From positions 1 through 42,608 of the forward strand of contig PGZS01000005.1 in NCBI GenBank assembly GCA_002841435.1: a stretch of 42,608 bases of DNA, written 5' to 3'. Made by a program: the position numbers and the translations under genes. The notes under the pieces were generated by a model, which was not told the origin of the DNA, searched no databases, and worked only from the letters and a program-made list of their open reading frames with translations. How positions within the stretch are numbered: position 1 is the first letter of the stretch; each line of letters opens with the position of its first letter. The stretch is from Firmicutes bacterium HGW-Firmicutes-3 (GTDB lineage: Bacteria > Bacillota > Clostridia > Lachnospirales > Vallitaleaceae). This document shows, piece by piece, positions 1 to 42,608 of this stretch.

Positions 1-60
1 CCAGGCCAGATTAAGGTCAACGTAATCAGGGAAACCAGATCCATTGAATACGCTAAATAA
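1..60 (+). CDS. rny: C-terminal end of ribonuclease Y (partial, 5' outside window)
   Basis: Frame 1 reads PGQIKVNVIRETRSIEYAK*, which resembles the conserved RNase Y C-terminus; followed by a strong terminator. Confidence 0.8.
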   Translation, partial: PGQIKVNVIRETRSIEYAK

Positions 61-64
61 AGTT

Positions 65-97
65 AAGGCGTTATCTATTATAGATAACGCCTTTTTA
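65..97 (+). terminator. Intrinsic terminator downstream of rny
   Basis: Perfect inverted repeat AAGGCGTTATCTA / TAGATAACGCCTT followed by a T run. Confidence 0.9.
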
Positions 98-294
98 AAT
101 GCTTATTTTGACACTTTTTGATGAGACATTTGAATCCATAAAAAGATTTTCTTGCAATATAACAAATGATAAACCAGATATAGAGGAATAATGGCCTAAT
201 AAATGAAAAAACACTTTTCAAATCTTGCAAAACATGCTATTCTATAGATAGACTGTTTTAATAAAATGGCCTATATGGTTATTAGGAGGCGCTT

Positions 295-1596
295 ATGGCA
301 TACTACTCTCAATTTTCAAAAGAATCCTTGGATGCGCTACGTCTTGAACTGGAACAACAGTTGAAAAGATATAAGAGCGAAAACCACGACCTGAATATGG
401 CCCGTGGCAAACCTTGTTCCGATCAGTTGGATCTATCTAATGCCTTGTTAGATATTAAGATACCGCTAGAAAAGAATCCGAACGACGATTATAGAAATTA
501 TGGCTCATTAGATGGTATTCCACAAACCAAGAATCTCTTTGCAGATATATTGGATGTGGATCCTTCAGAGATCATCATTGGTGGCAACTCCAGCTTGAAC
601 ATGATGTACAGCACACTCGCTAAAGTCATGCTTTTTGGTACATCTGAAGAAGAAACACCATGGTGTCATGTAAAAGACCTCAAATTCTTATGCCCTGTAC
701 CTGGCTATGACAGACACTTTGCCATATGTCAAAAATTCGGCATGGAGATGATCAACATAGATATGACCGAAGAAGGACCGGATATGGATCAGGTTGAAGC
801 CCTCGTGGCAAAAGACCCTTCCATCAAAGGCATCTGGTGTGTACCTAAGTTCTCCAACCCAACAGGTATCACCTATTCCGATGAAGTGGTGGAACGTTTA
901 GCAAAGATGAAGACAGCAGCTTCGGATTTTCGAATCATCTGGGACAATGCCTATGTGGTTCATGAACTATATGAGGGTACACAGCCCCTTATGAACATCA
1001 TGAAAGCATGTAAAGCCGCAGGTACAGGGGACCGACCTTATCTTTTCACATCCATGTCCAAAGTGACATTTGCCGGTGCCTCAGTAGCAGCGATGGCAGC
1101 CAGTAAGAACAACATTGATTTCATACTTGGCATCATGGGTGTTCAGACCATTGGATCTGATAAGATTAACCAATACAGGCATTCAGCCTTTTTAAAAGAC
1201 CTACAAGGCGTCAAAGACCATATGAAGAAACACGCCAAGATTATCAAGCCTAAGTTTGACTTGGTCCTTCAGATCCTAGATGAGAAGTTATCAGACCGTC
1301 AGATCGCAACCTGGAGTGTACCAAGAGGCGGTTATTTCATTAATCTGGATGTTATGGAAGGTTGTGCTAAGGAAGTGGTTTTAATGGCAGAATCCGTTGG
1401 CCTTAAGCTCACACCGGCCGGTGCGACCTATCCTTACGGTAAGGACCCTTGTGACCGAAACATTCGAATTGCACCCACTTTTCCACCTATGGATGAACTG
1501 AAAAAAGCCATCGAGATCTTATGTGTCTGCATTGAGTTGGTATCCATTCACAAATACCTCCAGCGATTTGATCACAAAATAGAAATGGCTCAATAA
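295..1596 (+). CDS. Aminotransferase class I/II (aspartate aminotransferase type Ic / MocR-like aminotransferase family)
   Basis: 433 aa ORF with RBS (aggaggcgct); motifs NMARGKPCSDQLDLS, PGYDRHF, KFSNPTG, FTSMSKVTFAGA. Confidence 0.85.
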   Translation: MAYYSQFSKESLDALRLELEQQLKRYKSENHDLNMARGKPCSDQLDLSNALLDIKIPLEKNPNDDYRNYGSLDGIPQTKNLFADILDVDPSEIIIGGNSSLNMMYSTLAKVMLFGTSEEETPWCHVKDLKFLCPVPGYDRHFAICQKFGMEMINIDMTEEGPDMDQVEALVAKDPSIKGIWCVPKFSNPTGITYSDEVVERLAKMKTAASDFRIIWDNAYVVHELYEGTQPLMNIMKACKAAGTGDRPYLFTSMSKVTFAGASVAAMAASKNNIDFILGIMGVQTIGSDKINQYRHSAFLKDLQGVKDHMKKHAKIIKPKFDLVLQILDEKLSDRQIATWSVPRGGYFINLDVMEGCAKEVVLMAESVGLKLTPAGATYPYGKDPCDRNIRIAPTFPPMDELKKAIEILCVCIELVSIHKYLQRFDHKIEMAQ

Positions 1597-1609
1597 TTTA
1601 TAAGATAGA

Positions 1610-1639
1610 TAGACTGAGAAAAAATTTTTCTTAGTCTAT
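1610..1639 (+). terminator. Hairpin terminator after aminotransferase gene
   Basis: TAGACTGAGAAAAA / TTTTTCTTAGTCTA inverted repeat with one G-U pair. Confidence 0.6.
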
Positions 1640-1747
1640 TTCCACATTACCTTAACCACAGAAAGCCGATTATGTGCTATACTATTCTAAGAAAATATAA
1701 AGAATAAGTAAGACCTTAACCCATCATCAAGCTGAAAGGATACCAAT

Positions 1748-3178
1748 ATGAACAATACATATGAAACCCCACTAGGATCTAGGTATGCCAGCCCAGAGAT
1801 GCTCTACCTATTCTCACCGGACAAGAAGTTTAAGACATGGCGTAAGCTATGGATCGCTTTGGCTGAAGCCCAGAAGGAACTGGGACTGGATATAACCGAT
1901 GAACAGATAGAGGAACTAAAGGCTTATGCAGAAGATATTAACTACGAGGTTGCCATAGCCAGAGAAAAAGAAGTCCGTCATGATGTTATGGCCCATGTAT
2001 ATGCTTATGGTGAACAAGCCAAAAAAGCCAAGCCGATTATTCATTTAGGCGCTACCAGCTGTTATGTCGGGGACAACACAGACATCATCATCATGAATGA
2101 AGCACTAGCTCTGCTAAGAGAAAAATTGATTAATGTTATGGATAAGTTGGCAACATTTGCCATGACGTACAAAGATATGCCAACCTTAGGTTTTACCCAT
2201 TTTCAACCGGCTCAACTCACCACTGTTGGTAAGCGCGCCTGTCTATGGTTAGAAGACCTTTTGCTGGACTATGAGGACATGAACCATCAGCTCTCCAAAA
2301 GACTCCTTAGAGGCGCCAAAGGCACAACAGGGACTCAAGCGACTTTTCTCAGTCTTTTTGAGAATGACCATGAGAAAGTCATTCGCCTAGATGAGTTGAT
2401 TGCCGCTAAGGTAGGCTACACATCCTCATATCCTGTAACGGGACAGACCTACCCAAGGAAGTTAGACTCTCAATTCTTGAACGTCTTAAGCGGTATCGCC
2501 CAGTCAGCTTATAAGTTCAGTAACGACATGCGGTTGTTACAGAACCTTAAAGAAATAGAAGAACCTTTTGAGAAGAGTCAGATTGGGTCTTCTGCCATGG
2601 CTTATAAGCGTAATCCGATGCGAACGGAACGCATATCATCTTTGGCAAGACATGTGATTTGCAACGCCCTTAATCCGGCCATTACCGCATCAACCCAATG
2701 GTTTGAGCGTACGCTAGATGATAGTGCCAACAAGCGTTTGGCCATTCCGGAAGCTTTTCTTGCCGTAGATGCCATCCTTGAGATCTACATGAATGTGGTA
2801 GACGGCCTTGTGGTTTATCCTAAGGTTATACATAACCGTGTGATGAGCGAACTGCCTTTTATGGCAACAGAGATCATTATGATGGAAGGGGTCAAAAGAG
2901 GCGGCGACAGACAAGAACTTCATGAACTGATAAGGACCCATTCTATGGAAGCCGGTAAGCAAGTCAAGATAGAAGGTCTACCCAATGACCTTATCGAACG
3001 CATCCTGGCCGATTCAGAGTTCAAGATGACAGAAGAAGAGATGTATGCCATCTTAGCACCGGAGAACTTTATCGGTAGAGCGCCGGAACAAGTCGTAGAC
3101 TTTATAGCAGGCTATGTTCAACCGATACTTAAATCCAATAAAGCCATATTAGGAAAAACAGCGGAACTATCCGTTTAA
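1748..3178 (+). CDS. purB: Adenylosuccinate lyase
   Basis: 476 aa; fumarase/ASL superfamily signature GSSAMAYKRNPMRTERI; HLGATSCYVGDN. Confidence 0.95.
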   Translation: MNNTYETPLGSRYASPEMLYLFSPDKKFKTWRKLWIALAEAQKELGLDITDEQIEELKAYAEDINYEVAIAREKEVRHDVMAHVYAYGEQAKKAKPIIHLGATSCYVGDNTDIIIMNEALALLREKLINVMDKLATFAMTYKDMPTLGFTHFQPAQLTTVGKRACLWLEDLLLDYEDMNHQLSKRLLRGAKGTTGTQATFLSLFENDHEKVIRLDELIAAKVGYTSSYPVTGQTYPRKLDSQFLNVLSGIAQSAYKFSNDMRLLQNLKEIEEPFEKSQIGSSAMAYKRNPMRTERISSLARHVICNALNPAITASTQWFERTLDDSANKRLAIPEAFLAVDAILEIYMNVVDGLVVYPKVIHNRVMSELPFMATEIIMMEGVKRGGDRQELHELIRTHSMEAGKQVKIEGLPNDLIERILADSEFKMTEEEMYAILAPENFIGRAPEQVVDFIAGYVQPILKSNKAILGKTAELSV

Positions 3179-3204
3179 GAAGATAGAACAAGGAGGCAGG
3201 TAGT

Positions 3205-3999
3205 ATGAAGATTGGATTCATCGGCATTGGAAATATGGGATCGGCTATGTTAAAAGGCGCATCCACCAAACTGGACAAGACCAACCTGACCTATACAGAC
3301 ATCAATAAGGCCATGATGGAAGAAATCAAAGCAGAAACAGGCATACCATATGAAGCTGACAACATAAGCTTAACCCGGTCTGTAGATGTTATCGTACTGG
3401 CTATTAAGCCTCAGTATTTAAAAGAAGTTATGGAAAACATACGCAGTTATGTCAAGCCCACACAGATTATTTTATCCATTGCTCCCGGTATTACCATAGA
3501 ACATATTAAACACGCCTTAGGCGAAAAAATCAGAGTCGTACGAAGCATGCCAAACACGCCGGCGCTCGTACTAGAAGGCATGAGTGGGTATTGTTTTTCT
3601 CATGATGCTTATACACAAGCAGAAACAGACTTCATACGAGATTTCTTTGCGTCCTTTGGCCGTGGTATAGAGCTAACAGAACATCAACTGGACATGGTAG
3701 TCCCTATATCAGGGAGTTCTCCGGCCTACGGTTTTATGATGATTGAAGCCATGGCAGATGCCGGTGTCCTCATTGGATTACCAAGACAGATCAGTTATGA
3801 GTTAGCCGCCCAATCCATGTTAGGTGCCGCTAAGATGGTACTTGAGACCAAGACCCATCCGGCCGTTTTAAAAGACGCGGTATGTTCACCGGGGGGCACT
3901 ACGATTGAAGCCGTAAGAGTCCTTGAAAGAACCGGCTTTAAGAGTAGCATCATAGAAGCCATGGTGGCATGTTACGACAAAACCAAAACTTTCCGATAA
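3205..3999 (+). CDS. proC: Pyrroline-5-carboxylate reductase
   Basis: 264 aa; N-terminal Rossmann GFIGIGNMGSAM; RSMPNTPALV; C-terminal CSPGGTTIEAVRVLE. Confidence 0.95.
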   Translation: MKIGFIGIGNMGSAMLKGASTKLDKTNLTYTDINKAMMEEIKAETGIPYEADNISLTRSVDVIVLAIKPQYLKEVMENIRSYVKPTQIILSIAPGITIEHIKHALGEKIRVVRSMPNTPALVLEGMSGYCFSHDAYTQAETDFIRDFFASFGRGIELTEHQLDMVVPISGSSPAYGFMMIEAMADAGVLIGLPRQISYELAAQSMLGAAKMVLETKTHPAVLKDAVCSPGGTTIEAVRVLERTGFKSSIIEAMVACYDKTKTFR

Positions 4000-4008
4000 G
4001 GAGGATTT

Positions 4009-4551
4009 ATGGAAAACAAATTCAGACGCATCAAGCGTACGGAGATACACAAAGGCAAGCGTGTTCATCTCTTTCATGACCGGTTGGTAACACCCACCGG
4101 TAAGGAAGTAGACTGGGAACTGATCATGCATCCCGGTGCATCAGCCGTCATACCCATTGATGAAGATGGGAAGATTGTTATGGTACGGCAGTACAGAAAC
4201 GCAAGTGACGACTATGTCTTAGAGATTCCGGCCGGGGTATTTGATGCGCCCGACGAAGATCCCCTAGCTTGTGCCAAAAGAGAACTGGAAGAAGAGATCG
4301 GTTATACCTCAGAAGATGTAACCTTTTTGTACAAATTCTACTCAAGCATCGGCATCTGTGATGAGGTCATCCACATCTTTGTGGCAAAGAACCTAATCCT
4401 AAGCAGACAGAATCTTGATGACGATGAATTCGTCACCATCGAACGCTATACACTAGATGAACTGGTCGACATGGTCTTTGATGGCCGTTTGACCGACAAC
4501 AAAACAATATCATCCATAATGACCTACAAAGTCAGCTTGGAAAGAGCATAA
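4009..4551 (+). CDS. NUDIX hydrolase (ADP-ribose pyrophosphatase-like)
   Basis: 180 aa; Nudix box GVFDAPDEDPLACAKRELEEEIGY; RBS aaggagga. Confidence 0.92.
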   Translation: MENKFRRIKRTEIHKGKRVHLFHDRLVTPTGKEVDWELIMHPGASAVIPIDEDGKIVMVRQYRNASDDYVLEIPAGVFDAPDEDPLACAKRELEEEIGYTSEDVTFLYKFYSSIGICDEVIHIFVAKNLILSRQNLDDDEFVTIERYTLDELVDMVFDGRLTDNKTISSIMTYKVSLERA

Positions 4552-4585
4552 GGGCCTTATTAGAGAAGATGAGAATGAGGCGGCC

Positions 4586-4618
4586 CAAGAAGAAGAGACC
4601 AATGGTTTCTTCTTCTTG
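4586..4618 (+). terminator. Putative hairpin terminator after NUDIX gene
   Basis: CAAGAAGAAGAGACC / GGTTTCTTCTTCTTG inverted repeat (one G-U), 3-nt loop; no clean T tract after it. Confidence 0.4.
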
Positions 4619-4805
4619 TAAGTTAATAACAAAACTATATAGTTGAACGACCATGTAAAGCCTATAGTTACGAAAGTATCAACGTAATCTATATGCTGAA
4701 TATGGTCAGGTGAAACTTAGTTTTGTAAGTTCTGACGGATAATGGTCGACTTTCTTCTCTGACTTTGGTATAATTAGACCATCTTATAGTTTGAAGGGCG
4801 TAGTC

Positions 4806-5693
4806 ATGAAACTGAGCGTGAAGGAATTTCTCGAGTACCTAGAACAAGTAAAAGGTGCATCGGACAATACAATTCAATCCTACCATAGGGATGTCAACCA
4901 TTTTATCGAGTTTGTACAAGGACATTTCGACACCAAAGAGCTAAGTGGTATAACAGGCACACAACTGAATGCTTATATCAAAGATATGGAAGACAAAGGC
5001 AGAGCGCCTTCAACCATCTCTAGAAATATGGCTTCTCTTAGGTCCTTTTTTCATTACCTTATGCGACGCAACATCATTCGCAAGGACCCCACTGAGATGT
5101 TAATCACACCGAAGGTGGAGAAAAAAGCACCGGAGGTATTGACTTTCAATGAGATTGAGGTATTACTGGGTCAGCCTTATGAAAGCGATGATAAAGGTAT
5201 TCGTGACAAAGCCATGCTTGAATTGCTCTATGCCACAGGGATTAGGGTTACAGAACTCATCGGGCTAGGTGAAGATGATATCAATATTACGATGGGCTAC
5301 ATTAAGTGCTCATCCTCTAAAAGTGAACGGATTATACCAATCGGACAAGCTGCACAGCTGGCTTTGTTCAAGTATATGAACGGACCACGCAACCATATGA
5401 TCAAAGAAACCAACGAAAAGACACTATTTGTAAGTTGTCTTGGCGAGTCAATGAGCCGTCAAGGGTTTTGGAAGATTGTCAAGATTTATTCGAAAAAAGC
5501 CGGGATCAAAAAGAAAATAACACCCCATATTTTAAGACATTCCTTTGCTAGCCATTTAGTTGAGAACGGGGCAGACTTAAGGTCTGTGCAGGAGATGCTT
5601 GGCCATGCCAATATATCTACGACTCAGGTTTATTCAAGGTTGAATGATTTTAAATTAAGGGATGTCTATATAAAAGCACATCCAAGGGCTTAA
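4806..5693 (+). CDS. xerD: Tyrosine recombinase XerD-like (ORF open from 4791; ATG at 4806 preferred)
   Basis: Catalytic residues in ATGIRVTEL, HILRHSFASHLVENGADLRSVQEMLGHANISTTQVYS. Confidence 0.85.
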   Translation: MKLSVKEFLEYLEQVKGASDNTIQSYHRDVNHFIEFVQGHFDTKELSGITGTQLNAYIKDMEDKGRAPSTISRNMASLRSFFHYLMRRNIIRKDPTEMLITPKVEKKAPEVLTFNEIEVLLGQPYESDDKGIRDKAMLELLYATGIRVTELIGLGEDDINITMGYIKCSSSKSERIIPIGQAAQLALFKYMNGPRNHMIKETNEKTLFVSCLGESMSRQGFWKIVKIYSKKAGIKKKITPHILRHSFASHLVENGADLRSVQEMLGHANISTTQVYSRLNDFKLRDVYIKAHPRA

Positions 5694-5876
5694 TTTAGCG
5701 TATTAACCAATTACATGAGGGCTTTAACAATAGGTTAACCTAGACTTTTTACCATGCAAATGATACAATTGTACAGGTGTGCCTATAGGATGATAAGTAA
5801 AAACAACCAAGGTATTAACTAATTTGGTGAAAAATTAACTAGTAGCAAGAAAATGATATAATGGGATGGTGACGTA

Positions 5877-7787
5877 ATGAATCAGAAAATGAAGTTTTAT
5901 TTGGTTTCAGGAATGGGGTTACTTGCGGTTCAAGGGATAATAGTCTTTCTAAGCTTGGGAACTTGGATAGGTTTATCACTTACAGTTGTACTGAGCATAC
6001 TTGTTGTTGTGGGGGCAGATAGACTGTTTAATGCCACAGGATCTCAACATGGGTTCGGTAACGAACAAAAAGTGGATCACTCCAGATCCATAGCCGATGA
6101 TCTAAAAGCCGGTCTAGACGAGAAGCTCTTTAACATTGCAGAAGGTTTGGGTTTTGACTCACAACAACTTCTGTGGTTGTCTCAAGACAACATCAACACC
6201 TTTAACAAGCTGGCCAAGATATCTTATGAGATTGAAGGCTTTAGTGAGCAAAACGCAGCCAGTTCAGAAGAAATCAACGCAAGCATCAACGAATTGGTGG
6301 GCACCTCTACCAACTTAAACAGCAGTGCTCTAGAGATTGAAAAGCATTCACAAACCTCTATAGAAATGCTCGAGAAAAACAAAAAGACCATACAGAGCAT
6401 CGGTGATTTCATGCTCAGCTTGAATGAAGTGACCACCGTAGCCACCGATAACAACGTGGAATTACAAAGCTCCTCCAATAAGATCTATGAGATCGTAGAT
6501 TATATCCGTAAGATCTCCAGTCAAACCAATCTACTTGCTCTGAATGCGGCTATTGAAGCAGCAAGAGCCGGCGAAGCAGGACGCGGCTTTGCCGTCGTTG
6601 CTACAGAGATTCGTAAGTTGGCAGAACAGACCGATGAAGCCATCTCTGTTATTGAAGGTGTGGTCAAAGGTATCCTAGCTAAGATTACCACTTCCAACAA
6701 CGCCATGAGTCAGATTGGCGATCGTATGAACGATGTGGACAATGTTATTAAGGAATCCTCAAAAGTCATTAACGAGATAGAAGACATCTTAAACGAAGTC
6801 AAAACCAATATCTCTGAGTTAACCAAGGTATCTCTTGTTCAGAAAAACACCACCATGGAGATTGAAAAAGCCATTGAGGATGTTACATGTGCTGTTGAAG
6901 AGACCCATAACATTACTTACAAGTCCATTGAGATGGTTGAAACACAGAATAGGAAGAACGGCGAAGTCCTTGATTTTTGTAACAAGATCAGTGAGATGGC
7001 TGAAGACCTACAAAAAGAAGCGGTTAATTTCAAGAAAGACAATGAGATTATATTTGGTGTCAATCCCTTCATTGCACCGGAAGCCATCAAGAAGATGTAC
7101 ATACCGATTCTTGAGCGTGTCTGTGAAAGCGTCGGTCTTAGGGCCAGAACCATCATAGTAAAGAACTATGACGCACTAAGCGACAGTGTCAAGAACGGCA
7201 TCATTGATATTGGTTGGTTCTCACCTTTTGCTTATGTGAATGCAAAAGAAGCAGCCGGTGTTAAGCCGGTAGTCACACCAAAAGTAGGGGGTAAGAGTTC
7301 CTACAACGGTTACATCATCGCCCGTAAAGACGGAAGTGTTAAGAGTCTAAATGATCTGAAAGGCAAAGCCTTTGGTTATGTAGATGAGAAAAGTGCCTCC
7401 GGCTATCTCTATGCAAGAGACAGCATCAAGAGCAACAACATGAATCCGGATACCCTATTTAGTAAAGTACTGTTTCTTGGTAACCATGATAACGTCATCA
7501 ACGCCGTTATGCAAGGAGAAATAGACGCAGGTGCTACCTTCAACGAAGCTTTTGAAGCAGCGACAGTTAACGGCATAAGAACCAATGAGTTGACCATTAT
7601 ATCCAAAACCGATGACATACCAAAAGACGTTCTTGCAGCAAGAAAAGATATGTCCGATGAAGTCATCGCCAAGCTCAAAAAAGCCTTTGTGGAATTTGAT
7701 AACTACGCAGGGATTGAAACCAAAGTACAAGGTTTCATCGAGAGCCATGACGAGCAATATGATGTTATAAGAAAATTAAACAAATAA
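5877..7787 (+). CDS. Methyl-accepting chemotaxis protein signalling domain fused to a PhnD-like phosphonate/phosphite-type substrate-binding domain
   Basis: 636 aa: N-terminal hydrophobic hairpin; MCP hairpin tip [41 protein letters not shown]-terminal [25 protein letters not shown]...[15 protein letters not shown]...GDNA-like PhnD pattern. Confidence 0.85.
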
Positions 7788-7791
7788 GGAA

Positions 7792-7846
7792 AAAGAGAGG
7801 AACTTTAGAGGTCGGTATATCTAAGGTTCTTCTTTTTTCATATCCA
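7792..7846 (+). terminator. Putative terminator after MCP gene
   Basis: Imperfect inverted repeat around AAGAGAGGAACTTTAGA / TCTAAGGTTCTTCTT followed by T run. Confidence 0.5.
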
Positions 7847-8213
7847 TGTGTATACTGAAAAATGAATAAACGAGAAGGCATGTATTCTCCTATCATCAAG
7901 AACACTTATACGATCAGATAAAGCCACGTTTTCAATACACAACCCTGTCAAATATTCCTATTGGGTTATTAGGATAATCTATGTTATAATAATATCTGTA
8001 TCATATTCAGAAGAGATATATTATGTGTAAATCAATCAGATTTAAAGAGTTAATTATCCTTAGAAGAAGATCAACTTAAGTTCAGGGAAAAGACCAGCAT
8101 GTACTTTTGATGTCTAACCGAATATGCGTTACATATAGACAATAATAGCCCATTTACAGTAGGGTGACTAAAATGATTTGAAGGTAAGCGATTACCAATA
8201 TGAGGTGAATATA

Positions 8214-9977
8214 ATGAAAAAATTAACAAGCTTGATTATGATAGCGGTGCTTACGACAAGCATGATACAGTTGCATGTGGATGCAGAAGCAATATCAACA
8301 AGTAAGTATGCTAATATACTATCAGAAGTAGGCATCTTTAGTGGAAGTGATAAAGGCCTTGAACTTGATCGTGAACCTACAAGACTTGAAGGCTTAGTTT
8401 TGACTTTGAGAATGCTTGGGCTGGAAGAAGAAGCCAAAAACTATAATAAGAAAGTTGTGGATTTTAAAGATGTACCAGCATGGGGAGAACCATATGTTCA
8501 ATATGCATATAATTTGAATTTAACTAAAGGTATTAGCGATGAGCATTTTGGATCTTATAATCATATGGATAGGAAATCATACTTAACTTTTATGCTTAGA
8601 TTATTGGGTTATAATGATGATAAAAATGACTTTGCGTGGTCAAATGCAATAGAAAAAGCAGTTGAAGCTGGTATCATCAAAAAAAGTGAGATGAACTCTA
8701 AAGAGTTTCTTAGAAGTGATCTTGCAGAAGTCTCTTATAACACCTTAAATACTAATCTAAAAGGACAAAACAAACTACTTGTAAAAAGCTTGAGAGAAAA
8801 AAATAAAATTGATCAAACAACATTTGATAAATTAAGTACCAAGATAGATGAAGGTAAAAAAGTAGAAAAGCCAGTAGTGGCACCTGTTGTTCTACAAGAA
8901 CCTATCATTCCACAAGCACCTATAACGCCACAAGCACCTATAACACCACAAGCACCTATAACACCACAAGGCAATATAAAAGTTGAGAGCTTTGGTGCGA
9001 TTGGCAATGGTACAGTAGATGATACGATTGCAATTCAAAAGGCCATTAATCAAGCAAGTGCGACAAAAAAGACATTAGTATTTAGTGAGAAGAAGACATA
9101 TAGAATAACAAAAACATTGTTAATGAAGAGTAATTTACATATTAGTGGTTATGGATCAACACTATCTATGCCATCACAAAGTGGATTGACTAACATGATG
9201 ATTACAGAATATGGGAAATATGTTGAAAATGTAACAGTTGAAGGACTAACTTTCGCATCAAAAAATGATAGATCAGGAACTGGATATGCTGCAGGTAGCT
9301 TAACCAGTAATGTTACAGGACTGCATTTTACAGGAATTAATAATTTAAAAGTTAAAGATGTTAATATGTATGATATGAATGTGGGAATTAAGTTTGGTGA
9401 ATCGGGCACCAGTCAAATCAATGAAAACATCATCTTAGAGAATACGCATATATACAGATCCTTAACACCCTTATTGATGAACACAACCAATGATCTTACA
9501 ATGAAAAAAGGCACATTAGATGCAAGTGCAGGATCAAGTAGGTACCTTCATTCTGTGTATATTGACAAGAATACAAGCAATATTACTTTTGATCAAGTAT
9601 TGTTTAAGAATTCACCAGGTGCAGGTGTACATCTATATAATGGTTATGCAAATACAAAAAAATCAACAAACATCAAGATTATTAATAGTCGCGTTGAAGA
9701 TTCAAGAGTTGGTATCTTAGTATTTACTGGTGCAAACAATGTAATTGTATCAAATGTAGAAATCATTAGAGTAGATCTAGGCTTTAGTATAGACAACGCA
9801 ATAAAGTTGGATATCGATAATGTGAGAATTATTGAACAGACAGCTCTTACCGATGTGCCTAAAGGTGCCTTTAGAATCAGGAATATGTACCAATCTAGCA
9901 TTAAGAATGTGACCATTGATGGCAATAATATGGAAGCAATATCATTTAACATAGATAATAAGATTGTTACATACTGA
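8214..9977 (+). CDS. Exported SLH-domain protein with Pro-rich linker and pectate-lyase-like beta-helix domain
   Basis: Signal peptide from MKKLTSLIMIAVLTTSMIQ (ORF opens at 8178); SLH-like repeats (FKDVPAWGEPYVQYAYNLNLTKGISDEHFG); linker (PQAPIT)n; then VESFGAIGNGTVDDTIAIQKAINQA typical of the Pectate_lyase_3 fold. Confidence 0.82.
   Translation: MKKLTSLIMIAVLTTSMIQLHVDAEAISTSKYANILSEVGIFSGSDKGLELDREPTRLEGLVLTLRMLGLEEEAKNYNKKVVDFKDVPAWGEPYVQYAYNLNLTKGISDEHFGSYNHMDRKSYLTFMLRLLGYNDDKNDFAWSNAIEKAVEAGIIKKSEMNSKEFLRSDLAEVSYNTLNTNLKGQNKLLVKSLREKNKIDQTTFDKLSTKIDEGKKVEKPVVAPVVLQEPIIPQAPITPQAPITPQAPITPQGNIKVESFGAIGNGTVDDTIAIQKAINQASATKKTLVFSEKKTYRITKTLLMKSNLHISGYGSTLSMPSQSGLTNMMITEYGKYVENVTVEGLTFASKNDRSGTGYAAGSLTSNVTGLHFTGINNLKVKDVNMYDMNVGIKFGESGTSQINENIILENTHIYRSLTPLLMNTTNDLTMKKGTLDASAGSSRYLHSVYIDKNTSNITFDQVLFKNSPGAGVHLYNGYANTKKSTNIKIINSRVEDSRVGILVFTGANNVIVSNVEIIRVDLGFSIDNAIKLDIDNVRIIEQTALTDVPKGAFRIRNMYQSSIKNVTIDGNNMEAISFNIDNKIVTY
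8911..8964 (+). repeat. Three tandem 18-bp units coding for the PQAPIT linker
   Basis: cacaagcacctataac(g/a)c repeated three times in frame. Confidence 0.9.
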
Positions 9978-10057
9978 TTTCTAACACTACGGCAACAAAT
10001 TGGGATTCTAAAAATCAGTGGATTTTAAGAAAATGAAATGTCTGGAAGGAAAAAAGG

Positions 10058-11386
10058 ATGAAAACAATCATTTTAGCTGGTGGGAGTGGAACACGACTTT
10101 GGCCATTAAGCAGAGATGGATATCCGAAACAATTTATTAAGCTTTTAGGGAAGAAAGAGTCGCTCTTTCAAGAGACATTTAGGAGAAGCTTATTGCTCTC
10201 AAGTATTGAGGATATTTATGTTGTGACAAATGAAAAATATAAGTTTATCGTTATGTTTGAAGTAGAAGAATTAGGCTATACATATAGCGAAGAGAATATT
10301 CTTGTTGAACCCGAGGCAAAAAATACTTTGCCTGCAATATATGCTGGTGTTAATAATATCATCAAAAAAGGTCATGATATTGTTGTGGTATTTCCTTCAG
10401 ATCATATGGTTGTAAAAAACGAAGAACTTGTCGCAATTATAAATGAATCTGAAGCATTAACAGTAAATTCAATTATTACTTTTGGAATACAACCCGATGG
10501 TCCAAATACAGGGTATGGATATATTTCTCCGGGTGAGAATAAATTAAACGGATATGTGGTAAATTCTTTTAAAGAAAAGCCTACACCAGATAAAGCAATA
10601 GAATACATCCATAAAGGATATTATTGGAATGCAGGAATCTTTATGTTTGACTCAGCTTTATTTTCCGGAGAAGTTAAAAAGTACTCTACAGAAATATATG
10701 AAGCATTTGAAACAAGTGACAATATTAAAGATGCTTTTTCTAAGATCAGTACGAATGTTTCCATAGACTATGGCATTATGGAAAAGAGCGATAAAGTGGC
10801 AGTTGTTCCTGTGGATATCGGTTGGAATGATTTAGGTAGCTTTGACGCGTTCTATGATGTATTCCAAGCAGACGAGAATGATAATATTTCGGAAGAACAG
10901 AATATCATCATCGATTCAAGAAATAATCTTATCCAATCACATAAGGGTAAAATAGTTGCTGTAATGGGTATTAATGATTTAATTATCATAGACAATAAAG
11001 ATGCACTGTTGGTTTGTAAAAAAGAACAAGCTCAAAATGTCAAAAATGTTGTTGAAATTTTAAAGGGAAGAAGTGATAAAAGCGTCGAGAAGAGTGAACT
11101 AGACTTTACTTCTTGGGGGCATTCCAAAGTACTAGAGGAAGAAAAAGATGCTTATAAAATTAAACAAATAACAATAGATCCAGGAAAACGACTAAGTTAT
11201 CACATGCAACATTATAGAAGTGAGCACTGGATTGTAGTAAGAGGGGTAGCAAAAGTCACTGTTGATAGCAAAGAAAAGATTCTACAGTCAGGTGAAAGTA
11301 TTTTCTTAAGAGAAGGCCAAGTGCATTATTTTGAGAACCTAGGGAAAACATCATTAGAAATTATTGAAGTACAAATAAAAGAATGA
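10058..11386 (+). CDS. manC: Mannose-1-phosphate guanylyltransferase / mannose-6-phosphate isomerase
   Basis: 442 aa; IILAGGSGTRLWPLSRDGYPKQF; FPSDHMV; C-terminal cupin PGKRLSYHMQHYRSEHWIVVRGVAKV. Confidence 0.95.
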   Translation: MKTIILAGGSGTRLWPLSRDGYPKQFIKLLGKKESLFQETFRRSLLLSSIEDIYVVTNEKYKFIVMFEVEELGYTYSEENILVEPEAKNTLPAIYAGVNNIIKKGHDIVVVFPSDHMVVKNEELVAIINESEALTVNSIITFGIQPDGPNTGYGYISPGENKLNGYVVNSFKEKPTPDKAIEYIHKGYYWNAGIFMFDSALFSGEVKKYSTEIYEAFETSDNIKDAFSKISTNVSIDYGIMEKSDKVAVVPVDIGWNDLGSFDAFYDVFQADENDNISEEQNIIIDSRNNLIQSHKGKIVAVMGINDLIIIDNKDALLVCKKEQAQNVKNVVEILKGRSDKSVEKSELDFTSWGHSKVLEEEKDAYKIKQITIDPGKRLSYHMQHYRSEHWIVVRGVAKVTVDSKEKILQSGESIFLREGQVHYFENLGKTSLEIIEVQIKE

Positions 11387-11596
11387 TCCTTAGAGATTGA
11401 CGAAGTTAATTTTTTCAAGAATTGATTTGAGATATGTTTTAGATTATAATGTAAAAGTAAAAAGTGGATGCTATACGATTAAGGTGTATATATAGAAACA
11501 AAGTGTGCATACTATAATATTTTCCATGGCATCTAAGAGCGCCTTGTTATATAATAAAAGCAACTGAAAAAATATGAAAGAATAAGAGAATGTATA

Positions 11597-11788
11597 ATGG
11601 ATAGTTTGGGTATATTTGAAGTAAATGAAGATGGGTCAATAGAAGTACCGGCAGAAATACTAGAGAATTTGGGGTATGGTCCTGATGAGTCGCCGTTGAT
11701 AGAAGTGGTTGAAGACGGTATTATTATTCACAAGAAAAAACTGCAATCGGCTAAGAAGAAAACCAAGAATCCAAAACGAATCCAATAA
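11597..11788 (+). CDS. Small AbrB/MazE-like protein (putative)
   Basis: 63 aa, IFEVNEDGSIEVPAEILENLGYGPDESPLIEVVEDGIIIHKKK resembles the AbrB/SpoVT swapped-hairpin fold. Confidence 0.5.
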   Translation: MDSLGIFEVNEDGSIEVPAEILENLGYGPDESPLIEVVEDGIIIHKKKLQSAKKKTKNPKRIQ

Positions 11789-11839
11789 TCAGATTAGTAG
11801 ACATGCTAGGTTGTATTATGGGTAAAGAGGTGATGCCTT

Positions 11840-12400
11840 ATCATCAAGCAACTGGCCAATATTCTATCCTTCTCCAGAATATTAGCGGCTTTTTCTATGT
11901 TAATGATTGCACCATTTTCTGGGTGGTTCTATCTCGTTTATACGTACTGTGGCATGACGGATGTGTTGGATGGCATAATAGCAAGAAGCCTGCAGACTGA
12001 GAGTCATATGGGTGCAAGACTTGACAGTATTGCGGATATGGTTCTTTTTATTGTGGTTTTTTATAAACTGGGACCGATGTTATGGCTATCGGTTGCTAGG
12101 TGGGTTTGGTATGCCGGTGCTATCATTGCACTTATACGCATAACGGCTTATATCATCGGTACCCTTCGGTTTCGTCAATTTGCTTCCTTGCATCTGATCT
12201 CCAACAAAGTGACAGGACTGGTTCTATTTTTCGTACCCTATTTGATTTTAATCATGGAGATTAAGACGGTATTGATAGGTCTAATTATGATAGCGACTCT
12301 GTCATCACTGGAAGAGTTGTTCTGTGAGATTAAGGCGAAGCAATTTAATCCCAATATTAGAAGCTATTTTGAGTTAGTAGAGAATAAACGTTTACAATAA
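11840..12400 (+). CDS. CDP-alcohol phosphatidyltransferase family protein; start uncertain
   Basis: Exact CDP-OH-P motif DGIIAR-x8-G-ARL-D-SIA-D; homology-like N-terminal sequence extends upstream of the first ATG (11897) to a TGA, with no ATG/GTG/TTG in between. Confidence 0.75.
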   Translation: MIKQLANILSFSRILAAFSMLMIAPFSGWFYLVYTYCGMTDVLDGIIARSLQTESHMGARLDSIADMVLFIVVFYKLGPMLWLSVARWVWYAGAIIALIRITAYIIGTLRFRQFASLHLISNKVTGLVLFFVPYLILIMEIKTVLIGLIMIATLSSLEELFCEIKAKQFNPNIRSYFELVENKRLQ

Positions 12401-12548
12401 TATAAAGTAAGGGATTAATTATTACCAACATTGAAGGAATGTAACACCATTATGAGGTGCAAAATGATTGGAAAAAACATAGTAGTTGAGGCTTTTAAAG
12501 AAAATGAAGGAATTCATCTACTAAGGGTTATGAATAAGTAGCAAACCA

Positions 12549-12577
12549 TTGACAAGTAACCTTCTTTCAAGTATACT
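12549..12577 (+). promoter_or_regulatory. Consensus sigma-A promoter (TTGACA-17-TATACT)
   Basis: TTGACA 12549-12554, TATACT 12572-12577, 17-bp spacer. Confidence 0.75.
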
Positions 12578-12589
12578 TTTGAAAAGACA

Positions 12590-12630
12590 AAGATGTCAGA
12601 CCCTTAGGGATTTGACGTCTTTTTTTTATG
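12590..12630 (+). terminator. Intrinsic terminator / leader attenuator just downstream of the promoter
   Basis: AAGATGTCAGACCC-TTA-GGGATTTGACGTCTT hairpin followed by TTTTTTT. Confidence 0.75.
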
Positions 12631-12701
12631 TTTTATTATATAGCCTCTATTTAGGATATGGCTTACGGGTCATAGGAGGATGGAAAAGAGAGGAGAATAA
12701 A

Positions 12702-13403
12702 ATGATACGTTTGGAAAAAATAAATAAGTTCTTTGGGGATCTTCATGTACTACATTCAGGGCTTGAGATTACTTTAGCTGAGATGATGGCTGAGCGCTTA
12801 GGCGTTGAGGCGGAGTTTACACCGGTTACAGCGGCAACACGTACGGAGCTTCTTGATTCAGGAGCCCTTGATTTTGTTATTGCAACCTTTACAATCACGG
12901 ATGAAAGAAAAGAAAACTGGGATTTTTCAACACCTTATTTTACAGATTATGTAACGGTACTTGTTGAAAATGCTTCAGGTATTACGAGCTTAGAAGGCTT
13001 ATTAGATGCAAAAGTGGGCGTTTCCTCCGGTTCCACATCGGCTAGGGCTCTTACTGAAGCGATGATTGAAAAAGGCATTATTGACGGAGCGAATTTTAAC
13101 AAAGAGACTTTCGATGCGTCCACATGGACGGAAGGCGTTGCGTTCTTACAATTTGATGATTATCCAACGATCTCTACAGCACTAAGCGCCGGTGAGATTG
13201 ATGCTTTTTGTGTGGATAAATCCATCCTAGCGGCTTATAACACAGAATCACGTTCCTATATTGAAGATACCTTTGCACCACAAAACTATGGTGTTGCTAC
13301 GAAGAAAGATTCTGGTATCTCAACTTTTGTTGAAGAACATATTTCAGCATGGTTGGCAGATGGTACGGTTGCATCTCTTATTACTGAAAATGGTTTGGAG
13401 TAG
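12702..13403 (+). CDS. Chimeric amino-acid ABC transporter protein: 5' end of a GlnQ-type ATPase fused to a signal-peptide-less substrate-binding domain
   Basis: RBS aggag; N-term MIRLEKINKFFGDLHVLHS resembles polar amino-acid ABC ATPase N-termini; the remainder (ITLAEMMAERLGVEAEFTPVTAATRTELLDSGALDFVIATFTITDERKENWDFSTPYF) is a type 3 solute-binding protein. Confidence 0.75.
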   Translation: MIRLEKINKFFGDLHVLHSGLEITLAEMMAERLGVEAEFTPVTAATRTELLDSGALDFVIATFTITDERKENWDFSTPYFTDYVTVLVENASGITSLEGLLDAKVGVSSGSTSARALTEAMIEKGIIDGANFNKETFDASTWTEGVAFLQFDDYPTISTALSAGEIDAFCVDKSILAAYNTESRSYIEDTFAPQNYGVATKKDSGISTFVEEHISAWLADGTVASLITENGLE

Positions 13404-13405
13404 GG

Positions 13406-14128
13406 ATGGGCGGCCTATTTTCTGCTGATGCATGGGAGAAAATATGGATTTTTAGAGAAACTTTTTTACTCGGTCTGGCAAATACAGGGAAGATGGCATC
13501 GGTTGCTTTGCTACTGTCTTTCCTTCTGGGCCTTATATTTGGGATGATGGCAACAAGCGGACAGAAGTCTCTAGAACATATTTCTCGAATCTATGTAGAG
13601 CTTATACAGAACACACCTTTGATTCTGCAGTTGTGTTTTCTCTATTATGCATTAGCTTTTTCCGGAAACAGTATTGGCATATTACCCACGGGTATGATTG
13701 CTCTTGGAATCTATCATGGTGCTTACATGTCAGAGGTGGTGCGCGCCGGTATTGGTGCTATTCCAAAAGGTCAGTTTGAAGCGGCGTCATCCCAAGGGTT
13801 TGGTTATATGGGTGAGATGTATTATGTGATCTTGCCTCAAAGTATTAAAATTATTCTGCCACCTATGGTGAATCAGGTGGTAAATCTGATCAAAAATACC
13901 TCCTGTTTGTATATTATCGGCGGTGCGGATTTGATTTCATTGACGTATAGTTTTGTGACGGGGGCCTCTACAGGCGGTGCTTATGGTCCGGCTTATCTCG
14001 TTAGTGGTCTATTGTTTTTTGTGATATGTTATCCCCTCTCAACGATTGCCAGTCACTGGGAGAATGCATTGAAGTTACGGGAACAGAAGACTCAAATGGT
14101 GCCACTTACAATTGAAGAGAGGGGTTGA
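13406..14128 (+). CDS. Amino-acid ABC transporter permease (HisM/GlnP type)
   Basis: 240 aa; YVELIQNTPLILQL, EVVRAGIGAIPKGQFEAASSQGFG EAA loop. Confidence 0.92.
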   Translation: MGGLFSADAWEKIWIFRETFLLGLANTGKMASVALLLSFLLGLIFGMMATSGQKSLEHISRIYVELIQNTPLILQLCFLYYALAFSGNSIGILPTGMIALGIYHGAYMSEVVRAGIGAIPKGQFEAASSQGFGYMGEMYYVILPQSIKIILPPMVNQVVNLIKNTSCLYIIGGADLISLTYSFVTGASTGGAYGPAYLVSGLLFFVICYPLSTIASHWENALKLREQKTQMVPLTIEERG

Positions 14129-14132
14129 AGGT

Positions 14133-14900
14133 ATGGAGAAATTAGAAGCCAGTTTTTCCATGTTAACCAATCCGGGCGTACTGGTTTATTTGCTTAAGGG
14201 CATCGGATTCACCCTTGTCTTATCGGTTGTTGCGGTCGTCCTTGGTGTTGTTTTTGGGTCGGTCTTGGCTCTTGTACGTAATTATTGTACGACAAAGAAG
14301 ACGAAGGTATTTAAGGCTTTGGCGACAATGTATATTGAGGTGTTTCGTAATACGCCATTGTTGTTATGGATTTTTATTTGTTTGGTGTTTTTACCTTTTC
14401 CTAAGTTTTTATCAAGGCAAATGTTTGGTTTGACATCTGTGGAAGTGAAGATGCTTTATAAGGCAGCATTTGCCTTGATTTTGTTTACATCATCGGTGAT
14501 TGCAGAGATTGTTAGAGGTGGGTTGAATGCAGTTGCCCATGGTCAATTTGAAGCCGGTCATTCCCAGGGGTTTAATACGGTTGGGGTTATGATCTATATT
14601 GTATTACCCCAAGCCTATCGAAACATTGTTCCGACACTACTAAGTCAAGTCATTACGACCATCAAAGACTCCTCTTATCTGGCCAATGTTGCGGTGATTG
14701 AGTTGATGTCACGTACGAAGACGTTACTTAGTTCGGCTTATATCTATAATGGTACAGGTACGGTGAATGTTTCGGATGTTTTTGTTTTGTTTGGTTTTGC
14801 GATGGTGATCTATTTCATTATTAATTTTGCTTTATCTTCTCTAGTACGGTATATTCAAAAGCATCCAAGAATACCAAAATCCGCGATAAAGACCGGCTAG
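14133..14900 (+). CDS. Amino-acid ABC transporter permease (HisM/GlnP type)
   Basis: EVFRNTPLLLWIF; EIVRGGLNAVAHGQFEAGHSQGFN EAA loop; ORF open from 14112, ATG at 14133. Confidence 0.92.
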   Translation: MEKLEASFSMLTNPGVLVYLLKGIGFTLVLSVVAVVLGVVFGSVLALVRNYCTTKKTKVFKALATMYIEVFRNTPLLLWIFICLVFLPFPKFLSRQMFGLTSVEVKMLYKAAFALILFTSSVIAEIVRGGLNAVAHGQFEAGHSQGFNTVGVMIYIVLPQAYRNIVPTLLSQVITTIKDSSYLANVAVIELMSRTKTLLSSAYIYNGTGTVNVSDVFVLFGFAMVIYFIINFALSSLVRYIQKHPRIPKSAIKTG

Positions 14901-14914
14901 AAGGGAGGAAAACT

Positions 14915-15523
14915 ATGGAACCATATGTTATCACGATTTCCAGACAGTTTGCCAGTCTAGGTAGGACCATTGCTCAGCAGTTAGCCGAAGTACTGGGTAT
15001 TGAATTCTATGACCGAGATATTGTAGAAGCAACGGCAAAACGTATGCAATTGCCTATATCCATGATCAGCGATGAAGAGGAACAGGCTAATAGCACTTTT
15101 TTGAAGCGAAAAAATCATCTTGGCATGGGTGTGGTGAATCTAGAGGATGAGATCTTCGAAGTTCAAGCTAACATTATTCAAGATCTAGCTTCACAGGAAT
15201 CCTGTATTATTGTAGGCCGTTGCGGGCATTTTCTCTTAAGAGAGCATCCGAAAAGTCTGCACATTTATGTGTATGCACCTTATGAAGCGAGGCTTCATAA
15301 TTGTATGCATGTCCTTAAGATGGAGGAGAAAACAGCCCATCGTATGTTAAGAGAAGTGGATAAAGCAAGAGAGGTCTATCGGCAGCGATACGCCAAAGGG
15401 ATGGAAGATATCTACGATGCCTTTGATCTCATGATTGACAGCAACAGGTTCGGGGTGGAAGGTACGGTGTCTATCCTTACGGATATTGTTAAACAGCGAT
15501 TAAAATTAGATGAGCCATCTTAA
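14915..15523 (+). CDS. Cytidylate kinase-like family protein
   Basis: 202 aa; VITISRQFASLGRTIAQQLAEVLGIEFYDRDIV; IIVGRCGHFLL. Confidence 0.88.
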   Translation: MEPYVITISRQFASLGRTIAQQLAEVLGIEFYDRDIVEATAKRMQLPISMISDEEEQANSTFLKRKNHLGMGVVNLEDEIFEVQANIIQDLASQESCIIVGRCGHFLLREHPKSLHIYVYAPYEARLHNCMHVLKMEEKTAHRMLREVDKAREVYRQRYAKGMEDIYDAFDLMIDSNRFGVEGTVSILTDIVKQRLKLDEPS

Positions 15524-15547
15524 GAATAGATCTTATGAGCTATATTG

Positions 15548-15576
15548 AAGCTAGGGTATATAAGCCCTAGCTTTTT
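15548..15576 (+). terminator. Intrinsic terminator of the amino-acid transporter operon
   Basis: AAGCTAGGG / CCCTAGCTT hairpin followed by TTT. Confidence 0.85.
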
Positions 15577-15590
15577 GCTGTTCTCTACTT

Positions 15591-15654
15591 GGTTATATAT
15601 CAGAGGCAATGGCACTTGCTATGCAAAAGAAAGAGATCGCTGAATAAACGATTA
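15591..15654 (+). pseudogene. Relic of a DUF1097-gene 3' end (duplicate of 21392-21455)
   Basis: 15591-15637 is identical (47 bp) to 21392-21438; similarity continues through the stop codon with a few mismatches. Confidence 0.9.
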
Positions 15655-15852
15655 TAAACAGTATGACCAAATGAACCCCTAAGTATGCTTTGCTCAGGCT
15701 GTGGGGTTTATTTCGTCGTTTTTTCGTTGCAAACCGAAATACAACGGTAGATAAATATACGACTTAATATGCAACGATAAATACAACGATAGAGAGAGCG
15801 TTGCATTTAATGTATATTTATGATAGAATTATCTTATAAATATTAGGAGGTA

Positions 15853-17133
15853 ATGTCAGTGGAACCTAGAGAAAGCTATAACTTAGAATATAAAGTAGAA
15901 GTTTCAAGAACTTTTTTGAAGACGGTTAGTGCATATGCCAATTATAATGATGGAGAAATAGTATTCGGTGTAGATGATCATGGAAAAATAGTGGGTATAG
16001 AAGATGCTAAAGAAGAATCCTTACGAATTGAGAATATGATTAATGATGCAATCATTCCGATTCCTTACTTTACAATAAAAGTTAAAGAAGCTGAGCGTAA
16101 AGAGGTTATTCTGCTAGAAGTAAAAAAAGGTAAAGATACGCCCTACTTTTACCAAGGAAAAGCTTATAAAAGAGCAGATACTTCCACAGTTGGTGTAGAT
16201 AGATTTGAGCTTAGAAGATTAGCTATGGAAGGTATTAATATTGGCTATGAAGAGAGAAAAGCAACCTCCCAAGATTTAAGTTTTAACGCTCTAGAGTCTA
16301 AGTTGAAGGCGGAAGCCGGTATAGAAAAAATAAACTTAGATATTCTTAAAACCTTAAATTTATTTAATAAAGATGGATATTACAATATTGCTGGGGAATT
16401 ATTAGCAGACTATAACGAAATATTTTTTTCGGGAATAGATTTCATTAAATTTGGAAAAGATATTAGTAAAATTCTATATAGAGATAGTATAACGAATAAA
16501 TCTTTATTAACACAATTTGATAGGGCAATAGAGATTTTTGAGCAATACTACTTATTTGAAGAGATAAATGGTTATAATAGAATAAAGAAAGAACTGATTC
16601 CCAAAGAAGCCTTTAGAGAATCTTTGGCGAACGCTATCGTTCATAGAGTATGGGATACTAACTCATATATACAAATTGCAATGTATGAGGATAAGATTGA
16701 AATTAATTCTCCAGGAGGTTTGCCGGCAGGCATTTCCAGAGAGGAATATTTAAATGGAAATGTTTCAGTTCTAAGAAATCCAATCATTGCAGGGGTTTTT
16801 AACAGATTAAATATTATTGAAAAATTTGGAACGGGTATTGCAAGAATTAATGAAGCTTATAGTCATAGTATACCCAAGCCGGATTTTGATATCAGTGAAA
16901 ATAGGATTAAGATTGTATTGCCAGTTACTGAAATTGATAAATTAGAATTGTCAGCAGATGAACATTTTATTTATGATTTGTTAAAAGAAGGTCTAGAGCT
17001 TTCAAGAAAAGAGATTGATTTGAAAACAAAATTTGAAAAGTCAAAAACACTTAGAATTTTAAATAGTCTTGTAGATAAAAATATTATCAAAAAATTAGGT
17101 AAAGGTACAACAGTAACATACAAAATAAAGTAA
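15853..17133 (+). CDS. ATP-binding protein with Schlafen AlbA_2 domain (putative transcriptional regulator)
   Basis: 426 aa; ESYNLEYKVEVSRTFLKTVSAYANYNDGEIVFGVDDHGKIVGIED; later HRVWDTNSYIQIAMYEDKIEINSPGGLPAGISREEYLNGNVSVLRNPIIAGVFNRLNIIEKFGTGI. Confidence 0.88.
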   Translation: MSVEPRESYNLEYKVEVSRTFLKTVSAYANYNDGEIVFGVDDHGKIVGIEDAKEESLRIENMINDAIIPIPYFTIKVKEAERKEVILLEVKKGKDTPYFYQGKAYKRADTSTVGVDRFELRRLAMEGINIGYEERKATSQDLSFNALESKLKAEAGIEKINLDILKTLNLFNKDGYYNIAGELLADYNEIFFSGIDFIKFGKDISKILYRDSITNKSLLTQFDRAIEIFEQYYLFEEINGYNRIKKELIPKEAFRESLANAIVHRVWDTNSYIQIAMYEDKIEINSPGGLPAGISREEYLNGNVSVLRNPIIAGVFNRLNIIEKFGTGIARINEAYSHSIPKPDFDISENRIKIVLPVTEIDKLELSADEHFIYDLLKEGLELSRKEIDLKTKFEKSKTLRILNSLVDKNIIKKLGKGTTVTYKIK

Positions 17134-17259
17134 AATCTAAGTTTTTAATCTAACAAGCAAAGAAGCCTATTAATAAAGGGTATATCTGAATAACTTCTCA
17201 TAAAGCATTATGAAGCAATCTATATAAGAAGAAAATATCAAAAGAAAAGTCTGGAGTCA

Positions 17260-17508
17260 ATGATGAGAAAAAGTAGAAGGTTTAACCCCATTAAATTCAT
17301 ATCCTTAGTCCTATTGTTAGTCAGTATGGGCCTCATTGCGAACAATTATTTCTGGGGTCAAGATGAGGTTGTTATAGACACGAGCAAAGTCATCTCACAT
17401 AACGCCAGTCAGAGCAAGTTATTTACTTCGGGCAAGGAGGATTTTATTAATACAGAAGAAGCGCTTCAGGCAGAAGTGGTGGCGATGATTATGGGGTGGC
17501 TATGTTAA
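17260..17508 (+). CDS. Small predicted membrane/exported protein, unknown function
   Basis: 82 aa with one N-terminal TM helix (FISLVLLLVSMGLIANNYFW), plausible RBS (ctggag), overlaps start of next gene. Confidence 0.4.
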   Translation: MMRKSRRFNPIKFISLVLLLVSMGLIANNYFWGQDEVVIDTSKVISHNASQSKLFTSGKEDFINTEEALQAEVVAMIMGWLC

Positions 17509-18704
17509 TACGCGAAAAAATAACGAATAACATTAGAAGACAAGTCATGGTAGGACACCATATTATTGGTGTTGCTTCTGGTGCCGGTATTACGGCTAAG
17601 TACGCTGAACAAGGCGGTGCTGACTTTGTGCTTGCCCTAAATGCTGGGAAATTCAGACAAATGGGTAGAAGTTCTATATCAGGCTTTTTACCTTTTTGCA
17701 ACAGTAATGATATGGTCATGGAATTTGCTTCTAGAGAAATCAAGCCGGTTACCCATTCCATTCCCGTTATTTTTGGTCTTAATGCTACAGATCCAACCAT
17801 TGACCTTGAGTATTACATTGAACGAATTAAGAGTATGGGCTTTGAAGGGATTAATAATTTCCCCACGGTGGGCTTGATCGATGGTCAATATAGAGAAGCG
17901 CTAGAAGAAGAAGGTCTTACCTATAATCTTGAGGTGGAAGCCATTAGAATTGCCCATGAAAAAGGTCTTTTTACAGTGGCTTTTGTATTTGACGAGGATC
18001 AAACGAGGGAAATGTTACGTGCTGGGGCGGACATTATATGTGCACATCTTGGGTTTACGGCTGGGGGTATGCTTGGTGCTAAGAAAGTCCTTTCGTTAGA
18101 AGCGGCTAAACATAAAGTGAAAAACATTTTTGCGGTGTGTAACGAAATTAGACCGGACGTCATTAAGATGATTTACGGTGGCCCGGTTAAAACGCCGGTA
18201 GACGTACAATATATGTATAGCGATACAGATCTTCTAGGGTATATTGGCGGTTCATCTTTTGAACGAATTCCTTCTGAAAAATCCATTACCAATATTACCC
18301 GTGCTTTTAAGACGACAGGTGAACTGAGCGAAGACGATCTCATGGTTAAGATGCTTGAAGGGATTACAAAGCACTATGATTATGTTCAATTTGTTAAAAA
18401 ATATGTGTCAGAGCATTATATGCAAACAATCTCTTTTATTGACTTGGCAAGTGTTCTCTATATATCCAGAAGTCATTTAAGCCATTTGTTTAAAACAGAA
18501 GTTGGATGCAGCTTTCCCCAGTATCTGGTTCAGTACCGGGTGAACAAAGCCATGGAGATTATTAACAGTGAAAATGAGCTGAATCTTTCGGAAGTGGCAC
18601 AGCTCGTGGGCTATCAAGATTATTCTCAGTTTTGCAAAATGTTTAAAAAATATGTTGGTCAGACACCTAATCACTATAAAACTGGACATAAACACATAGG
18701 GTAA
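17496..18704 (+). CDS. TIM-barrel (PEP hydrolase family) domain fused to C-terminal AraC-type HTH: putative transcriptional regulator
   Basis: N-terminal ~280 aa is paralogous to 20140-20982 (ASGAGITAKYAEQGGAD..., [11 protein letters not shown]); C-terminal YISRSHLSHLFKTEVGCSFPQYLVQYRVNKAMEII...VAQLVGYQDYSQFCKMFKKYVGQTPNHYK. Confidence 0.92.
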   Translation: MAMLIREKITNNIRRQVMVGHHIIGVASGAGITAKYAEQGGADFVLALNAGKFRQMGRSSISGFLPFCNSNDMVMEFASREIKPVTHSIPVIFGLNATDPTIDLEYYIERIKSMGFEGINNFPTVGLIDGQYREALEEEGLTYNLEVEAIRIAHEKGLFTVAFVFDEDQTREMLRAGADIICAHLGFTAGGMLGAKKVLSLEAAKHKVKNIFAVCNEIRPDVIKMIYGGPVKTPVDVQYMYSDTDLLGYIGGSSFERIPSEKSITNITRAFKTTGELSEDDLMVKMLEGITKHYDYVQFVKKYVSEHYMQTISFIDLASVLYISRSHLSHLFKTEVGCSFPQYLVQYRVNKAMEIINSENELNLSEVAQLVGYQDYSQFCKMFKKYVGQTPNHYKTGHKHIG

Positions 18705-18842
18705 AGACATAAGCACATTTACATTGCTATCTAGCAACAGTATGATTAACTTGTAGTTAATTTTACTGTTGTTTTGTATATACAAGGACGACCTTAGACT
18801 TTAGATCTGATCAATCTTGAGTCGGCAATTGGAGGTAAAGAG

Positions 18843-20060
18843 ATGAAGACTGTAGCAATAGCGGGAACGTTTGATTCAAAAGGTAAAGAATATGAATTTG
18901 TAAAAGAACTTATTGAAGACCTTGGACTTAAAACATTTACAATTCATACGGGTGTGTTTGAACCAATATTTGAGCCGGATGTTTCAAATGTAGAAGTAGC
19001 AAAGGCAGCGGGTGCTGACATCAAAGAAATTGCAGAAAAGAAAGATCGAGCACATGCAACAGAAGTATTATCAAAAGGTATGGAGAAACTGATTCCTGAC
19101 CTGTATAAGGCAGGTGAATTCGATGGGATTATCTCTCTTGGCGGAACGGGCGGAACAGCTCTTGTGACACCGGGTATGAGAGCGCTCCCTATTGGGGTAC
19201 CAAAGCTTATGGTGTCAACAGTAGCTTCAGGTAACACAGCCCACTATATAGGCACAAGTGATATTATGATGATGCCATCTGTTGTGGATGTATCAGGTCT
19301 CAATTCAATATCCATGAAGATATTTGCGAATGCAGCTTTTGCGATTGCAGGCATGGTGAAGTTTGAGAACAATCGAAGTGTTGAGAAGAAACCGCTGGTA
19401 GCGGCAACCATGTTTGGCGTGACGACACCATGTGTTGATTTTGCAAGAACCTATCTGGAAGACCGTGGGTATGAAGTTCTTATTTTTCATGCGACCGGTA
19501 CCGGTGGCAAATCAATGGAAGCACTGGTTGAAGGTGGCTTTATTGAAGGTGTACTGGATATAACAACGACAGAGTGGTGTGATGAAATAGTAGGTGGTGT
19601 TTTGAATGCTGGTCCTAACCGTCTTGAAGCTGCTGGTAGGATGGGTGTTCCACAAGTTGTTTCTGTTGGCGCGGTGGATATGGTCAACTTCGGACCAATC
19701 GATACCATACCTAAACAATTTGAAGGCAGAAATCTATACAAGCATAACCCGACGGTAACACTGATGAGAACCACAGTAGATGAGAACATCAAAATCGGTG
19801 AAAAAATAGCAGAAAAACTGAACATGGCAAGTAAAGATACAGTTATGCTATTGCCACTTAAGGGCGTGTCAATGATTGATGCACCGGAGCAACCATTCTT
19901 CGGTAAAGAAGAGGACGAAGCCTTATTTGAAGCGATCAGGTCCAATATTGACGAAAATGTGGTTGTACTTAAGGAACTGACAAATCACATCAACGATCAA
20001 GTTTTTGCTGAAACGGCTGCACAGATGTTGATTGACATGATGGAAAAGGACAAAGTGTAG
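18843..20060 (+). CDS. Tm-1-like ATP-binding domain-containing protein (UPF0261)
   Basis: 405 aa; MKTVAIAGTFDSKGKEYEFVKELIEDLGLKTFTIHTGV; GIISLGGTGGTALVTPGMRALPIGVPKLMVSTVASGNTAHYIGTSDI. Confidence 0.92.
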   Translation: MKTVAIAGTFDSKGKEYEFVKELIEDLGLKTFTIHTGVFEPIFEPDVSNVEVAKAAGADIKEIAEKKDRAHATEVLSKGMEKLIPDLYKAGEFDGIISLGGTGGTALVTPGMRALPIGVPKLMVSTVASGNTAHYIGTSDIMMMPSVVDVSGLNSISMKIFANAAFAIAGMVKFENNRSVEKKPLVAATMFGVTTPCVDFARTYLEDRGYEVLIFHATGTGGKSMEALVEGGFIEGVLDITTTEWCDEIVGGVLNAGPNRLEAAGRMGVPQVVSVGAVDMVNFGPIDTIPKQFEGRNLYKHNPTVTLMRTTVDENIKIGEKIAEKLNMASKDTVMLLPLKGVSMIDAPEQPFFGKEEDEALFEAIRSNIDENVVVLKELTNHINDQVFAETAAQMLIDMMEKDKV

Positions 20061-20139
20061 CCAATAGAATAGGGTGGCATCATTGAAGGACTAAGATTGT
20101 ATTCTACAGGGTATAAATGACATTTAGGAGGAAATACAT

Positions 20140-20982
20140 ATGAATAAAATGACGCGAACTGAAATCATGGAAATGTACAGAGAACAAATAAGATCTGGTA
20201 ATATTCTGGTTGGTGTTGGAGCCGGAACCGGTATTACGGCTAAAAGCAGTGAAAAAGGCGGCGCAGATATGTTGATTATCTATAACTCCGGCAGATATAG
20301 GATGGCCGGACGTGGCTCCTTAGCAGGTCTTATGGCTTATGGTGATGCCAATGCGATTGTTGTTGATATGGCATCTGAAGTGCTTCCGGTTGTAGAAAAC
20401 ACACCTGTGCTTGCAGGTATTTGCGGTACGGATCCTTTTAGGGTCATGGAAGTGTTTCTCAAACAAATCAAGGGTATGGGGTTTAGTGGTGCTCAGAATT
20501 TTCCAACCGTCGGGTTAATTGATGGTGTCTTTAGACAGAACCTGGAAGAGACGGGTATGGGTTATGGCCTAGAAGTGGAAATGATTCGAAAAGCACATGA
20601 ACTTGATCTCTTAACAACGCCTTATGTTTTTGATCCAAAACAAGCCAAGCTCATGGCAGAAGCTGGAGCTGATATTCTTGTGGCACATATGGGACTCACA
20701 ACCAAAGGCTCGATTGGGGCTCAAACAGCCTTGACACTTGATGAATGTATTGTAAAAATCGAAGCAATTATAGAAGCAGGACGTAAAGTAAATCCGGATA
20801 TTCTAGTGATTTGCCATGGTGGACCGATTGCTGAACCTCAAGATGCAGCGTATGTGATTGAGAGAACCAAAGGCATTGATGGATTCTTTGGGGCTTCAAG
20901 TATTGAGCGTTTTGCTGCAGAAAAAGGTATTAAGAATCAAACAGAAGCTTTCAAAAACATTGGGAAAAATAAGGAGGTATAA
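20140..20982 (+). CDS. Phosphoenolpyruvate hydrolase family / TIM-barrel signal transduction-like protein
   Basis: 280 aa; [59 protein letters not shown]. Confidence 0.9.
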
Positions 20983-20983
20983 T

Positions 20984-21448
20984 ATGACTTTTTTAATGGC
21001 GGTAGGCATTAGTGTAGGTATATTAGCAGGTTTATGGACAGCTGCAAGTGTTTCTTTTGGTCTTGTTACTTTTGCCGGGTTCTTATCATGGGCAAGTTTT
21101 TATGCAGCCGGAGGGAAACTAAATGGGCTTAAGACTTCATTAATATTAAACTTTAGCGGTGTTATATGGGGATATCTTATTGTTTTGGCAGCTGGTTTGT
21201 TAGGACCCATAATTGGTGCTACGGTTGGACTTGGTTTAGCAGTAGCCCTTGGTGCGGCTGGCATGTGTTGGCAAGCCAAAATATCTTGGCTAGGTTTTAT
21301 ACCAGGTGCTTTCATTGGCTGTTCTGCATTTTTTGCAACGAATTTTGATTTTGCTGGCGCGGTGGTTGGACTTATATGCGGTGCGGTGTTAGGTTATATA
21401 TCAGAGGCAATGGCACTTGCTATGCAAAAGAAAGAGATTGCAAAATAA
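20984..21448 (+). CDS. DUF1097 family membrane protein
   Basis: ORF from ATG 20984: MTFLMAVGISVGILAGLWTAASVSFGLVTFAGFLSWASFYAAGGKLNGLK..., multiple TM helices. Confidence 0.8.
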   Translation: MTFLMAVGISVGILAGLWTAASVSFGLVTFAGFLSWASFYAAGGKLNGLKTSLILNFSGVIWGYLIVLAAGLLGPIIGATVGLGLAVALGAAGMCWQAKISWLGFIPGAFIGCSAFFATNFDFAGAVVGLICGAVLGYISEAMALAMQKKEIAK

Positions 21449-21472
21449 GCAATTATGGTGGGTGTATCATGG

Positions 21473-21516
21473 CAAACCCCTCAGTAGGCAGACAAGCTAC
21501 TGAGGGGTTTGTTTTA
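21473..21516 (+). terminator. Strong intrinsic terminator
   Basis: 15-bp perfect stem CAAACCCCTCAGTAG / CTACTGAGGGGTTTG followed by T-rich tract. Confidence 0.92.
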
Positions 21517-21564
21517 TAGATGTTGGTATAATATAGCTTTGATGATGTGTTATGAAAAAACTGG

Positions 21565-22764
21565 TTATTCGAGTAAAAAGTCGATAATGTTCTTAACGCG
21601 TATTCCAGAATAGTCATTGAAAATATTTTGATCCATGGTGAGAATGTATTTAGGGTAATTATCAGATATGGATTCCAGTGGACGTAGTTCACGTTTTTTT
21701 GTGTTCTCATCTAGTATAGTAGCACAAACCTGATAATATACTTTTTCATTAGCCTTCGTAGCAACAAAATCAACTTCCAAGGTACCTATTTTTCCAATGG
21801 TGACCGTATAGCCTCGTCGTAGGAGCTCTAGATAAACAATGTTTTCAAGAACATGGCCATAGTCAGTATCACGAAGACCGGTGAGGTGATTGCGAATGCC
21901 CATATCTATAATATAGTATTTTTCCAATGTTTTTAGAAACATCTTACCCTTTAAGTCATAGCGGTTTGCTTTGTATATGATAAAAGCATTTTCTAACATT
22001 TTAAGATAATTATCAATCGTATCACTGGTTGTCTTTCTCCCATGGCTTGTAAGATAGTCACTGATTTTTTTTGTTGAGACAATACTACCGATGTTAGCGG
22101 CTATGAACTTTAATATGCTTTCTAAAAGTGCGGCATCTCTTACACCATTTCTTTCGATGACATCTTTCATCAGTACAGTGTTGTAGATGCCTTCAAGAAA
22201 GGGGCCAATGGTATCGGGGTTATCCATTAATTCAACAACAGTGGGTAGTCCACCATACTTAAGGTATTGATTAAATAGATTTTCTTGATGATTTTTATCA
22301 GCACCGATAAAGTCTAAATATTCTTTAAAAGATAGTGGCTGCATTTTTATTTCAACATACCGACCGGATAACAAAGTTGAAAGCTCAGAAGACAACAAAT
22401 AGGCATTGGATCCGGTTATATAGATATCGACATTGGCATCCACTAGAAAAGAATTGATGACTTTTTCCCATGATTCTACTTGCTGTACTTCATCAAGTAG
22501 AACATAGTACCGATCACTGCCATTTGTAATAAGTTTATGGATGTAGGCATGAAGTTTCTTGTAGCTTAAGAGTTCATCGAATTCAAAAGATTCAAAGTTC
22601 ATACGTATGATCTGGTCTTTGGCAATGCCGCCTTCAATTAAATGGTTTTCAAAGAGGGTAAGTAACGTTGACTTTCCACATCTTCGGATACCGGTTATTA
22701 CTTTTATTAAGGGTTTATCTTTAAATCGGATAAGCTGTGTAAGATAAAGATCTCTATTTTTCAT
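21565..22764 (-). CDS. AAA ATPase with DUF4143 domain
   Basis: 399 aa; Walker A VITGIRRCGKSTLL, YVLLDEVQQVESWE, DUF4143-like C-term GHVLENIVYLELLRRGYTVTIGKIGTLEVDFVA. Confidence 0.93.
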   Translation of the reverse strand: MKNRDLYLTQLIRFKDKPLIKVITGIRRCGKSTLLTLFENHLIEGGIAKDQIIRMNFESFEFDELLSYKKLHAYIHKLITNGSDRYYVLLDEVQQVESWEKVINSFLVDANVDIYITGSNAYLLSSELSTLLSGRYVEIKMQPLSFKEYLDFIGADKNHQENLFNQYLKYGGLPTVVELMDNPDTIGPFLEGIYNTVLMKDVIERNGVRDAALLESILKFIAANIGSIVSTKKISDYLTSHGRKTTSDTIDNYLKMLENAFIIYKANRYDLKGKMFLKTLEKYYIIDMGIRNHLTGLRDTDYGHVLENIVYLELLRRGYTVTIGKIGTLEVDFVATKANEKVYYQVCATILDENTKKRELRPLESISDNYPKYILTMDQNIFNDYSGIRVKNIIDFLLE

Positions 22765-22917
22765 AATATCACCTCTTATAACGAGTATATCTTAAAAAGA
22801 TGATAAAATCAATAGTTTTACGAGCATAGTCGAATAAAATATAAATAATGAATGAGAACAAGAATATAACATAAAAAGTGGTTATGATTTTTGAGGATTG
22901 AAGTATAATTAGTAGGT

Positions 22918-23241
22918 ATGGAAGCTAAAAGCATCAGTATGGGTGGCGTTGATTATAAGAACAGTTTGAAAATATATGCTTATGCAGTTGAGCATACTGT
23001 ATCCTTTAACTTGAATGGTCGCTATACCATGTTAACGGGCATCATCGGTACCATTGATGGAAACAGTAAGGATGTCGTAGTTAGCTTTATCGGAGACGGC
23101 AATGTACTTAAGACCCATGAGATTGTAGGTGGTGATCTACCTCAAGATTTTTCACTGGATGTAACCGGTGTGCGTCAGCTAACAGTCAGACACCACGGAG
23201 ATCGTGGTGAAAGGATAGCAAGGATTACTTTTCAAAAGTGA
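22918..23241 (+). CDS. Small NPCBM-like beta-sandwich domain protein (putative)
   Basis: 107 aa, MEAKSISMGGVDYKNSLKIYAYAVEHTVSFNLNGRYTMLTGIIG...LTVRHHGDRGERIARITF. Confidence 0.6.
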   Translation: MEAKSISMGGVDYKNSLKIYAYAVEHTVSFNLNGRYTMLTGIIGTIDGNSKDVVVSFIGDGNVLKTHEIVGGDLPQDFSLDVTGVRQLTVRHHGDRGERIARITFQK

Positions 23242-24250
23242 GATAACTTCCATCAACTGCTTCTACCTTAATATAATCACCAAAATAAATAACAGTATAG
23301 GTGTCTTCTTCATTTTTTACTTCTGTGCTCTCAATTGTAGCATGCTCCGTTTTGTATACATTAAATGTTACTTTAAAATCCCCATTTACTTTCGTTACGA
23401 TAAAGTTGTCATAATAATAGGTAGAGCTCCAATCAGAACCATAAAGATATAACCAGACTTCTGAATCCTTGAATTCATTGATCCAAGTACCACCATCATC
23501 TTTCCAAGACCACTTTTCTGACTTTAGTTTATGGATGACCTCATCTTCGGTATAGCAATATTGTGAAATAATCCAACCAGGTTGCTCTTTAGCATACTCT
23601 ACCAGATACCAAATAATTCCATCTTCATCAAGACGTTCATCCTTAACGATGAAAGATTGATTAGTATGAACGGTTCCGACTTTATTTGAATTTTTTGATG
23701 GGTTATCTCTTACGTTTAGAACTTTGACGCCTACATAAATCTCTAGCGTTTCATCAACATTTTCCTCAACGGTTGCTAAGGGTTCAGCTTGACTTTCCTC
23801 AATTATATTCTCTTCTGTAGCCGTCATAATATTTTCAAGTAACGTTTTAATCTTTTCATTGTCAGTTCTCATTAATCCTTTTTCAAATACCTTAATGGCT
23901 TCATCTAATCGACCTTCTATAGTTAAAAGGCTACCCAGCTCTATATACGCTTCTGAATATGCTTCATCTATTTCTATAACTTCTTTTAAATATTTTAGTG
24001 CTTTTTCAATCTTGTTTGTTATAACATAGACTTTGGCTAATCCCATTCGTGCTTCTATGTTGTTTTCATCAGACTTGATGACGCTTTCAAAGGCTAAAAT
24101 AGCTTTCTCATAGTCACCTTCTGCTTGGTGCTTATTGGCTGCTCCTAATTGACTTGGAACATTGTTTTGATTTCTAGCGACAAGTAATGTTGACACAAGG
24201 ATTATAGCTATTATAGCTATGATAGTTGTTATGACTGCTTTTCTATTCAT
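23225..24250 (-). CDS. Membrane-anchored TPR protein with SH3-like domain
   Basis: MNRKAVITTIIAIIAIILVSTLLVARNQ TM anchor; TPR repeats (AILAFESVIKSDENNIEARMGLAKVYV); SH3 VKVLNVRDNPSKNSNKVGTVHTNQSFIV. ORF open to 24286. Confidence 0.85.
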   Translation of the reverse strand: MNRKAVITTIIAIIAIILVSTLLVARNQNNVPSQLGAANKHQAEGDYEKAILAFESVIKSDENNIEARMGLAKVYVITNKIEKALKYLKEVIEIDEAYSEAYIELGSLLTIEGRLDEAIKVFEKGLMRTDNEKIKTLLENIMTATEENIIEESQAEPLATVEENVDETLEIYVGVKVLNVRDNPSKNSNKVGTVHTNQSFIVKDERLDEDGIIWYLVEYAKEQPGWIISQYCYTEDEVIHKLKSEKWSWKDDGGTWINEFKDSEVWLYLYGSDWSSTYYYDNFIVTKVNGDFKVTFNVYKTEHATIESTEVKNEEDTYTVIYFGDYIKVEAVDGSYLTFEK

Positions 24251-25174
24251 AATTGTTCTCCCTTCGATATAGTTACTATTCACCATAATTGTTAATATAA
24301 TATCTTATAGCACTTAATCCACTTCATTTGGTTAGAAGATGTCCACTTATCTTTAAGTTGAAGGGGTTCTTTATTTTTCGCAATGAACACCTTAAATTCA
24401 TTCTATAATCGTTTTTCCTCAGATTCAATGAACATTTAACACTAAATATAGTTAAATATTCACTACAAACCCAGTGTGTTTAAAACGGATCTGGACTCTG
24501 GTTTTTCTGTTATAGACTATGAATTGAAAAAGTAACTTCCACTTTATAAGAGTAAGCTCTACTATTGTAACATTTTGTTAATACAAAGATACCGCGTATA
24601 AGTGAAAAGCATTATTTGAATTCGAAATCCAAACAGTTACTCCAGTCTATTCAAAAAACAGTTTCTTTAGGCTGATTGTTTTATATGATGATTATATTGT
24701 CCTAAATGCCAAAAGAAAACAATTAGACTGACTTGACAGATATCTCTATAAACTATATACTAATAAAAGACGCGGATTATTCATAATTCGTTCACATCTT
24801 TACTACATTTTAAGTAGCCATCAGCGCTATAGATAAAAAGGATTTATACATTTATAAATCAATTAATACCAAGGGGAAATAATCATAGAGTACATTCATA
24901 GAATACTCAGGTTAGATAATAGGGAGAGTAAAGCGTAACTAAATGTTTGAAATATATCATATAAACATACCCTAACCCTTATAATTAAATAGTATGTAGA
25001 GCGTACAGAAGCTTTTTTTTGTTGCACTTTGATAAGAAAAAGGCGTTTATTTGTGTACTTATTTTGACAAAATAACGCGTTAATTCACGAGAGTTTAGAG
25101 AACTTTTTAAGATTATAATCAGAGATTAAAGTAATTGAGAACATTTTCAAGGTATTTAGGAAGAAGGGTAAGAA

Positions 25175-27070
25175 ATGGTAGGAAGAGTCAGTAGACAAAT
25201 ATTTTTAGTAGCAACAGATATTTTAGCGGTTAATGGAGCTTTTTTATTAGCATTATTTTTACATTATGAAGGTAGTATACCTAAGACGACGATTGTTTTA
25301 TACTTTGGAGCAGCCCTTATCCTCACCATAGGTAAGCTTTTTATCTACAAATTTTTTGGACTATACAACAGCTTATGGGCATACGCTTCTGTAGAAGAAT
25401 TGATGAAGGTTGTAGTAGCCGGAATCGTCGCCAATCTTATTGGGACCATTTATCTGATCTCTATTGGCGTCAGATTGTATTTTGGCGTCTATATCATTGG
25501 TACCCTACTTGAGATTACCATCATCGGTTGTATCCGATTCAGTTACCGATTCTTTAGAAGAATTAAGAACCATTACCCTGTCACCAGACAGGAGAATCCC
25601 AACAATATCCTTATTGTCGGAAGTGGTTCGACAGGTTCGCTTATAGCGACTGAGATTAAGAACCACTCAACGACTTACGGACAAGTCATGGGTTTCATTG
25701 ATAGCGATAAACATAAGCTCAATAAGACCATCGCAGGTATTAAGATTCTTGGTAACTATCATGACATCTACAGTGTAGCGCATCGCTATAAGATTAATGA
25801 AATTATCATAGCTGTTCCCACAGCAACAAGCTCCTTAATGAAAGAAATCATTGAGGAAAGTAAAAGAAGCGATGCAAAAGTCAGGATTATGCCGGGGATT
25901 AGGGAAGTCATTGACGGCCAAGTATCACTCAGCAAGATCAGAGATGTTGAGATTGAAGACTTACTTGGACGGGATATGGTTAACTTGAATGTGTCGGAAG
26001 TGGCCAGCTATATCGAAGACAAAGTGATTATGGTCACAGGTGGTGGTGGCTCCATTGGATCAGAACTATGCAGGCAGATAGCCAGATTTTTGCCCTCCAA
26101 GCTTATTATCTTAGATATCTACGAGAACAATGCTTATGATATCCAGAATGAACTCCTTAGAGAATACGAGGACAAGCTGAACTTAGATGTAATCATCGCA
26201 TCGGTCAGAGATCGAGACAATATTTTTTCTATAATAGAAGAACAGGCACCGGACGTCATCTTCCACGCAGCTGCTCATAAGCATGTACCTCTCATGGAAC
26301 GCGCACCTAAAGAAGCCATCAAGAACAATGTCTTCGGAACCAAGAACGTGGCAGAGGCTGCACATGAATTCGGTGTAGAGCGATTTGTTATGGTCTCTAC
26401 AGATAAGGCGGTTAACCCAACCAATATCATGGGTGCCAGCAAGCGTATCTGTGAGATGATTATACAAGGCCTTGCCAAAGAGAGTGAGACCAAGTTCACC
26501 GCTGTACGATTTGGCAATGTACTTGGAAGCAACGGCTCTGTCATTCCCCTCTTTAGAAAACAGATTGAAGAAGGTGGACCGGTTACCGTAACCCACAAAG
26601 AAATCGTCCGTTACTTCATGACCATCACCGAAGCCGCCCAACTGGTTATCCAGTCCGGCGCCATCGCAAAAGGTGGTGAGATCTTCGTCCTTGACATGGG
26701 TGAGCCGGTTAAGATCTATGACCTAGCTGTTGACTTAATAAAACTTTCCGGCCTTAAGCTGAACGAAGATATTACGATTAAGGTAACAGGTCTAAGACCC
26801 GGCGAGAAGCTTTATGAAGAACTGCTCATGGATGAAGAAGGATTGCAAAACACCAAGTATGAGAAGATTCATATCGGTCAACCGGCAGATGTCAACTACC
26901 ATGAGTTAAAGAAATCCTTAAATGAACTTCTAATGATTCTCAAGTCACCGGAAACTGAGACCCTTATAGAGAGAGTAAAAGGTATAGTACCAACTTATAG
27001 AAACAACCTAGAAGTTAATAAAGAGCACAAACATCAACAAGAAAATTCGGATCGATACAAATTACTCTAA
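25175..27070 (+). CDS. Polysaccharide biosynthesis nucleoside-diphosphate sugar epimerase/dehydratase (PglF/CapD-like)
   Basis: 631 aa; N-terminal TM region; VMVTGGGGSIGSELCRQIARFLPSKLIILDIYENNAYDIQNEL; VFGTKNVAEAAHEFGVERFVMVSTDKAVNPTNIMGASKR. Confidence 0.93.
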   Translation: MVGRVSRQIFLVATDILAVNGAFLLALFLHYEGSIPKTTIVLYFGAALILTIGKLFIYKFFGLYNSLWAYASVEELMKVVVAGIVANLIGTIYLISIGVRLYFGVYIIGTLLEITIIGCIRFSYRFFRRIKNHYPVTRQENPNNILIVGSGSTGSLIATEIKNHSTTYGQVMGFIDSDKHKLNKTIAGIKILGNYHDIYSVAHRYKINEIIIAVPTATSSLMKEIIEESKRSDAKVRIMPGIREVIDGQVSLSKIRDVEIEDLLGRDMVNLNVSEVASYIEDKVIMVTGGGGSIGSELCRQIARFLPSKLIILDIYENNAYDIQNELLREYEDKLNLDVIIASVRDRDNIFSIIEEQAPDVIFHAAAHKHVPLMERAPKEAIKNNVFGTKNVAEAAHEFGVERFVMVSTDKAVNPTNIMGASKRICEMIIQGLAKESETKFTAVRFGNVLGSNGSVIPLFRKQIEEGGPVTVTHKEIVRYFMTITEAAQLVIQSGAIAKGGEIFVLDMGEPVKIYDLAVDLIKLSGLKLNEDITIKVTGLRPGEKLYEELLMDEEGLQNTKYEKIHIGQPADVNYHELKKSLNELLMILKSPETETLIERVKGIVPTYRNNLEVNKEHKHQQENSDRYKLL

Positions 27071-27104
27071 AGATAATAAAAACTAAGGTGAGGAGAACGA
27101 TGAT

Positions 27105-27635
27105 TTGAACTTGTTAATTATTGGAGCCGGTGAGCATGGATGTGTGGTTAAAGAGACAGCAGAAGCGATGAACAAATTCATAAAGATAAACTATCTTGAT
27201 GACAAATCAGATCTAGCCATAGGGAAATGCAGTGAATATGAGGATTTCATACATGAATATACGCATGCATTTGTAGCGATAGGTAATAACGAGATAAGAA
27301 GTCACTGGTATAAGAAATTAGAACAAGCTGGATATCTATTTCCCGTTCTAATACATCCCTCAGCTTATGTAAGTCCGTCAGCTGTTATTGAATTAGGCGT
27401 TGTGGTACTTCCAAGTGCAGTGATACATACCAATGCAGTCATTAAACAAGGTTCAATTATTGGGATGGGAAGCTTGATTGATCATGATGCTACTATAGAT
27501 GTATTCTGCCATATCAACACTGGTGCCATTGTGAAAGCAAGATCTACACTTACGAATTACTCGAAGATTGACTCAGCAGAAATATGCCCTAAGAAACAGT
27601 TTAATCAAGAATACACATGTGAGTTAGGAGTGTAG
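27105..27635 (+). CDS. PglD-like sugar O/N-acetyltransferase (left-handed beta-helix), short/atypical C-terminus
   Basis: 176 aa; NLLIIGAGEHGCVVKETAEA; hexapeptide-like IHPSAYVSPSAVIELGVVVLPSAVIHTNAVIKQGSIIGMGSLIDHDATI; TTG start. Confidence 0.8.
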   Translation: MNLLIIGAGEHGCVVKETAEAMNKFIKINYLDDKSDLAIGKCSEYEDFIHEYTHAFVAIGNNEIRSHWYKKLEQAGYLFPVLIHPSAYVSPSAVIELGVVVLPSAVIHTNAVIKQGSIIGMGSLIDHDATIDVFCHINTGAIVKARSTLTNYSKIDSAEICPKKQFNQEYTCELGV

Positions 27636-27639
27636 GGAT

Positions 27640-28272
27640 ATGGTATACTTAAAAATAAAAAGACTAATAGATATTATACTTTCGGCTTTGGGACTTGTTA
27701 TATTGGCTCCGGTTTTCTTAATACTGATAGTAGCAATCAAACTGGATTCAGAAGGACCTGTTCTGTTTAGACAGAAGCGCTTCGGAATCCACAAATGTCA
27801 TTTTAATATTCTGAAATTCAGAACCATGCGCATTGATACACCAAAAGACACGCCAACACATCTCTTAGAGAACCCAGAGCAGTGGATTACAAAAGTTGGT
27901 AAGTTCCTAAGGAAGACCAGTTTAGATGAGCTACCACAAATCATTAATATCTTTAGAGGTGAGATGAGCATCATCGGTCCTAGACCGGCTTTATGGAATC
28001 AATATGATCTCATAGAAGAAAGAGACAAATACGGAGCAAATGATGTACCCGTTGGGCTTACAGGTTGGGCTCAGATTAATGGTCGAGATGAGCTTGAGAT
28101 TGAAGATAAGGCAAAACTGGATGGAGAGTATGCCAAGAAGATTGGGTTCTTGATGGATGTTAGATGCTTCTTCTGTACCTTCTTATGTGTTCTTAGAAAA
28201 GAAGGTGTTGTAGAAGGTGGTACAGAGATAAAAGTCAGTTCTCTACAAGCATCGGATATTATGAATACTTAA
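27640..28272 (+). CDS. Undecaprenyl-phosphate sugar phosphotransferase (bacterial sugar transferase, PglC-like)
   Basis: 210 aa; KRLIDIILSALGLVILAPVFLILIVAIKLDSEGPVLFRQKRFG; SLDELPQIINIFRGEMSIIGPRPAL; GLTGWAQINGRDE. Confidence 0.95.
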   Translation: MVYLKIKRLIDIILSALGLVILAPVFLILIVAIKLDSEGPVLFRQKRFGIHKCHFNILKFRTMRIDTPKDTPTHLLENPEQWITKVGKFLRKTSLDELPQIINIFRGEMSIIGPRPALWNQYDLIEERDKYGANDVPVGLTGWAQINGRDELEIEDKAKLDGEYAKKIGFLMDVRCFFCTFLCVLRKEGVVEGGTEIKVSSLQASDIMNT

Positions 28273-28311
28273 GCATTAGCCCAATATTACTCATTTGAGG
28301 AGGTGGATAAA

Positions 28312-28495
28312 ATGTACTTAATAATTAAAAGGCTGAACCAAGTTGTACCATTAAAACATAGGGCTTATCATTTTATCCCCTATGTGCTTAATTCATATTA
28401 AGTATTAAGCTTGACTCTAAGGGACCGGTTCTCTTCACAAAAGAGCGTTGTACCCATAAGAGTCATTTTCATGTCCAAAAGAATAGAATCATGTA
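28312..28495 (+). pseudogene. Degenerate 5' fragment of a second sugar transferase gene
   Basis: RBS + ATG start MYLIIKRL..., then stop/frameshift and KLDSKGPVLFTKERCTHKSHFHVQKNRIM, aligning to KLDSEGPVLFRQKRFGIHKCHFNILKFRTM of the intact gene. Confidence 0.85.
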
Positions 28496-28530
28496 TAATG
28501 TGATAAAAAGGATATTTATCACATTATACA
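28492..28530. repeat. 16-bp perfect inverted repeat, 7-nt loop
   Basis: TGTATAATGTGATAAA / TTTATCACATTATACA. Confidence 0.9.
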
Positions 28531-28565
28531 ATCATTTAATCAAGTTGTAGCTTAGAGGTAACAAA

Positions 28566-29417
28566 ATGAAAAGGATATTAATTACAGGTAAGAACAGTTA
28601 CATTGGTACATCTCTTGAGCAATGGTTAATGAGAGAACCAGACAATTATAAAGTAGATACAGTTGATATGAAAGATGGTTCATGGAAAGAGAAGGATTTC
28701 AGTATATATGATGTTGTTTTTCATGTGGCTGGGATAGCTCATATCAAAGAAACAAGTGATAATCAGACATTATATTTTAAGATCAATAGAGACTTAGCCT
28801 ATGAAACAGCACAGAAGGCAAAGCTAGATGGTGTTAAGCAGTTTATTTTTCTGAGTTCAATGAGTGTATATGGTATTGAGAATGGTGTTATCGATAAGGA
28901 TACGCCACTTAGGCCTAATAGTGCTTATGGCAAGTCAAAGATTGAAGCAGAAGAGTTGATGAATAATTTGCAAGATGATGCCTTCACAATCGCAATATTA
29001 AGACCGCCCATGGTATATGGCAAGGGCTGCAGAGGTAACTATCCTAGATTAGCTGGTCTAGCACTAAAGACACCAATATTTCCAAATGTAGATAATCAGC
29101 GTAGCATGATCTACATAGATAATTTATCAGAGTTTGTAAAACAGCTCATTGATAACAAGAGTATAGGATTTTTCTTTCCACAGAATGCAGAATATGTAAA
29201 TACAAGTGAAATGGTTAGGTTGATAGCTGAGGCTCACGGTAAGCGAGTAGTTATGACTAAGTTATTTAATCCATTATTGCGAATACTAAATGTAAGTACA
29301 GTAAATAAGGTATTTGGTGACTTGGTATATGAAATGAACATGTCTGAGTTTGAGAATGATTATAGAGTTTCTAGATTAAGAGAAACAATTCTATTAATGA
29401 AAGGAGCAAGTGCATGA
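28566..29417 (+). CDS. NAD-dependent epimerase/dehydratase (SDR) family protein
   Basis: 283 aa; KRILITGKNSYIGTSLEQWL; SSMSVYG...SAYGKSKIEAE. Confidence 0.9.
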   Translation: MKRILITGKNSYIGTSLEQWLMREPDNYKVDTVDMKDGSWKEKDFSIYDVVFHVAGIAHIKETSDNQTLYFKINRDLAYETAQKAKLDGVKQFIFLSSMSVYGIENGVIDKDTPLRPNSAYGKSKIEAEELMNNLQDDAFTIAILRPPMVYGKGCRGNYPRLAGLALKTPIFPNVDNQRSMIYIDNLSEFVKQLIDNKSIGFFFPQNAEYVNTSEMVRLIAEAHGKRVVMTKLFNPLLRILNVSTVNKVFGDLVYEMNMSEFENDYRVSRLRETILLMKGASA

Positions 29418-30184
29418 GTGAAAAAGAAAATTTAATAAGCATAATTATGCCGGCATATAACTGTGAAAAATATATTGTAGATGCTATAAGTTCTGTAATA
29501 GCCCAGTCATATCAAAATTGGGAGCTCTTAGTTATTGATGACGGATCAAAGGACAATACACTAAAGATTATTGAAGAATTTGTAAGTAAAGATTCTAGAA
29601 TCAGAATACTAATAAATAAAATAAATATGGGCGTTTCAGCAACGAGAAATAGAGGGATAGAAAATGCAAATGGTGATTGGATAGCGTTCTTGGATAGTGA
29701 CGATATGTGGAAACCATATAAATTAGAAAAGCAATTTAAAATAGTAAACAGGCATTCAGCTGAATTCATTTTTACAGGATCATCATATATTAATGAAGAA
29801 GGAGAACCATTCAAAGGAATATTTGAAGTTCCTAGTATATTATCATATAAAAAACTTAGAAATCAGAACGTAATCTCATGTTCATCGGTGCTAATGAAGA
29901 AGAAGTTCTTCAAAAGTATAAAAATGGAAAAAGATGAGATACATGAAGACTATGCAGCATGGTTGAGAATTTTAAAGTTAGGCGTTACAGCGTATGGAAT
30001 TAATGAGCCTTTATTAATATATAGAATTTCTAAGAATTCAAAATCTGGAAATAAGTTGAAAACAGTTAAGATGACGTATAAAGTCTTTAGATTTGTTGGA
30101 TTTAATCCTGTTGTTTCGGCATATTTTATGACTAGGCATGTGCTGAACTCAGTTCTAAAATATAATAGAATTTACTCGGATTAG
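29414..30184 (+). CDS. Glycosyltransferase family 2
   Basis: 256 aa; ISIIMPAYNCEKYIVDAISSVIAQSYQNWELLVIDDGSKDNT; FLDSDDMW. Confidence 0.94.
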   Translation: MSEKENLISIIMPAYNCEKYIVDAISSVIAQSYQNWELLVIDDGSKDNTLKIIEEFVSKDSRIRILINKINMGVSATRNRGIENANGDWIAFLDSDDMWKPYKLEKQFKIVNRHSAEFIFTGSSYINEEGEPFKGIFEVPSILSYKKLRNQNVISCSSVLMKKKFFKSIKMEKDEIHEDYAAWLRILKLGVTAYGINEPLLIYRISKNSKSGNKLKTVKMTYKVFRFVGFNPVVSAYFMTRHVLNSVLKYNRIYSD

Positions 30185-30256
30185 TATGGTTTAATTAGTA
30201 TTATAGTAAAAAAAAGATATTGTATGAAAAAAACAATACCTAAGAGGTGAATTTAT

Positions 30257-31375
30257 ATGGCAAAAAGAATCCTACAAATTGTATCTAGCATAAGCATAGG
30301 AAATGGTATTACAGGAGTAGTAATGAATTATTATCGAATGATAGATAAAACCAAAATACAATTTGATTTTTTGTATTTTGAAGATAGTAGTTCATCATAC
30401 ATTGAAGAAATTGAGTTTCTTGGTGGGCGTGTAAAAAAAATTGACGTACCCAAAATTGGCAGAATATTCAAGTATAGCAGTAATCTTTTGGATAAATTAA
30501 GTGAATGGAATTATGAACATAAAATTGTTCATTGTCATGAATTGGTTTTTTTGTCACTTATCCATCATCCATTAAAAAAAAATGGTACACAACATATTAT
30601 TGCACATAGCCATTCAGTGTCATATTCTTATAATATATTTAAGTCTTTAAGGAATTATTTAATCCAGTTACCTATGAAAAAAATTGCTAAATCATACTTG
30701 ACTTGTTCAAGTGTATCAGGTTTTTTTTGGTATGGTAAGAAATATATAGAGAAAGGAAAAGTTGAAATTGTTAACAATGCCTTTGAATATAAAAAATTTT
30801 TATTTAACAAAGATATTAGAGAAGTAACTCGTAAAGAACTGAATGTTTACAATGATTTTGTTATAGGACATGTTGGACGATTTTCTAAGGAAAAAAATCA
30901 TTCTTTTATAATAGATGTATTTTATGAGTTCATTAAACTTAATTACAATAGTAAGTTGATTTTTATCGGAGATGGACCGTTATTAGAGAATATAAAAAAG
31001 AAAGTGAAAAAACTTAAACTAGAAAGTAAAGTTATTTTTTATGGACAGTCTAAAGATGTTAATATTCTATATCAAGCAATGGATTATTTTATTTTTCCAT
31101 CAATTAGTGAAGGGTTAGGACTTGCAGCAGTTGAAGCACAAGCGGCTGGACTACCTACAATAGTTTCCAATGAGGTACCTATCGATGTAATAGTGACAGA
31201 TTCAATTGAAAGATACTCTATTAAGAATGGTCCGAAGCTATGGGCTGAAAGAATACTTATATCATCAAAGAATAGTAGAAAAAATCGTGCTAATGACTTT
31301 TTAAACTCTAATTATGATATACATATTCAGGTTAAAAAAATTGAGGAGTTGTATAAAAAAATCTTAGAATTGTAA
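30257..31375 (+). CDS. Glycosyltransferase family 1/4 (EpsF-like)
   Basis: 372 aa; VIGHVGRFSKEKNHSFIIDVF; FPSISEGLGLAAVEAQAAGLPTIVSNEVP. Confidence 0.92.
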   Translation: MAKRILQIVSSISIGNGITGVVMNYYRMIDKTKIQFDFLYFEDSSSSYIEEIEFLGGRVKKIDVPKIGRIFKYSSNLLDKLSEWNYEHKIVHCHELVFLSLIHHPLKKNGTQHIIAHSHSVSYSYNIFKSLRNYLIQLPMKKIAKSYLTCSSVSGFFWYGKKYIEKGKVEIVNNAFEYKKFLFNKDIREVTRKELNVYNDFVIGHVGRFSKEKNHSFIIDVFYEFIKLNYNSKLIFIGDGPLLENIKKKVKKLKLESKVIFYGQSKDVNILYQAMDYFIFPSISEGLGLAAVEAQAAGLPTIVSNEVPIDVIVTDSIERYSIKNGPKLWAERILISSKNSRKNRANDFLNSNYDIHIQVKKIEELYKKILEL

Positions 31376-31419
31376 ATAATATAAAGTAGCATAGTCTTGT
31401 TTGTTATGGAGGTAGTAAT

Positions 31420-32460
31420 GTGATGAAAATTATAAATGATTTGACTAGGAGTATTTTAAGAAAACCTATATTAGTTCCTTTTTCGGCCGTTTTTTCTCCT
31501 TGCTATTCAGGAATCGGTTCAATAGTTATGTTCCACAGAGTATTACAAAATGATAAAGAAATTATTTGTGGAGATATCGAAATCACAGAGGCATATTTGG
31601 TAAAAATAATTGATTTTTTTGCAAGTAAGGACTATGAGTTTATTTCATTAGATGATTTGTACGATATTTTAAAGGGAAATATAATCAAGAAAAAATTTGT
31701 TGTTTTTACTTTTGATGATGGATACGAAGATAATTATTCAGTAGCATATCCAGTATTCAAAAAATACAATATACCATTTGCAATTTATATTTGTAGTAGT
31801 TTCCCGGATAAAAGAGCTAACTTATGGTGGTATGCATTAAAAGAACTAACAGATACGAATATAAAATTAGAATTCGAATATCATAAAAAATTTTTTACTA
31901 TTAGAACTTCAACATTAAATGAAAAAAAAAGTGCATATAGAGAAATTAGAAAATTAATATTGGATTTGAACGGTATGGAGCAAGTGGTATTTATAGATAA
32001 CTTGTTTAAAAAATATGACATAAAGATAGAAAAGTATGTTGATAAATTTGCTTTAAGTTGGAATCAAATTAAAACAATGTCTCAGGATAAGCTTGTAACA
32101 ATTGGTGCTCATACTGAAAATCATTACAATTTAAAAGAGTTAGATACAGCAATTATGTTAAAAGAAATTAATAAATCAAAAGAAAAAATTGAAGTGATGA
32201 TTGGGAAAAAAGTGGAACATTTCGCATATCCATTTGGGTCTAAAAATGAAGCAAGTACTAGAGAATTTAACATAGCAAAAAGCATAGGATTTAAAACAAG
32301 CACTACAACACGATGTGGAAATATTCATTTAGGGCACAATAAAAAATTAGAGTCACTACCAAGAATTTCTCCTGGTCCGAATTCTGAATCACCACTCCCA
32401 AGTTTGTATGTAAATGGCTTAGTCCCAGCTTTAGTAAATAAGTTGAAACGAATAATTTAA
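31420..32460 (+). CDS. Polysaccharide deacetylase family protein
   Basis: 346 aa; VVFTFDDGYEDNYSVAYPVFKKYNIPFAIYI; IGAHTENHYNL; FAYPFGSKNEAS. Confidence 0.92.
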   Translation: MMKIINDLTRSILRKPILVPFSAVFSPCYSGIGSIVMFHRVLQNDKEIICGDIEITEAYLVKIIDFFASKDYEFISLDDLYDILKGNIIKKKFVVFTFDDGYEDNYSVAYPVFKKYNIPFAIYICSSFPDKRANLWWYALKELTDTNIKLEFEYHKKFFTIRTSTLNEKKSAYREIRKLILDLNGMEQVVFIDNLFKKYDIKIEKYVDKFALSWNQIKTMSQDKLVTIGAHTENHYNLKELDTAIMLKEINKSKEKIEVMIGKKVEHFAYPFGSKNEASTREFNIAKSIGFKTSTTTRCGNIHLGHNKKLESLPRISPGPNSESPLPSLYVNGLVPALVNKLKRII

Positions 32461-32479
32461 TTATGAAGGGATTTGAAAT

Positions 32480-33613
32480 ATGAATAATATTTTACTATTA
32501 GCAAATGAAAATGAAAGAGCAGCGATAACTTGCTTGAGATCATTGGAAAGACATAGTTTATCAGTACATTTAGCATTTTCAAACAAAAGTTTTATAAACC
32601 TTCTAATCTTTAAAAATTATATTAATAAAAGTCACTCCTACTACAATAAATCTTCAGAAGAAGAATTTTTACAATCACTAATCTCTATAAAAAATGAAAT
32701 TGGTGATTATTTAGTATTTCCTTTTGGAGATCAGTTATCTTACTGGTTAGTTAAGAATAATGAATTACTAAAGAATCAAGGCATAATCGTTAATGGACCC
32801 AAACTTGATGCATTTAATACCATGTTGGATAAAAAATGCTTTTTAGATTATGCAAATAAACATGGGATATCTATACCAAAAGAAATTGATATAAAAAAGA
32901 TTTTAAGTGGAAATTTTAAGAGTAAGTTCGTAATTAAATCAAATGAAAATTCAAAGGATGATTCAAATGTTATAAAAGCTCCAGTTTTAATTGAAAACAA
33001 CAAGTCTTTTAGAAAATTAATTGAGAAAAAATTAACGCTTGAAAAACACTTTGTACAAGAGTATTTAGACGGACCAAGTATTTACTATTGTGCATATTAT
33101 AAAAATGGAGTAAATATACTGTTTTTCTCACAAATAACAGTTTGCCAACAACCTGGAGGTAAGTCTGTAATTAAGGCAATTCCATATAATCTATCAACAA
33201 AAATCATCGAAAAGATTGATGGAATGATGTTCGAGCTAGATTGGTCAGGGCCAATGATGATTGAATTGAAAAAAAATAAGAGTGATTACTATGCAATAGA
33301 ATGTAATCCAAGATTATGGGGACCTTTGCAGTTGGCTCTTGACAATGGAGTAGATTTCCCATCATGTTTAGCGGGGATAAATATTGTAAAAGAAAAGACT
33401 AATAATATTGGATTTATATGGAGAACAGGATATTTGATAGGACTATTATATAAAATCCAAACAAATACAAAGTTTCAAAAAAATAAATATGATATGGGCA
33501 AAAAAATCAAATATAGGGATATTTGGTTCTTAAAGGACACGTATGTATATGGAGTAATGGAGTTTTTCATTATTGTGTTCGATCTCGTTAGAAAAAAATT
33601 AAGAAGAAAATAA
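32480..33613 (+). CDS. ATP-grasp domain protein (carbamoyl-phosphate-synthase-large-subunit-like)
   Basis: 377 aa; LDKKCFLDYANKHGISIPKE, FVQEYLDGPSIYYCAYYKNG, MMIELKKNKSDYYAIECNPRLWGPLQLA. Confidence 0.85.
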   Translation: MNNILLLANENERAAITCLRSLERHSLSVHLAFSNKSFINLLIFKNYINKSHSYYNKSSEEEFLQSLISIKNEIGDYLVFPFGDQLSYWLVKNNELLKNQGIIVNGPKLDAFNTMLDKKCFLDYANKHGISIPKEIDIKKILSGNFKSKFVIKSNENSKDDSNVIKAPVLIENNKSFRKLIEKKLTLEKHFVQEYLDGPSIYYCAYYKNGVNILFFSQITVCQQPGGKSVIKAIPYNLSTKIIEKIDGMMFELDWSGPMMIELKKNKSDYYAIECNPRLWGPLQLALDNGVDFPSCLAGINIVKEKTNNIGFIWRTGYLIGLLYKIQTNTKFQKNKYDMGKKIKYRDIWFLKDTYVYGVMEFFIIVFDLVRKKLRRK

Positions 33614-33656
33614 CGTTTGTTAGTTTGACTAGTATAATAAATTAAGAGGTGCTTTA

Positions 33657-34775
33657 ATGTGGTTATTTTATTTTAATATGGCATTTATGGTTTTTAGTGC
33701 AGTATTTTTGTATCTAATTCTTAAAGGGAAAAATTTTTCACTGGTATATATTTTATTAAATGTTGGTCTAATGGCTTTTTTATCTATGTTCAGGTCAATA
33801 AGTGTTGGAAATGATACTAATGATTATGTGAATTTATTTTACAATATTTCTTATGGGAATGATTTAGCGTTATATTCTTCTAGATTTGAGATAGGGTATT
33901 TATATTTAAATAAGTTTTTAAACTATTTTAGTTCAAATCATCAAATCTTATTAATGACTACAAGCGCGTATATATTTTTTGTTATAGGTAGATTTATTTA
34001 TAAATATTCAAAATCACCCTGGTTGAGTTTGATATTATTTTATTCGTTAAGATTTTTTGATATTTCATTGAGTGGTATTCGACAGATGTTAGCAGTAGCA
34101 ACAGTGATCCTTGCATATGAATTTTTAATAGAGAAAAAAATAGTTAAGTATATAGTAGCTATGATAATAGCGATTTCATTCCATAATGCAGCAATTTTAT
34201 TTTTAATATCTTACCCTATGAAGAAATATAAATTAACTAGTAAAATGATATTGATTGTAACATTTATAACAGGATTACTATTCTTATTATTAGATCCAAT
34301 TTTGAGCAGAATATTACTTTATTTTCCTAAATATTACTCATACGTATATAATTCGAAAGGTGAAGGAGAAGTAAAGTTAGCCACATTACTAGGTTTTATT
34401 GTTTTTTTACTTATTTTTATTGCGTGTGAATTATTGAATAGAAAAAAAAGCTATTATGATAATGATTTGTCTTTGAAAATAAATCGAAATATTAAAACAC
34501 AAGAAGATGAATTGCAATCTCTCTTTTTATTGATATCATGTGCAGTATTATTTATAGCACTGCAAGTAGATATTATTGCCAGATTTAAAAATATTTTTGG
34601 AATGTTTGCGATAATATATTTTCCAAATTCAATAACAAAACTAACCGATAAATATGTAAAATTAAGCTTTGTAATTATTGTAGTCATATTGTTCTTAGCA
34701 CATATAACAGCCATTCATCTCTTTAGACCTGAATGGCAAAGTACTTACCCTTATAGTTTTTTTTGGAACGACTAA
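33657..34775 (+). CDS. EpsG-family polytopic membrane protein (putative polysaccharide polymerase)
   Basis: 372 aa; FRSISVGNDTNDYVNLFYNISYGNDLALYSSRFEIGYLYLNKFLNYFSSNHQILLMTTSAYIF; many TM helices. Confidence 0.88.
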   Translation: MWLFYFNMAFMVFSAVFLYLILKGKNFSLVYILLNVGLMAFLSMFRSISVGNDTNDYVNLFYNISYGNDLALYSSRFEIGYLYLNKFLNYFSSNHQILLMTTSAYIFFVIGRFIYKYSKSPWLSLILFYSLRFFDISLSGIRQMLAVATVILAYEFLIEKKIVKYIVAMIIAISFHNAAILFLISYPMKKYKLTSKMILIVTFITGLLFLLLDPILSRILLYFPKYYSYVYNSKGEGEVKLATLLGFIVFLLIFIACELLNRKKSYYDNDLSLKINRNIKTQEDELQSLFLLISCAVLFIALQVDIIARFKNIFGMFAIIYFPNSITKLTDKYVKLSFVIIVVILFLAHITAIHLFRPEWQSTYPYSFFWND

Positions 34776-34866
34776 ATGGATTACAGTTCATTTCCCGGTT
34801 TCAATATCAAGTAGATTAAAAAAAATAACGTATTAATTTTCACTATAATGGTGTTAGGAGGAGTAA

Positions 34867-35943
34867 ATGATAATGAGAATACTTTTGGTAAACCAAGGAA
34901 AAAGTGGTGAGAATTTAGGAGATAGAGCAATCGCTGAAACATTTAGAAAAGTTCTAAATGATAAGGAATGTATTGTAGATATTGCTGGATTTAGTGAAAC
35001 TAAGTCTCAATCAATACCAGAAATAGATATAAAGGGTAAGACAATTAATTTGAAATATATTATAAAAAAAAGAGTGAAAAAAGCTATTCCAAGTTTACTT
35101 ATATGGATTATTAAATACAGAAAAAAAATAAAGCAAGAATTCAAGAATTTACGTAATACACAGTATGACTTAGTGATAATTGGGGGAGGGCAACTGATTA
35201 AAAGTAAGTCTGTTTTTCCGTATGCCTTATTAACTTGGTACAATATAGTACGTAAGAATTTAAGCTGCCCAATCATTGTAGCAGGAGTTGGTACTGATGT
35301 TGAGTTTTCAGCATTTGAAAAGATGATTTATAAAAAAGTACTCACAGGATTGGATGGTATCTTTGCGAGAGATTTTTCATCTCAAAAAATTATACAAGAA
35401 TGCTTTAAAGTTAAATGTAAGTATATGCCAGATATAGCATTTGCAGAATCTAGATATATTACTGATTTACTGGATTTTAAGGATAGAAGAATTTTTCTTG
35501 TGATGATTTTCTCATATGATTCATATATAAAAAATTCAAAACGATTAGTGAATAAAGAAGAATATTATAAAACGTGGTTGGGATTAATAAATGATAATAG
35601 TGATAAGGAATTAGAAATAGTTTTAAGTTATACAACTACAAGTGATAAAATTGAGACTTATGAATTTGCACGCTATTTAGAAAAATATGGGGATTTTAAA
35701 TTTTATATTGGGAAAACAGACAATTTAGAAGAGTATTCAAATTTGCTTATGCAGACAAAGCAAATATTATCTGGAAGAATGCATGCTATGATACTAGGCT
35801 TGAACTATAATTGTAAGGTTATTCCATTTATAGTGAACCCTAAGTTAGAAATATTTAAGAAAGAATGGATAAATATAGAGTATGATAAAAAAGCTATTAA
35901 CAATATTATTGATGAGTCCATAAATGAGATTCTCAAGAGATAG
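34867..35943 (+). CDS. Polysaccharide pyruvyl transferase family protein
   Basis: 358 aa; GENLGDRAIAETFRKVL; LVIIGGGQLIKS; ILSGRMHAMILGLNYNCKVIPFIVNPKLEIF. Confidence 0.92.
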   Translation: MIMRILLVNQGKSGENLGDRAIAETFRKVLNDKECIVDIAGFSETKSQSIPEIDIKGKTINLKYIIKKRVKKAIPSLLIWIIKYRKKIKQEFKNLRNTQYDLVIIGGGQLIKSKSVFPYALLTWYNIVRKNLSCPIIVAGVGTDVEFSAFEKMIYKKVLTGLDGIFARDFSSQKIIQECFKVKCKYMPDIAFAESRYITDLLDFKDRRIFLVMIFSYDSYIKNSKRLVNKEEYYKTWLGLINDNSDKELEIVLSYTTTSDKIETYEFARYLEKYGDFKFYIGKTDNLEEYSNLLMQTKQILSGRMHAMILGLNYNCKVIPFIVNPKLEIFKKEWINIEYDKKAINNIIDESINEILKR

Positions 35944-35975
35944 AATTTTAAGTAAATGTATATGGAGGAATTGAA

Positions 35976-37526
35976 TTGTCAGAATCTAGTAGAGCGGCTA
36001 AATCAGTATCAATTATGATAGTATTTGGATTAGCCAGTAATATGCTTGGTTTTATAAGAGAAATGCTAATTGCATCTAAATTTGGTTCGGGTGAAGAAAC
36101 AGATGCTTTTTTTATTGCTTTAGCTGCTACCAGCCTATTTACTGCGGTTATTACACAATCATTAAATACAACTATGATTCCTATATTGTCAGAAATAGAA
36201 AATAATGAAGGGATAATAGGTAAAAAAAACCATACAAATAATCTATTGAACATAATAATTTTAATTTCAATTATAATTGTATTTCTTGGATTGATTTTTT
36301 CACCAAATATAATAAAATTATTAGCGTATGGGTTCGAAGGAGGTCAGTTAGATTTAGCAGTAACAATGTTTCGAATTGGGATGCCTGTTGTAATTTTCTC
36401 GGGAGTAGTTGGAATATATAGGGGATACCTACAAAGTGAATCAATGTTTATTGAGTCATCAGTTTCTCAACTTCCATTTAATTTTACATATATATTCTTT
36501 CTGATTTTTTTATCTTCAATGTTTGGAATTAGAGGTTTGATGGTAACTAGTGTTTTGGCTGTTTGTTCTCAAATATTTATACAGATTCCTGGTGTAAGAA
36601 AGACAGGATATCGTTATAGTTTAAAAGTGAATTTTAAAGACCCATATATTAAAAAAATAATGTTTTTAGTTATGCCAGTATTAGTAAGCGTAGCAGTAAA
36701 TGATTTAAATAAAATAATAGATAAATCACTGGCGTCAACCCTATTAGTAGGAAGTATTTCAGCTCTTAATTATTCTGCAAGATTAAATAGACTAGTTATG
36801 GTGGTATTTATTACTGCTATTGCGACAGTTTTATTCCCAATGTTATCAAAAGAAGCGGCGAAAGATTCTTATGATAGTTTCAAAATATTAATGAGATATG
36901 GCATTAATATTATTCTTATAATTACAATTCCTACAACAATAGGTATATTATTATTATCTGAGCCAATAGTCAAATTAATCTTTGAAAGAGGGGCTTTTGA
37001 TTCAACAGCAACCTATATGACATCACAAGCTCTTATTTTTTATAGTTTGGGATTAGTAGGTATGGCATTAAGAACTTTTATGGAACGAGCATATTATTCC
37101 TTGCATGATACAAAAACTCCAATGATGAATGGCTTTATCACTGTAGGATTAAATATTGTTTTAAATTTTATTTTAATTGGACCTATGGAATATAAAGGAT
37201 TAGCATTAGGCACAGCTATTGCAACTACTGTAACAACGGGCTTTCTATTTTACGGATTAAAGCGAAAAATAGGGCCATTAGGTTTTACTTTTATTTCAAG
37301 TTGTGCGATGAAATCTTTGAGTTCAGCAATGGTTATGGGAATAACTATTCTATTTATTTACAACATTTTAATCGATAGAGTCTCTAGTAGTGCTCTAATT
37401 GAGGGAAGTATTTTATTGATTACTATAGGAATTGGGGCGATTGTATATTTGACTACGTTGTATTTATTGAAAGTAGATGAAATAATTTGGTTTATAAATT
37501 TATTTAGGAAGAGATTTAAAATTTAA
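35976..37526 (+). CDS. MurJ-family (MVF) lipid flippase within the polysaccharide locus
   Basis: 516 aa, TTG start; FGLASNMLGFIREMLIASKFGSGEETDAFFIA; LIFERGAFDSTATYMTSQALIFYSLGLVGMALRTFMERAYYSLHDTKTPMMNG. Confidence 0.93.
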   Translation: MSESSRAAKSVSIMIVFGLASNMLGFIREMLIASKFGSGEETDAFFIALAATSLFTAVITQSLNTTMIPILSEIENNEGIIGKKNHTNNLLNIIILISIIIVFLGLIFSPNIIKLLAYGFEGGQLDLAVTMFRIGMPVVIFSGVVGIYRGYLQSESMFIESSVSQLPFNFTYIFFLIFLSSMFGIRGLMVTSVLAVCSQIFIQIPGVRKTGYRYSLKVNFKDPYIKKIMFLVMPVLVSVAVNDLNKIIDKSLASTLLVGSISALNYSARLNRLVMVVFITAIATVLFPMLSKEAAKDSYDSFKILMRYGINIILIITIPTTIGILLLSEPIVKLIFERGAFDSTATYMTSQALIFYSLGLVGMALRTFMERAYYSLHDTKTPMMNGFITVGLNIVLNFILIGPMEYKGLALGTAIATTVTTGFLFYGLKRKIGPLGFTFISSCAMKSLSSAMVMGITILFIYNILIDRVSSSALIEGSILLITIGIGAIVYLTTLYLLKVDEIIWFINLFRKRFKI

Positions 37527-37647
37527 ATTATTTTTGAATAGAAGCCCATTACTTATCACTAACAGTTACCCTAGAGGAAGATTGTTGACAAAGCCCAAGT
37601 AGCACACTATTAATATAATAAGCGAAACCCCTCTAGCCAGGAATAGT

Positions 37648-38434
37648 TGTCATGCACCCTCAAATCGAGTATGATAAATACTTAAAGAAGAAGTGACAAC
37701 TATGAGTTATAATAAGTACTGTAAAGAGCTTAAAGAAAAAGTAGTGTCAAGAATACTTGGCGGCGAAGAGTCAATCACAGTTATAGGACGAGAAACAGCA
37801 TAAATCTAAATAACCTCTACCGATGGAGAGACAACGCCAAAAGAACTGGGTTGTCTGCTACGACAAAGTATAAGAAAGCAGAGAATTGGCATTCAGAAGA
37901 CAATTTTTTGGTGGTGCTTGAAACGTCTAACTTAAAAGAAATAGAGTTTTTAGAGTATTGCAGTAAAAAAGGGCTATACCCAGAGCAAGTAAAAGAGTGG
38001 AAAGAAGCTTGCATGCAAGCTAATGGAGTATCAACAGAGAAAGTTTCAAAGGTGAGCCAAGAACTAAAGCAGGAAAGAAAAGAAAAAGAGAAATTACAAA
38101 AAGAGTGCTTACGAGAAAAGAAAAAGCATTGGCAGAAGCTGACGCACTATTGGTTCTTGGAAAAAAGGCCAATGCGATTTGGGGACTGGACAACGAGGAA
38201 GGCTATTTAACGCCCAAGAACGTGAAATGGCAGTCGAATTAATTAGTGAAGTTACCCAGTCGGGGTCGAGACTTTTTATGGCTTATGAGAAGTAGGAATC
38301 CATCCTAGAACCTATAATCGTTGGCGGTTAGATGGATTAGTTGATAAAAGGGCGACTTGTGAAAGACCAGAGCCAAAGAATAAACTTAGCTTAGAAGAAG
38401 AAGAAAAAGTTCTCGAAGTTGACAAACACAAGTA
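37648..38434 (+). mobile_element. IS3-family insertion sequence remnant (degraded orfA/orfB, 3' truncated)
   Basis: Left end-like TGTCATGCACCCTC; orfA MSYNKYCKELKEKVVSRILGGEESITVIGRETA* then NLNNLYRWRDNAKR...; orfB-like ELISEVTQSGSRLF...GIHPRTYNRWRLDGLVDKRATCERPEPKNKLSLEEEEKVLEV across frames; internal stops. Confidence 0.85.
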
Positions 38435-38723
38435 AACATACAAGACATAAAATTTGATGAAATAGAAAATAAATTCTATGGAGAATTAGAGGTATCAGGA
38501 CATATACTAAGAAGTGATGGGGTTAGATTGGATACTTTGATTTTTGAAGTAAGATATCCAACTGACCATGACTAACAGGTAAAAAACTATGAAATTACTG
38601 GTGTTTTGCAGGTTAATGAAGAAGAATCATAAGAAATATCGGAGTCAGGTATTATAAATCAATGTAGAACTTAGGTAGGATTCAAATATGTTTGGTTTGA
38701 ACTTGGGAAAGAAGTGATTGAGC

Positions 38724-39236
38724 ATGGGCTTATATGAAACACCTGATTATAAAGTGATATACAAAGAAGATGCGTTTGAGGTCCGGGATTATTCTGATTT
38801 TTATATTGTGGAATATCAAAATGAAATGGATAAGTACAGTGACAATGCTTTTGGAACATTGTTTAGGTACATCAGTCAAGACAATCAGGACAATATTAAG
38901 ATCAAGATGACTATACCGGTGTTTGAAGAAATCAGCAGTGAAGGACAGAACATGGCATTTGTGGTACCAAGTGTCCATTGGGACAAAATTCCAAAACCTA
39001 ATAATCCTTTATTGAAGATCAAGAAGTTTGAAAAGGGTACCTTTGCCGTCATAAGATACAGTGGCACATCGGGAAATGCAAAGGAACGAAAGATGATGGG
39101 GAATTTGATGTCTTGGATGGATAAGCATGGTTACAGGAAAGCATCCAATTTCATGCTTGCATTCTACAACCCACCTTTTATGCCACCGATGTTCAGGCGT
39201 AATGAGATTATGGTTAGAGTATCAGATAACGACTAA
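38724..39236 (+). CDS. SOUL heme-binding family protein
   Basis: MGLYETPDYKVIYKEDAFEVRDYSDFYIVEY...LFRYISQDNQDNIKIKMTIPVFEE...FAVIRYSGTSGNAKERKMM...FYNPPFMPPMFRRNEIMV. Confidence 0.88.
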   Translation: MGLYETPDYKVIYKEDAFEVRDYSDFYIVEYQNEMDKYSDNAFGTLFRYISQDNQDNIKIKMTIPVFEEISSEGQNMAFVVPSVHWDKIPKPNNPLLKIKKFEKGTFAVIRYSGTSGNAKERKMMGNLMSWMDKHGYRKASNFMLAFYNPPFMPPMFRRNEIMVRVSDND

Positions 39237-39258
39237 GGTTTGTTTTGGAGGGAATAAA

Positions 39259-40353
39259 ATGAAAAAATCAATATTAGATTTATTTACAAGAATGGGAAAG
39301 AGGCTTGATGGACCTACATTTTTCAAGGAATTTGAAGACTCAAGTAAATTGATTAGTGAGCTAGAAGCTATAGCATCAGATATAAAAGATGTAGCTGTTA
39401 AAGAGGATATTGCTATGGATATTGTCTATATTAAAGCTGGCGATCAAGGGGAGAAAAATGTCTACTACGAATTGAAAAATTCATTTATTCCAATGATTAT
39501 TTTACATAATGTTGTCATTCAATACGATGATTATAAGGCTCAGATGGATTTTATTCTAATCACCCATCGATTTATCTGTGTGCTAGAAACTAAAAAACTG
39601 AATGGAAATATCCAGATCAATACAGATGGTGATTTTGTCCGCTCATTTACAAACAAATCAGGCAAGGTTTATAAGAAAGAAGGCATGTATTCTCCTATTT
39701 CACAGAACCAGAGACATGTTAGAATTCTTGAGAACCTTATGCTTCAAGAGAAAGTTATTAAAAGAACACCGGTGCTGTCGTTGGTCGTTATAGCCAATCC
39801 GAAATCAATTATTGACTTTAAGTTTGCTAAAAAAGAGGTTAAAGATCAGATTGTTAAATATGATCAGTTGACACCAAGAATCAAGAAGATGTTGGAGATG
39901 AAGTCCGATGTAGAGTTAATGACAACAAGCATGATACGGATGTCAGATTTCCTTGTTGAACAACATGTTACAGCTGAGAATGCTTGGGTAACTAAGTATA
40001 ATAAGTACTTGGCTGTCGATTATACGGATACACAAGCGACTTATAATCAGACAGATGAGCTAAATAAGCTAGGCGAAGTTATAGAAGAAAAAATCAATTC
40101 GGTGAAAGAGGAAATTGCAGAAGTTATTGAGAATGAAATCGATAAAGAAACAATTCGTAAAGCGCTTGTCAAGTTTAGACTCGAACAAAGCAGGTTAGAG
40201 AATATTAAAGCCTATATCATTTTTAACAATAACCAGTTAGATGTACTTTTAGATAAGATGCCAAAGTCAAAAGAAGAGCTGATGAAATGTCAGGGTTTTG
40301 GAGCTGATAAAGTTAAAAAGTATGGTGAACAGATTCTTAAGCTAATATCCTAA
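39259..40353 (+). CDS. NERD (nuclease-related) domain protein with C-terminal HRDC domain
   Basis: ATG 39259 with RBS ggaggga; GEKNVYYELKNSFIPMIILHNVVIQYDDYKAQMDFILITHRFICVLETKKLNGNIQINTDGDFVRSF...YSPISQNQRHVRIL; C-term HRDC-like RLENIKAYIIFNNNQLDVLLDKMPKSKEELMKCQGFGADKVKKYGEQIL. Confidence 0.88.
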   Translation: MKKSILDLFTRMGKRLDGPTFFKEFEDSSKLISELEAIASDIKDVAVKEDIAMDIVYIKAGDQGEKNVYYELKNSFIPMIILHNVVIQYDDYKAQMDFILITHRFICVLETKKLNGNIQINTDGDFVRSFTNKSGKVYKKEGMYSPISQNQRHVRILENLMLQEKVIKRTPVLSLVVIANPKSIIDFKFAKKEVKDQIVKYDQLTPRIKKMLEMKSDVELMTTSMIRMSDFLVEQHVTAENAWVTKYNKYLAVDYTDTQATYNQTDELNKLGEVIEEKINSVKEEIAEVIENEIDKETIRKALVKFRLEQSRLENIKAYIIFNNNQLDVLLDKMPKSKEELMKCQGFGADKVKKYGEQILKLIS

Positions 40354-40404
40354 CGATGGTAAATATGAATCTTCTCAATCTTACAAAATTTCGTGTTGGG
40401 CAAT

Positions 40405-41003
40405 AACATGGGAAACGATGAATCGAGAGATACAATCAAAAGGCTGTCTGAATCAATAGGTCAATTATAGAAAGATGAAATAGATGGAATGGTTCACAGT
40501 ATTTTAGATGGTGTGGCTATTATGAATGCAGATCTAACCATCAAATCCCATGTGTTAGATCAGATATGTCGGAGTCTACAGATTTGATGATTAAGATGGT
40601 TGAAGACCATATGTATAACAACAAGCTGTTTGAAGGTCCAAGTGTTCGAGGAAGAATGATTGACAATATCATTGCTACCATCAATGAGAAAAGCACCAAA
40701 GAAAAAGCACATTCAGAAAGAGTTTCCTATTTGTGTGGGGCCAGTGGTGAAACCCTGAGTTTGGAACACGAAGAGATTAAGACTTTAAAAGCCTTTGGTA
40801 TGCTCCATGATATTGGAAAGATTGCCATAGCCGATACTTACGACGCCATGACCAGTGAAAGAAGTTATCGACCTGCTATGACAAATGGACTTGCAGTGGA
40901 AGAATTGCAAAAAAATTCAGGGACACAGTTTGATCCTGAGCTTATAAGTATTTTTTTGGAGAAGGTATTACCTAAGTTGAACCATTGGTATGTTTCCGCA
41001 TAG
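40405..41003 (+). pseudogene. Remnant of a multidomain HD-GYP signalling protein with internal deletion (ORF 40566-41003)
   Basis: AHSERVSYLCG...AFGMLHDIGKIAIADTYDAMTSERSYRPAM...GTQFDPELISIFLEKV: HD motif runs directly into ADTYDAMTS; the HHExxDGxGYP segment is missing. An upstream fragment (from ATG ~40409) is interrupted by stops. Confidence 0.8.
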
Positions 41004-41065
41004 GTTAAGGTCAAAAATCCCTATACAGATGTGCCACAAAATATCATCAAAAAAGCATAAGCGAT

Positions 41066-41094
41066 AAAGCCCAGGGAAACCGAGGGCTTTTTTT
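41066..41094 (+). terminator. Intrinsic terminator
   Basis: AAAGCCC / GGGCTTT hairpin followed by a T run. Confidence 0.8.
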
Positions 41095-41129
41095 ATTGGC
41101 TCATCAATTGATTAGAAAAAGGATTGCTC

Positions 41130-41203
41130 AATAAATATGATCACAAGAACCGTCCCACCGGTCACTAATAAATATGATCACAAGAACCGTCCCACCGGTC
41201 ACT
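41130..41203 (+). repeat. 37-bp perfect tandem duplication
   Basis: aataaatatgatcacaagaaccgtcccaccggtcact present twice back-to-back. Confidence 0.95.
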
Positions 41204-41404
41204 GCTAGTCAGTCAAGATACTGTATTGAATTATATGCTTTTATAACTTGATTTATGGTAAAATAAAAGTAACTAAAGTAGCAAAAAGGGGCTCGATTAA
41301 AGCGAATAAAAAATGCACGTTGAATTTAGGTAGGATTAAGATAGTCATCATCATGGAGGTCTGTAGTTTTAAGGATTACATATGGAAAGAAAGGGGAGCG
41401 TTGT

Positions 41405-42427
41405 ATGAAAAAAAGGGCTGAAATAACACAAGAAGCCATAGAATGGTACAAAAATGAACGACGCATTTATCTTGAACTCTGTAATGAAGTCATCCGCATA
41501 TTAAAAACAAAACTAACAGAAAACAATATACTGTATAATGATATGTCCTACAGGGCAAAAGAAATTGAGAGTTTTAGGGACAAATGCTACCAGAAGAAGT
41601 ATAGTGACCCCATCAACGAAATCTATGATATGGCTGGCGTTAGAATTACAACTTATACCACGGCTGAGGTGAAAAAAATAAAGGGCATCATTGAGTCCAA
41701 CTTCTTAATTGACGATGAACATTATTCGGATAAAAGCGAGACCATTGAAGTGGATAGATTTGGTTACTTATCGGTCCACTATATTGCTGAGCTAAATGAT
41801 GACGCGATTATTCCCGAACATAAGAAATTCAAAAAACTAAAATTTGAAATACAGGTTAGAACTTTATTGCAACATGCTTGGTCGGAAGTGGAACATGATC
41901 GAAATTATAAATTCAATGGGGTCTTGCCAAAAGAATTGAAGCGCCGATTCTACCGTTTGGCTGGGATTTTAGAGCTTGTAGATAATGAATTTGAGCAACT
42001 TTCAAAAGATGTTGAAGAGTACAAACATGAATTAAATCACGAAAAAGATAATCAACTCGATCAGATTAAGTTGAGTCGTCAATCCATCAATGAGTTTTTT
42101 TCAAAAATCTATGTTGAAGATGAGATTTTTGATAACAGCAGTGATGAAGTCATTCATTGCTTAAAGACTTTTGGCATACATTCTATTGTGGATTTGAATC
42201 AACTTTATGAATCCATATGCCCTGATACCATTAATGAGATGATTGACTTAAATGGTTCGGAATATAATGTGGCTCAATTGGTAAGGGATATTCTCATTGT
42301 TAAAGATGCCGAAAGATATTTTGAAAAATGGGGCGCATTTTGGGGTGTTGAAGAAGAAGATATTGAATATTTCAAACTGTTTAATGTAGATATCGAAAGT
42401 TTCATCAAAGTGTTCGGTAAAGATTGA
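41405..42427 (+). CDS. RelA/SpoT nucleotidyltransferase-domain protein with extra C-terminal region
   Basis: 340 aa; YRAKEIESFRDKCYQKKYSDPINEIYDMAGVRITTYTTAEV; DRFGYLSVHYI; FEIQVRTLLQHAWSEVEHDRNYKF. Confidence 0.88.
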   Translation: MKKRAEITQEAIEWYKNERRIYLELCNEVIRILKTKLTENNILYNDMSYRAKEIESFRDKCYQKKYSDPINEIYDMAGVRITTYTTAEVKKIKGIIESNFLIDDEHYSDKSETIEVDRFGYLSVHYIAELNDDAIIPEHKKFKKLKFEIQVRTLLQHAWSEVEHDRNYKFNGVLPKELKRRFYRLAGILELVDNEFEQLSKDVEEYKHELNHEKDNQLDQIKLSRQSINEFFSKIYVEDEIFDNSSDEVIHCLKTFGIHSIVDLNQLYESICPDTINEMIDLNGSEYNVAQLVRDILIVKDAERYFEKWGAFWGVEEEDIEYFKLFNVDIESFIKVFGKD

Positions 42428-42489
42428 AAAATTAAAAAATAAAATGGTTATCAGTCTGAGGACAACTCTTAGAAGAATTGATTTGAGGG

Positions 42490-42608
42490 ATGCGTTTAGA
42501 TTATAGTATTGTTCTTCATTTTTTACGTAAAGAAGCGGATATCCAAAAGTATTTCGTAAACTTAAAGTCTGCAATAAAATCTGGAGGCTATGTTTTACTG
42601 GCAGAGTT
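42490..42608 (+). pseudogene. 5'-truncated class I SAM methyltransferase fragment, continues past window edge
   Basis: Frame reads MRLDYSIVLHFLRKEADIQKYFVNLKSAIKSGGYVLLAE, resembling the post-motif-II part of small class I methyltransferases (WHDRAVFHFLT...DNLKSAVKPGGYV); in-frame TGA just upstream. Confidence 0.6.

Follow-up and report, generated by a model that had tools for sequence, protein, structure and literature searches.

A chimeric ABC ATPase/solute-binding protein ORF in a draft clostridial genome, probably left by a recent in-frame deletion within an amino-acid importer operon

The ORF located at positions 12702–13403 (forward strand) of the window, i.e. the whole 42,608-nt contig (C296) analyzed here, opens like one component of an amino-acid importer and continues like another. 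This raises the question of whether it represents a new kind of protein or the relic of a broken operon. The ORF starts with ATG (12702), directly preceded by the RBS GAGAGGAG, and ends with TAG (13401–13403), which gives a product of 233 aa with the N-terminal sequence MIRLEKINKFFGDLHVLHSGLEITLAEMMAERLGVEAEFTP. Residues 1–17 correspond to the start of the GlnQ-type ABC ATPase of Petrocella sp. FN5 (MIRLEKINKFFGDLHVL), and the DNA region 12688–12754 shows 85% identity to the FN5 ATPase gene. From 12754/12755 onward, the ORF corresponds to a family-3 amino-acid-binding protein (SBP), of which it retains the C-terminal 70%, with approximately 87% DNA identity to the SBP gene of FN5. Pfam analysis of the fusion detected SBP_bac_3 above the cut-off (the profile being entered at position 21 of 132) and did not find ABC_tran. 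In addition, alignments of all 23 database relatives to the fusion begin only at residue 14 or 18. The chimeric nature of the ORF, originally predicted to have its own RBS, to open as a GlnQ-type ATPase and to continue as an SBP, is therefore confirmed, far above chance. It comprises a remnant of the ATPase gene (12702–12754, forward strand; codons 1–17 plus two bases), which stops before the Walker A motif, and a remnant of the SBP gene (12755–13403, forward strand; including the stop codon), which lacks the signal peptide/lipobox and the first strand.

A scan of GTDB genomes yielded 23 loci (FN5 and 22 other genomes), among which Petrocella sp. FN5 (NZ_JARGDP010000055.1) is the closest relative carrying the operon. 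The FN5 gene order is ATPase (239 aa), SBP with a lipoprotein-type leader, permease, permease and a cytidylate kinase-like gene. At each of the 23 loci, a complete ATPase gene lies upstream of a complete SBP gene (frames of approximately 300–350 codons, stop to stop) and both permease genes are present. Intact adjacent orthologs of both parental genes in a conserved order, expected if the ORF is a fusion pseudogene, were thus found in every relative, and the ATPase-SBP-permease-permease order assumed for the ancestral locus was borne out. The short ATPase-SBP form, whose conservation among relatives would have spoken against a deletion, was detected at none of these loci.

Downstream of the fusion, the window contains two intact permease genes of the BPD_transp_1 type (13406–14128 and 14133–14900, forward strand), identified by Pfam and each showing 95% identity to its FN5 counterpart. 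Comparison with FN5 indicates that the second of these likely starts at ATG 14133; the start in the ORF list is TTG 14112. They are followed by an intact gene encoding a cytidylate kinase-like protein (14915–15523, forward strand; Cytidylate_kin2, PF13189, by Pfam). A gene of this family occupies the conserved terminal position of the amino-acid ABC operon in 22 of the 23 genomes (loci L061–L083), and a literature search for Cytidylate_kin2 ending such an operon found nothing relevant.

Base-by-base comparison showed that up to 12753/12754 the window tracks the ATPase gene of FN5, and that from 12754 it tracks the SBP gene of FN5 instead, with one clean junction at the DNA level (12754–12755, forward strand), as a fusion pseudogene requires. 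The A residue at 12754 is the sole base common to both parents, which corresponds to a microhomology of approximately 1 nt, as judged through FN5. Exactly 1,026 bp (3×342 codons) are missing relative to FN5, namely all of the ATPase gene after codon 17, the spacer and approximately the first 92 SBP codons, and the reading frame is kept. The FN5 alignment thus yields the deletion that had been proposed, in frame and covering most of the ATPase together with the SBP signal peptide, with two corrections: the switch, placed near 12756–12770, occurs at 12754, and the deletion is larger than the estimated 0.9 kb. The suggestion that the residues LEI (CTTGAG) mark a microhomology was rejected, since the preceding bases TTCAGGG are already SBP-derived and LEI is therefore not the crossover point. 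None of the flanking direct repeats involves position 12754, the deleted arm being judgeable only through FN5. No close match to the missing segment was found elsewhere in the draft genome, including its other contigs; the only long matches show 69–70% identity and lie within paralogous ATPase genes.

Reduced to 17 codons, the ATPase of this operon has lost the Walker A, signature and Walker B motifs, and with approximately 92 N-terminal SBP codons absent there is no signal peptide or lipobox to direct export of the binding protein. Of the parts expected in a functional PAAT-type ABC importer, the two permeases remain intact, in agreement with the view that both the ATPase and the exported receptor were lost. 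In the AlphaFold model, the ATPase-derived stub (residues 1–17) has pLDDT values below 50 and is predicted to be disordered, and the fusion shows no equivalent of strands 71–76 and 111–116 in the model of the intact FN5 protein. With its nucleotide-binding and signature motifs, leader and initial lobe I strand gone, the system is without motor and receptor; we infer that the 233-aa fusion would have no function and would leave the permeases orphaned.

The dN/dS ratios relative to FN5 were 0.071 for the SBP remnant, 0.054 and 0.046 for the permeases and 0.079 for the kinase, low values that are equally expected from an assembly artefact or from selection acting on the fusion. When amino-acid changes in the remnant were polarized with ten outgroups, five were assigned to the window branch and four to the FN5 branch, while four were unassignable; a fully neutral window branch would be expected to carry approximately 117 changes. 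Neither dN/dS nor the branch counts revealed relaxed selection in the remnant, which is compatible with a very recent event. The absence of drift in the remnant so far suggests that the loss is very recent, or else that it is a strain or assembly variant. As a rough estimate, the SBP gene would either have been unconstrained for less than about one-tenth of the period since divergence from FN5 or not truly have been lost.

The locus is best explained as an operon of ordinary type that broke recently, or as a strain or assembly variant of such an operon, and not as a new kind of protein; a true deletion probably joined the start of the ATPase gene to the end of the SBP gene. Before the break, this bacterium, which belongs to the same genus as Petrocella sp. 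FN5, would have carried a polar amino-acid ABC importer operon of five genes (ATPase, SBP, permease, permease, cytidylate kinase-like). Illegitimate end joining or replication slippage, involving hardly any microhomology, would then have deleted 1,026 bp in a single event and so taken the ATPase from codon 18 onward, the spacer and the initial SBP codons, and the frame was presumably retained by chance (1 in 3), leaving the 233-aa fusion. Rather unlikely alternatives are that the junction arose artificially during assembly or binning, or belongs to a variant strain in the minority, so that the population is intact and the contig is a misjoin or represents one deleted lineage. The source genome is a probably metagenome-derived draft (2.99 Mb in 343 contigs, with a completeness of 86% and a contamination of 4.9%, or approximately 5%), so that the absent segment may not have been assembled, and the absence of decay in the remnant is as expected were the gene still whole in the organism. 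However, the reading frame is preserved and the missing segment occurs on no other contig. Collapse of a short-read assembly graph requires shared sequence of k-mer length and is unlikely at a junction sharing approximately 1 nt, which leaves scaffolding errors, chimeric reads or a strain present in the minority as the possible sources of such a variant.

The open frame, the RBS of its own and the low dN/dS might also be taken to mean that the fusion is a functional cytosolic protein, e.g. a ligand sensor or a decoy acting on the permeases, retained by selection. This is highly improbable, given that the protein was found in no relative, that neither Walker motifs nor an export signal nor the first lobe I strand is present in it and its stub is predicted to be disordered, and that the window branch carries changes at two sites, A83 and D183 (numbered as in the branch counts), that are conserved or nearly so in the outgroups. 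Capture of a leaderless solute-binding domain by the ATPase start codon and RBS, yielding a retained functional cytosolic SBP-like protein, has correspondingly little to recommend it.

A search for an ATPase that might complement a system broken by deletion identified two other GlnQ-type ATPases in the genome, each approximately 55% identical to that of FN5. One is part of a complete SBP-permease-ATPase operon (contig C164) and the other adjoins a permease gene truncated by the contig end (C271); both are possible candidates.

Two other genomes of the Petrocella genus, G002 and G003, contain no ortholog of the operon. Both have the same CDP-alcohol phosphatidyltransferase gene and, downstream of it and beside the same promoter/hairpin element, a putative LytS/LytR-type pair and a CstA-type transporter (families assigned by reading the sequences); this CstA-like gene is absent from the window genome and from FN5. 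In G003, the sequences flanking the operon in the window (12544–12627 and 15715–15842) lie approximately 15 bp apart. Since G002 and G003 lack the operon, and operon content at the locus varies within the genus, the importer seems to be accessory and dispensable.

The shared element (12549–12628, forward strand) consists of a promoter-like TTGACA-17-TATACT sequence immediately followed by a strong hairpin with a U-tract, resembling a terminator-like leader. It occurs in a single copy and is conserved in four Petrocella-genus genomes, in two of them before the transporter and in the other two after the cstA-like gene. No Rfam or other known RNA family was identified in it, and the four sequences contain no compensatory pairs, so that the hairpin is supported by conservation only. 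The element may act as an attenuator or terminator, or may encode a small RNA.

Several neighboring ORFs were also inspected. The homology of the CDP-alcohol phosphatidyltransferase extends upstream of the window ATG at 11897, and CTT is found where the G003 gene starts with ATG; neither the window (11830–11900) nor G002 has ATG, GTG or TTG at this position, pointing to a possible unusual or lost start codon. The window contains a full-length ORF adjoining the operon (15853–17133) that reads as an ATP-binding/AlbA-type protein, but in G003 only short remnants match it (L094, 2810–3015). Sequence inspection further suggested that the ORF at 17496–18704 encodes a putative TIM-barrel (PEP-hydrolase-like) domain with a C-terminal AraC-type HTH; ORFs 18843–20060 and 20140–20982 follow, and the second of them resembles this barrel domain.

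The locus provides a clean case, resolved to the base, in which an accessory transporter operon was lost recently. Automatic pipelines would probably label ORF 12702–13403 as an ABC substrate-binding protein, despite the lack of an export signal and its probable death.

The closest solved structure by sequence is PEB1a/major cell-binding factor (PDB 2v25), an amino-acid-binding SBP, with which residues 19–214 of the fusion were aligned. The alignment starts at chain residue 62, and everything earlier, including the first strand, is absent from the fusion. FN5 and the window share the upstream promoter/hairpin element and the downstream gene order, with 94–95% protein identity for the SBP remnant and the permeases, whereas the farther upstream flank differs (dTDP-rhamnose genes in FN5). 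FN5 carries a complete ATPase and a complete lipoprotein-type SBP; the window, in contrast, lacks the 1,026 bp that span both.
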